From the NCBI RefSeq assembly GCF_963678975.1, contig NC_089281.1, forward strand, positions 6,349,277 to 6,413,276: DNA of 64,000 nt, written 5' to 3'. A program made the position numbers and the translations under genes. The notes beneath the pieces are model-generated. The model did not search any database. It saw only the letters and a list, made by a program, of their open reading frames with translations, and was not told the origin of the DNA. Source of the stretch: Dysidea avara. Its lineage: Eukaryota > Porifera > Demospongiae > Dictyoceratida > Dysideidae. Shown in pieces: positions 1 through 64,000 of the stretch; position 1 is the stretch's first letter; every line of letters begins with the position of its first letter.

Positions 1-288
1 AGAGAGGTACATCCCATTCCACATGTGGAAGACACCTTGGCTCAACTTTAAGGAGGGAAAGTGTTTTCTAAATTAGACGCCAACAGTGGCTTTTGGCAAG
101 TGCCTTTAGCTAAGAACTGCAGACACCTTACCACCTTTATTACACCTTTCGGGCGTTATTGCTTCAATAAACTCCCGTTTGGGATATCTAGCGCCCCGGA
201 GTTTTTTCAGAAACAAATGAGCCACATTTTAGAAGGTCTGCCAGGTGTCCTTTTGTCATTTAGACGACATATTAGTGTTTGGCAGTGA
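1..288 (+). pseudogene. Reverse transcriptase fingers/palm fragment of the gypsy element
   Basis: The frame starting at base 1 reads typical gypsy RT sequence up to an in-frame stop at 49-51. It resumes with FSKLDANSGFWQV, which holds the first catalytic aspartate, and continues through TPFGRYCFNKLPFGISSAPE. It then leaves frame within a run of T bases near 250, just before the double-aspartate motif, and ends at 288. The second frame picks up the RT thumb at 320. The stop and the frameshift together mean no functional RT can be made from this copy. Confidence 0.9.
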
Positions 289-319
289 CAGAACCGAACA
301 TGACACTTGACTACGAGCT

Positions 320-2005
320 GTGCTGCTTAGAATTCGTGGTGCTGGAATAACTCTGAACAGAGCCAAGTGTGAATTTGGGAAACATGAAATTACCTTCCTT
401 GGTCACATTATCAACCAATCTGGTATCTTTGCTGATCCTGAGAAGCTTTCTGCCATTAAAGAGATGCCTCCCCCTACTAATATTACCGAACTACGTAGGT
501 TCATGGGGGTAATCAACCAGCTTGGAAAGTTTTCTCCAAACACAGCCGAACTCTCTGCTCCATTACGTACACTGCTCAGCACCAATCAAGCTTGGTTTTG
601 GGGTCCAGATCAAGATAGAACCTTTAATCAATTGAAAACAGAACTCACAACACCTCACATATTGACCATGTATGACCCTAAAGCACAAACTAAAATATCC
701 GCAGATGCTTCATCTTTTGGTCTTGGTGCAGTACTCCTTCAGGCTAAGGGCTCATCCTGGCATCCAGTTGCATACGCTTCCCGTTCTATGACCAGCACTG
801 AACGTAGATACGCCCAAATAGAAAAAGAGGCGTTGGCTATCACCTGGGCTTGTGAGAAGTTTAGTAGCTACATTATTGGCAATCAGATCCTCTTAGAAAC
901 CGACCATAAACCCCTAGTACCACTGCTGACTTACAAGCACCTAGAGAATCTTCCTCCAAGAGTACTTCGATTTCGACTCCGTCTAATGAGGTTTGCTTAC
1001 AATGTTGTTCATGTTGCTGGTAAATACCTTCATACTGCTGATCTACTTTCCAGGGTACCACAACATACCTCTCCGGATGCCCAGAGTTTATCCCAGCAGG
1101 AGGATATTGAATATTTCATACAAAGTGTTACCTCCTATTTACCAGCTAGTGAGAAACGTTTACAAGTCTACCGTCAAGAGCAATCTGAGGATCCAGTCAC
1201 TAAAACAGTCATATCCTATTGTCAATCAGGGTGGCCTAAGCACTCTTCACTTCAAAAGGACCTCAAACCCTTTTGGCCATTTCGTGGTGAGTTGAGCCTA
1301 TACAATGGGTTGTTGCTGTATGGGAGTCGTATTGTTGTACCTGTCAAACTTCGTACTGAGACTCTAGAAAAAATCCACCAGGGCCATCAAGGGATAAACC
1401 GGTGCCTCCTTCGATCAGTGTCATCTGTATGGTGGCCTGGGGTGTCTAAAGCTATTGAAGCTTATGTAAAGAGCTGCCCCCACTGTCAGAAGACATACAT
1501 TCCTTCCCGAGAGCCACTGATCATTTTGCCACTACCACAAAGGCCTTGGGAGAGAGTAGCTGCAGATCTATTTGAACTGGATGGCACCCAACACCTCCTG
1601 GTAATTGACTACTACTCAAGATACCCAGAAGTCATTCAGCTACATAGCACTACTTCAACCACTATAGTGAATGCCCTCAGATCGATTTTTGGACGACATG
1701 GTATCCCGTCAACACTAGTAACTGACAATGGACCACAGTTTAACTGCAGTACCTTTAAACAGTTTTCCTCGCTATATGGCTTCCATCATGTTACAAGTAG
1801 CCCAAGATACCCACAAAGCAACGGGTTGGTGGAGAGAGCAGTGAGGACGGTTAAAGGGTTACTGAAAGGGTCTTCAGATCCGCACATGGCATTACTCAGC
1901 TATCGAGCCACCCCACTCCCATGGTGTTCTCTCAGCCCTGCAGAGTTATTGTTTGGACGGAAAATTGTCACAGACTTACCTCAACTTTCCCCTCTGCTGA
2001 CTTAA
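320..2005 (+). pseudogene. RT thumb, RNase H and integrase of the gypsy element
   Basis: This is a 561-codon open stretch. Residues 1-90 are the RT thumb/connection (LGHIINQSGI). RNase H covers about 122-245 with the expected acidic set D129, E168, D195 (TDHKPL) and D241. The integrase zinc finger uses H353, H356, C386 and C389 (SCPHCQK). The integrase core has D416, D469 (VTDNGPQF) and E505 (NGLVERA), a D,D-35-E spacing. The frame stops shortly after the core, and the C-terminal part continues in another frame. Catalytic residues remain intact here, so decay of the copy is fairly recent. Confidence 0.92.
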
Positions 2006-2418
2006 AACATTTTAAGAAAACAGACGAAGCCTACAAGTCCAAACAACAAATACAATTCAACCGCAGGCACAGAACTAGATCCCTTCCAATGCTTAACACC
2101 AATACTCCAGTTTGGGTGCGAACCGGGAGACAGCAAGTACCAGGGACAATAGTTTCAAAGTCTCACATGCCTAGATCCTATACAGTTCGGACTTCCTCAG
2201 GATTAGTTCGCAGAAACCGTCATCACCTGGCACCCAGGATAGGAGGTCCTTCACAATATTACAGAGATGTAGACCTGGAGATTGACACACCTCTTCCAGA
2301 GGAACCCATAAGTGAGGGAGCAGCTAATGCTACAGAACATCAGACATTGCCAAGATCTCCGATCCGGACTCGTTTACAAACTGGCACTACAATGAGACCC
2401 CCGAAACGTTATTCTTAA
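1986..2418 (+). pseudogene. Integrase C-terminal tail of the gypsy element, frameshifted
   Basis: After the stop at 2003-2005 the protein homology continues in the frame of base 1 (DLKHFKKTDEAYKSKQQIQF), followed by a basic linker, a VWVRTGRQQVPGTIVSK segment resembling the SH3-like GPY/F region, and a low-complexity tail ending RPPKRYS at the stop in 2416-2418. The tail belongs to the upstream integrase, and the break is a small indel near 1990-2000. Confidence 0.85.
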
Positions 2419-2580
2419 GAAAGGGAGATGATGTATGGACTGAACTGGTTGACTCACACCTGTGCATGCACCACTAGTAGTTATATCATGCTGACACATT
2501 CTGTACTTGTATTCTAATTATATCGCACACTGCACGCATGCGCGATAGAGTCAATTAGTAATATTGAGCACATGTTACAA
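2417..2580 (+). other. Polypurine tract and probable start of 3' LTR
   Basis: AAGAAAGGGAGA at 2417-2428 directly follows the pol stop and is followed by TGATGTATGG at 2429, the arrangement expected for a polypurine tract and a TG-starting LTR. The LTR 3' end is not certain; a CA-type end in the TGTTACA around 2573-2579 would give a short LTR of about 150 bp. With no 5' LTR in the window the boundaries cannot be confirmed. Confidence 0.55.
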
Positions 2581-2959
2581 ATAGCACTCAACGTAATCCC
2601 TTCTGCAAATTGGTTGCCTTACAGGTGGTGGATATTTCCAATGACAGTGTATGTGGGGAAGAAATTCAGACACGAACAACTGACAAGCTTGCAAGATGAC
2701 AGCAGCATTAGTGTTATGGATCAACCACCAATGACTCTGGTCATGTATTTATCGTAGTCCTTCAACTCCTCTCAATACCAGTGTCTCATTCTTTCACTGA
2801 AGTTACTCATTTATTCATGCCCTGCTCATTTGTAAACACTAAATCCAGCCTGATCCTTGTTGGTTTGGTAACACGTTGGAATAAGAACAAGTCATCTACT
2901 GAGTCAAGAAAAGGTGTGATGTGACAATTGGTATGGTATTGTAATTAATTCATCCACTA

Positions 2960-3270
2960 TCCATTTTATTCAACAAGTCACATTTTTGAGTGGTACTTTA
3001 CAAACAGATTGGAAGTGTGCCATTGTAACACAGATTCATAAGAAAGGTGCATGGAATCTTGCTAGTAACTACTGACTACCAATTTGGCCAGGCAGATCAT
3101 GTTCCAGTTCTACCCAGTTATTACAGGTATTGGATTACCTTACTCAGCATCTGGATAATGGCTACTGTGTTGATGCAATCTACAAAAAGCATATGACACT
3201 GTCCCAGACCAACGTTTGTTGCCAACGTTAACTTCATTGGGCATTCATAGTAATCTCTTAGAAACTTCTT
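2960..3270 (+). pseudogene. LINE reverse transcriptase fragment (CR1/jockey-like)
   Basis: Translation on the plus strand gives, with frame breaks, a DWKCAIVTQIHKKG segment, then TQLLQVLDYLTQHLDNGY and YDTVPDQRLLPTLTSLG. These are the fingers and first palm motif of non-LTR reverse transcriptases, normally far further apart, so the copy has an internal deletion as well as frameshifts. No complete ORF, promoter or 3' tail could be placed. Confidence 0.65.
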
Positions 3271-4367
3271 ATCTAACAGAAAGCAGCAATTAAATTACAA
3301 CTAGCAGTTTGCTTTATGTAGGAAAGACTATCATGTAATTCAGTAATTCATCTTGATCAACACTTTATATGCAACATAGTAAATAAACAACAGTGAACCA
3401 ACACTGGGATGCCTATGCACCACTTGGGCACTTGAACTTTGTGCAGGAAATCCTCCTGGGGCAGAGCTAGTTAGTAACCCACAGGAGGACTGTCCATTTC
3501 TCACACACACAGAGAGGTCACAGAACTTAAATTCCACAACAACCCCAACTCTAAGCGAGACAAGGACAGTTGGGCATTTGTTTCTCCAGTTTACACCAGG
3601 TACCCATTGATGTTACAGCTGGGTGGGTTAACAGCTGGGTGGACTACATGGTGCTTACACCACACACATACACTATCCTGTACAAGGATACGAGTACAAT
3701 GGAATCTGTCTATAGGACTTAGTAAAAGTACAGTATCTTAGTTCATGAAATGACACTATTGGTGATTGATTTTAAGGTGTCTCCATAAACGATACCACAA
3801 TATATCTTATATCACGATAATCGTGATAGAAACATTTCATGATCAAGCGTACACTTTAACATAATACACATCCGCATTGAATAACCATTTCCATATTGTA
3901 CTATACACACTACATACAGGAGCTTTAAGTGCCAAAGGCACTGAGGCTACACATATTCATTCAACTGAGACATATCCTGGCATCAGCTTTTAAATTGTTG
4001 ACTTGTTCATTATATGTGTGTACAGGCTTCCTTATGAAAGCTCAGGCTGACCACTCTGTATGCGTTGGCTTGGGTGTCTTTCTGTTGGATATTTATGGCT
4101 GGTGATTCCCTTTGACTTTCACTATGCAAAGCAGTGGGTCTTACCAGAGGCAAGGCATATCCATGAACTCATGACCATGGTGAAATGTGGGTCTTTATGT
4201 ATATGACACTATATATCATGACACAGCTCACACACTTCTAAATTATAAATTTTAATCCAACAGGATTCACCATACGGCAAAGGAGCTAAGCAATTGTATA
4301 ATAAGTAAGGGAGCATTATGGCCCCGTATTATAAACTCTTGATGTAATCAAGAACCTTTGGACAATA

Positions 4368-4533
4368 CACTGAAACCTCTCTAATCCAACAGCTCTGTAA
4401 TCACTATAATCTGACATAGTTTTGTATACCAAACAGACTTTTTCTATGTAATACTACCTCAATAATCTGACATCCTTGCTAATCTGACACAAATTCTTAT
4501 CCCAATGAGCATCGGATTATAGAGGTTTCACTG
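4368..4533. mobile_element. Pogo/Tc1-like MITE, 166 bp, TA target duplication
   Basis: The left end CACTGAAACCTCTCTAATCC and the inverted right end (CAGTGAAACCTCTATAATCC) agree at all but two of 20 positions. TA lies on both sides (4366-4367 and 4534-4535). The interior holds AATCTGACA-type repeats and no coding sequence. Ends of the CAGTGAAACCTCT type are known from pogo/Tigger-type non-autonomous elements; the family assignment is from memory. Confidence 0.8.
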
Positions 4534-5549
4534 TACAGTGTAATGTGGACTAGTGATGCCACAATATGAAAATTTTAATATCATGATATCATGGGACTTA
4601 TATCACGATAGTTAATGTTTTCACAGGGAAAGTTTTATTCAATCAACTTATAACAATGATTTGACGAAGTTGACAATATTATTGATTTTTATGGATCACC
4701 ACATGTTGCCAGAGAAATATCCTTATATTTTGCAAATATATCAAGCAGCTTTTCACTAAATAATGTGTGTTTCTTGTATCACAATATAGCCTTTTCTCTA
4801 TCATGATTATTGTGAGTGCAGAGTAAGTATGTACGTGTAGTGTAAGCAGTTTGAAAGAGGACACACAGTATCTCTTTCATAGTAATAGCTAGATAGGTGA
4901 CAACAAAACTCTCACACAACAGCATTATTATAGTACTCTTTGTTTGTCATTAACCCATCAAAGTTATATACCACGTGTTCTTTAGTTTGAGCACTGGGTA
5001 GATTGTACCCAAGTTGACCTCAAAGTAAATGGCACATCAATAATATCCTGTACTCCAATCTTTGTCTAGCATTTTGCAATTGGTCAAAGGACAAGCACAG
5101 TTTGTAAAGTGTATACCACAATCAATACTTTTAGAATAACAAGAACATAAACAAGAGTCAAGTGTGTTTTTAGTAAAAGTCTCGGGCTTATCCTAGAGGA
5201 TTTGTTGTTCCAGGAGAATGGTTTTCTTCTGCAATTCCCCACCACAGTCTGGCCTGGAGTATTATGGTAGGTTGGGTGTGACACTGATAGGTGCACTCAA
5301 TATGACTCAATGCTTTAACAGAGAAAATTTTGTGATAAAAACACACTGGAAACATGTGTTAGATCTGATGAATTTTCTCTTTTTCATTACCAGGCATTCA
5401 GCCCTATGCATACAACGTAGACAAGTTAATATCTTCCACATTGAAGCTAGTATTGAAGCTACCCACTAGTTCAGTGGCTATACATGTATATCTGGCACTC
5501 GATCTGGCAACTTGAAACAACCCCGCTGCTGAGGCAACTTTTTAGCCGC

Positions 5550-5625
5550 AGCACCGGTGGTACAGTGGTTATTATGAGTACGGATTCCCAGGTTCGAGCC
5601 CCTGCTGAGGCAACCACCAGGTATA
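5550..5625 (+). repeat. tRNA-derived SINE head
   Basis: A box-A-like TGGTACAGTGG at 5558-5568 and a box-B GGTTCGAGCCC at 5591-5601 sit at tRNA-like spacing. The acceptor ends do not pair cleanly, so this is read as a SINE head and not a functional tRNA gene. The region downstream to about 5750 has no recognisable LINE-type tail. Confidence 0.6.
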
Positions 5626-5726
5626 AATACGATATATCCTCTGATCTTGTCCATGGTACTACGAGTGGTACTAAAAGATCACTCGTAATAGTTGAAAAAC
5701 AACGGTTGACCATGAGGCACTTAACT

Positions 5727-5732
5727 CACGTG
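5727..5732. promoter_or_regulatory. E-box CACGTG upstream of the first GNAT gene
   Basis: A perfect palindromic CACGTG lies about 95 bp before the chosen GNAT start, followed by a GC-rich GGGGGCGCGCC. The same hexamer occurs just upstream of the ATG at 50442 (minus) and at 53384 (plus). Binding is not shown by sequence alone. Confidence 0.4.
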
Positions 5733-5827
5733 ATCGGGGGCGCGCCATGTTAAAGTCTGCACATAACGAGATTCAAAGAGAAGATCAGGCTGGCAGGAAA
5801 TTTGGTGGTTTTGACTCGGTGGTCAAA

Positions 5828-6766
5828 ATGGCAAATTTTGTTGTTCGAAAAAGATCTCCCCAAGAATTGACACAAGAAGATATAGACGCGTTGCTGAAAT
5901 GGACAACAGACGAGGGTATGGCCCCTTACGTACGCCCTAATGATATTAGCCATATGTACAGCGGTCCACCGTACTTGGATGTTAAGGTCTTCTTTGGGTT
6001 TCTTGACGGAAAGAGGATAGGACACGTTGCATTGATTACTTTGGGAAAAGACGGCGACGTCATGCAATATATCACAATGTTCATAGTGGAGAAACCACTA
6101 CGAGGGAAGGGATATGGATTGAAGATTTGGAAAGCTATGTGGGAGTGCAGAGACACTAGTGCTAATATTTGTTTAGATTCTATCACCACTATGATGTCTC
6201 AGTATGAGTCAATGGGTCTAAACATTATTGGGTGGGACAACAGAGAGTATATTATATCTCTTTCGGCAATTACAGAGAAGTATAAGATGACTGAGAGTAT
6301 TGGAAATGTCTCTGCTAAGCCACTAAGTGAAGTTGAGTTTGATAAATTTGATGAGTACAATGCAAAGGTATACGGTCTTCATCGAACAGTTTTCATCAAG
6401 CGATGGGCGACACTTCCTGAAAGCTTTACTTGGGTAGCAGTAAATGAGAATGATGATACTGTCGGATGTATCACCATAAGAGAGGGTGCAGATAAACAGG
6501 ATGCCATCGTTGGTCCTTGGTATTCAGACAACTTGGAGATTGCCAAGAAGTTGATTTACACAGCAGCCCAAACTATGAGTAGCCAGACATCATCAAAGAA
6601 CCTAAGAATGCTAATGTGTTCCCCAGCAGGCAAGTCAAATGCCATTCAAATGATTGAAAATGATTTTGGAGTAAAGCCTGGTTTTATTGCTGTTCGCATG
6701 TGCAGTAAGAAGCCAAAAGTTGATGTAAGCAAGGTCATTGCAATACATTCAAGTGGCTATAATTAA
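5828..6766 (+). CDS. Double-GNAT N-acetyltransferase, YitH/HolE-like, copy 1
   Basis: Single-exon 312-residue protein. An in-frame ATG exists 81 bp upstream, but the three sister genes all start at the MANFVV Met, so that start is preferred. The N-terminal GNAT fold covers about 10-130, with the acetyl-CoA pyrophosphate loop R92-G-K-G-Y-G97 after strand YITMFIVEKP. A second GNAT-like half covers about 175-300 (VYGLHRTVFIKRW, then IVGPWYSDNLEIAKKLI), the layout of Acetyltransf_18 proteins such as YitH and HolE. It would transfer an acetyl or acyl group from CoA to an unknown amine. No signal peptide or membrane segment is seen, so it is probably cytosolic. Residue 31 is Met where the sisters have Trp. 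Confidence 0.9.
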   Translation: MANFVVRKRSPQELTQEDIDALLKWTTDEGMAPYVRPNDISHMYSGPPYLDVKVFFGFLDGKRIGHVALITLGKDGDVMQYITMFIVEKPLRGKGYGLKIWKAMWECRDTSANICLDSITTMMSQYESMGLNIIGWDNREYIISLSAITEKYKMTESIGNVSAKPLSEVEFDKFDEYNAKVYGLHRTVFIKRWATLPESFTWVAVNENDDTVGCITIREGADKQDAIVGPWYSDNLEIAKKLIYTAAQTMSSQTSSKNLRMLMCSPAGKSNAIQMIENDFGVKPGFIAVRMCSKKPKVDVSKVIAIHSSGYN

Positions 6767-7917
6767 CTGTTGCAGTGAAATGTATGTGAACTTTAATTTC
6801 TTTATGCATTACTTGACATTTAGGTGTTGATTGTATACAATGATTAACCAATTTAAGATAACATGCAGGGAAGAGAATGTTAACTGGCTGTGCCTGTACT
6901 ACTATGAGAGACTCTCATTGTGTTTGTGTAGCAGCATATACTGCAGAGTCTCTCATTCTATTTGGTCCCTGTGTAGTCACAGCTAGTGCATGATCCCCTC
7001 CATATAAGTACACCAAATTTTAGGCTTGATTAGGGATCATAGAAATAAAAGTAAACAAGAGAGGTTGTCTATATACCTAGCTGCAAGACATTCAATCCCT
7101 ACTTTCAGTCAATTTTTCTTTGTCCTCTTTTGTATTGTAATTATGACTGGTGAAACAGCATATACTGCATCAAAAGAAAGAATGGCTCCATTTAAATTAA
7201 TTTTGTGTCTGGCAACTAGCTATATACCCAGTATTGCAAATTTTTTTAATAACAAAATTCTCTGTATATTCTCCAATAGAACCATGGAATAAAATAACAC
7301 GCATTTAAGTTGAGATTGCTCTGTCATACAAGTCCCAATGGGGATGGAAATCACTTTGGGGTTTGTCCACACATTGATCATTATGGTTTTATTGTGCACA
7401 TTACATCTAAGTAAGTTTTGTGTTGTTTTGTAATCTTTTAATATATGCAGAATTCTTTACAATGTACTGTCAGGTAGAAGGTATTCACTGGTGCTTACTT
7501 TAAAGTGTGCAGTTACTTTGCTCAGGTTTACAATTTTCAACTACACAACAATTTTCTGATGGTTGTGTCATCAACTCAGAAGTATAAACCACTTCAAAGT
7601 CCTCATAATAATGCCATAATTGAAACCACAACTCCACCCTAGGTATTTTTGCATCATTGTGACACCTCCACTTTACCTTTATAAGTTGTTAACTTAATCG
7701 TTTTACTTACTTGAGATAGCCACTTACTATTGCATGCATATAGTCTATATGCATGCAAAAGTAGCTATAATTTCAACCCAACAAACTATATATTTCTGAG
7801 ATCAGCAAAATCTATTGAGCATATAAAAGTGCATTTTCCCTAAATTTAAAAATTGGGCTGGAATTGCCTATAATATCAACTACTGAAAAATGTAATAGTC
7901 ATATGCTTCATTTTCAG

Positions 7918-8100
7918 CTTTTGTCAGCCTGTTAAACAATGTTACAAATTAAGAACAGTACAACTGCAATCAATCCAGTTGCTATGAAAAATACAGAGTT
8001 ACCATTCTAAATGTAATAGTCAGCAGAAGGAAGCCAAAGCACTACTACGAATTGACACCTAGTGAAAATAATGGGACACAAAAGCTTAACAAGGACAAAG
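7918..8100 (+). pseudogene. Exon-like block, decayed copy (sister of 38516-38711)
   Basis: It is bounded by TTTTCAG and GTAAGT, like its sister at 38516-38711, but stop codons and indels break the reading frame. The shared ends include the ENNGTQ and NKDKG coding segments. It is probably a dead duplicate of one exon of an unknown gene. Confidence 0.5.
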
Positions 8101-8966
8101 GTAAGTCCATGATGCGTGCATTGTGGTATTCCAAAAGTAACACAGCAGTGAAAAAACCAAGCCTGCAGCCTTCTGAAGGCACCTTGGGGCTTGGTTATAT
8201 CTCACCAATACTGCTAAGGTGTTATGAAGGCATTGCATGGCTTGTTTCTGGTTGATTTGTTTTGTGAGAATATCCAAACCTCCATGATCCCTATTCCCAG
8301 GGGCGTAGCCAGGATTTTTTGAAGGGGTTCAGAGTTAAGTGGAATGCCTTAAGGGGAAGGCCTGGGTGCTTCCCCTAGACCGCTATTTATGCAGCTTATA
8401 GAAACTATAAACCTATTGTAAAACTAACTATTCACTTCCAGACAGCATACTGACAGCCAGCTTCAATTTCCTAGCACACAGAAGTCCTCCACACTCGAGT
8501 GCCTTAGTTGGCACCTATACATTATTCTCGGCCGGTCCTCCTGTTGATGGTCACTTCAGACTTGGCTTGTACTCCAATATGTTCGAGACATCACGTGCCC
8601 ACAATATGTAACAAATAAACAAACCATTCATCAGGTAACTATACATCAACAATTCACAGTTTGTTCTAACCTGACACATGTATAACACGACCACTCAAGT
8701 TTAGCAGCTGCTGCCTTGTAATATGTCCCAACCAACCATTGAACAGTCCTTTGCCATTTCACTCGTGCCATTCAACTATGCATCATGTGCATAGTTGATC
8801 ACGTGATGTAATAGATACGATTTGCAATGGTTCAGCATTATAATGTGATGTGACCCTCAAGAGTAGTACAGAGGAGCGCAGTGAGCAAGTAGCTACCTGA
8901 GAGCTCCAGAGCTGTAAGATTTGGCATGATTTTGAATTTAAAAAAATTCTGCCTCTGAAAGGGGGG

Positions 8967-9215
8967 TTATTATTATCAGGAGCTTATAAGCACCGAAGAT
9001 GCCATGACTGGTACTGTTCATCTCGTGTTGCACAGCACTAGTGAATTTGTTTATAATGACTAAGCAGGCGTGTAGGGTGGCCTGTGTGGTTGGTGAGGTT
9101 TCAACACTATTATGGTATAAGGTAAGTTTGGATTTCGACACTGTTACCACACAACTTCATGGAAGTTTCACGCTCCTTTGCGTCTTCGGCGCTTATAAGT
9201 TCCTGTTATTATTAT
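8967..9215. repeat. Inverted repeat with arms of about 36 bp
   Basis: The arms at 8967-9002 and 9180-9215 share CAGG-A-(G/A)-CTTATAAGC followed by (A/G)CCGAAGA, in inverted orientation, each next to an (ATT)n or (AAT)n run. The right arm abuts the tail of the LINE end described next. It could be a small foldback element or a repeat into which the LINE inserted. Confidence 0.55.
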
Positions 9216-9420
9216 TACTGTGTAAACCTCACACAGAGTATACAACACAGATAATGGTACAAATGAGTGCTATAACAGATAGTGTGCTAGTATTTTTAAA
9301 TTCATCTAAGTTGTTGATCATCACCAGTGACTTGGGGAGATTATTCCACATCTTGATAGCTGAAGGTAGGTAGGAATGTGCAAAGGTCTCAGTGCAGACA
9401 TACCAAGTCTCACGCATTGG
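9200..9420 (-). pseudogene. LINE 3' end: C-terminus of reverse transcriptase ORF plus tail
   Basis: On the minus strand a 62-codon stretch (9229-9417) reads HSYLPSAIKMWNNLPKSLV and then INNLDEFKNT, the signature C-terminus of CR1/jockey-type ORF2. After it come an AT-rich 3' UTR and a TAATAATAATAA tail near 9207-9220, the usual 3' tail of such elements. It is 5'-truncated. Confidence 0.75.
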
Positions 9421-9980
9421 GCGTGAGTCTCACTCAACTGCATGCAATCTCACGCTCACACGCATGGAACTGCTAATCTCACACATTGCAGAGTGGCTAT
9501 ACTCTTCTTCAACATTTGCCATTAATTACAAGCTCCAAGTCTAACTACATGCGCTTATAACTGAATACAGTAGTTATACTTATAGGCACTTGCCTCTATT
9601 TTAAACATTTAAGGCACTAAAGTAGGCATTAGATCGAGTTTGGCGGGATTACAAGGATGGACTGTGTGGCAGTACTACCATTCATTGTGTGATGGATTCT
9701 ATCTAAAGCTGAGAGCTAGCCATGAAGTGACTGCAGCTGAATTTGAGGAAAAGTAGTTTAGCTATCCAACTGCACTAATATAATAGATCCATTAATTTGC
9801 TTACAGACCTCTCAACTCTCACAATTTGGTCGTGAGACACACAATTTCAGCCTTCATATCACGACCGCTTTCTGATCACATGATTTCTCACGATTTTCAA
9901 TAAAATTTTCTAAGGCATGCTAAATCTCCTTGATTTAAGCCACAAAATGTCTATGTAGCAGGTATCACATGATCAGTTAG

Positions 9981-10870
9981 AGGAACTCACCTAGTATCGG
10001 ACGGGCTCCAAAATCGGACGCAATTACTCGAGCTACAACAGGAATTTTTGAACAACTCATATGTCTTTAGATAGTTCAAGGCTGTGGGACTTTGGGCACC
10101 AAGTATCAGCTTTCTCGGCTTCTTTGTCTGGTGGCAGCAGCCCTGCAAAGTCATTTCCTATTAATACGTATAATCGGAAAAAAACAGTCTATTCACGGAC
10201 ACTCACCGTCTACATATCAGACTTACATTCACTCCACAGTTTTCTATCTTAAAGTAGCAGAGTAACTCATCTACTTTCTAAATATCCCTGGTTTATTTAA
10301 TCAAATCCTTTTAATCACGAATTACAAATCAAATAAAATGAGACGTCACTGGAGAAATAGTTGCCACCATAAATTTAGGTATACGGAAACTTGATTAAGT
10401 ATACGTTGTTTGAGATACGTTTACAGGAACTGTTCACCGTATACTTTTACAAACACCGTTTACTTACGTATACTTAAATTCATAGTGCGATTATTACTCC
10501 AGTGACGTCTCATTTTATTTGATTTGTAATTTGTGATTAAAGGAATTTGTGTACATAAACCAAGGATATTTAGAAAGTAGATGAGTTACTCTACTACTTT
10601 AAGGTAGAAAACTGTTGATTGAATGCAAGTCTGATATGTAGACGGTGAGTGTCCGTGAATCGACTGTTTTTTCCGATTATACGTATTAATAGGAAATGAC
10701 TTTGCAGGGTTGCTGCCACCAGACAAAAAAGCCGAGAGAGCTGATACTTGGTGCCCAACGTCCCACAGCCTTGAACTATCAAAAGACATCTGAGTTGTCC
10801 AAAAATTCCTGTTGTAGTTTGAGTAATTGCATCCGATTTTGGAGCCCGTCCGATTTTAGGTGAGTTGCTC
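9981..10870. mobile_element. 890-bp foldback element with arms of about 360 bp
   Basis: The left arm (about 9981-10360) and right arm (about 10492-10870) are near-perfect reverse complements. The spacer of about 130 bp is itself partly palindromic (GTATAC-rich). The ends read AACTCACCT and AGGTGAGTT. The mirrored short open frames at 10061-10252 and 10586-10789 encode the same peptide on opposite strands because of the palindrome and are not genes. No transposase is present. Confidence 0.88.
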
Positions 10871-12067
10871 TAATTAGAATATTGGGGCGCCTCTGTATTT
10901 TGAGCTGGAAATTTTGGCGGTTTCCCGTATTTTTGAATGTGTCACACGAGTCACTTCGCTGTCAACTCAATGAACTGTCTGAGCCCTATTTGAAGGTGAA
11001 ATCTTTTGAGAAAAGACTCAGCACACATAAAAGGTGAAGAATTAGGTGAAATCCTACCAATTGTGTTATTACAAATGTTTTTTGCTTAATTTCGGTTGTT
11101 GTGAGGTGTACTTGTGCGGAAAATCTGTGCTGAACACTAAATCTACAGCTGGATACTGATTACTCAGGAAATGAGAGGTGATTTCAACGATGAATCACTG
11201 GTGAACCAGTACATCAGCTGAGTTGAAAGACTGATATCATGTGATTCAATGATGGAGCAAAAATAGTAGGTTCTTGTCATATAGTAGGCTACACTATAGC
11301 ATAGAGATATTATAAGCTGCGGTAAACAGCAGTATTGCACTCACATAGCTAGCTAGTTGTGCCTTTTAAAACATTTTTTTGTTAAAACAAATGTATAGAT
11401 GGTAGGCTTTACAGCTGCATAGGGATGGGTGGTTGGCTGTCTCATGACCAGGTCTGCTTCCAGGTTGAGAGGTCTGTGTTTATGTATTATGGGAACTATC
11501 AGCTATTATCCATTACATCCTGTAAATGGCAATCACTCTATTAACTTGTATGTTGCTTTGTGCATGGTAGCTAACTTGTGCAGAGCCTTCCTAAGATAAC
11601 AATGGGGGCTCTGTTGCACATTAATTGTAAATCTACATCTCGTCAGGGAAATCTCACTCCTAAGTGATTGTGAACCTTGGCATCTCTGTAGACTCAGTTC
11701 TGATGGGAGGGATGGTATAGTAACAGGTGTGACTGAATCCAATGGTGTCAAGTTTATGGTGGTTTCGACAAGAATCTTTTCAGTTTTGTAAAACAATAAT
11801 AGTTTTAGGTAAGTTCACCTGTTTACTAATGTGGGCCAGGATAAATGGTCTTGTAACGCTACTGTATCAGGAGTAGTCATTCATCACAAATGGTGCCATA
11901 TTGTGCTGTATCCTCTCTATTTGATAGATCTGAGCCTATTGAAAAGGACACCAAACTGGTGCGGCATATTTAAGAATTGGTCTAATAAAAGATTTATAAC
12001 AGTTAGACCTGATTGTTGTGGGGCACTGGTATATATTCCAGGTTCATTCGAACCATTCAACCCCCCC
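10871..12067. other. Gene-poor stretch
   Basis: AT-rich sequence. A minus-strand frame at 11533-11796 is open for 87 codons but has no recognised motif and no sister copy. No RNA gene, TIR pair or tandem repeat was recognised. Confidence 0.5.
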
Positions 12068-13400
12068 TGCCTAGCTTTTAACCTTCACATCCTTTTTCAA
12101 TGGTCTAGACAATAAAATTCTATACTGAGAGGGGATTATTTGCTGCTATGTGTATATATTACCTATAGATCATGCAGTATGGTAGTGTTGTATAGTAGAA
12201 GGTTTGGGCAAGAATATTATCCAAAACCAGCTTCACTTTTCCCAGCTTCATAACAGAATCTTCTGCTAACTGAATCTTCTGCTAACTGACTGGTGCCTCC
12301 AGCCAAGCATATAACTCCACTATGGATAAGACTACAGACTTGATTTCTTCACTGTTTGATGGCACTTGGATTCGGCTCAAGACATGCCTTTTTGTCAATT
12401 GCAGCAGCTACTATCATGGACCTACCTTTGTCCTCCATCTATTTCTCTGCTAGTTGATTGGCGGTAACTCATGACATGGCTTCAGTGCTTTATTTTTCAT
12501 AGTGTGAGGCTGGATAATTTGCAGAGACACTTCTCATACTGATATTCACTTGTAATGCTGTATAATTGATGGAACATAGCTGGAACTGAAGTGAAATAGC
12601 CATTTTGCAATTGATAGCTGGGGCACACGTTCAACCATAATTTCCTTAGTGACTGTTTCCAGAGGCACTTCTTGTACTGTTCTTTATTTGTAAAGCTGTA
12701 CAACAGCTAGGTGGAACAAAGCTGATGGAATGGTGACTTTACATTGATAATTGGGTGTGCATTTAGTCATGTGATTGGCCCCATTCTTTTTCCTGTGATG
12801 TGGTATGCAATGTTATGTTACTGCAAAAGAAGTAAACAAAGCAGTGTAAGGAAAATTAGGGGTAACAGATAGAGTGCAATGAAACAAGAGAGGTCATCTA
12901 CACCTGCACACTAGTTGACATTTAATCTCTACTTCAGTATACTAGCTGCTCAGAGTAGATTCCCTTTTCTAGAACTTGTTTGTGCCCCTCCCCTTGCCAG
13001 CTCCTTGATCTGCTTCTGAGTCAAACGTATAGCTGAAGGAGTTTGTTGGATGAAGAAGGTCACAGATTAGTTCTCATAATTATTGTGTTTTGATTGATAC
13101 TGTATAGCCTAAACATTTCGAGGGGGGGAACTTTTCACTGATTTCACAGTTTTGGGGGTTATCAGCGAAAATTTAATCTTTGAAATATTTAGACCTCCAT
13201 ATAGTCTAATACATTGTGGGAGTGTTTGCAAATCTGCTAAAATTTTATTTTTAGCAACTTTGCTCAACCTCGAAATATTTCATACGGTCGATTTAGCTAA
13301 TTAGTGTTGTGCTTCAGTTTATTCATGGCCAGTAAAGTGCCTCTGATATTGACATTCATTGACCATCAAAATGCATTTTGGATCCAGTACACGGCCAATC
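12068..13400 (+). repeat. Segmental duplication unit B1
   Basis: Colinear with 44568-45690: ATACTGAGAGG, ATGTGTATATATTA, CATGACATGGCTTCAGTGC, CCTGCACACTAGTTGACATT and CATTGACCATCAAAATGC are all shared in order. Unit B1 additionally carries a MITE at 13100-13287. Inside it a block of about 130 bp appears twice in diverged form (starting near 12510 and 12640). No intact ORF of more than 100 codons is present. Confidence 0.85.
13100..13287. mobile_element. MITE, CTGTATAGCC family, 188 bp
   Basis: The left end CTGTATAGCCTAAACATTTC and the right end (inverted CCGTATGAAATATTTCGAGG) are related. A shorter sister lies at 31511-31647. TA precedes the left end. It is absent from unit B2, so it inserted after the duplication or was lost from B2. 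Confidence 0.65.
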
Positions 13401-15085
13401 CACCTTTTCTTCCATCATGGCGTCTCGCACAATGTTTACACCAATTAGAAATTATAAGCGCCTCTAGTGAAAAAGTGTCCAAAGCTGACTGCATTTATGG
13501 GCCACTGCCTGCTGCACAATATATAAGCATACTGTCTATTATGCCAACTAGCTACTAGAGTAGTTTAGGAACATTGTGCAAATGCACCATGATGTATGAA
13601 GAGCTGCTGGAGCTTGCTTAACTTGGCTTAGCTAGTAATTGCTCGCCTGCTGCACAATGAGCATGCTAGTCTATTATGTCACCTATCTATAAGTTTAGAC
13701 TGAAACATGCATTGCGCAAACAAATATTCTTCTGTATATGTACTTGTAAGGAAATTTGATGGCAAACACCTTGTCAGCTGCTATTATCACAAATGACATG
13801 TTGTTGACATGAATTGGAAGCAAACGGAACTTGTAGGCAATGCAACTGATAAAGGACTCCACTCCTAACTGAAAACTGATTATCATGGTGCTAGCAATCA
13901 TACAGGTTGATAGTATTGTTATCATACCGGATATCCGTAGGTTGGCAAAAAAAATATTTTAAGGCTTGTGCAAACTTCTCTTGGCTTTTATAGTGAATAC
14001 CACCCAGTAGTAAGACCAGTGTTGTAAGAACCAGTTTGTATACCAGGGAAAGGTATGGAACATATCCTGGTGAGGTCCATTTATGTTCCAGAGCTTTCAT
14101 TATCTATCATCTCCTGATCAGTTCCAGAGCTTAAATAATCAATTTCATCCATCTCTCTTGTCCTCGTTAATTTAAATACTGCATGTATATAGAACTTTGC
14201 GTGGGAGTATCAAAGCAAAAAAAAGTGTTCTATATTCGCCATAAAGCCCAAGTGTTCTATTTTGGGCAGTTGTTTTATTTAAATAGGGAATCCTTTGAAA
14301 TTTTAACACGTATAGATGTGACAGTAACAACAACTTTATTGTAGTACATATTTACCATTTATACTTCACAATGAACCGGATGGTTAGCAAATTCTCATAG
14401 AACAAAATAACATTGGTAAATGCATAGATAATGATGCTATTGGGAAGTTTTGGAAACCACCTTAGGTTGTGCTGTTGAAGCCAACTTCAATGCACAAAGT
14501 AGCTTATGGCTATACACTACTAATAAATAAAGTGAGTCCAGCACACTGATATGTCACAATAGACACACCAGTTGGCATATTGGTGTGCAAGATGTACTTC
14601 ATTTTTTACAGTGTACATTTGAAATTTTGAGACTCTTATGCATGCAGGTCATCTTAGATTTATTTGCAGACTTTTTCTGTACACAACATACTGTCAGTAG
14701 ATGTACTATAAAGGGTCTTCAGTAGATGTACTGAAGCACATCTCAATACAATAGATACTACAATGTACAATATAGGTGGCATGAATCTTTCTTTACACTC
14801 GCTGATGACATCATCACCACGCCATGTCTATAAGGTCAAATCAGGTCATGTGTTCTAAACTTCTAAAAGTCTGTTTCAACCAATGAGCAAATTCTTAGCT
14901 CTACCTCTATAATGAAGGTACCAAGCTGCCTGTAATACACAGGTTTCACTGTAGTTGCTTTAATAGACTTCTTTGTGTGCTCAGTACACATACACATATT
15001 TACTATATGACAGAGTAACATTCTTCAGTTGACAATTTTCTTAGCACAAATTTATACGTGTAATTAATAACAGCTTTCTGGGAAA
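13400..15085. other. Non-coding stretch downstream of the CARD-CHORD gene
   Basis: AT-rich, with no supported gene. A partial MITE end (AGGTTTCACTGTA near 14940) resembles the right end of the element at 4368-4533. Confidence 0.4.
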
Positions 15086-15895
15086 TTACTGAACAACAGT
15101 AAACTTTGTCTTCAGCCAGTAGATATCATGGTAATATCCTGTTATTAAAGTACTCAGTGAGGCAGGATAGTAGCGTGCTTCATATATTCCAGGATGGTTG
15201 GGAGCCTGTATAATTTAACTGTGTACTTGAAAATATACAGCTACACTGCTTACTTTCATTATTACTTCACCACTCAGCTGGGCTTGTTCATTATACATAT
15301 AAATGTTGTCAATACTCTTCTTGCCATGTTCTGTGTATACATCTGGTGAGACAGCCATATATATAACTACTAGCTAGTAGCTACTATAAAATTTGCACAT
15401 AACTATTAAATTATTGTTATATGTTTATATACACTACGTTTGCTTTCATCAAGTACAAGCTGTATTCATCACTTACTATAAGCTGTAATCTTACATACAT
15501 ATGTTCAGATTAACATACGTACATATCTAGCGAGGTGTCTAGAAATGAATTTGGGTTGCTGAATAATGTAACCATACCAAAACAGCTAAAAGGATGTGGC
15601 CTTTAATATATCTGAGTTAAAAAGTTATGAAATCAAACATGGTAGCCTATAGAAATGTGAAATAATAGTCTATTAATTATAGTTCTTTACAAGTGTTAGG
15701 ACCACACCCTCTGCACATAGACACCTCAAGTGTGCACTGAAGCACATCTTTACAATACATAACATGTACATATATGTACTACCCCTACTACAGTTTATGA
15801 TAGGTGGCTGACATGTTCTACTTACAGATGTAATCTTTCTTTGCAGCTCGTGGTACTTTCCATTTGATGATAACATCACTACCAACCTTCACTGA
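15086..15895 (-). CDS. C-terminal SKICH-like beta-sandwich exons of the CARD-CHORD gene
   Basis: Three exons (15895-15826, 15366-15254, 15205-15086) read VKVGSDVIIKWKVP, KKDYIFIYMAVSPDVY and APNHPGIYEARYYP, ending at a TAA in 15086-15088. The pattern of a DxI-x-IY turn and a PGxYEARYY strand resembles SKICH or related beta-sandwich domains. I am unsure of the exact family. Confidence 0.55.
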
Positions 15896-18800
15896 CTACA
15901 AATACAATTATGCATGCAGGTATATATGTATTATATGTTTGCATACTACATAACACATATTATGTTTACTAACTTCTGGTGACACAGTCAGTGACATAGT
16001 AGTGGGGTTAGGAGGTTTTGGGAGCAAGCAGTGAGTGATTGCAAATGACGTTGGAGTTTTAATAATCATCTATGGAAGTACAAAGTGGTTCACAAGTGGC
16101 ACATGGTAATATGCATAGCATCGTTTCATGATGACTTGTATATTTCATCTCTAAGCATCAAATTTATGCAAACAGATCTACCTAAACATTATAGCATGCT
16201 CTACATGGTGAATCTAGGTGAACAATTAAAGAACGCAGAAATAGAAGAATAATCTAGTAGCATGTATAGGAAAGCATTTGAGTATACTTACTCAACCCTA
16301 CAGAGATGTTCATGTCAATTATACCAGTCCAAGCCATTTGAAAACTGTGGTCCTACATTCAGATACTCTGGAATGCAGAAAAAACTATATAGAATGGAAC
16401 AGCACTGAAAATTCAAGGGTATACATGTAGCTATATATCAAACTTTAGATGTAGAGTAGCTAATTCAATTTCAGAATTATGACTTGCGCATATATACAGT
16501 TGTGGCAAACTGGTCACATGAAATGTGCCTACAGACAGATACAAGCATACAATAATTGTCTGTCTAACCTTAAGACCATATGCTATTTCTTCTTTTAAAT
16601 CTATTAAGGCATAAACTTTCATTTCAGTCATATCATTTCGTTTTGCATATTCTTTAATTTCTATTTCAGTCTCACCAGCTTGCTAGATAACATACACACA
16701 TGAGAAAATTAAGCTATAGTACAAAGGTGCCAACTGTAACCCACCACAGCTTTGTAGGCTTGCTTTTCCATCACCGATTCAATGTAGTAGATGTTACTAC
16801 TGTCTGATCCTTCTAAAACAGGATGGTAACACAACACTCCATCAGTAGGCTCCTACAGGTGAACATGCCAATTATACCATACATTATATGCTAAATCCCT
16901 ACAAAGTAGACAGCTGCATCACTTCTTTGAAGTGTGTTTGCATTATCTGCAAAACAGTAAGCATACAAGCCTCCTTTTTCCCAGTTTGACTCCCATGTCT
17001 TAACGGTATTGAGATGCAAGGGAGGATTACCCTAACACCAAGGGTTTAAAAGAATACGATCACCCAATATTGATTGTGTCTTACAAACTCAAATCTTATT
17101 GATGTTGTGTGATTTTTGTGATCAGTGAAAACAGCTTTTAGATGGAGTGGCTGTGGTAAGGAATGGTGAGCTCTCCAAAGTGATGGTCTGGGTGTACCTG
17201 TACAATACAGCTACAAATTTACTGTCAGTAAAGTAGGTTTATTTACTACCTGGTAATTCTGGTATTTTGATGTTTAGCCTCACAGCCAGGGTAACAGTCT
17301 TTGCTGATTCAATGTTAAAATTTGGAATGTCAAGGAAACGATAGTCATCATAAGACTCTACCCCAATCCAAGCATCGTCACATTTCACCCAACCACCTGT
17401 TCCATCATCTATTTTTAAATAGTAACATTATTGCATAGTGTGCATGATCAGTAAGTTAACTAACTGGAGATTTCTCTCATACTGGATGACTGCTCTTTTA
17501 TAGTAATATACACCTATAAGCCAAACTCTGACTGCTCTATTAGATTATAGATGCAATAAGTAAGTCCTTTTCAATTTGTTTCATATGTGATTCCTCATAG
17601 TTTTACACTACACGATTAGGATACTAGTATTCAATGCACAGCAATTTTTAAACAAGCAGTTGCAGCCATGTCACTGATATCGCTCACTTGTAGTACAATA
17701 GTATCCTTCAATATTTGTAATAGTCAGATTACCATCTCCAGTATTTGTGACTAGCATCACTGCTGTGAATGAATTATTCCACTTCTCTGTAATAAAGCAT
17801 GCATAATACATGTAAAATATAGGGGTATTCCTTACTATTCTGTGCTCGTACGCTAGAGTGAGCCCTGGTATTACCTTTCTGTTGTATTTGTAAGTAGCTG
17901 CTGACACAATATTATGCAGTAACTCATGGATGGAATTACAAAATTCATTTGTATATATATATTCCTTTAGAATCTTTCTAATGATATCACTTATTTATGA
18001 CCCATCAAAATTTCACTAAGGAGAAGCGCAGGGGTGGACCCAGGTTTGGTAAGGAAGGTGCACACCAAGGTAGTAGGTATATATGAAGCAGGAGGTCTGG
18101 GGGCTACATATATAAAGCAGGGAATCTGGAGGGCTGCACCCCCCAGAAGAGGTTTTATGCACAAATGTCTAAATCACACTGCTTTCTAAGTGATCAAGAA
18201 TTGTTATTGGGATAAGTGACCGTCATGAGTAGTTCAGTTAGTTGTATATGAGCCTAAAGAATGGCATACACAAAACCATGTGCTCTTCATTTGCAAAATA
18301 TTCTTATCAGGTTAAGTGTGTTCATGCATGGGATATATAGTGCTGCAGATGTATTCAACAACTATGGAGGATTCTCAATAGTCAATAGTGTGATGAATGC
18401 TCTATTAGAGTATCTTGATCTTGTATTATGTTGTTTATATTTTTGGGGAAGGGGGGGGGGGGGGGGGGACATGTCCCCTGTGCCCCACCTTGGATCTGCC
18501 ACTGATAAATAAGCCATAAAAGTACACTGACTTTCACAAACTTATAATGGAGCTAAACCATACATTTCTACTCTGCTCTTAACATCAATGAGCATCTAGT
18601 TGGTTGAAATGTCATTTTCTCAAGAAAAAAACATAAATTTCTCTTTGGCTGGTATCTAAGATATCAACTCAACATCAACATACTATAACAGTTTATACAA
18701 TACTGCACTGAATCAAAATCATGAGTTCACAACAAGAACATCAATTGCAAATTGAAAATAACTTGCTATGTGGTATATATACATTATACTTTTTGTGAAC

Positions 18801-21800
18801 ACAGTAAAGAAGAATACAAAGATACCTATCATCAGATTCCACTTTGTAATCAGTTTTTCTGTTTTTAGAGTAGTCACACCCCACATCAATCACAGGTCCC
18901 TACAGGCAGCCAAAGTTCAATGTATTCTGGCACCACTAACGTACATACCTCTGCAACATCTTCTGGTAAATCATATGCTATCTGTTTTATATTATATAGT
19001 ATAGATCTGCATACATCCAAAAGATGCTTACAATTTTCTGGCTAGAAATTGATAGTTCTTCAATCTTGTCCAAGGCTGGAACAGTTCCAGTCAAGTTGAG
19101 TATAGCTCTCTTTGTGGTAACTTGTGATGAGCTGGCTGGCTTGACAGATACTTCAATTACTACAAAATTCATAATGGCTAGCTATTTTTTTGTAGTGATT
19201 CAATTTGTAATATATATATATATACATCAATTATATTGGTACTAACCTACTACTGGTCCATCACTAACAAAAATACTGGCAGTAATACTCCATCCAGTGT
19301 CACCAGTCTTTTTCAAAACAACACTAGTACTCCTACCCTCCTAATATTTAGTTACACATGCAAATGTGTATTAGCACATGAAGAATTCCATACATTTTTA
19401 TATTCCTTCAGTTGCTCCAAGTTTAACATTTTCATCCCATTGTGTTTGTGCCGACTCTCACCACAAGCAATGTACACCTTGTTATCTTCAGACAACCCAA
19501 CCTAGTAAGTTATATAATTATAATTATATCTAATCCAAAACAGCCAAGCTGTAAAAAAAGTGTGCGGCCCTCAGAAAGGCTATGGTGAAAAAAGATGTGA
19601 AATCCAAGGTGGCGGCCAAGAAATGGCTGTGATGGTAGGTTAATGGTAAAAATTTTAATAATGACAATTCAGGTAAATTTTGTGAAGCGGCACAAAAATT
19701 CACCTGAATTGTCGTTATTAAAATTTTTACCATTAACCTACCATCACAGCCATTTCTTGGCCGCCACCTTGGATTTCACATCTTTTTTCACCATAGCCTT
19801 TCTGAGGGCCGCACACTTTTTTTACAGCTTGGCTGTTTTGGATTAGATTTCATTTCTTTTTGTATTTGTATACCCCAAAGCCGGCCTATGGCCAGCTTTG
19901 GGACTTTTTTAACCTATGTTTTTTTTCTTTACTACAGGAAGACGAAAAGATGAAGTAGATGTACTTTAAATATTTTATCAGTAAATGTACAAATTATATA
20001 TATAATACATATGTGATCGGATTTGCGAAAAGGGGTCTTCCACACACATCCAATTTGCCAACTTTGACAATTGATAACTTCAGATTGGAAAGAGCTATTG
20101 CCTTGAAATTTGGACTGTGGTGATTTCTTTGCAGCTGAACTCTCTACACGATAGTTTCTTTGTAGCTGAACTCTCTACAAGGTAATTTCTTCTAGCTAAA
20201 CTCTCTACAGGGAGATTTTTTGTAGCTGAACTATCTACAAGGTAACTTCTTCTAGCTGATCTCTCTACAGGGTGATTTTTTTGTAGCTGAATTCTTTACA
20301 GGTGATTTGTTTGCAGCTGAGCTCTTTACAGAATGGTTTCTTTGTAGCTGAACTCTCTACAAAGTAACTTCTTCTAACTGATCTTTCTACAGGGTGATTT
20401 GTTTGTAGCTGAACTATCTACAAAGTAACTTCTTCTAGCTGATCTCTCTACAGGGAGATTTGTTTGTAGCTGAACTCTCTACAGGGCAATTTGTTTCTGG
20501 CAGAATTTTCTACAGGGTGATTTCTTTGCAGCTGAACTCTTTACATGATGGTTTCTTTGTAGCTGAACACTCTACAAGGTAATTTCTTCTAACTGATCTC
20601 TCTACAGGGTGATTTTTTGTAGCTGAACTATCTACAAGGTAACTTCTTCTAGCTGATCTCTCTACAGGATGATTTGTTCGTAGCTGAATTCTGTACAGGT
20701 GATTTCTTTGCAGCTGAGCTCTTTACAGAATGGTTTCTTTGTAGCTGAACTCTCTACAAGGTAACTTTTCTAGCTGATGTCTCTACAAGGTAGCTAGTTT
20801 GTAGCTGAACTCTCTACATGGTGGTTTCTTTGTAACAGAACTTTCTACAAGGTGACTTCTTCTAGCTGATCTTTCAATAGGGTGATTTGTTTGTAGCTTC
20901 ACTCTCTACAAGGTAACTTCTTTTAGCTGATCTCTCTACAGGGAGATTTGTTTGTAACTGAACTTTCTAAATGATGGTTTCTTTGTAGCTGAACTCTCTA
21001 CAAGTTAACTTCTTCTAGCTGATCTCTCTGCAGGGTGATTTGTTTGTAGCTGAATTCTGTACAGGTGATTTGTTTGCAGCTGAGCTCTCTACAGAATGGT
21101 TTCTTTGTAGCTGAACTCTCTACAAGGTAACTTCTTCTAACTGATCTTTCTACGGGGCAATTTGTTTCTGGCAGAATTCTCTACATGGTGTTTTCTTTGT
21201 AGCTGAACTCTCTACAAGGTAACTTCTTCTAGCTGATCTCTCTGCAGGGTGATTTGTTCGTAGCTGAACGATCTACAAGGTAACTTCTTCTAGCTGATCT
21301 CTCTACAGGGAGATTTGTTTGTAGCTGAACTCTCTACAGGTGATTTGTTTGAAGCTGAACTCTCTACAAGGTAACTTCTTCTAGCTAATCTCTCTACAGG
21401 GTGATTTGTTCGTAGCTGAACTCTCTACAAGTTAACTTCTTCTAGCTGATCTCTCTACATGGTGATTTGTTTGTAGCGGAACTATCTACAAGGTAACTTC
21501 TTCTAACTGATCTTTCTACAGGGCAATTTGTTCGTGGCAGAATTTTATACAGGGTGATTTCTTTGCAGCTGAACTCTCTACATGGTGGTTTCTTTGTTGC
21601 TGAACTCTCTACAAGGTAACTTCTTCTAGCTGATCTCTCTACAGGGTGATTTGTTTGTAGCTGAACGATCTACAGGGTGATTTTTTTGTAGCTGACCTCT
21701 CTTCAGGGTGATTTGTTTCTAGCTGATCTCTCTACAGGGTGATTTTTTGTAGCTGACCTCTCTTCAGGGTGATTTGTTTCTAGCTGATTGCTCTACAGGT

Positions 21801-24800
21801 TGATTTGTTTGTAGATGAACTCTCTACAGGGTAATTTGCTTGTAGCTGAACTCCTTACTTTGTGTCTAGTTTGTAGCTGATCTCTCTACAGGGTGATTTG
21901 TTTGTAGCTGAACTCCTTACATTGTGTGTAGTTTCTAGCTGATCTCTCTACAGGGTGATTTGTTTGTAGCTGATCTCTCTACAAGTTGATTTGTGTGTAT
22001 ATAGCTGATCTCTCTGCAGGTTGATTTGTTTGTAGCCGATCTCTCTACAGGTAATCTGTTTGTAGCTGAACTCTCTATAAGGTGATTTGTTTGTAGCTGA
22101 TCTCTCTGCAGGTTGATTTGTTTTAGCTGAACTCTCTACAGGGTGATTGCTTGTAGCTGAACTCCTTACATTGTGTCTAGTTTCTAGCTGATGTCTCTAC
22201 AGGGTGATTTTTTGTAGCTGAACTCTCTTCAGGGTGATTTGTTTCTAGCTGATCTCTCTACAGGTAGATTTGTATTGATTTGTTCATTGCTGATCGCTCT
22301 AAAGGTAATTGATTTGTTGCAGTTGAACACCCTGCAAAGTGTTTTGTTTGTAGCTGATCACTCTAAAGGGTAATTTGTTTGTAGCTGAACTCTCTCCACA
22401 GTGACTTGTGTGTAGCAGAATTCTGTGTAACTGAATTCTCTAGAGAGTGACTTAATTGTAGCTGAATTCTCTTAACAGTGCATGACTTGTTTATAGCTGA
22501 ACTTTCTTCAGTGTGACTTGTAATGTTCTGAATCTCTATAGTGGTATATTTGCTTAACTCTCCACATGGTGACTGTCTTCTTGCTGAACTGTCTATAAGA
22601 TTAACTGTTTGCAGCTGAACTCCCTACAGAATAACTTGTGATGTAATAAAATTCTATAATGGAGTAAATAAATTAGCTGAATGCTCTATTAGGATGACTG
22701 TTCTATTAGAGTATCTCGATCTCGCATTTGCTACACGGAGTTGGCTTTCGAATCATAACTCAGTGGTTTGTAATCCGATTCTTCTGTACTACTGCAAGGA
22801 CTTTCTATGAAGATTATTCCAGCTATACACCGATTTTCAGCTCATTGCTCTAAGCGGTTTGCCTAGTAGGCGTGAAAACTAATACTTTTTTATTCATAAA
22901 AATCGATCGCGTAATTGTGACACAGGTTGGGTTTTGTGTCATATCTCCGTGGTCTTTATCTCGATTCCTTTCAAACTACCAAAAGGCACTCCTACGATGG
23001 TTACTCCATCTACATAGCAATTTTCAACTCATTCCATGAAGCGGTTTACCCTGTAGGCGTGACAACAAATCGATCTTGTTTTACGCGAATAATCGGTCAT
23101 AACTCCTGAACCATTCATCGGATTTGTACCAAAGTTGATGCTAGGATTCGCCTTTGGACTCCCTTTCTGTGTGCCAAATTTCAAGGCGATCGGAGTACGC
23201 GTTTGCTTGTTATAGCAATTTTTGCAAGTGTGCGAAAAGACGAAGAAGAAGAAAAAAAAAAACGAAGAAAAAAAAACGAAACTTTGGCAGCTCGTATCTC
23301 GGAAATGGCTGGAGCGATTTCCTTCAAATTTGGAATGTAGACTCCCTTGGCTGGCGGGCAACTGTGTAGCAAATTTGGTTCCAATCAGATAAGTGATCAC
23401 CGAGATACAAAGGTGTGAAAATGACGTTTTCGTTCTTCCTGTCAATATACTCACGGTGTGGCGCGCCGGCTTCTTGGGCCGCACGACACACTACCGTGTG
23501 TCTTGATATACACAAGAATTTTAATTTCAATTAGGGATGATCTCTATTCAAACTTAAAATTCCTTATACTTGTTTGTTTACTTTTTTGTAACATTATTAT
23601 GCCTGGTGAATCCACATATATGTATTAGCATGGAAAGGATGGTGCCAAATGTAGGCTCATTGTTTTTGCCTGCCCCAAAATCAATTACTGAAATAGTGAA
23701 GTGGCCAATACGCTTCATTATTAGCTATGTCCAACCTGTTATGCAGCATGAAAAATACTAGGAGAAGAACCTCTGCAGTCAATCAGTCACAATGGAAAAT
23801 TTGGACGATTCCCGTCAAATGTAAGGAAACCATCACGTGGTGCTACTGCGAATCGACACCTTGTGCTGTCAACAAAGATAAATGGGACACAAAGGAGGAC
23901 ACAGGTAAATCTATGAAGCACGCATTGTACATATTGTGGTATGCCAAAAGGCGCCAGTTGGGATAAATTGACATTGAACAGTGAAAAAATCTAGCCAGTA
24001 GCCTTATGTTATTGGGATATGCTTGTCTGAAGGTATCAGTCAATCAGTCAGGCAGGAAATTCCACTAAATAAAAGAAATAAAATTTTTGTAACAACTTTA
24101 TGGAAGTGTTTACTGTTTCAGGTTGTACTGAAGGCATACACTGTAGTTGGTCAGAGAAGCCCAAACCTTCATGACCACTAATATACAGTACTATCGTACT
24201 GTATATACTTAAGTCTATATCATCATGTGTGTGTATACCTCAGCCCACTTGCATCCTATGGAAACAAAGTCTTTCACATCAACCTCCAGCCAAACTTGAT
24301 GAGCTTTCTTTATCTGTGACATATGATAGAGTCTGTAATTAATATTTTGCAATATATATATATATATTACAGTAAAAATACATATAGTATTTACAGGGTA
24401 CACCGCAATTTTTTTATAAATTAGATTTTTTTTAAACCTACAAGTGGTTTGTTTACCTTTAATGTAATAAAAGTTTCTAATATATGTAAACGGCTTAATT
24501 GTTTAAATGACAAGTGAGTTGAACTAGAGATGGTAATCCATGCATTGCTTAATACTTGTTGGTAACTGATATTCACATGCAGGATCTTATCTACTGTCAA
24601 GGGCTAGTGACAGTAGATAATTATAATTGATGCACAAGTATATGCAGCAGCATATCTAGGGGTAAACCCTACCAACGGTCTTAGCAATTTAGAGGCTTTT
24701 GTATGCACAACCAAATACTCTAATAGAGCAGTCACTGCATTAGGACCTGTATGTACATTATTTTGCAAAATACTGACTATAGGCACTTCTATAGTTCTTG

Positions 24801-27020
24801 CCCAAATGTGACACTCCACTTTGGGTAAGATTTCAGGAATTAATGCAAGAATCAAAACTGAAATTACACTTTATCAATGAGAGTTGGGTTGACGTAGCCT
24901 TACTTTGCCTTTGTAAAATATTGTGCATAAAATCTATAAGGGACATGCTTTTGCCAACCTTATGATAAACCTATACCAAACTACTTACTGTATTCATGAC
25001 AAATGTATTGTATGCAGCATAGGGGTAATCCTCATGATGTTCACTGTAGTGTTTGCCTTTAGTACAGCCTGAAATGAGCTTGACAGCATTGTAATTGTCA
25101 CTTCTTTGGTTGCAGCAGTTATAACTGTTATTATATCACCATTAACTACACATATGTACTGTATATATATATACAATCTTACACATAATTCCTGTCTGCA
25201 GGAGAAGGATGAAACTTACAAAGACCTTCAGCATTCTCTGACTCCTTGTATTCTTCCTGACACTGGACACAGGTCAGGATTGGTTCTGGAACACCATTAA
25301 TTGCTGTAATAATAAAATGCACTATTATAACACACTTAAAGATCCCATGGCCAACTGCAAGAGTTGTGGTTACTCTTCATTTTAACAGTGAGTATGGTTT
25401 ATCAGTGGCGGATCTAGATGGGTTTCTGGGGTTTCGACAGAAACCCCCTTTTAAATTTAGTTCAGTGGTAGTATAAATACATAAACATTGTTGCACTGAC
25501 AATTTGTCATAGCAAACAACTATATACCACTGTATTTCAGTAGCATGCATGCAGTTGCACTTAACTAACACCATTTATAGCTTTAAACCCTCAGTAACAC
25601 TTCACTTTTCATCTCCCACTGCATTAAAAACGATCGAGATACTCTAATAGAGCAGTCATGTAACTACTCTAATAGAGCAATCAAAGCTACAGCTTGTAGT
25701 CACCATATTTGCCCTATATTTAGCTATAGTATTTATAATTTAAAGCATTGGATTTATTGTAATTGGTAACTAAAAATAGCCTAAATCCGATCTCAGAGTT
25801 TCTAAAATCTTAAAATTTTTCAGAGAAATGTCATCAGATGTCTTATTCAGCTATACCAACTTTCAGAAACCCCCTTTTAAAAATCCTAGATCCGCCACTG
25901 TTTATACAGTAACATAGTGTAGTACACCACAAAAGCTGTACTATGTCAGGTGTTGCCACTCATGATCAAAGTACCACCTGAACTTTAGATAGTTACAAAC
26001 AAGTGACTACATATATATATATAAATATAATATGACCACATTACATAAAAAAGGAACCTTACGATAAATCTGCTTCAAGCAAAAACCCTGAAATTATCTC
26101 CTGCCTGACCACAGCAACTGTTTACGTGATCATGCATGTCATTCATTGCTGTGGTCAGTTGGTAGCTGCAGGTCACTGGGTAGCAGCTATATGTACATAC
26201 CTGTGCACAGTTTCTGAGATATCAGGTAGGCTCATAGGTATGAACATTTAAGATTAAAGCCATATAGTTAGCTAATATCAGATTTGCAGCCACAGAGTGC
26301 TATATATTGTTAAGGTTTTGAAGCCTTTGGCAGTAAATGATAGGTGTTAAATATTAAAACTGCACTATCAATTTTCACTGCCACTTTAATAATAAAATTC
26401 TGAACCAGCTGAGTTGAGCGACATGCTTTCCCTGACAGCTTTTAGGCCCAATCTGATGGATTACTGATTTTATACTGAGCTGCTATATAGGCTTTCCATA
26501 TTGCATGATCGACATTAAAAGCAATTTTCTCAAACCTGCCAACTCCTTTTCAGCTATATACTGTATGCGTGGTCTTGTACATGCATGGAGCTGACCATAA
26601 TAATTATGTAGTCTCACTATTTAACAGCTCACGTGATGTTCCATCTCCTGTTTCACTTGTCATTTCAGCAATGATATCCGCTGCTAGTTGTGTGCCAGCG
26701 AGGTGTTGTGAGGACTGCATGATGCGGAGCAGTATCCAAAAAGGATCAGTGATGTCTGCAAACAAGGCCTTACGAATAGGCATCAAGAGAGCACGAACTT
26801 TTAGCCAGGACGTCGCCTGAGCCATAATTTCTTCTTCGTCTTCAAAGCTGATCACACCTTTAGTCACGAGGTATGGTAGTATTTGTTCTACCGGCAATAT
26901 TTCACACAGTTTAGCATAGTAACGTTGAAATATTTCTTGATTACTTCCTCCCGGTTGCTCACGCAGTTTTGAGTTAGACGAGTTGAGGCTTTTCTGGTCA
27001 GATTCATTCATTTTGATCAT
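15086..27020 (-). CDS. CARD-CHORD multidomain protein, 20-exon host gene (by-eye model)
   Basis: Exons on the minus strand in transcript order: 27020-26633, 25303-25183, 25124-24989, 24313-24239, 19501-19394, 19340-19247, 19159-19032, 18981-18949, 18899-18826, 17897-17836, 17786-17688, 17408-17250, 17197-17085, 17031-16903, 16852-16745, 16682-16569, 16352-16302, 15895-15826, 15366-15254, 15205-15086. Each internal junction is AG/GT and every phase agrees; the total is 2,295 nt, 764 aa and a stop. Domains: CARD about 28-117, CHORD-like zinc module 141-195, unrecognised region about 200-660 rich in beta-strand-like segments, SKICH-like sandwich about 665-764. CARDs recruit partners in death and innate immune signalling; CHORD proteins act with HSP90. 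The function of the fusion is inferred only. The weakest links are the CARD-to-CHORD junction and exon 10 (alternative acceptor 3 bp away). Confidence 0.72.
18029..18504. mobile_element. MITE, CAGTGGCGGATCTAGG family, intronic
   Basis: The ends are CAGGGGTGGACCCAGG (left) and CCTTGGATCTGCCACTG (right). The interior has a 19-20-base G run (about 18450-18470) and one dispersed palindrome at 18395-18420. It lies in the intron between exons 9 and 10 of the CARD-CHORD gene. Confidence 0.7.
19528..19848. repeat. 321-bp near-perfect palindrome, copy A
   Basis: The arms of about 157 bp are reverse complements around a 6-base centre (AAGCGG at 19685-19690). The ends are ATCTAATCC and GGATTAGAT. The mirrored 67-codon frames at 19530-19733 (minus) and 19643-19846 (plus) are products of the palindrome. 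Confidence 0.92.
20120..22670 (+). repeat. Minisatellite array, alternating units of about 30 bp
   Basis: Two half-units of about 30 bp alternate: GGTGATTTGTTTGTAGCTGA followed by ACTCTCTACA, and GGTAACTTCTTCTAGCTGAT followed by CTCTCTACA. Roughly 80 half-units occur. Order is regular in the first two thirds and decays toward 22.3 kb, where the GTAACTTCTTC unit is lost. The same units recur in reverse orientation at 43335-43880. Confidence 0.93.
23485..23502. other. Terminal hairpin of copy A
   Basis: GACACAC-TACC-GTGTGTC forms a perfect 7-bp stem with a 4-base loop, 5 bases before the element end. The copy B equivalent is at 39381-39398. Position near the 3' end suggests a rolling-circle-type terminator. 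Confidence 0.7.
23525..24010 (+). repeat. Partial third copy of segmental unit A (no GNAT gene)
   Basis: TATGCCTGGTGAATCCACAT and the exon-like block ending at 23904 before GTAAAT match the units at 7.1-8.1 kb and 37.5-38.7 kb, with a large deletion between. It lies in the same intron as element A. The frame is broken relative to 38516-38711. Confidence 0.65.
24989..25303 (-). CDS. CHORD-like zinc-binding exons (two exons)
   Basis: The exons 25303-25183 and 25124-24989 join in phase to give C141-x2-C144, C158-x2-H161-P, C173-C174, C190 and H195 in the 764-aa model. ENAEGLCKFHP, YNCC and GCTKGKH match the CHORD signature in order and spacing of ligands, except that the first pair is C-x2-C and the Trp before CC is Tyr. 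CHORDs in RAR1 and CHORDC1 bind zinc and HSP90. The exon ends are AG at 25304-25305 and GTAAGT at 24988-24983. Confidence 0.65.
25403..25900. mobile_element. MITE, CAGTGGCGGATCTAGG family, 498 bp
   Basis: The ends are CAGTGGCGGATCTAGA and the inverted TCCTAGATCCGCCACTG, followed inside by GAAACCCCCTTTTAAA on both sides. It contains two dispersed palindromes (25632-25658, 25665-25683). It lies in the intron between the CARD and CHORD exons. Confidence 0.85.
26633..27020 (-). CDS. CARD exon (first coding exon of the CARD-CHORD gene)
   Basis: Reading from Met at 27020 (or Met at 27011), the exon encodes a six-helix death-fold pattern: FQRYYAKLCEILPVEQILPY, LVTKGVISFEDEEEIM, then LKVRALLMPIRKALF and FWILLRIMQSSQHLAGTQLA. 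The GVISFEDEEEI turn and the closing hydrophobic LA pattern match CARDs. A GTGAGC donor follows 26633; splicing there leaves one base, matching the two-base start of the next exon at 25303. If that donor is not used, the frame stops at 26604 and gives a 138-aa CARD-only protein. Confidence 0.75.
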
Positions 27021-27163
27021 GGAACAGTTCTTTATAAAAATTATACGTTTGAAGATACACTTGTAACTATATGTGTACATCATAATGTTCATACACTACT
27101 GGCTATATAAAGCAACCTGACAACTTCACTGAGACCATGCACATTCGTTTACAGACTTCTATT

Positions 27164-27612
27164 TAGGCCCCTATTCGGTGATTATTAGTTTCTCATCCAG
27201 CCTTTCTAATTATCATGATGCGGGCAGGAGGGTATTACCATTAGGCCATTATTTTAAAATATTAACACACTGATGTACAGACCTTGTCCAAGTTGTCTTT
27301 CTTTCTTACTACAAACATTTCCTTCACCACTTTTCGTGATTGCCAACTGTTTTTCGACAGTCAACTGAAAGCCTGCTTTGATGAAGTCGATAGAGCACGA
27401 TTGCAACTGGCACTGCAGCAATTTGCTAAGGAAAACAACAGTTCTCCTGGTGATATATAGCGCATTGTAGCGTTCATCTACAAAAATTATAACAGTTTGG
27501 TATCATGTGTTCTTCTGAGCATGCTCAGAGTAAATAATGGCTTACCATGCGGTAGCTTAAGAAGGATGCGGGCGGTGGATGAGAAACTAATAATCACCAA
27601 ATAGAGGCCTTA
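27164..27612. mobile_element. TIR element with GATTATTAGTTTCTCATCC ends
   Basis: The left end TAGGCCCCTATTCGGTGATT continues as ATTAGTTTCTCATCC, and the right end inverted reads AAGGCCTCTATTTGGTGATT with the same continuation. Inner GC-rich ATGCGGGCGG-type blocks are also inverted. Related ends occur near 32643, 33665, 56411 and 57330. Confidence 0.75.
27310..27461 (+). pseudogene. Open segment inside the TIR element, possible captured exon
   Basis: A plus-strand frame reads FRDCQLFFDSQLKACFDEVD and then RARLQLALQQFAKENN before a TAG at about 27459. Amphipathic helical character and low repeat content suggest captured coding sequence. There is no start codon and no known family. Confidence 0.3.
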
Positions 27613-30600
27613 GCTATCACAATGAAGTCGCTCTAGTGATTAATTTAAAACTTTTTTTTACTGTAGGTGTTTTTTTTTTGTACAGCTAGGTGATTGTTGT
27701 ACTATACAACTTGTAGTTATTTGCTTTTATATTACAACATTTTATACCGTTCTGATAAATCTTCTATCAAGCCGCTATAATTAGCACCCAGCTGCCCTAC
27801 CTAAGATTTGCTATTCACCAATGCAGACTCCTGTACATATATTAATTGCACATTGTCTTAATCAATATGACATCTTTCATCTGCATGCTCTATAGGGGTA
27901 TACCTTCACAGGAATTTTTTTGTAAATTTAGAGATCGAATTTGGCAAAAGTATTGACTGCCACTTTAACTGTGTAAGTGAAACCATTACTTTTTAGCAGT
28001 GGTAACTAAATAAAGGGCAAACATAGATGCTACTCACAGTACGGTTTGAGTAAGTTGAAGTTCAAGGGGTTGGTCTTTGTTTTTTATAGTTTAAGAATTT
28101 AAGTGATGGATGTTCTATTAGAGTAATTGACTGTTCTATTAGAGTATTTTTATGTTTAGCCTATAAGTATGCTTTAGATACAACTGTACTTGTATTGTAG
28201 CTTCTACTATCTTTCTAGCTAGTGTATAGTAAAATTTTGGAGGGAGGGTGCTTCAGCTCCCATGCACCCCCTAAATCTGCTCTTGAGCTACCACTCAATT
28301 TCTAGTAGCTTGCACTGATGTAATACTCCTTAATGTATGTTTGGGTTTTCTTTATCAACAAATTAAGTAATTGATTTCAAAGTTTTGTTTCATAATTATG
28401 AGTTGTAATGATCGATCTACTGATTGATTGATTATTATTATTATCCTCTTGGTAATCAGCATGAGCCGGTCTTCCTTACCAGAGCTAAAACACATACGTA
28501 CAGCACAAACAGATCAAAAACAAAACTATACACATATGCACTAATTACTAACACACATCATTACTGGCAACAACACATTCCAAAACATTTCCCTGGTCTC
28601 AATGGAGTATCACCAATGACTATATAGTGTACAGAACTAACTCGATCATCCAACTTTACCCTGTATCAAGATTGGTTCCCCTAATTGTTTCACAATCAAT
28701 TGTCAAGTATAAACTCTAAAAGGATTGGTTTTTTTGTCATTATTCATCCAGGTCTAATTTTTTTGGCTGCAAATCATGCATGGCTATTCCTAATGTTCAC
28801 AATGCTGAAATTTACCCACCTGACTATATAACATTTACTGAAATGACAAAGGTATACCAGTAATGGTTATGGAGGTATATTTATTGCTTGCTATTATGTT
28901 AGTATATCATATGAAACTCCCTTGAGTAGTATACACCACCTGTAAAGTGCAATTACCAAATAATCGGCAATATTACATTGCTTGAATTTACGGGCCTCCA
29001 AAGAGGTCTTTTGACTAGAACTAGTTTTATTCTCCCCAAATGACATCATCTGGATTGCTGGTGACCTGTACCTCCCAGATATCAGATAGAAACAACTAGC
29101 TATCCACTTCCTTTAAACAATGTGTTTCTTAATTTTGTTAAGAGTGTCTCAAATAGTTGACTCCCAACTGGACAAAGTAACATGCTGGTCATTTTTTTTC
29201 TGGAATAACTGGTCCTCCTTTATTGTTCCAATACCTGGTGTCTGATCATGAAGCTACATGACTGAACATTGCCATCATGCATCATGCACAAATCTCCTAA
29301 AGGAAAAAAATCTGTGGAACAGAACATCTCAACTTGTGTAAGTCCTATTTCTACAACTTTACAGTGTAGAATTCCACCAACTGCTCTGCCACACCTGTCA
29401 AACAATTATGAATGATTTGCATGCTTGTCATCTTTGTAAATTTTAATTTGTTCCCAGCAAGTTTTCTTCAACAACTATAACCTTCAGATTAATAGATGTA
29501 TTTCAACTTTAGATGTATACACAAAGCCCCAGGACCTGATAAGATACCTTGTACAAAAGGAGGCATTCAAATGCATAGGTTAATGTATGTGTATAGTACG
29601 GAAAATGTCACATTGACTCACTGTACTACATTATGTTAGTGGAATCAGACGAGAGACACTGCAATAACTGAATAAACCATTACATTTGATCAACCACTCC
29701 CAGGTAATTAATGCAGTATATGCATGGTATCTCTAACAATTAAAGTTTATACATATACAGCATCATGATGTATTTGTGTGGTATTAATGTCAATCATGCA
29801 CACATTCCTGTGGTACAAGACACATAGTCATGCATAACAATTCTGTTACATGATTTAGGCTAATTGCTAATGCTATACAAAGTGTTGCATGTGCTTGTGT
29901 GTTAATGGATTGAAATTATGTCCATAGGTCATGTAGATCAGAATCTCCATCAAAAATATTTATGGGTGATAAATTTCAAAAGGTGGTATAGCTCCAGAGA
30001 TAATCGGTTCTAGCAAAGCAGGTTGGAATATGGTGGAGAGGTTGAGTATGCTGGTAATAGTATGGCTCAAGGTTGTATACACATGCACTACTCTTCTTGA
30101 CACAAGCCTAGGATCTTCTTTCTTGTAGATTTTCCCATCTGAGGTGTATAATTGTGGTGACACTGGCATAGTGGTTTTACATATTGGCAACAAATTGTGT
30201 AGCTCCTGTTACTGGACAGATATCTCTGGTGGTAGGGACTCCATACTGTAGGGCAAGCCTGCATGTGTACTGAACCAAAATTGTTGTCCACAACTATACT
30301 CTATCTGCTAGCCATACCAGGAACTTTAATTTGTGAATGAGTTTTTTGCTATGATGAGACCACATTCCTACTGGCCATGCCAGGGCCACTTGTAAGGCCT
30401 TTGACTGATGCCTAGTAACAGCACTAACCTGTAGGAAGTTGAAGGGACTCTAGTCCCTTCCGAGAGAGGTATTGAGTTAGCTCGGAGTGTTTATTATAAG
30501 CCTGCAACCCTAGCAGCCATTTTCTGAAGAACCAATTGAAGGGATGTAGCTTCTGAAGTACTGCTGTCCATAGTATCTGCACTTGGTGCTGCAGGAGAAG

Positions 30601-31500
30601 CAGTCCTATCTTATCTTACTGGCTGCTCATCAGTGATAATCTTAACAGCAGAACAAAACCTTGGGGAACCAGAAAATCAACTATATGCTACAAGTTAGCA
30701 CTGTGACACTGCTACTGCAGCACTATTTAGCTATAGCACAGCTGAGGACTTGTCCAGCTAACCAGAGACGGATAGGTAACCCATGCATGGGCAACTATAC
30801 CTATCTAAAGTACTATGATATTTAAGTGGATCAGTAACCAGAAGAAGTCTACATGAAATCACTGTACCCTCAACCTGAGCAAGGAAGGACTGCACCAAAG
30901 GCTTAACAGAGGTTATATTTTACTATACAGAGATTAGCATAAGCTGTTGCCTTTCTTCCACTGAAGTATTTCATGTGCATTAGACACACACTAAAACTCA
31001 GGGGTACACAACACCATAGCACAGTGCTCAAATAGCTACCTCTCAAGTAATAATAAACTTTTCAAACCTACGGTTAAAATAAAATTAATTTGAGCAAATG
31101 TGCTATGAATTATTGGAACTACTGTAGCTAATACATGTAGCTATCAGAACAACTAGCAGTGTAGGAAGGGGGTTCCAAAAGTTTCAAGAAACTCATTATA
31201 AGGTTACAACAGGAGCCGAATACATGTACATCATTTAGTTTGGCGAGGACATGAGGCCACTCAATAAAGACACCAATAAAGCAGTCAGGTATACTCTAAT
31301 AGAGCATTAATTCATATTAATATCCATGTATTAATTAAATGAGATAGAAGAACTTTGATATATTAATTGTTGGAAATGATGTGGAGTATTGAATTTCGTC
31401 AGTTTTTTTCATTTCCATTGGAGACTGGACAGTTATAGACCAGACATTGCAACATTATATAAATGAAGGTAATACCAGTAAACTGACTAAAGTGAGTGTG
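27613..31500. other. Gene-poor stretch
   Basis: AT-rich. It holds two dispersed palindromes (28109-28126 and 28129-28148) and a MITE right-end fragment (CACCCCCTAAATCTGCTCTTG near 28270). Short frames at 29960-30291 lack motifs. No supported gene. Confidence 0.45.
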
Positions 31501-31510
31501 AGCTTATATA

Positions 31511-31647
31511 CTGTATAGCCTAAATATTTCAAGGGGCAAATCTTTCAAGGTTTAGTAATGTTGCTAAAAATAAAATTTTTGCTGATACCCCCAAAACCGC
31601 AAAATCAGCAAAAAAATCCCCCCCCTCAAAATATTTAGGCTATACGG
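31511..31647. mobile_element. MITE, CTGTATAGCC family, 137 bp, TA target duplication
   Basis: The left end CTGTATAGCCTAAATATTTC and the right end inverted CCGTATAGCCTAAATATTTT flank a short AT-rich core. TA lies at 31509-31510 and 31648-31649. Confidence 0.8.
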
Positions 31648-31999
31648 TACTATGGTATGTAGTTAGCAGATTTTAGTCACAGGGACAGATAATCCTGCAG
31701 ATATCGATGGTATTTATATCACTAAGGTTTACAAGATGAACACTTAGTACACTTAATTGTAATTTAAATTGTTTATACAAGTCATTCCATGTTTTGTCAG
31801 TGGATTCTTGTCTGTATGCATAGCACCACTGTATAACCAGGACAGTATAACTGATTTACTACGCATGAAATATATATAGCATTCAGCATGAAATGTAGCA
31901 ATCTGTTGAGCATTAAAATACGTACCTCTCAGCAGAGACTCCAGCATTGATAACTCAATGCTGCAGGTGTTTATTAAACCCTTTTTTAAAAATCCTAAA

Positions 32000-32575
32000 T
32001 TTCATCATCCTGCATTCAGCCTTTTCCTGTACATAGTGACTGTGTCAATATCCTCTTGTATAGGGTTTTACTATATGAATCTTTATTAATTTCTGTAGAG
32101 AAGAGCATCATCTGCACACAACTTTAAAATAATTTTATCAGGCATTTCATTCACATAACGGATTAATAACAAAGGTCCCAACATGTAGCTTTGCGAGACT
32201 CCTGAAAATAACCTGGGTTGTGGTGCTCAGCTGACTATTTACCATAACCTCATAAGGAAGGACTCAAACAATTGCAACAATTGCCATAATATGTACTTAA
32301 TTTGTGAACCAATCTAGTGTGTGGTACTGTAATAGTGTCAAATGCTTTAGCATGCAAGAGTATTACATCAACCTGAGTTCCTTATTTAGGGCCGCTTCTA
32401 GTAGCCTTCTAATCACAGTTACAACTAGATGAGTCTCACATGACCTGTGCCCATGTTGTTCACTACATAATAATTTGTGTTTGTTAAAGAGATCATAAAT
32501 AGATGATGGTACAGTGTGTGTATTATAATTATGTTCTAGAGTACAAGTAAGCGATATAGGCTTGTAGTTAGATAC
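32000..32575 (-). pseudogene. Decayed LINE reverse transcriptase fragment
   Basis: With several frame breaks, the minus strand reads YKPISLTC, then SEQHGHRSCETHL, HAKAFDT and finally CADDALLY, the conserved core motifs of CR1/jockey-type RTs including the ADD active site. Stops and deletions make it non-functional. Confidence 0.7.
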
Positions 32576-32579
32576 TCAG

Positions 32580-33181
32580 CAGGGGCGGATTTAGGGAAGA
32601 GGCTAAGGGGGCTGCCGGGTAGCCCCCTTTCCTTTTTTAAGTTAGGCCACTCCAAGTCATACCTTAATTAGTTTCTGGTCACTGCCTAACCCAAAAAAGG
32701 ATGCAGGCGGGCGGATGATCAGGACTTCAGGACTATGGACGTACATATACACCAGTATGTATACTGTGATGACACACTGTATAGTATTATTATTTGCTCA
32801 TTCTTGCTGGTTTAGTTTATTAACCAATATTCTTACGGCATAAGTAATTATGCTTCTGCAAAAATGCACTAAGAAAATTGTTGATAGCTATAGCTACACA
32901 GGGGTGGATCCAACTTCAGCCTAGCTGTAAGTTGAAGACAAAAAAAAAGGTCATCACCTATACTGAAAATAGCTACCCCTCACCATAGATGCCCTCACCA
33001 ACTATATTTCCTTATTTATAACTAGATACATAGCTTCCTACACTGCTCATCAAAAGACTACTGTGACTGCTCTATTAGAGTATCTCGATTTGACTGCTCT
33101 ATTAGAGTATCTCGAGTAAGAGAGGCTCTTTCAAAAGGGGGGTTCCATGGAACCCTTTGGACCCCCCTGGATCCGCCCCTG
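32580..33181. mobile_element. MITE, CAGGGGCGGAT family, 602 bp
   Basis: The ends are CAGGGGCGGATTTAGG and the inverted CAGGGGCGGATCCAGG. Two tandem dispersed palindromes sit near the right end (33065-33089 and 33092-33115). An end of the GATTATTAGTTTCT TIR family starts near 32643 inside it and its partner lies outside near 33665, so the region was rearranged. Confidence 0.75.
33065..33115. repeat. Two tandem copies of the dispersed odd palindrome
   Basis: Two almost identical 24-25-base copies containing TGCTCTATTAGAGTATCTCG lie 2 bases apart. Both have the core CTCTA-T-TAGAG. These are the best-preserved examples of the motif catalogued under findings. Confidence 0.85.
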
Positions 33182-34280
33182 CTACGCTGCTACAACTGAG
33201 CACAACAATGTAGCTATAGTTCAACACAACAAAACTAAGCACAGCAGTCTCCTCATTTATAGTTACTTTTGCTTTCCAAGTGAAACGTCTCATTAGCTAT
33301 GTCAGCAAAGTAATCTGATCCACATTGAAATAATTATAGCTATGCACATCAGAAACTCTTCATTCAAATCTGAAGTCTTAGCCCACTATGCATGTTTCTA
33401 GCTATTTATAATCAAGTACAAAACTAGTCAGAAACGTTTTAGTAGTGCGGTAGAGTTAAGGGTATTATAGTGTGAGTGCTGCATTAGCTAGACTCCTTGA
33501 CTGTTTTATTAGAGTATCTCGCGTGATCGATCTTTTGCAATATTTAAAAAATCAGTGTCCTTGGTTTCTACTGGCACTTAAGCGCCTGTAATATTAATAA
33601 TAGTCCTCATAAATTGGGGTTCCAGGTTTTCCATGCGGGCGGGTGACCAGAAACTAAGGTGTGGCCTTAGTACTTGGCCAATAAAACCCTAAATCCCCTA
33701 TGTGTATCAAAAGCAGACTTATTTCAGGAACTATACATTACTATCATGTCTATGTAATTATACCTATTGTTCAACTCTGTTCCAGGAGAGCATAGCTTCT
33801 TTTTCCTCAAGAGTTTTTCAAGAAAAGGTTTCGATTGTGGGTTGCATCTCCATAGTTACAAAAGTTTTAATTGTGGGTTTTCAGTGTTTTCCACTATGGC
33901 TATGGCTATAAGAGGTGATTCTTGATCAAAGTGTGGTTTGATTCAAAGTGTTAGTTGGTTTATCTGGTTACAGTCAGTGACTCAGTGTATAGCTACCAAC
34001 TCAGCCATTTAGCAAAACTGTAGTCTTTGTAATTAACAGTCTGATAAGGCAGCTAATATTCACCCACGAATGTTAAATCTGTTTTAGTTATAATTACCTT
34101 CTGATATGACCCCATGCTGTGGATTATGGTGCTGGCATTTGTAGCTAGCTAGATCAGTCTTCATAATCTGGCAGACCTAGAAATAAGTTGACTAGCTATC
34201 ACAAAAGCAAATTAATTCAGAAATCTCATCATCATAAATGCTAGTATAGCTGCATGCACCTTGCTAAGGATTACTGTAGT

Positions 34281-34640
34281 GCATAGGCGGTGGAAAGGGG
34301 GTTGAAGCCCCCCTCAGAATGATATCATGCCGAAATTATCCTTCTTGGAGTGGGGCTGAAAACTGTGATAAAGATCGAGATACTCTAATAGGGCAGTCAC
34401 TCTAATAAAGCAGTCACAGTATTAGAGTAGTGTGTAGTGAGTTATGTAAGGATTTTTATGTATTTTATCAGCTATAAATGTGTAGCTGGTGAGGTGAGCA
34501 GCCATTATCAGCTGGCTATGACCTTTTTTTTTTTTTTTTGGTGTCACCTTACCAAACCAGAGACAATGTAGTGCCTCAGTTCATTTATCCACCCCTGGTC
34601 AGCCCCCCCACCCCATACCAACTACTTCCTCCACCACTGC
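34281..34640. mobile_element. MITE related to 35471-35796, inverted
   Basis: The ends GCATAGGCGGTGGAAAGGGG and inverted GCAGTGGTGGAGGAAG are diverged. The interior (dispersed palindromes at 34373-34416, poly-T at 34518, GGTGTCACCTTACCAAACCAG) is the reverse complement of the interior of 35471-35796. Confidence 0.6.
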
Positions 34641-35340
34641 TATAGTGGACTAATAGCTACTAGCTAACTGACTGCCTTCTTCTGCTTTTGCACTTTATTT
34701 GGTGCTTAAGGGTGTTCTGTATAGTTTGTGTAAGGCTTCCCAAGTCACATGGTAAAACAGGTTATCTTTTACATTGATGAAAATATTATGCTGGGTTGTT
34801 AATTAGTCTGTGGCTTATTACTGGACTTTTAGCACCTGTGTGTTAGGAAACAGGCACGCCCCTTGCTATTCTACACCTTTATGTTTAAAATAGAAGTATA
34901 GTCTGTCATTTTTTCACCCAAAAGGCATGAAAAGTTTGGATGAGTCACTAGTAATTTTGCTTTAAAAAGAGTGCTTGCAGTTTTTTATAGCAATTCAGGT
35001 GACAAATAGCTTGGAAGTGAAAAGAAAGATTGGTGACAGTGTCAAACCAGAAGTTGAGTATCTGATGATTGAAAAGCTAAAAGACAATGATAAAAATTTG
35101 TACTGTTTTGTATAGTGTATTATGAAAGTATCAAGTAAACTGTAAGACTTTAAAGGGAAAAATTATAACTTGCATTCTACAGCAAAGTAGCAGTTGGGTT
35201 TGGACTAAAGTGTGCTCTAGTGTTAGCTTATATCTAGTAAGAAAGTACAGTATATTTGCCCAAACCATTAAGTGAGTTATGGTATAATTCATGGGAGCTG
35301 TATACATATACTGAGCACCCTTAAGGCTAACAAAGCGGTC

Positions 35341-35796
<456 letters not shown>

Positions 35797-35858
35797 CACA
35801 CGCACACACACACACGTGCACACTCACACATACACACACACACACACACTCACACGTG

Positions 35859-35889
<31 letters not shown>

Positions 35890-35909
35890 GCACGCACGCA
35901 CGCACGCAC

Positions 35910-35942
<33 letters not shown>

Positions 35943-36012
35943 CGTGCACACACACACACACACGTGCACACACACACACACGTGCACACACACACACACA
36001 CACACATGCACA
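35797..36012. repeat. (CA)n/(CACG)n microsatellite, right half
   Basis: Mixed CACA, CACGTG and CACGCACG runs. Histidine-threonine and cysteine-valine frames over it are repeat artefacts. Confidence 0.96.
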
Positions 36013-36130
36013 GAGAGGAGAGAGACAGAGACTCACAGGAGAGATGCTAGTACTGTGGTAAGCAATGTTGTACATGCTATGTCAAATAAAATTTCCTGTC
36101 TTGATAATAATAATTATTAAATTATCAGGG

Positions 36131-36138
36131 TGACGTCA
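36131..36138. promoter_or_regulatory. CRE-like TGACGTCA upstream of GNAT copy 2
   Basis: A perfect CRE palindrome lies about 120 bp before the start at 36260. Copy 1 has no CRE here but has an E-box. Occupancy is unknown. Confidence 0.4.
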
Positions 36139-36259
36139 CAGCACGAATTTGAGGTCACTGATGTCATAACAGGCGAGATAAAGAAAAGAAAGATCAGGCC
36201 GAAAATACGACCAAAATTGACGCCAAACATTAGCAGGAAGTTCGGTGGTTTTGGTCGAA

Positions 36260-37198
36260 ATGGCAAATTTTGTCGTTCAAAAAAGATCTCCCCAAGAATT
36301 GACACAAGAAGATATAGACGCTTTGGTGAAATGGACAACAGACGAGGGATGGGCACCTTACGTACGCCCTAATGATATCAGCCATATGTACAGTGGTCCA
36401 CCGTACTTGGATGCTAAGGTCTTCTTTGGGTTTCTTGATGGTAAGAGGATAGGACACGTTGCATTGTTTACTTTGGGAAAAAATGGCGACGTCATGCAAT
36501 ACATCACCATGTTCATAGTGGAGAAACCACTACGAGGGAAGGGATATGGATTGAAAATTTGGAAAGCTATGTGGGAGTGCAGAGACGCTAGTGTTAACAC
36601 TTGTTTAGATTCTGTCACCGATATGATGTCTCAGTATGAGTCAATGGGCCTAAACATTGTTGGGTGGGACAACAGAGAGTACATTATACCTCTTTCGGAA
36701 ATTGCAGAGAAATACAAAACGACTGAAAGTATTGGAAATGTTTCTGCTAAGCCACTAAGTGAAGTTGAGTTTGATAAATTTGATGAGTACAATGCAAAGG
36801 TATATGGTCTTCGTCGAACAGTTTTCATCAAGCGATGGGCGACACTTCCTGAAAGCTTTACTTGGGTAGCAGTAAATAATGATGATGATGTTGTCGGATG
36901 TATCACCATAAGAGAGGGTGCAGATAAACAGGATGCCATCGTTGGTCCTTGGTATTCAGACAACTTGGAGATTGCCAAGAAGTTGATTTATGCAGCAGCC
37001 CAAACTATGAGCAGCCAGACATCATCAAAGAACCTAAGAATGCTAATGTGTGCCCCAGCAGGCGAGTCAAATGCCATTCAAACGATCGAAAATGATTTTG
37101 GAGTGAAATGTGGTATTATTTTTGTTCGCATGTGCAGTAAGAAGCCAAAAGTTGATGTAAGCAAAGTCATTGCAATACATTCAGCGGGCTATAATTAA
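36260..37198 (+). CDS. Double-GNAT N-acetyltransferase, YitH/HolE-like, copy 2
   Basis: Intronless, 312 residues, about 90% identical to copy 1 by eye. The RGKGYG CoA loop at 92-97 and the C-terminal half (VYGLRRTVFIKRW, IVGPWYSDNLEIAKKLI) are intact. Trp occupies position 31, as in copies 3 and 4. The ATG at 36260 is preferred over the GTG at 36245 because the sister proteins share it. A CRE-like site lies upstream. Retained frame with many substitutions suggests selection on the protein. The substrate is unknown. Confidence 0.92.
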   Translation: MANFVVQKRSPQELTQEDIDALVKWTTDEGWAPYVRPNDISHMYSGPPYLDAKVFFGFLDGKRIGHVALFTLGKNGDVMQYITMFIVEKPLRGKGYGLKIWKAMWECRDASVNTCLDSVTDMMSQYESMGLNIVGWDNREYIIPLSEIAEKYKTTESIGNVSAKPLSEVEFDKFDEYNAKVYGLRRTVFIKRWATLPESFTWVAVNNDDDVVGCITIREGADKQDAIVGPWYSDNLEIAKKLIYAAAQTMSSQTSSKNLRMLMCAPAGESNAIQTIENDFGVKCGIIFVRMCSKKPKVDVSKVIAIHSAGYN

Positions 37199-38515
37199 CT
37201 GTTGCAGTGAAATATATGTGAACTTTAATTTCTTTATGAATTACTTGACATTTAGGTGTTGATTGTATACAAAGTTTTAGATGACATGCAGGAAAGAGAA
37301 TGTTAACTGGCTGTACCTGTACTAGTATGAGAGTCTCTCGTTATTTTTGTAGAAATGGTCCCTGTATAGTCACAGTACATGAACCCTTCCATATAAATAT
37401 AAGTACTCCAAATTTTAAGCTTGATTAGGGATCATAGAAATAAAAGTAAACAAGAGAGGTTGTCTATATACCTGCAGGACATTCAATCCCTACTTCAGTC
37501 AATTTTTCTTTGTCCTCTTTTTTTTGTAATTATGACTGGTGAAAGAGCATATACCGCATCGAAAGAAAAGAATGAGTCCATTTAAATTAATTTTGTGTCT
37601 GACAACTAACTATATATCCAGTATTCCAGATTTTTTAATAACAAAATTCTCTGTATATTCTCCCTGGCATAATATAACATGCATTTAATTTGAGATTGCT
37701 CTGTCATCCAAGTTCCAATGGGGATGAAAATTGCTATGGGGTTTGTCCAATCACACTGATCATCATGGTTTTATCGTGCGCATTACATCTAAGTAAGTTT
37801 TGCGTCGTTTTGTAATCTTAACGTATGCAGAATTCTTTAAAATGTATTGTAGGGTGGAAGATATTCACTGGTGTGGTTACTTTGCTCAGGTTTGCAATTT
37901 TCAGCTACACAACAATTTTTTGATGGTTGTGTCATCAACTCAGAAGTATAAACCACTTCAAAGTCCTCCTAACAATGCCATAATTGAAACCACAACTCCA
38001 CCTTAGGTATTTTTGCATCATTGTGACACCTCCACTTTACCTTTATAAGCTAGTAACTTAATCGTTTTACTTACTTGAGATAGCCACTTACCTATACATT
38101 GTACAAGTGTGCAGTAGGTGAAACATTTGCTCACCACAAAACAAAGATGGTTGAGATCTGAAGTTATTACCATTAGCTACATGTATAAACCTGCAGCTAG
38201 AAGCAACTGCAGTTTTTCAAGGCAGTCCAGGTTGATAGATGCCTCCTAATTTGATTGTGCATGCTATTAATTTTTTTTTCCCTTTAAGATGTATGGGGAG
38301 CCCCGGTGAAAAAATGTACCTTTTTTAGTTTTAAAGTACTGTGTATGTAAAAGTAGCTAATTCCAACCCAATAAACTATATATTTTTGAGATCGGCAATC
38401 AATACTCTATCTATTGAGCATATAAAAAGTACATTTTGTTTTTCCCAAAATTTAAAAATCAGGCTGGAATGCATCAACTACTGAAAAGTGTAATGGCCAT
38501 ATGCTTCATTTTCAG

Positions 38516-38711
38516 CTTTTTCAGTCTGTTAAACAATGTTACAAACGAAGAACAGTACAAGAAGCGTCTGCAATCAATCCAGCCACTATGGAAAATATAG
38601 TCAGTTACCATTCTAAACGTAACAGTCAGCAGAAGGAAGCCAAAGTGCACTACTACGAATTTACACCTAGTGAAAATAATGGGACACAAAAGGAACTTAA
38701 CAAGGACAAAG
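38516..38711 (+). CDS. Exon-like open block downstream of GNAT copy 2
   Basis: It is bounded by TTTTCAG and GTAAGC and is fully open in one frame (FQSVKQCYKRRTVQEAS, then HYYEFTPSENNGTQ and NKDKG). The sister blocks at 7918-8100 and ending at 23904 are broken. No start or known domain. It may be one exon of a gene whose other exons I could not place, or a duplicated exon without function. Confidence 0.4.
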
Positions 38712-39380
38712 GTAAGCATGCATTGTACATACTGTGATATGCCAAAAGTGACATAGCAGTGAAAAAGTCAAGCCTGTAGCCTTCTAGCATTCTGAAGGCA
38801 CTTTGGGGCTTGGTTATACCTCACCAATACTGCCAAGGTGTTATGAAGGCATTGTATGGCTCGTTTCTGGTTAATTTTTTTTGTGAGAATATGCAACCTC
38901 CATGATCTCTATTCCATGTAAAAGTGGCAAATATTCATGTAATGTACACCACCTTCACATGTACACCTTACTTCAAAGGAAAGAGACTGAGGGTGTATGA
39001 ATGCCATATATCAGTACTCAGTAACAAGAAACTAATATATCCGTCCTAGCAAGACTTCATAATTTTGATGGCATGTGAACTCTTGATTATACGACAATTA
39101 AATTGCTACTTGAATTAGTAGTAGTCATACATAAAGAGGGAGTATACTATACCTCCTTTCTCTTTAATGCATACTATACATTCCCAGAAATTATCAGTTT
39201 TTGATAAAACTTTGTTATCTCATATAGTTACACTTTATGGGGTCAATTGTGGTTTTAGCTTTGTAATGTAAAGTCACATAGATGGATCCAGGATGCCCTT
39301 CTCCTCTGCTTAGGAAGCATTGTAGTAATTACTTTGAAATGCTGGTAAGGCCAAAATCAGTTAACTATTTGGGAAATCAA

Positions 39381-39398
39381 GACACACGGTAGTGTGTC
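39381..39398. other. Terminal hairpin of copy B
   Basis: GACACAC-GGTA-GTGTGTC, the reverse complement of the copy A hairpin, at the same distance from the element end. Confidence 0.7.
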
Positions 39399-41039
39399 GT
39401 GCGGCCCAAGAAGCCGGCGCGCAACACCCGTGAATATATTGACAGGAAGAACGAAAACGCAATTTTTGCACTTCCATAGCTCTGTGCTGCCTGGATGAAA
39501 CAAGACGATTTTTGCTGTGGAGGACATGTCCTCCAACTTCAGTACCCCACATACCAAATTTGAGCGAAATCGCTTCAGGCGTTCCCGAGATATGCGACTT
39601 CAAAAATTGGCTTAGTTTCTTAGTTGTTTTTTTTCTTATTTTTCTTCCTCTCTTTGCACACTTACAAAAACTGCCATAAAACGCGAACGCTATATCCGAT
39701 TACCTTGACATATGGCACACAGAAGGGGGGTATAAAGGCGCATCTTGGTACCAACTTTGGCTAGAATACAATAAACAGGCTAAAAGTTATTAGCGATTAT
39801 TCACGAAACATAACACCAATATGTTGTCACGCCTACAGGGTAAACCGCTTACGGGAAGAAGCTGAAAATCGGTGGGTGAATAGGTTAACTATTGAACCTC
39901 AAACCTTTTGTGGTTTGAAAGAAATCGAGCTAAAAACCAGGAAGATACAACGAAAAAACCAACAGTGAGTAACAATTAGGTGGGGACTATTCTACGGAAC
40001 GGAACGGAATGATGGACTAAACTACGGAACGGAACGCTTTCTCAAATTGAAGCTTGCAACTTACCATTGCTGAAACTGCCCTTACGAGTTATCAGTGGCA
40101 CCTCCAGTGGGTGATTAAACATAAGATAAAAAGAATTAAAGGATCGATTGTGGGTTCTTGTTGGTTGTCATTAGTAACGAAGTATTAATTGTGGGATGAG
40201 CTGTATCAGTGATGTTCATCCTTGGTTCATCTACGGATATACCAAGAAGGGCACTTTATGTGAGCTGGTTTGCTCATTTTGACTTTAGAAAACAGTCTGA
40301 GCTGGCTTTGCAAGTCATATGTCAGTGTACAAATAAAGCAAGCAGGAAGATACTGGTAACAGGAAAGAGCCAGCTGAATTAAAACTTGAAGAATTTTGTG
40401 CAGTGTGAGAGGAGCAAATATTTTGGCAGATCGCAAAGGGGCTATATTCTGCGAACATCACTGAATTGTATGCATGAAGTTATTAACAGCCGGTGCAGTG
40501 GGCTAATGCTGTATTCAATAGTGAACTGATTTTTTTCTGTTGCACAAATTCAAGGATGTGTCTGACTGCTAGCCTTGAATCAGGCCAAATGCCAAAACTC
40601 CAAGATCAACCAAATCTCAATTATAAGCCTAGCTATGCATGTGAAACCATGCCCATAGCCACCAGGCAAATGTGATTTGGACCAAGATGTGTGTAATTTC
40701 AATGTATCTAGTCAGACCGGAAATGGAACACTCACATTAATTACATACCACCTAAGAATCCGATTTCTTAAGTGTAACATTTCACATGCTTCACTTCAAA
40801 CAAAACGGGTTAAATTTGTTCATCTATTTTCAAGTGATTCCCAATCCAGCTGCATGGTCCATGAAATTACAGTGGGATCACATGTATTTGTTACAGTGTG
40901 GGCTGCTCTGTGTTGGATCTACTCTAGAGTTGAGATTTTAAGGTAGACTGCCAATGTACCGACACTGTTGTAGCATATTTAAGTGGAGGACAAATGAATA
41001 CAGTAATGCTAGATTATTTAAGTATACAAATTTTTCATA

Positions 41040-41240
41040 ATGAAATTGATATCCCATTTTGATTTGTACCTCCACTGTGCAACATATTCAAGAACAAGAA
41101 GTTACTACCCTTTTAATCTCCAACCGCTGTCATTAAATAACCAAGATCTCACCAGTGCTTGTTTTTTTCCATCTACAATTTTGCTTTGGAACAATAATTA
41201 TCTAAAGGCTCTAATTCATATTTAGTATTTAAATCTGTAA
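41040..41240 (+). pseudogene. LINE 3' fragment inside the MULE-like element
   Basis: The frame reads ATYSRTRSYYPFNLQPLS, then ACFFPSTILLWNNNYLKAL, which matches the CR1/jockey ORF2 C-terminal pattern (FFPxTIxxWN). It was carried or inserted with the MULE-like element. Confidence 0.6.
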
Positions 41241-41545
41241 TTCACCTTGTTGTGGTTTTACTAATTGTATTCTTCATGTCCTTTGAAGTTGTACAGTATA
41301 CGTAAACAATGATAAATTTTCTCTCCCATCTTATTCTAGGACTGAGAAAAATTTAATTATTTGTATACAGGCTCAAAATTGAGAAAATATAAAGCAAGTG
41401 AATTAATATTATACATGTACAGTCAGTTTGCTTTTGGATATTTAATGTCTCCAACTGTAACAAAAATTCAATGAATCCATGCATGCATCTCATCGCTGGT
41501 TGTCTGAACATTCTGCAAGTGATACCTCACTCAATCAACCATATA

Positions 41546-42158
41546 TGTGACCCTATTTTGGAAAACCATACATCTGGGCACATGAAAAATTTGTGGGAGT
41601 TCTCAATTGAAAATTTCAGTGATTTTTTTAAAATTAATTTTTTGCATATTCTGATAAAGCAACTATTAAGTCTTCTTGCTGTGAAATTTCACACCCATAG
41701 CTTCTTTTATCTAGGAGATATGCTGAATTATATCAGACCATGTAGTAGTTTCACAATGCGTGGGACAACAATTAACTTACAAATTGGGTGATTTGTTCAT
41801 TCCCAAAACCAAACATTTTCTTGTCTTTACACAACATTACAAGTGATTTAATTGCAAAAAAGCACAAAGAACACAATCTCTTTTCATTAATTTTAGATTG
41901 TAAGAACGGTGATCTTTGTCAACAAAGTGATTTGTCATCAATTTGTCACATCTGATCACTATTCAGTTCTATAAACTGATAATGAAAAGTTAGTTTGTAA
42001 TGTGTTAGACAGTAAATTGGCCATATCTTTGGAATGCTTCAACGTATCGTCACAAAATTTTCACACAAGGTAGATAACCACTCAGTGCTTCATTGTAGAT
42101 ATAAAAAACAAAATTGGCTAATGTGCCCAGATGTATGGTTTTCCAAAATAGGGTCACA
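41546..42158. mobile_element. MITE, TGTGACCCTATTTTGG ends, 613 bp, TA flanks
   Basis: The left end TGTGACCCTATTTTGGAAAA continues CCATACATCTGGGCACAT, and the right end is its exact inverse for about 38 bases. TA precedes (41544-41545) and follows (42159-42160). Nested in the MULE-like element. The open stretch at 41471-41791 overlaps its end and is not a gene. Confidence 0.88.
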
Positions 42159-43334
42159 TATTCTGTTTATTAGACTGAATAAAGTCATGATCACCTAGAC
42201 TTTTCCTGTCACCAGTAACTTTCTGGTTAATTTCTCTGTGGATATTATGCTCTGAAACTGAAGAAATTGAGTGGTCTTCTAAACTATTTATCTTGTCAAG
42301 ATCACCAGAAGCAACTGACATCCAATCAGCTACTGTATTGTAGTAACAAAACTTGCCTTGGTCATGCAATAAATGAATTGAAGAGACCTGCTTGATATAT
42401 CAGGTAATAGAACAATGCACTGCATGAAACAGCTATTAATATTTTATTATTATCCTATTCCATTTCCTGGAAGTTCCACTGATGAATGCAACTTCAGCAA
42501 TGATAGCGGCTAGACAAGCTGTAAGTTTTGATTCAGAAAACATTCCATTCTGTAAAATAGACCCCATCCTGGATTCAACTCACTACTCAGGGTAAGATAT
42601 CTGACATTATGTAGTCCACTATTCTGTTAATGAATCATTGATGTTCACACAATATAGCCTCCTTGAGGTATCTGAATGTTTGCTCCTCACACACTGCACA
42701 AAATTCCTTTAGATTCTGTTTAGCCTGACAGAGTTGATTCAGCTTGTCACCATACTTGTTTCCTTTGTAGTGTAGCTACATACTGCCGGATTTATGCCTA
42801 TTAGAAAGGCTGAGCCCCAGATTGTACATTCTAAAGTCAAAGTAAGTAAAAGCAACTCACATATTAGCAAAAACAAGTCATGCATTAAGTTCCCTACTTG
42901 ATACATCCGAAGATAAACAGCAAGAACCCACAATCGATCCTTAAGTTCGTTTTATCTTTCTTGGGGTACGTTTGTTTACCAGCTGGAAGTGTCACCGATA
43001 ACTTGTACAGCAATGGTAAGCTGCAAGCTTCAATTTGAGAAAGCATTTCCATTCCGTAGTTTAGTCCATCATTCCGTTCCGTTCCGTTCCGTTCCGTTCT
43101 GTAGAATAGACCCCACCTAACAATTACGCAATCGAGATTAGCTAATAAAAACGACTACTTGTCACGCCTACCAGAAAAACGCTTGGGGTAATGCTTTGAA
43201 AATCGTTGTACAGATGGAGTAATCATCTTAGAATGGTGTAGAAGAATCAGGCTTAAAGCCACGGAGTTATAACACGAAATCCAACTTGGTGTAGCAAGTG
43301 CGAGATCGAGATACTCTAATAGAGCAGTCACCCT

Positions 43335-43880
43335 GAAGAGAATTCAAAAGATCAGCTAGAAACAAGTATCCTGTATAGAGATCAGCTACAAATAAATCAC
43401 CCTGTAGAGAGTTCAGTAACAAAAAATTCACTCTGTAAATAGATCAGCTAGAAGAAGTTACCTTGTAGGGGGAAAGAGATAGTTCAGCTAGAAGAAGTCA
43501 CCTTGTAGAGAGTTCAGCCACAAAGAAACCACCATGTAGAGAGTTCAGCTACAAACAAGTCACCCTGTAGAGAGATCAGCTAGAAGAAGTTACCTTGTAG
43601 AGAGTTCAGCTACAAACAAATCACCCTGTAGAAAGATCATCTAGAAGAAGTCACCTTGTAGAGAGTTCAGTTACAAAGAAACCACCATGTAGAGAGTTCA
43701 GCTACAAACTAGTGACCCTGTAGAGACATCAGCTAGAAGAAATTGCCTTGAAGAGAGTTTAGCTACAAAGAATCCATCATGCAGAGCGTTCAACTACAAA
43801 CAAGTGACCCTGTAGAGACATCAGCTAGAAGAAGTCACCTTGTAGAGTGTTCAGTTACAAAGAAACAACCATGTAGATAA
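43335..43880 (-). repeat. Minisatellite array of copy B
   Basis: The same two alternating units of about 30 bp as at 20120-22670, reversed (AGTTCAGCTACAAA, AGATCAGCTAGAAGAAGTTA), about 18 half-units. Confidence 0.92.
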
Positions 43881-43898
43881 TTCTGTAATAAATATATG

Positions 43899-43932
<34 letters not shown>

Positions 43933-44089
43933 TGTACATTTACTGATAAAATCAGAAATATTTAAAGTATTTAACATCTGCTTCATCTTTTTTTTCTTCC
44001 TGTGGTAAAGAAAAAAAATAGGTTTAAAAAGTCCCAAAGCTGGCCATATATAGGCTGGCTTTGGGGTATACAAATGCAAAAGAAGTGAA

Positions 44090-44410
44090 ATCTAATCCAA
44101 AACAGCCAAGCTGTAAAAAAAGAGTGCAGCCCTCAAAAAGGCTATGGTGAAAAAAGATGTGAAATCCAAGGTGGTGGGCTGTGATGGTAGGTTAATGGTA
44201 AAAATTTTAATAACGACAATTCAGGTGAATTTTGTGCCAAGACCAAGCGGCACCAAAATTCACCTGAATTATCATTATTAAAATTTTTACCATTAACCTA
44301 CCATCACAGCCATTTCTTGGCTGCCACCTTGGATTTCACATTTTTTTTTCACCATAGCCTTTTTGAGGGCCGCACTCTTTTTTTACAGCTTGGCTGTTTT
44401 TGGATTAGAT
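44090..44410. repeat. 321-bp palindrome, copy B
   Basis: Arms match those at 19528-19848. One arm lost a few bases (GGTGGTGGGCTG) and the centre is longer (CCAAGACCAAGCGG). The ends are ATCTAATCC and GGATTAGAT. Confidence 0.9.
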
Positions 44411-44567
44411 ACTGATTTTTTGAATACGTTTAGTTAAAAGGTAGACATATCACCTCCCTTTACAGCAAGTTCACTTGAAACCAAACACAAACTGTCAACC
44501 ATGCATACCAAACACGTGCACCTCCAAAATAATGTTGCAGGTGTTAATGCCACTAATAGCTTTTGTA

Positions 44568-45690
44568 ACAGCATTTTAAACTTCACATCGCAATGGTCTA
44601 CTGAAATGATAAAATCCTATACTGAGAGGTGATCATTTGCTGCTATGTGTATATATTAACTAGATCATGCAGTATGGTAGTATTGCATAGAAGGTTTGGG
44701 CAAGAATATCATCCAAAAACCAGCTTCACTTTTCCCAGTTTCATAACAGAATCTTCTGCTAACTGACTGATGCCTCTAGCCAAGCATAACTCCACTATGG
44801 ATAAGACTACAGGCTTGATTTCTTCACTGTTCGATGGCACTTCGATTTAGACCAAGATGTGCCTTTATGTCAACTGCAGCAACTACAATCATGGACCTAC
44901 CTTTGTCCTCATTTGTGCCCCATTTATTTCTCTGCTATATAGTTGATTGGTAGTAACTCATGACATGGCTTCAGTGCTTTATTTTTCATAGTGTGAGGCT
45001 GGATAGTTTGCAGAGACACTTCTCATACTGATATTCACTTGTAATGCTGTGTATCTGATGGAACATACGTAGCTGGAACTGAAGTTAAAATAGCCACTTC
45101 ACATTTGATAGTTGGGGCACACGTTCAACCATAATTTCCTTAGTGGCTGGATTGTTTGCAGAGGCACTTCTTGTACTGTTCTTTATTTGTAAATCTGTAC
45201 AACAGCTAGGTGGAACAAAGCTGAAAAAGAAATGGAATGGTGACTTGGCATATCAGTCATTGATAATTGGGTGTGCATTCAGTCATGTGATTAATGTGTC
45301 TGGCCCCATTCTTTCCTGTGATGTGGTAATGAATTATGTTACTGCAAAAGTAGTAAACAAACCAGTGTAAGGAAAATTAGGAATCACAGATAACATTTAA
45401 AAAATGAAACAGGAGAGGACATGCATCTACACCTGCACACTAGTTGACATTTAATCCCTACTTCAGTATACTAGTTGCTCAGAGTGGATTCCCTTCTTTG
45501 TGCCCCTCCCCCTGGATCTACTTCTGAGTCAAACGTATAGTTGAAGGAGTTTGAAGAAGGTCACAAGTTAGTTCTCATAGTAATTGGTACCCAATTAGCG
45601 TTGTGCTTTTATTCATGGCCAGTAAAGTGCCTCTGATATTGACATTCATTGACCATCAAAATGCATTTTGGATCCTTCCCACACCAGTAC
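44568..45690 (+). repeat. Segmental duplication unit B2
   Basis: Colinear with 12068-13400. It contains a 75-codon frame (45143-45370) with hydrophobic segments that is broken in unit B1, so coding status is doubtful. Confidence 0.83.
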
Positions 45691-45699
45691 ATATTTGGT

Positions 45700-47200
45700 A
45701 TATGTGCTAGAGAGAGTATACATTCAAGTTCCTTCCTATTTTGTTTCTTACATAGCAAAGGCTTAATTTCTATAATTTTGCTGGTGAAATTGAATAATAT
45801 GTATGCATTATTGGTTGCTTGCTTAATTCTGTACCTCTTAATATCACAAATAAGAGATAAGGTTTTCCACTAGCATGAATGTTAACAATACAATAACATA
45901 GATCTGACAATAAAGATATTTTATATACACTCTTCAAGTTTCTGCATACTGAGCTGTTATCTTTGAAAATTTGATGCAAAAGGCCAAATATAATGCAGCC
46001 TCCAAGACAGGTTGTCAGAAAAACAGAGGAGGTTGGACATGCTTTAAACGCTGCTAAAATAATTTTATATGAAGTGGAGTAAACAGTAGTCTTGATATAA
46101 AACGGTGAAACATCGTCATTTTTGTTTATGATTATGTACATTATCAGTGCAGATGAAGTTATATGTACAAAAATGGTTTGGTATTTTCACCCAAAACCCT
46201 AAACGCTTTTAGCAGTACAGAATGAGATTTATCAATGGAATACTCCAAACTGAATTATTTATTGTGGTGTGTGGAATATTTAGGTGTATTAATTAACATA
46301 CATGCACTCCAGTGTGACAATGTGATGACAGATGCTTCTGGAACCCCAGTTCAGTCAACTATGGTTAATTTGTTACCATAGCAACTTAATCACAGTACTA
46401 AAAAACACTATATTGGTGCTTTGTTGATTAATAACCATATAGCACACTCATGATAAACTTGGTGGCAACATATTTTAATTACTTATATAGGTAGATCACT
46501 ATCACAAGGTGAAAACACCATCATAAAACCTTCATGCTATGTATGTCCAGTTAGCTCTGAACTCTGATGTAATGCATTAATGAGACCCTATCCATTTTAT
46601 GGCATTGCAGAAGGAATATGTATCAGAACAAAATACACATGTCAAGTATACGTTTTTAATTTGCATGTCAAGAGTACTTTTGTATAAATTGTACCACTTT
46701 TGAAGACCTGCAGAAGCCTTCATGTTGCCTGTCTTTGGTACCACAATTTTCAAGGCACTACTAGCTATTATCAATCCCATCTAATGCAACTTAGCCACAG
46801 ATAAAATAAAATAATGTAAAGCCTTTGTAATAATGCAGAAAATGCGCTGGCATGCAAGCGATTGACTGTAGGTTGTTTTGGACTAGCAGTATAGCTTAGT
46901 TTTGTGTATGCAATGGATGTTTTCACGTATGTAGCTACATCAGTTAAAACATAAACACAATGCTAATAAATTTCTGGATTCAAAACCAGCTGGACATATT
47001 AATTATCTACTTCCTAAGTTTAGTAGGATGGCTTATGTATGCAAGTAATGATGTATGTTTTTCAAGTGTGAAAGGATTTCACTGCATATCCAGCATTTCT
47101 ATTCAATTATCCTGTGGTTTGGTGATATATAGGTTTATGGTAATATCCTTGAAGGATTCTATGCCTACAAAATCAAGAGTAAATAATAAAAAAAGAGAGA
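45700..47200. other. Gene-poor stretch
   Basis: AT-rich. Frames at 45770-46141 (minus) and 46960-47208 (plus) have no motif, no sister and no splice support. Confidence 0.4.
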
Positions 47201-47203
47201 ATG

Positions 47204-47447
47204 TCTAATTCCAGTATGGGTCATCAAAAATGACAACCACAAGTCCACAGGCTTCCCTTGAATTTACAGGAAGTGTGTTAATATGCATTGGCTTGCATAC
47301 ACTATAAACTTTCAAGGGGCTATTCAAAGTCACCACCTCCTAAAGTGTTAACTCACTCAATCAGCACTTATATCATAAGCGTGAATTTACTATAATATCC
47401 AGAAAGACTTTTGGCTGTCATTTTTGATGGCCCATACTGGAGTTAGA
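47204..47447. mobile_element. MITE, TCCAGTATGGG ends, 244 bp
   Basis: The left end CTAATTCCAGTATGGGTCAT continues CAAAAATGACAACCA; the right end inverted is CTAACTCCAGTATGGGCCAT with CAAAAATGACAGCCA. Arms of about 35 bp with three or four mismatches. Confidence 0.8.
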
Positions 47448-48288
47448 TACTCTCTGTGTTTTATCATTTATACTCTTGCTACAATAGCCATAGCATTTCA
47501 AATTCAATATACATTAGCTATATAACTACTTAGTCTCGCGTGGCCAGACCACTTTTCTCTTAGTGACTAGGTAAGGGGAAAAAAGGGTATAGTAAAACAG
47601 AATAATTATATTGATCAAATGTGTGGCAGATTAAAAAAACAGCATTTTGTGGATGTAAAAAATGGCTGTATAACTTTACTTGAAACAAAATCAGACTGCA
47701 TATGGTTCTTAGCATGAGACCTATTATTTCACATCGAATTTTAACAGTTCAAATTATTCCTAATTTTTGGTCATGTCACCAAAGGCCAAATCTGAGATGC
47801 CCAAAATCTTTCTAAGGACGTGTCCTAATACTGTACTGAATTTCACGCTACTCTCTATTCATCAAAACAGTCACAAATCTAAACTGTAGATATGGATAGC
47901 TGAAAATACCCAGGGAATTGTTGGATTATATATTGACAAGGATTATGGTTACATCAATATAAACCCACAAATCTGGCCTTATTTTGACTCATTCACTCAC
48001 AAAACAAGAAGGCATTGCTATCATGGTTACATCACAAATCTCCATTTTTATTCACTTGCTAGTGTTAAGAGAAGTTTATTTGCAACTCGTCAATTTGCAC
48101 AGCATTGTCCCTGCAAAACAGGCTTACGTATACATGGGAACCAACTCATGCTTTGGTTCAAGCTATTAATATATTTTTTTCTTTGTATAGTAATTAACAA
48201 AAATATTAAACAATCTACAAAACCTAATATAAATTGAGTGTCTTATCACGAAAATTCACACACACTTCCTGCAAGAGACAGCAGTATA

Positions 48289-49224
48289 TTAGCCATAGCC
48301 TGGTGAGTGTATTGCAATGACTTTGCTTATGTCAACTTTAGGCTTCTTACTGCACATGCGTGGAAAATTATGATCGCACTTGACTCCAAAATCACTTTCG
48401 ATCATTTGAATAGCATTTGACCCGCCTGTTGGGATACACATTCTTAGGTTCTTTGATGATGTCTGGCTGCTCATAGTTTGGGCTGCTGTGTAAATCAACT
48501 TCTTAGCAATTTCCAAGTTATCTGAATACAACGGACCAACGATAGCATCCTGTTTATCTACACCCTCTCTTATGGTGATACATCCAACAACATCATTCTC
48601 ATTTACTGCTACCCAAGTAAAGCTTTCAGGAAGTGCCACCCATTTCTTTAAGAAGACCGACCGACTAAGACCGTACACCTTTGCACTATATTCGGCATAT
48701 TTCTCAAACTTAATTTCACTTAGTGGCTTAGTGGAGACATTCTCAATGTTTTCGGTCACCTTGTACTTCTCTGCAATTGCCAACAGAGGTATAATATACT
48801 CTCTGTTGTCCCACTCAATATTTAGACCCAACGACCCATATTGAGAAATCAGACTAACAACAGAATCTAAACAAGTGTTAGCACTAGTGTCCCTGCATTC
48901 CCACATAGCATTCCAAATCTTCAATCCATATCCCTTTCCTCGAAGCGATTTCTCCACAATGAAAAATGTGATAAAATCCATCAAGTCAGTACTGCCGCCA
49001 TCTTTTCCGTACGTAAACAACACAACGTGTCCTATCCTCTTGCCGTCAAGAAATCCAAAGAAGACCTTAGCATCCAGGTACGGTGGGCCGCCGTACAGGT
49101 GTTTGATATCACTAGGGCGTGTGTAAGGATCCCATCCCTCATCCGTTGTCCATTGCACTAACGAGTCTAAGTCTTCTTGTGTCAATTCTTGCGGAGATTT
49201 TCTCTGGACAACAAAATTCGCCAT
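48289..49224 (-). CDS. Double-GNAT N-acetyltransferase, YitH/HolE-like, copy 3
   Basis: Intronless, 311 residues, more diverged from copies 1 and 2 than they are from each other. The CoA loop is kept (SLRGKGYGLKIW), as is the C-terminal half (VYGLSRSVFLKKW, IVGPLYSDNLEIAKKLI). The start at 49224 is the MANFVV Met shared with the sisters, although an in-frame ATG exists 9 bp upstream. A GGSTDL insertion lies before the CoA loop strand, and small deletions elsewhere. The downstream flank is not homologous to units A1/A2, so this copy arose separately or earlier. Confidence 0.92.
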   Translation of the reverse strand: MANFVVQRKSPQELTQEDLDSLVQWTTDEGWDPYTRPSDIKHLYGGPPYLDAKVFFGFLDGKRIGHVVLFTYGKDGGSTDLMDFITFFIVEKSLRGKGYGLKIWNAMWECRDTSANTCLDSVVSLISQYGSLGLNIEWDNREYIIPLLAIAEKYKVTENIENVSTKPLSEIKFEKYAEYSAKVYGLSRSVFLKKWVALPESFTWVAVNENDVVGCITIREGVDKQDAIVGPLYSDNLEIAKKLIYTAAQTMSSQTSSKNLRMCIPTGGSNAIQMIESDFGVKCDHNFPRMCSKKPKVDISKVIAIHSPGYG

Positions 49225-50124
49225 GTCGATCAATCAGTAGCTAGCACGGAATTCGCTGCGAATTTTCAATCGTCTGCTTGACACTTTGAAGTAACTCGCT
49301 CCACAATCGGTTTTTATTTTATTTTTATGTACTTGACCGCAGGACTTGCATTACGTATCCAGGTCAAAAGTTCAAAGGACTGAGGTCAATGAACTGATAG
49401 AGTTCATTTCACCATAATATGCATGGTTTAGAGTTCATGGGGCGGCAGTGGCTAAAAAAAACTATTTTTTACAACTACCCCAAATCTGAGATGGGGGGGA
49501 TATCTATGATATGAACATAGAGTCGCGCGGCCAAGAAACTACAAAGCGCACGCCCAATTAAAAGACGCGCGGCCACTACTGTGAGTTAGGGCCGGTTTCG
49601 CAATATTAGTCCTAGATTACGCAACATCTCTCAATAGATTTTTTTTCACCATTTGTCATCAGTTTTTTTGTATTGCGTTACGTGATAAAAAAATCTTTAG
49701 GAGTCGTCATCATAGTTTTCTTGCGACCTCGCTTAAAATAAAAAAAAACTAACCATCGCAAAATAAAAAATAAGCGTATTTCACTTTATTTCTCTACCTT
49801 ATGTTACATGAGAGATAACCATCATTAACAATTGTGATGAAAAGATGTACAACAAAACAAATAGGCATGTGAAACCTCGGACAGCATGCGAACACAAAAA
49901 GTAGAGGACTACACTGTGGGCGTGGCAAGGCAAAAACAACAACAAAAAAGACTAATTACTGTAATTACAAAAATAAAACTGTCTAATTTGTGCACCACTC
50001 TGTACAGTTTCGTGCTAGAAAAATTCTCTGAGAGGCAGAGATACTGGCAGAGGCAGCAGCATCTAACCATTCCTTAATAATGTGCTTCGAAATCCTTATA
50101 TCAGCTTGAACAAAGTTTAACAAA

Positions 50125-50442
50125 CTAGATAAATTCTTGATGGAAGACACTTGAATTCTTTCGTAACCTGTTCTTCGTCACTGAAAGGGACTGTAGAGTA
50201 GACTCGATGCGGCGAGGACGGTGACGGCCGTTGCCGCGGCAGTAGGGCGATTTAGTGAGTCCATATTCCAATAGGAGATCACCCACGATATTGGAAAATT
50301 GTTCCACCGCTTCAGTAGGGAGTAAACCATCGCTGCCAAGGGAGTGGTGAAGCCAAGCCAATCTATCACGTAGAATTCCGTCGAGTTGTGACCAGCAAAG
50401 CGAGGTGGCATGTTGCCAATGGCGAGAGAATTCAGCCGCCAT
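50125..50442 (-). CDS. Unknown 105-aa protein, single open exon
   Basis: The ATG at 50442 has a strong context (GCATGGCGG) and the frame is CpG-rich compared with its surroundings, unlike random AT-rich frames. The protein is MAAEFSRHWQHATSLCWSQL..., then an acidic/hydrophobic middle and a basic C-terminus with RPRRIESTLQSL. An upstream in-frame ATG at 50466 adds 8 residues. A CACGTG E-box sits at 50454-50459. I do not recognise the family. It may be complete or a first exon. Confidence 0.6.
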   Translation of the reverse strand: MAAEFSRHWQHATSLCWSQLDGILRDRLAWLHHSLGSDGLLPTEAVEQFSNIVGDLLLEYGLTKSPYCRGNGRHRPRRIESTLQSLSVTKNRLRKNSSVFHQEFI

Positions 50443-50453
50443 GCTCGTCACAT

Positions 50454-50459
50454 CACGTG
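50454..50459. promoter_or_regulatory. E-box CACGTG upstream of the 105-aa gene
   Basis: The hexamer lies 12 bp before the ATG on the minus strand, probably in the promoter or 5' UTR. Confidence 0.4.
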
Positions 50460-51224
50460 AACTCAAAAAAAAAAAAAAAAACTACTGTCACGTTATACCA
50501 GTCAACATAGCCGTGTTTGTATAGTCCATCTAGCACTGACATTATCCAATCCTGGTTTGCCTATACGCGTATTTTCTTCAATCAAACCTCTATTCCTACA
50601 ATAACTTTTAAAGACACGACGTGGACACAAACTCTAATGCCTGATAAACAAGTAGTGACAGCGTGCTGAACCGTAAGTTCCCTAGGGATGGCGTTTTAAG
50701 CAGAAATCTTTTAAATTCGATTTAGTGCCACACCCCATGCGAGCGTTTATAAATCGCCAGTTGTCTTATGGTGTGAAGAACAAAATCACTAGCGAAGGTG
50801 CTTTAAGCATACTCTTCAATTCTCTATTTACATGTAATTTTTAATAGATTAACTACAAAGGCCAATAAGGTGAATACAAAAGGTAACAAGCCTTTAGGGG
50901 TTACCACCTCTATGTAGTGTGTACCATGTAGCTTGTGTTGTGGCTTTCATTAAGTATTATGCACACACAAATAGTGCAACAAAATTTTGTAATGGATTGC
51001 TCGGATGTGGTTCGTGGTGTTGTGGCTCGAATGTGGTTCGTGGTTTGCCAGTGACCATGTATGAGTTGGGGTTGTTCCACACAACTTACACAATATTCAA
51101 ATTTCATGATGGCCATGAAAATTTCTTGCCATATGGTAAACATACAACAATGTGTAACAACGTTAATCAACATCACATCAAGACTTGACTAAAAATAGTT
51201 CCAACAATAGTGATGATTTCTTGT

Positions 51225-52310
51225 ATGTCAGCATGACGATACTGAGACCTGTAAAAGAATAAGTAGGCACTGAAGTTAACCTTAAATTAAACACTCATGC
51301 AACTGACCTGGAACATCGGTCGCAACACCAAAAACACTTGTTTCGATATCTGATGACACAATCCAGCAGGCACTGAATTAAAAGAGAATGTACAAAAAAT
51401 CAATATGCCGGGCTGTATTCAAAATGAACAAAAATTATATCCCAGGCTAAGTGAATGAATAACATAACTGTTGGGTAAGCATGTCAAACCTGAACATTAG
51501 GACATTAGTCAAACAAAAGTACGCTATCACAACTTGGTCATAATACAATGTTTGTACCAATGGACTTCACACTGGTTGCCCAAAAATTGTGCCATTCCGG
51601 GACAACAGCATAATTATGAAACAAATAGTTACTACAACACAGAAGGCTTACTGTTGCACTGTCTACACTGATATACCATAATTTAAAAACATAACAGGTG
51701 GGTATTAAATACAATACACTTAACATCTGGGTACTAGGAAAAAATCACTAACATCACAACATGTAAACTGACCTGGAAATTAACACCCTTGATGCCACTA
51801 CAGTCTACACTGGATATTTGTTTGAACCCATCAACACTATACCCGATACATCTGAGTAGACTGACCTGCAAATTCACATCACTAGTATACAGTGATAATT
51901 GATAACTACAAAAACAACAATTGCAATAATACAATTCTTCTGTACGTCAACTGACCTGAAATTCATGACACTCAATACCGAGACCTGTAAAAGAATAAGC
52001 AGGCACTGAAGTCAATCTTATTAAATTAAACACACATGCAAACTGACCTGGAACATCGGTCGCAACACCAAAGACACCTGTTTCGATATCTGATGAAACA
52101 ATCCAGCAGGCACTGAATTAAAAAGAGAATGTGCAAAAAATCAATATGCCAGGCTGTACCAATAAAGGATGGATAATCAAAATGAACTAAAAATATATAT
52201 ATCCCATATGCAGGTTAAGTGAGTAACATAACTGTTGGGTAAGCATGTAAACCAGAACATTTGGTCATTAGTCAAACAAAAGTACGCTATCACAAACTGG
52301 TCAGTGATGC
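51225..52310 (-). repeat. Tandem duplication with a repeated exon-like block
   Basis: 51225-51560 and 51962-52310 are direct copies (GACCTGTAAAAGAATAAG, GACCTGGAACATCGGTCGCA, TTTCGATATCTGATGA and CAATCCAGCAGGCACTGAAT are shared). On the minus strand both contain TTCAG|TGCCTGCTGG...GATGTTCCAG|GTCAGT, an open block with several Cys residues (KCFWCCDRCS in the left copy). A CAG|GTCAG motif recurs at least seven times between 51.3 and 52.8 kb. Confidence 0.65.
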
Positions 52311-52888
52311 TATCACAAACTGGTCAGTGATAATTGATAACTACAAAAAGAACAATTGCAATAATACAATTCCTCTGAATGGTAACTGACCTGAAATTCA
52401 TGACACCTGTATCTTTGTTCTTGCATGGTCTCAACTTGCATATGTACCATGATCACATTCAACTGCTAGTGGATAAACCAGTATGACCAGATGGCCTGCA
52501 AAAACCAACAAGCAGGTGTTAAATACAATACACCTAAAGCCTGGAATATGAAAAATATTATATAAGCATTATTCCACACTGATATAGTAATAGATTATAG
52601 GATGTTGTGGAACTTGCCTAAACATGTAAACTTGAACATGAGGACAACTGCATAATCTGGACACTTGGAATTGTCCAATACCTGATGAACAAGTTGGTAC
52701 TAATGACATTCACTTCAACTTGACATTTTATCCCAGCTGGGTGAATCTCTAGTAAAAAGGTGTTTATTTTCCATCTGCAACCAAAGTTATACATTTCCGT
52801 GGTTGAGTGTACATAAACTGACCTGGAAAATCAGTATGCCATAGGGGTATGGAAATGGTTCCTTTCCTTCTGTAGTTACATTACTTAC

Positions 52889-53110
52889 AGCTGACTGGTA
52901 AATGATCATCAATGTCCCTGTGGACCCCAACAATGAGTATATCAATAACTTCACAAGTTGGAATGAATTTCCTTTCAACATGTGGTGGAATGAATTTCCT
53001 TTCAACATCTGGCGGACAGGTCAAAAACCCTATCGCACAAACACGGTGAATCAGTATGTGGCGATATGACACGTTGCACAAACTTCACTCCTCGTTTCGT
53101 TAGCATGCAT
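52889..53110 (-). other. Possible 5' exon of a minus-strand transcript
   Basis: An open segment precedes a strong donor (GTAAGT, minus, at 52888-52883). It includes a direct duplication of about 26 bp (GGAATGAATTTCCTTTCAAC). Candidate starts near 53105 give different frames, so the coding frame is unresolved. It may belong with the exon-like blocks at 51.2-52.4 kb. Confidence 0.3.
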
Positions 53111-53343
53111 TCAAGACCGGCATATGTCATAGAGTACCGGCTCAGTATTCTTGACTCTTCTTCAAGCGTTGCTCAAGCGATGTAGTTTCTCACGAGGGGC
53201 TCGAGTTTCTCATTAAAGTCGAGCCGATTAAAGTACGCCTCACCATCCAGTTACATTCTTAAACCATTCAATTTAAAACCACGTATCACGAGTGTCCGTT
53301 TAAGGTAATTAGGGACTTTCCACGAGATTTCCCCTAAATAGAT

Positions 53344-53349
53344 CACGTG
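53344..53349. promoter_or_regulatory. E-box CACGTG between divergent transcripts
   Basis: It lies 35 bp before the ATG at 53384 and upstream of the possible minus-strand transcript. Confidence 0.35.
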
Positions 53350-53383
53350 TTAGTTGTCAATCCGGTGGATTCTGGTGGTATAC

Positions 53384-53755
53384 ATGGTTCAACAATGCGG
53401 TAAGTATACTTTAATACAGTATAAGCTGTCAATAATTGTTTGTGCACTGCTAAACTAAGTTATTTTTGTGTGATAAGCATGCTTGAGGAAGGGTCTGGGG
53501 GACGAGACTAATGTTTTGACAGCAGTTGATGATGGCCAGGCAAAGAACTGCGAGAAGAACTACTGTGATAGTGTGATAGTTGGGAAAAATTCCCACCCCT
53601 ATAGCTCTGGGGCATTAACTAGCATTATCTACAACTACTGTATTATCCAGGCCAAGAATAAAGGTGAAAGTGGTAGTAAGGCTCAATCCTATTATTCTGC
53701 TGAACAGGCAAGGGAGTCTGGGACTCTGGGGACATGCTCCCTCAGGAAAGTATAA
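53384..53755 (+). CDS. Small two-exon gene, 97-aa unknown protein
   Basis: Exon 1 is 53384-53399 (MVQQC plus one base) followed by GTAAGT. Exon 2 starts after ATAAG at 53478 and is open to a TAA at 53753-53755, in phase. The product is Cys-containing and polar (CEKNYCDSVIVG, YNYCIIQAKNKG), with no recognised domain. The start is supported only by the clean donor and phase. A GTATAAG at 53747 could be a further donor, so the C-terminus is uncertain. Confidence 0.45.
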
Positions 53756-53799
53756 GTACTACAACTTTTTTGTTTTAATTGCTTCAAGTATAAAAATTT

Positions 53800-54170
53800 C
53801 AGTCAAAAGGTGATGATCAAGGCTCTGGTCTTATGCACTGGTTGGAGTGGTTGTATGGATACTGCACTGTGACATCCTTGAGGGGTTAGTGCTGGCATTG
53901 TCCATGGCAATACTATTCCATCTCCCAGAGTCTTGATGATTGAGTCCTCCATTCCTTTCTCTGCTGCTCCAATCCTGAAGTTATGACCACAGTCAAAAGG
54001 TGACGATCGAGGCTCTGGTTTTGCATCTATACTGTACTGCAACACCCTTGAGGCGTTAGTACTGATATTGTCCATCGCAATACTGTTCCATCTCCCATAT
54101 ACAAGTCTTGATGGTTGAGTCCTCTATTCCTTTTTCTGCTGCTCTAATCCTGAAGTTGTGACCAAAATAT
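53800..54170 (-). pseudogene. Tyrosine recombinase remnants, two tandem copies (DIRS/Crypton-like)
   Basis: On the minus strand a frame reads GHNFRIGAAEKGMEDSIIKT followed by LG, matching the H-x-x-R region of tyrosine recombinases (HSFRIGAA...IKxLGRW). The sequence appears twice in tandem (53800-53990 and 53991-54170), each diverged and truncated. It is a remnant of a tyrosine-recombinase retroelement or Crypton. Confidence 0.55.
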
Positions 54171-54535
54171 TAAAAAATGGTTATAGCATGATAAATGATT
54201 ATGATGATAACAATTACAAATGTATTTATAGCTGTGTGGCAACTGTGAACTAATTAGGCACTTGCAAGTTTAATTAGGTGTCTGAAGCATTTAACATGCA
54301 CAAATATGAGATATATTCGTCACATGCAGGCAGTAAAGATAGATTTACTCTAATAGAACAGTCATACTGTACCGTAAATTCATACTTCCGAATTTACGGT
54401 CTTATGAAACAATCATTATTATGTTTGGATTTTACTGACTCCAAGATAATATTCTGCATTAATGTTAATTGCTCATTTCCAAAAAAATTACCTTTTAAAC
54501 CAAATGTAGAGTCTATCACTGACAAAAATGAGTGA

Positions 54536-55139
54536 TATCCACCCCAAAAACACCTTCGCTGTAAAAAAGGCGCGCCCAAGAAACTACAAGTACCTGGAAC
54601 CCAATGTAAAAAAACAAAAAGAAAAAACAGCTCAGCTGAAGTGAAAAGTAACTGGTAACTTAAAGAGCTGATATCTGAAGCGGCCAAGAATACAATTACT
54701 AAAGTTTAATCCATGCAAGAACACCTTGGCTATAATAGTATAAAAAGGCGGCCAAATTACCAGCCAATTAGAGTTAAAAGAAATTACTTTATGATGCAGC
54801 AAGAGTGAATATAGAACACAGCTGAATTATAAAGGTTCAGTGTTAAATTTTTGAATTAGTTGTATATGACCATTCATTCTTGGCCACTTCAGATATCAGC
54901 CATTTCAGTTGCCAGTTACTTTCACGTACACGCCTGTATTATAGCCAAGGTGTTCTTGCATGGATTAAACTTTAGTAATTGTATTCTTGGCCGCTTCAGA
55001 TATCAGCTCTTTAAGTTACCAGTTACTTTTCACTTCAGCTGAGCTGTTTTTTCTTTTTGTTTTTTTACATTGGGTTCCAGGTACTTGTAGTTTCTTGGGC
55101 GCGCCTTTTTTTACAGTGAAGGTGTTTTTGGGGTGGATA
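54536..55139. mobile_element. 604-bp foldback element with arms of about 190 bp
   Basis: TATCCACCCCAAAAACACC at 54536 is inverted at the right end (GGTGTTTTTGGGGTGGATA). The arms match to about 54727 and from about 54940. GGCGCGCC and GCGGCCAAGAA sites are in the arms. The identical peptides encoded at 54394-54687 (minus) and 54987-55322 (plus) are due to the palindrome. Confidence 0.9.
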
Positions 55140-55169
55140 GTATATACTACATACGTAGTATATAATATC

Positions 55170-55755
55170 TATGATATGAACAAAAATTTCTTTGTGTTTG
55201 AATTGCATATTTTGTATTCTATATTGTCACAATTGTTGTGTAGAAAAATGTCAGTGAAGGGAATGATTGAAGGGATTTCAGGGGAGTGTGGGAACATATT
55301 TAGCTACCTAGTTGAAACATAATTGTGGCAAGATTGAATCTGGAAGCAATTTGAGATAAGTGACTGAGACCTGGAACTAGGAAATAGCAAACAAACTTAC
55401 AGTGATGTACAAGCCAATTCTTCAGATCAAACTATTGTTTTATAGGAATTATTTTATATCAATAGTGTACTGTGAAAATGACCATAACTATATTAACTAG
55501 TTGCAATTTTAGTGGACAAGTGGAAAATTTTTGAAAATGGCAATCTCAAGACTGGATCTTGAGGTACTTTTAGTCAAATCCCTGTAAACATGTACAGCAC
55601 ATGTATGTAATTTTTGACTTTATTCTTTTCTGTGGTGCAGCTTGCTATTTAGTCTGACTTTTACAACTAGCCAAATCACTATTTACAACTAGCCAAAAGT
55701 CATTTACAACTAGCTTTTTGGCCACAACTAGCCCCTTTTTTAACCCCTGAGGGGC
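55170..55755 (+). repeat. Direct repeat, first copy
   Basis: Matches 56620-57208 in order: TTTCTTTGTGTTTGAATT, AATGTCAGTGAAGGGAATGA, GCAAGATTGAATCTGGAAGC, TTTACAACTAGCC. Its left end is replaced by the foldback element at 54536-55139. Confidence 0.85.
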
Positions 55756-56557
55756 GGTCTCATTGTATATAGTTGATTTGAACCCAACTCAACAGCACAT
55801 CTAAGCTAAATCAGCAACTCTTAAACATGGGGTGATCTTTTTTTCCAGTGAAATGAATTCTTCATCTTTATAAATACTGACCTCTTCACTTTGCTCTGAC
55901 CTCTTCACTGAACTCAGTCATAAGTCTTTGAACTTTGACCCAGAAATACATAGCGGGAAAACTTGATTAATTGTTTCTCATCCCCACCTGCATCCCTTTT
56001 TACCCCACTTCCTCTAATTTCATTATTGCTGTTAGCTATCAATCACGTGCACACGTATTTTAATGCTAAGAAGGCTAGCTATCATTTTACAGCACAACAA
56101 ATGTCACTTGCACCTCAGAAACGGTGGTAAAATATAAGTACTAGTTAGGCTTTAGCTAACCTTTAAAGCTAGTAAGAGTACATAATAAAAATGTTAAGGG
56201 TGTACTCTTGTTTATAGTAACAGATAACTTGAGATAACTTGATTTTGGAAGTATTTTCTTTAATAATGCATGGATAATGAAAAATAACCTCCTGCCCACA
56301 TAGAAATCCAATTTTTGTGGATGAGAAACAAGTGATCAAGTTTGCCTGGCCTAAATACATGCACGATTCCAATTACCGCCAGTGCATAGTACCTATACTG
56401 ATCGAATACCTGCAGTTAGGCCAGATGCAAAAACTTAATCATTAGTTTCTCAACCTCCTGTATTCAAAATGTTAGTGCGGGAGGGCAGACCTTATTTTAT
56501 TTTTTCCAACTAGATAGTTGAATTAGCTTATATATATATTATTAAATGACTAAGAAT

Positions 56558-57209
56558 CAGTGGCTATAAAAACTATTTTTTACAACTAGCCCAAACCTGA
56601 GAACAGGGGGAGGGAGTAGTACATATAAACAAAATTTTCTTTGTGTTTGAATTACATATTTTGTGTTCTACAGGGGTATATTGTCACGATGGTTGTGTAG
56701 CAAAATGTCAGTGAAGGGAATGAGTGAAGGCATTTCAGGGGAGTGTGGGAGCATAAGGGGAGTGTGGGGGCAGTTGAAACATAATTGTGGCAAGATTGAA
56801 TCTGGAAGCAATTTGAGATACCTGGACCTGGGGAATAGCAAACAAACTTACAGTGACGCACAAGCCAACTCTTTAGATCAAACTTGTTTTATAAGATTTT
56901 AAGGCACTTATTGTATATATTGCAATAGTGGACTGAAAAAATGACCATAACTAGCTATAAATTGCAATTTTAGTGGACCCGCCACAAGTGGAAAATTTTT
57001 GAAAATGGCAATCTCAAGACCAGATCTTGAGGTATACTTTTAGTCAAATCCCTGTAAACATGCACAGCACATGTATGTAATTTTTGACTTTATTCTTTTG
57101 TGTAGTGCAGCTTGCTATTTAGTCTGATTTTTACAACTAGCCAAATCACCATTTACAACTAGCTTTTTGGCCACAAATAGCCCCCCTCCCCCCCTTTTTT
57201 TAGCCCCTG
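56558..57209. mobile_element. MITE, CAGTGGCTA...TAGCCCCTG, with duplicated interior
   Basis: CAGTGGCTATAAAAAC at the left and inverted CAGGGGCTAAAAAAAG at the right. The interior equals 55170-55755. A third left end lies at 49447 (CAGTGGCTAAAAAAAAC). Non-coding. Confidence 0.7.
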
Positions 57210-58500
57210 CTCAGAATGCAGTTTTCTAGGATGGCTGCACTCAGTCACCAGTGGTGCAAAAATCCTTGATGAGGTAAGAAAAACAGTGATGCGGGCAGGG
57301 ATAAGAAACTAAGTTTATGAGGCCTTAGGTTTGAAAAAAAGAAAACACCCAAGACATGAAAGCACTTGTGAAGTGCAGATGCTAGCTCTCGCAAGTTGGC
57401 CTAAAGTGTAAAATAGAGATGTGTGAATTTACCAATGCTATAGTGTAGCTACTTATGTATAAAAGTGATGAGTATAACACTGAAATAGAATAGAGACTAG
57501 ATGCAAATAATGCAGCATTACAAATTTTCATGAATCAGTGTTTGAAGCACTCCATTCAGTGAGTCTAAGTTTTAATGTCAGAGTTGTGACTCCCTCCATC
57601 TCCAGCTTCTTAATTGTGGGAGATGGATAGTTACTATCATGTGAACAACTTGTTACTCTGAGTGTGAACCATGTCTACAAAACAAACTGCCATCCACTTG
57701 TCAATTAACTCCCTGCCATGATTCCAGCTGTCATTATATACATACATAAGTGGTGGTACTCTGCATGACTGCATGCATGTATGGACAGCTACTCTGGGTC
57801 AACTTGAGGAGACATACACTTAAACAAGTTTCATGCAGCAGTGCAATGGGCTACCAGTAACAGTGAACTTATACACCAACAACATTAAACTTTTGTGCAT
57901 TTGCATGACAAGAATAATTTTGTGTCATGATTGCACTTGTTGTCATCACACACTACCAACACACAGACACACTGCATCCACCTATACACATCATGTATGT
58001 ATGTCATGCAGTCATGATACAGTGTATTATTTAAATATCAAGCTACAAATCGAGGCTTTCCACTACATGTTTACAACATCTTATTAATTTTGATGATGAT
58101 AATGAAAACAATCATACATAGTTTGTATAATTATGGTTTCAGTATACAATTGTGAGGTAATTTATTCATTATTAACACATAATTTACATGCACACCACTC
58201 AAACTGACACACACCTGCTCAGCCTATCATAAGACAATGACAGGTCCCGGATCTGAAGAACTGGCACTAATTTAGGTTAAACAATACTTTCATTGCTGAG
58301 ATCATCTGTGATAGATCATGGTTGAAGGTAAAAGCCATAAACACACACAGATTATTGTTGTCTAACAACCTTTAGGTAGTAGGGTTTAAAGTAGTGTCCT
58401 TTAAACTGTCAGGGCAAAAGTTAACATTCGGCTGCAGCTGTGATTGCTCTATTAGAGTAGTTACTTGACTGCTGTGTTAGAGCATTTCAATGCAGAGGGG
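57210..58500. other. Gene-poor stretch
   Basis: AT-rich. It holds a TIR-family end (AGAAACTAAGTTTATGAGGC near 57306-57325) and two dispersed palindromes near 58442-58491. No gene. Confidence 0.45.
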
Positions 58501-58530
58501 GTAAAGTATTGCTGATGGTAATTTTTGTAC

Positions 58531-58730
58531 ATTACTGTAATTCCCTTTATTTTCGTGCAAAAAACTTTCGTGATAAAAATTTTCATGTAAAAATATTTTG
58601 TATGATTTACATGAATGACTGCTCTAATGAGTAGTTCGATCCTATACAAAAATTTTGTGCAAGAAATTTTCGTACAAGCTTTGCATATGAAATCTATTTT
58701 ACAATGAAAAAAAAGCAAATTATGGTAATA
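58531..58730. mobile_element. Possible MITE, TTACTGTAATT/TATGGTAA ends
   Basis: The ends are weakly inverted, and the interior has TTTCGTG/CACGAAA-type blocks (TTTTCGTGCAAAAAACTTTC). One dispersed palindrome is at 58617-58641. Confidence 0.4.
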
Positions 58731-60043
58731 GTTTTGTGATATGATTGTACTTGCTGACATTACATACTATATACCCCATGCATTTGCATTCCAAGTGTAG
58801 CTACCAATGCTGGTTCACTGACCTTACAGATATGGTAGACAAAGGCTTTACTTTGCTTTTGTATGTGTTAATGTACATGTGAATAATAACTATAAATTAC
58901 CTCACCAATTGTATGCTGAAACCACATGCAGATTGCGTGTCTACTATGGCAAACACCCCCTAATGGTGCCCAGTATACAAAATGGCAGGCACTGTGAGAC
59001 TAGCAACACTTCTGGTTGTTTAAAGACTATAAGGACTGCAATCAACACCTTTATTAATTTGTGAGAATAATTATAATGTAGTCGTACAGGCTGTACAGCT
59101 ATTGTCAGTTAAATATATGTAGCTACTCTAGCTCATTATACTTGAGCAAATCATCCAACCTATAGCATTTGATGATATGTGGATTTTGTTATAATCTGTT
59201 TTTGCTGTTTTTGTTTTTGTTTTTTCTTTGTATAAACTGAATTGTGTACTTTGTTGTCCTTGTAACTAACTGTATGTGTTTTACATGTGTTTTGTTACTC
59301 TAACAAGGAAGAATGGCTTTGGGTTAAAATATTAATCAACCAATATTCAATTAGTGTAGTAGTTAATCTCTAACTCAAAACAACTACAAACTTTCTGGAA
59401 ACAGCTATCGTAGTTGGTATAATATTATTCTAGTGATATTGATTTAAGGATGTGTTGTCACTGTTGTACAGAATAGATCTACTATACATATAGGCCAGGG
59501 GTTCCAGAAAACCTGGCCTGTTGTAACTTGTAGACTTGCAGCAGGAACACCAGACTATCAGCACAAATGTACACACCTATAAATGGTAACAGGGCAGGGC
59601 AGTATAGCTACAGTGCAACAGGAACCTTACAGAGAGAACAAGGTTTAATATTGTAATGCCATTACTGATTGAAATACTATAATAGAGCAGTTAGGTGCAG
59701 CACTAAACTACTCTAATAGAACATTCATAATGGAATACAATTTTTGAATGTAAGTCTAACTTGAAATTTGAAGAAATCATATAGCTTATGATAGCTATAA
59801 CTAAATCTTGAGTTTTAATTTCAATTGGAGAAACTGAATATGTGACCATTTGGATTGCTACAATATCTGCATGACCACATTGCAATTTACCAGTCATAAA
59901 TCATCTAACATTAAACATATTTTTTATATTGAAAACAGTTTATACTATCCATGAAATCATGATTTTAATGTTTCAAAATCTGTTCTGCACACTACACTTG
60001 ATTAATTAACCAATACACACATAAAAAAGAATTACATTATAAA

Positions 60044-60226
60044 TTACTCCAATTCCAAATTGTTGGAGCAGGCCAAGTTGATAGCTGGATCACACCTGTG
60101 ATGGCTTGATCTGGATCCTCTTGTGCACATCACTGCAGAACGAAGTAATGAATAGGCATCTGATCCAAAACAGTGTCTGACAACAGTTGCAGCTGGACCA
60201 ATCCCATTAGAGCAATAAAACACCAA
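60044..60226 (-). pseudogene. Retroelement ORF C-terminus-like fragment
   Basis: The minus frame reads NGIGPAATVVRHCF, then YSLLRSAVMCTRGSRSSHH. The LLRSAxMCxRGSRS motif is familiar from C-termini of retroelement polyproteins of aquatic invertebrates; the identification is from memory. It looks internally deleted. Confidence 0.4.
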
Positions 60227-61032
60227 TGGAGAGAAAGTGCCCCTCTCTACCTCACATACTCATACCTTATCCAGTTCAGCTCAACGATAGCATTGGGCCA
60301 AAGGGAGGAGGAGGCATAAGAGGTGGCCAAAGGGTTAAATACTTTTGCATCAAAAAAAGGCCATGTTCTCTTGTTCCCAAAAACTCTCAGCACTCACATC
60401 AATCCAGGAACCATCCTCAACATTAGCAAATCTGTAGTGGAAATCTGTTAGTGGCTGGGGGCTGTTCCCCACACCTAGGTGATGATAACACCATATTTAA
60501 TTTTGACAAATACATACACAATATAATAAATAACAAGAGGAGTCTCAGAGTTACCAAGCTACTAAAAAAGTAATAATAATTGGAGCCCTGGCAAGACAAA
60601 AAATTAACTACCATATCCTCCTACTTTTTTACTTTTATGTAGGGCTTCAAATAATTATATCAACAGTTCAACAGGTCGACCACATCTCATGATGTTGAAG
60701 CCCTAGAGTTGAATATCCTGTACAAACAGCATGAGCTGCCTGAGTATACAATGTATTGTACTCTTCAGTAAATGGCATGCAGATGGTACATGATACATTA
60801 ATTGCTAAGTTTTGTAACGGTCACTGGAATGAAATGGCTTAGACAGCCAACTTCACAAGATCAATTGAAAATCCAGCATGTTGAAGGTCCAGCAGTAATG
60901 AACCATAGCAATCTTCTTTACAGTTTATTGCAGCCAAAAAGTGATTTTGAGTATTAGTAACCACAGAGGGTTCTGATAGCATGATGGAACCCGTGGAAAC
61001 TAGCACAAGATCATGATCAGGTCTGCTTAGAG

Positions 61033-62200
61033 CAGTGGTGTAGCCAGGAAAAATTTTTACCGAGGCAAAGTTTATACATTGACCTAGCTAATTGAGAGGG
61101 TCTGCTTCTGACTCAACTGATTCACAAATACTTTCAAGTATGGGTGATACAACATTTGCAGGTTGACTACTTGTTATAACACTTTACAGTGACCAGCACT
61201 GAAGGTCTGCTTGGTTAGATGGAAGAAACTGTTTCAGAAGACTCTGAGTGTTTTACTACATGTCATAAGTAATGCTCCAGCTTAGTTAATGTACATGCAG
61301 ACCCTGCTTCAATTATTAGACTAGTTTAATTGTATACTCAATTAACACAAAAATTAATAGTGACTTATTCAGAATCCAGTATTCTGGAGATATTATGAGT
61401 AGTCAAGCCACCCCATGGACTGCAACGGAGATCATTGTCATGCACACTATATAGTTTATTGATCTGTTGTGATATTTAAGTCAGCTTTCATGTGATACTC
61501 AACTGCATGTGCTAAGCATGTCAAGCTAGGGAAACTGGGAGCATGCTCTCTCAAGGGAAATTTTGAAAATGTATGCTTCGAAATAGCATGTGCATGTAGG
61601 CTATTTTTTTATTGTAACTGCTAATGCATGATCAATTAGTTCAATGCAATTGACTCATTGGAACTTTTGAAAAGTAGCTAATGCAAAGACAATTAACAAG
61701 TGTAATCAAAACAGTGGCTATAATCTGTACTGAATGCTCTATTAGAGTATATTACAAATCCTGGGGCTGGAGGGATTTTTTTCCTTACTTTGGCCCCTTT
61801 TCTGTTACACCTTTTCAGTCAGTCAGTAAGTCAAGTCATTAGGTCTAAGTCCCTGAAATTAGGTTAGGTAATCCTAAGGCTGCAGCACATGTTGCTGTCA
61901 GACCTTCAGTGCTGGTCACTGTAAAGTGCTAATAATAATAATAATAATAATTACGATTACTGCTCTATTAGAGTATCTCGATCTTTTTACAAGTAGCTGA
62001 AAAGTGGTCCAGCACCGTGTCACCATGGGCCCCAACCCTGCTTAGTACTACAGCCATAGATTCTATAATGTGTAGTACAGTAATCAGTGCTGTCTAGTAA
62101 CGTTTGAGTAGAAAATCTGTGGTGCCAAAACTCAAGCCTGCTCAGCCTGTCGTTGAGCATTTTTACCGAGGCAGCTGCCCCAATGGTAGCTACGCCACTG
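61033..62200. mobile_element. TIR element, CAGTGGTGTAGCCAGG ends, 1,168 bp
   Basis: CAGTGGTGTAGCCAGG at the left and inverted CAGTGGCGTAGCTACC at the right, each near TTTTTACCGAGGCA. Inside, GACCTTCAGTGCTGGTCACT occurs inverted at about 61190 and 61900. It contains an (AAT)n run (61931-61953) and dispersed palindromes at 61732-61751 and 61955-61983. Confidence 0.75.
61931..61953 (+). repeat. (AAT)n microsatellite
   Basis: About seven or eight AAT units inside the TIR element. Confidence 0.9.
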
Positions 62201-62204
62201 TAGA

Positions 62205-62998
62205 GTAGATGTGATATGAGTTGGAATAGTACTTGGGGGACTAACACTCACCTGGTAGCCAGGAAGATTAGCATAAAACCTATAACAAGATTGCAAATCC
62301 TTTTATTTTTGAAGTTGTGAACAAAACCCTGCAAAATGGAGTCATGATGCCAAGTGTATCTTCCTTGATAAAATGCAATGAAACAACCAGTAAAACATAC
62401 ATGGTTGGTTGTAGGGTGAGTAGAGTAACAAAGGGGTATGTATACTGTACCAACGATTATATCCCATGCAGTGAGCCAGATTCACTGGTGTTGGTAAGGT
62501 GTCACAACCGGCTAGCAATAAGAATTGCTTTTGAGTTGTTTTTTCCACAGGGGACATTCTTATTCTAGAGTAACTATCTAGCTATATCCAGAAATTTATT
62601 GTGTACATGCAGTCAACAATTCAAGAGTAGAACTCCAATAATCAACATGAGAGGAATGTAAACTGCTTGGTAGCTAGATGACTGGATGTTAGAAACTGAT
62701 GCCTTGTTTAGAAGCAAAAAGTGCATCGAAAACAACAACTGAAAGTCAGTAGCTAGATAAAAGAGAGTGACAATCATCAGGTCAACGGAGCATTCACTAG
62801 CCAGGATATAAGACAGCTTAGCAGTTCCCTTGAGATGAGGCAAAATGGAAGGTCTAAAACATCAGGATGAAAAACAGTTTCTGGAGTGCAGTTAGCTACA
62901 AGGCAAATTTATAACCTCTGTTTACAAACTTCAGCACAGATGATTGGGTCGATTGAATGGATGCCACTGCTGTAATCCTTTCCACAGCAATGTGAAAG
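62205..62998. other. No gene recognised
   Basis: Short frames only; no motif, repeat pair or RNA gene was seen. Confidence 0.4.
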
Positions 62999-63318
62999 CA
63001 GAGATGCCAAGCTCTGAACAATTTTAGGAGTGAGACCTCGAATGCTACCACGGCAATGTGGACTATATCCAAGTGCAGCTCCATGATTTTTGGTAGTGAA
63101 GACCAAAAAAAAAAAAAGAAAAGGTCGCTGCATGCTCAAAGTACATAAATAAGCACCAATTTTAAGCACAGGGCTAATGATGAAGCAGATAAGGTGTGAG
63201 AAATGCGTGAGCTCCGACTAAGCTAAAAGAGTGAGAAACAGAGGGTTAGGCGTGAGAGCGTGAGATTACTAGCCAAAGAGTGGGACTCACGCCGAATGCG
63301 TGAGAGTTGGCATGTCTG
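62999..63318. mobile_element. Possible MITE, CAGAGATGCCAA/TTGGCATGTCTG ends
   Basis: The ends are inverted over about 15 bases. The interior is rich in GTGAGA/TCTCAC and resembles 9390-9480 and 9815-9900, where TCTCACGCATTGGGCGTGAG recurs. Confidence 0.45.
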
Positions 63319-63631
63319 GTGAAAGTGAAGTACAGATGTCGCTAAGGGTCCACACTTTGTATTCCCTTAAGAACAGTTGTCAATATGTGAAATGAGAAGA
63401 CTAAAGCAAGTAGCAGTGAAAGAATATCAATAGTCTTGCCTAGAAATTTCGTAGAGTTAATACTACAGATGTTGAAACTGGTTAATTCGGCGAATGGGTA
63501 ATAATCATATTGGTGGAATCTTATTTTCACAATCAGAGCCAAACCTTAATTCGCCAAATTAAAATCCTCGCCAATTAAACCACGCATGAGGGCGGGTCAT
63601 TTTACTGTCATGATCATCACTGATGATCGAG

Positions 63632-63668
63632 CTAAAGTCGAGGCTAAAGTCGAGGCTAAAGTCGAAGC
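63632..63668 (+). repeat. Short tandem repeat GCTAAAGTCGAG x3
   Basis: Three copies of a 12-mer lie about 55 bp upstream of GNAT copy 4. Confidence 0.85.
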
Positions 63669-63722
63669 CCTATTAGGAGTCAGATCCGGACGAATTTGGC
63701 CTGAACTGGAACTTCATTCAAC

Positions 63723-64000
63723 ATGGCAAATTTTGTTGTTGAAAGAAAATCTCCACAAGAGTTGACACAAGAAGATATAGAGACGTTGGTGAAGTGGACA
63801 ACGGACGCAGGATGGGATCCTCACGTGCGCCCAAGCGATATCAGCCATATGTACGGCGGTCCACCGTATTTGAATGCTAAGATCTTCTTTGGTTTTCTTG
63901 ACGGCAAGAGGATAGGGCATGTTGCATTGATTACAGTTGGTAACAGCACTGACGTCATGGAATATATCACAATGTTCATTATGGATAAGCCACTACGGGG
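63723..64000 (+). CDS. Double-GNAT N-acetyltransferase, copy 4, cut by window edge
   Basis: Starts MANFVVERKSPQELTQEDIE and stays open for 92 complete codons to the window end, reaching the CoA-loop strand (YITMFIMDKPLRG). Trp occupies position 31. Everything after the loop lies outside the window, so intactness is unknown. The 5' flank has a short 12-bp tandem repeat. Confidence 0.9.
   Translation, partial: MANFVVERKSPQELTQEDIETLVKWTTDAGWDPHVRPSDISHMYGGPPYLNAKIFFGFLDGKRIGHVALITVGNSTDVMEYITMFIMDKPLR

Follow-up and report, generated by a model that had tools for sequence, protein, structure and literature searches.

The N-terminal signalling domains of NLR immune receptors seem to have been acquired by a family of CHORD genes in the host genome. 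In the window (the whole stretch of 64,000 nucleotides that was analysed), a minus-strand gene, here called W, appears to join a CARD exon to a CHORD module, with a single mRNA suggested by splice phase and by comparison with related genes. From sequence, one CHORD family seems to carry three different N-termini, since a CARD is present in W, a DEATH domain in its paralogs A and B, and a short first exon without a death fold in its paralogs D and E. Most simply read, this arrangement means that the 5' end of the family would have been replaced repeatedly, on two occasions by NLR-type exons, which points to N-terminal domain swapping outside NLR genes. According to PMC2935968, CHORD proteins serve plant NLRs, and what they contribute to NLR function in mammals is controversial. 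A CHORD protein that carries a signalling domain of the type used by the receptors themselves allows a direct test of the animal CHORD-NLR question, with the sister genes as DEATH and no-death-fold controls.

The gene model of W comprises 20 minus-strand exons between window positions 27011 and 15086, with AG acceptors and GT donors throughout and with all phases compatible. This agrees with the twenty joined blocks of the preliminary description, although the spliced reading frame was found to be 2,307 nt (768 amino acids plus stop), 12 nt longer than the 2,295 nt given there. Exon 1 (26633..27011) encodes the CARD, contributes 126 amino acids plus one base and ends in the phase-1 donor CATCAC/GTGAGC. 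It is separated by an intron of 1.33 kb from exon 2 (25183..25303), which has a phase-1 acceptor and encodes the first half of the CHORD (CxxC, C, H). The second half (CC, GCTKGKH) is encoded by exon 3 (24989..25124), and the two exons together exceed the Pfam cut-off; exon 3 is 136 nt long in all five family members, the ends in A and E being set by hand. A region without known domain begins with exon 4 (24239..24313), 75 nt long and kept in all five. Exons 5-9 (19501-19394, 19340-19247, 19159-19032, 18981-18949 and 18899-18826) and exons 11-16 (17786-17688, 17408-17250, 17197-17085, 17031-16903, 16852-16745 and 16682-16569) are supported by splice sites, phases and conservation in the paralogs. 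Exon 10 (17897-17836), which restores the phase, is 62 nt in W and 65 nt in D and E; it was placed because of its conservation in these two paralogs and was not identified in A and B in the spliced comparison of the loci. Exons 17-20 (16069-15974, 15895-15826, 15342-15254 and 15205-15086, the last with the stop) encode the C-terminal region. A start codon at 27011 is suggested by the CARD relatives on contig C9, which have a similar short leader before the CARD; ATGs also occur further upstream in the exon 1 frame.

On comparative grounds W is a real gene and not a set of chance frames, because four paralogous loci repeat its exon chain and dN/dS values indicate purifying selection. The host genome (550.8 Mb, 108 contigs) was searched with the CHORD part and, separately, with the C-terminal part. 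Both queries led to the same five loci on contig C10, namely A (6.279-6.303 Mb, plus strand), B (6.320-6.341 Mb, plus strand), W (6.364-6.376 Mb, minus strand), D (6.454-6.476 Mb, minus strand) and E (10.625-10.639 Mb). The sole CHORD-part match outside C10 was on C8, with an E value of 1.05, and the last exon of W was matched at four other C10 loci. As judged from these alignments, the loci constitute a five-member family, defined by a CHORD domain followed by about 550 amino acids whose fold was not recognised. In spliced alignments the exon chain of D and E is complete through exon 18, with exons 19-20 read from small extra stretches; the chain of A and B is less complete and their later exons are modelled partly. 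Exon lengths across the paralogs are the same as in W or mostly differ by a few bases. Borders were set by hand for exon 10, for the beginning of exon 3 in A and E, and for the exon 2 donors of A, B and D (in D since the spliced aligner picked another).

Seven of the ten paralog pairs were used for dN/dS, those with A or B over 248-253 codons. Values for W were 0.21 against E (565 codons, 71% identity), 0.25 against D (564 codons), 0.27 against B (248 codons) and 0.30 against A (248 codons), and purifying selection was seen on the CARD part as well as on the CHORD part. A and B are a young pair (dS 0.08) and gave the highest ratio of the seven computed, 0.60 over 253 codons, perhaps as a result of relaxed selection after duplication.

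Identification of the N-terminal exon as a CARD, as first described, was borne out by Pfam, with exon 1 scoring 28.5 bits against a cut-off of 23.9 for PF00619. The predicted structure is a six-helix death fold, for which the CARDs of APAF-1 were the best structural matches, with those of CED-4 and CARMA1 among the best. Foldseek with the CARD model gave no match at E ≤ 0.001. A PDB sequence search with the CARD profile returned weak BCL10 matches only (E 0.25 and 0.47), which leaves Pfam and the predicted fold as the basis of the CARD assignment. Among the matches listed, the closest relatives of the W CARD are ten exons on C9, with 44-56% identity, and nine of these have a same-strand NACHT exon 2.3-27.7 kb downstream, in five cases within 12 kb. 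The NACHT query exon was verified by Pfam (55.3 bits against 26.7), and the 141 NACHT places used were made up of all 105 from one listing and 36 from a second (the 30 best and six picked by hand). Within 30 kb of the best 20 of 149 listed CARD matches (W excluded), a NACHT lies downstream in 12, upstream in three and on the opposite strand in one.

By this kinship the W CARD is of NLR type, a relationship newly recognised here, and the immune link is stronger because its closest relatives are CARDs that precede NACHT exons. The one C9 relative of the ten with no listed NACHT within 30 kb, C9:12773092-12773415 (+), could be a further case of a CARD grafted onto some other gene. The host genome is also rich in death-fold and NACHT frames, with 331 CARD, 653 DEATH and 703 NACHT first-look candidates; this abundance represents an NLR-type gene expansion.

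All seven C9 CARD exons that were read end in a phase-1 donor, and the acceptor of W exon 2 has the same phase. The donor is GTGAGT in six of them and GTAAAA in L058, as chosen by hand among the listed GTs, with slightly different positions in the alignments. In 20 of the 21 pairs formed by these seven exons, DNA homology ends within 16 bases of the donor on its intron side; the exception is L054-L055, where it continues for 57 bases past the donor and in further patches. These data bear on whether the two domains are encoded together. A CARD transcript and a separate downstream CHORD gene, adjoining by chance or local rearrangement, would be compatible with the length of the first intron, with a CARD frame that could run to a stop at 26604, and with the ATG that A and B contain in exon 2 just before the CHORD. 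However, the relatives have the phase-1 donor in common and not the stop, and W exon 2 has an AG acceptor of matching phase with no in-frame ATG between it and the CHORD. Moreover, any one gene would have a CARD on its own strand no more than 1.33 kb away with a chance probability of about 0.0004, a figure that takes first-look counts and an even spread where the genome is not uniform. Two transcription units are consequently considered very unlikely. It is similarly unlikely that the CARD forms a gene of its own with its end at 26604, since the donor is common to all seven relatives and neither the stop nor the read-through is conserved. A joined CARD-CHORD gene is the reading adopted here.

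The sister genes carry other N-termini. A and B each have a DEATH exon upstream of the CHORD, scoring 35.7 and 41.9 bits against a cut-off of 22.6. These exons are located on the same strand as the CHORD at distances of 3.5 and 5.1 kb and end in phase-1 donors (AG/GTTTGT), and exon 2 of both genes has an AG acceptor whose phase matches the DEATH donor. Strand, phase-1 donors and kinship suggest that DEATH and CHORD may be joined in these two genes. The chance of a DEATH within 5.1 kb is about 0.004, again with first-look counts and with an even spread assumed for a genome that is not uniform. Near the best 20 of 148 listed DEATH matches (A and B excluded), a NACHT is found downstream in 13 and upstream in two, the downstream count being 12 when the six hand-picked NACHT places are left aside. 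Of three NLRD relatives read, two (L066 and L067) carry a phase-1 donor in the corresponding position. D and E share a short first exon of 26 and 25 amino acids (MAELGEIKKILQDIRRNQLDIILRLE in D), helical-looking by eye, with a phase-0 donor followed by a phase-0 acceptor on exon 2. Over about 20 kb upstream of D and 17 kb upstream of E, tblastn with a single query for each domain found no CARD or DEATH exon. The first bases of exon 2 differ among the three groups (W; A and B; D and E).

The CHORD itself (PF04968) is over the cut-off of 24.6 bits in all five genes, with 35.8-40.7 bits in the comparison of the paralogs and 31.6 bits in a separate scan of W exons 2-3. In W it occupies residues 140-192, encoded by exons 2-3 and split by an intron, where a hit at residues 141-195 had been anticipated, and the ligand series C-C-C-H-CC-C-H first read in these exons is present. 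The eight zinc ligands are in order in all five paralogs and are predicted to bind zinc. A genome-wide CHORD search gave no match, but its control gave none either and the CHORD is intron-split here, so that this negative carries no weight. By sequence, the nearest solved structures are those of CHORDC1 (2yrt) and RAR1 (2xcm). Clear membership of PF04968 and these structure matches would suit a RAR1-like co-chaperone, in which NLRs would be recognised by the CARD and handed over by the CHORD, along with SGT1, to HSP90. RAR1 CHORDII has been shown to contact HSP90 and to serve NLRs, its His188 and Asp189 contact the HSP90-bound nucleotide, and His188 is invariant in CHORD sequences, as stated in PMC2935968. 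In contrast, no His is present in the loop between the ligand His and the CC in any of the five paralogs, so that a contact of the RAR1 His188/Asp189 kind was not found. This loop is 12 residues long in W, three fewer than the 15 of RAR1, and measures 15 residues in D and E and 16 in A and B, the paralog lengths depending partly on hand-set exon ends. The first ligand pair is CxxC in the family, whereas it is Cx4C in RAR1 (C159 and C164 in that text, PMC2935968).

The family is therefore both like and unlike the co-chaperones RAR1, CHORDC1 (Morgana) and melusin. It shares with them a CHORD recognised by Pfam and by PDB sequence match, but has one CHORD where they have a tandem pair (Pfam listed a single CHORD in the W model), and a death-fold or short first exon stands before the CHORD. 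No CS domain was found by Pfam at E ≤ 10 in exons 4-20 of four members, nor in W exons 1-9 and 11-20. Single CHORDs also occur in the Rex3/REXO1 nucleases (PMC12129344); W resembles these in having a single CHORD inside a larger protein, and differs in its death-fold N-terminus and in that no nuclease domain was found. An HSP90 role by the known nucleotide contact is unlikely, because the contact His is missing, the CHORD is single and no CS domain was found, and the RAR1-like co-chaperone is correspondingly regarded as quite unlikely. Of the immune role put forward in the preliminary description, the link to NLRs is thus strengthened by the kinship of the CARD, whereas the RAR1-like HSP90 route is not upheld.

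Downstream of the CHORD, the long unrecognised region of the preliminary description was recovered in exons 4-20, about 550 amino acids. A profile of four sequences gave no PDB match at E ≤ 10 for this region, and no Pfam family was over the cut-off in four members; a known fold for it was dropped on this basis. The SKICH-like end that had been proposed was also abandoned, as no SKICH profile was listed for the C-terminus at E ≤ 10 in Pfam, where HMMER filters drop most matches above about 0.1. For the last 105 amino acids the best Pfam match was GH123_N (E 0.0046, 15.3 bits), under its cut-off of 22. Two peptide patterns gave 64 pattern matches in prokaryote contigs and 43 in viral contigs, with 0 confirmed relatives in either.

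With regard to function, we give about an even chance to the W protein acting in NLR signalling as a CARD-based adaptor or decoy, in which the CARD enters assemblies of receptor or partner CARDs and the CHORD and C-terminus hold another partner. Such a protein would be cytosolic. Fold and kinship suggest that its CARD may join or cap the CARD assemblies of CARD-NLRs or of their partners, and the CHORD and C-terminal region would recruit or hold a partner by some means other than the known HSP90-nucleotide contact. No death-fold exon was found in two of the five paralogs, suggesting that the CHORD part has a role independent of one. Like the sponge NLRC and NLRD receptors (CARD- or DEATH-NACHT-LRR), W begins with an exon that resembles those preceding NACHT and has a phase-1 donor, but Pfam listed neither NACHT nor LRR in the gene model, and the CHORD and the region without known domain are present instead. 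In having a CARD without receptor parts, W is comparable to the CARD adaptors and decoys BCL10, ARC, ICEBERG and CARD9, none of which, to our knowledge, carries a CHORD. No paper on a CHORD together with a CARD, in sponges or more generally, or together with a death domain was found in a set of full texts that excludes most subscription papers.

CARDs serve caspases, APAF-1 and RIG-I-like proteins too, and for this reason an NLR partner is not certain. Regulation of caspases or of an apoptosome-like complex, in place of NLRs, by the CARD-CHORD protein would be in keeping with the APAF-1 and CED-4 CARDs as best structural matches; nevertheless, structural ranking among CARDs does not name a partner, and within the genome the CARD is related in sequence to those located ahead of NACHT exons. 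Such a role is judged unlikely, and the adaptor or decoy in NLR signalling is retained. A further proposal extends the NLR adaptor to the whole family and is offered tentatively, as a possibility that we would not favour at present. The CHORD family may be a repeat acceptor of NLR first exons by way of the common phase-1 junction, with one acquisition of a CARD and one of a DEATH, the latter preceding the A/B duplication. The products would be CHORD adaptors tipped with a CARD or a DEATH, each paired with a single NLR class, and would constitute an animal counterpart of plant RAR1 that is covalently fused to the receptor signalling domain.

Several other features were observed in and around W. 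A 31-bp unit is repeated in tandem about 75 times in the long intron that separates exon 4 from exon 5 (window 20119-22424), and a long inverted repeat, seen by eye just upstream of exon 5 (about 19535-19850), looks like a hairpin-forming mobile element. At 320-2005 (+), a retroelement frame encodes reverse-transcriptase RNase H and integrase domains. Single-frame ORFs resembling GNAT acetyltransferases (Acetyltransf_18) lie on both sides of W, at 5747-6766 (+), 36245-37198 (+) and 48289-49233 (-).
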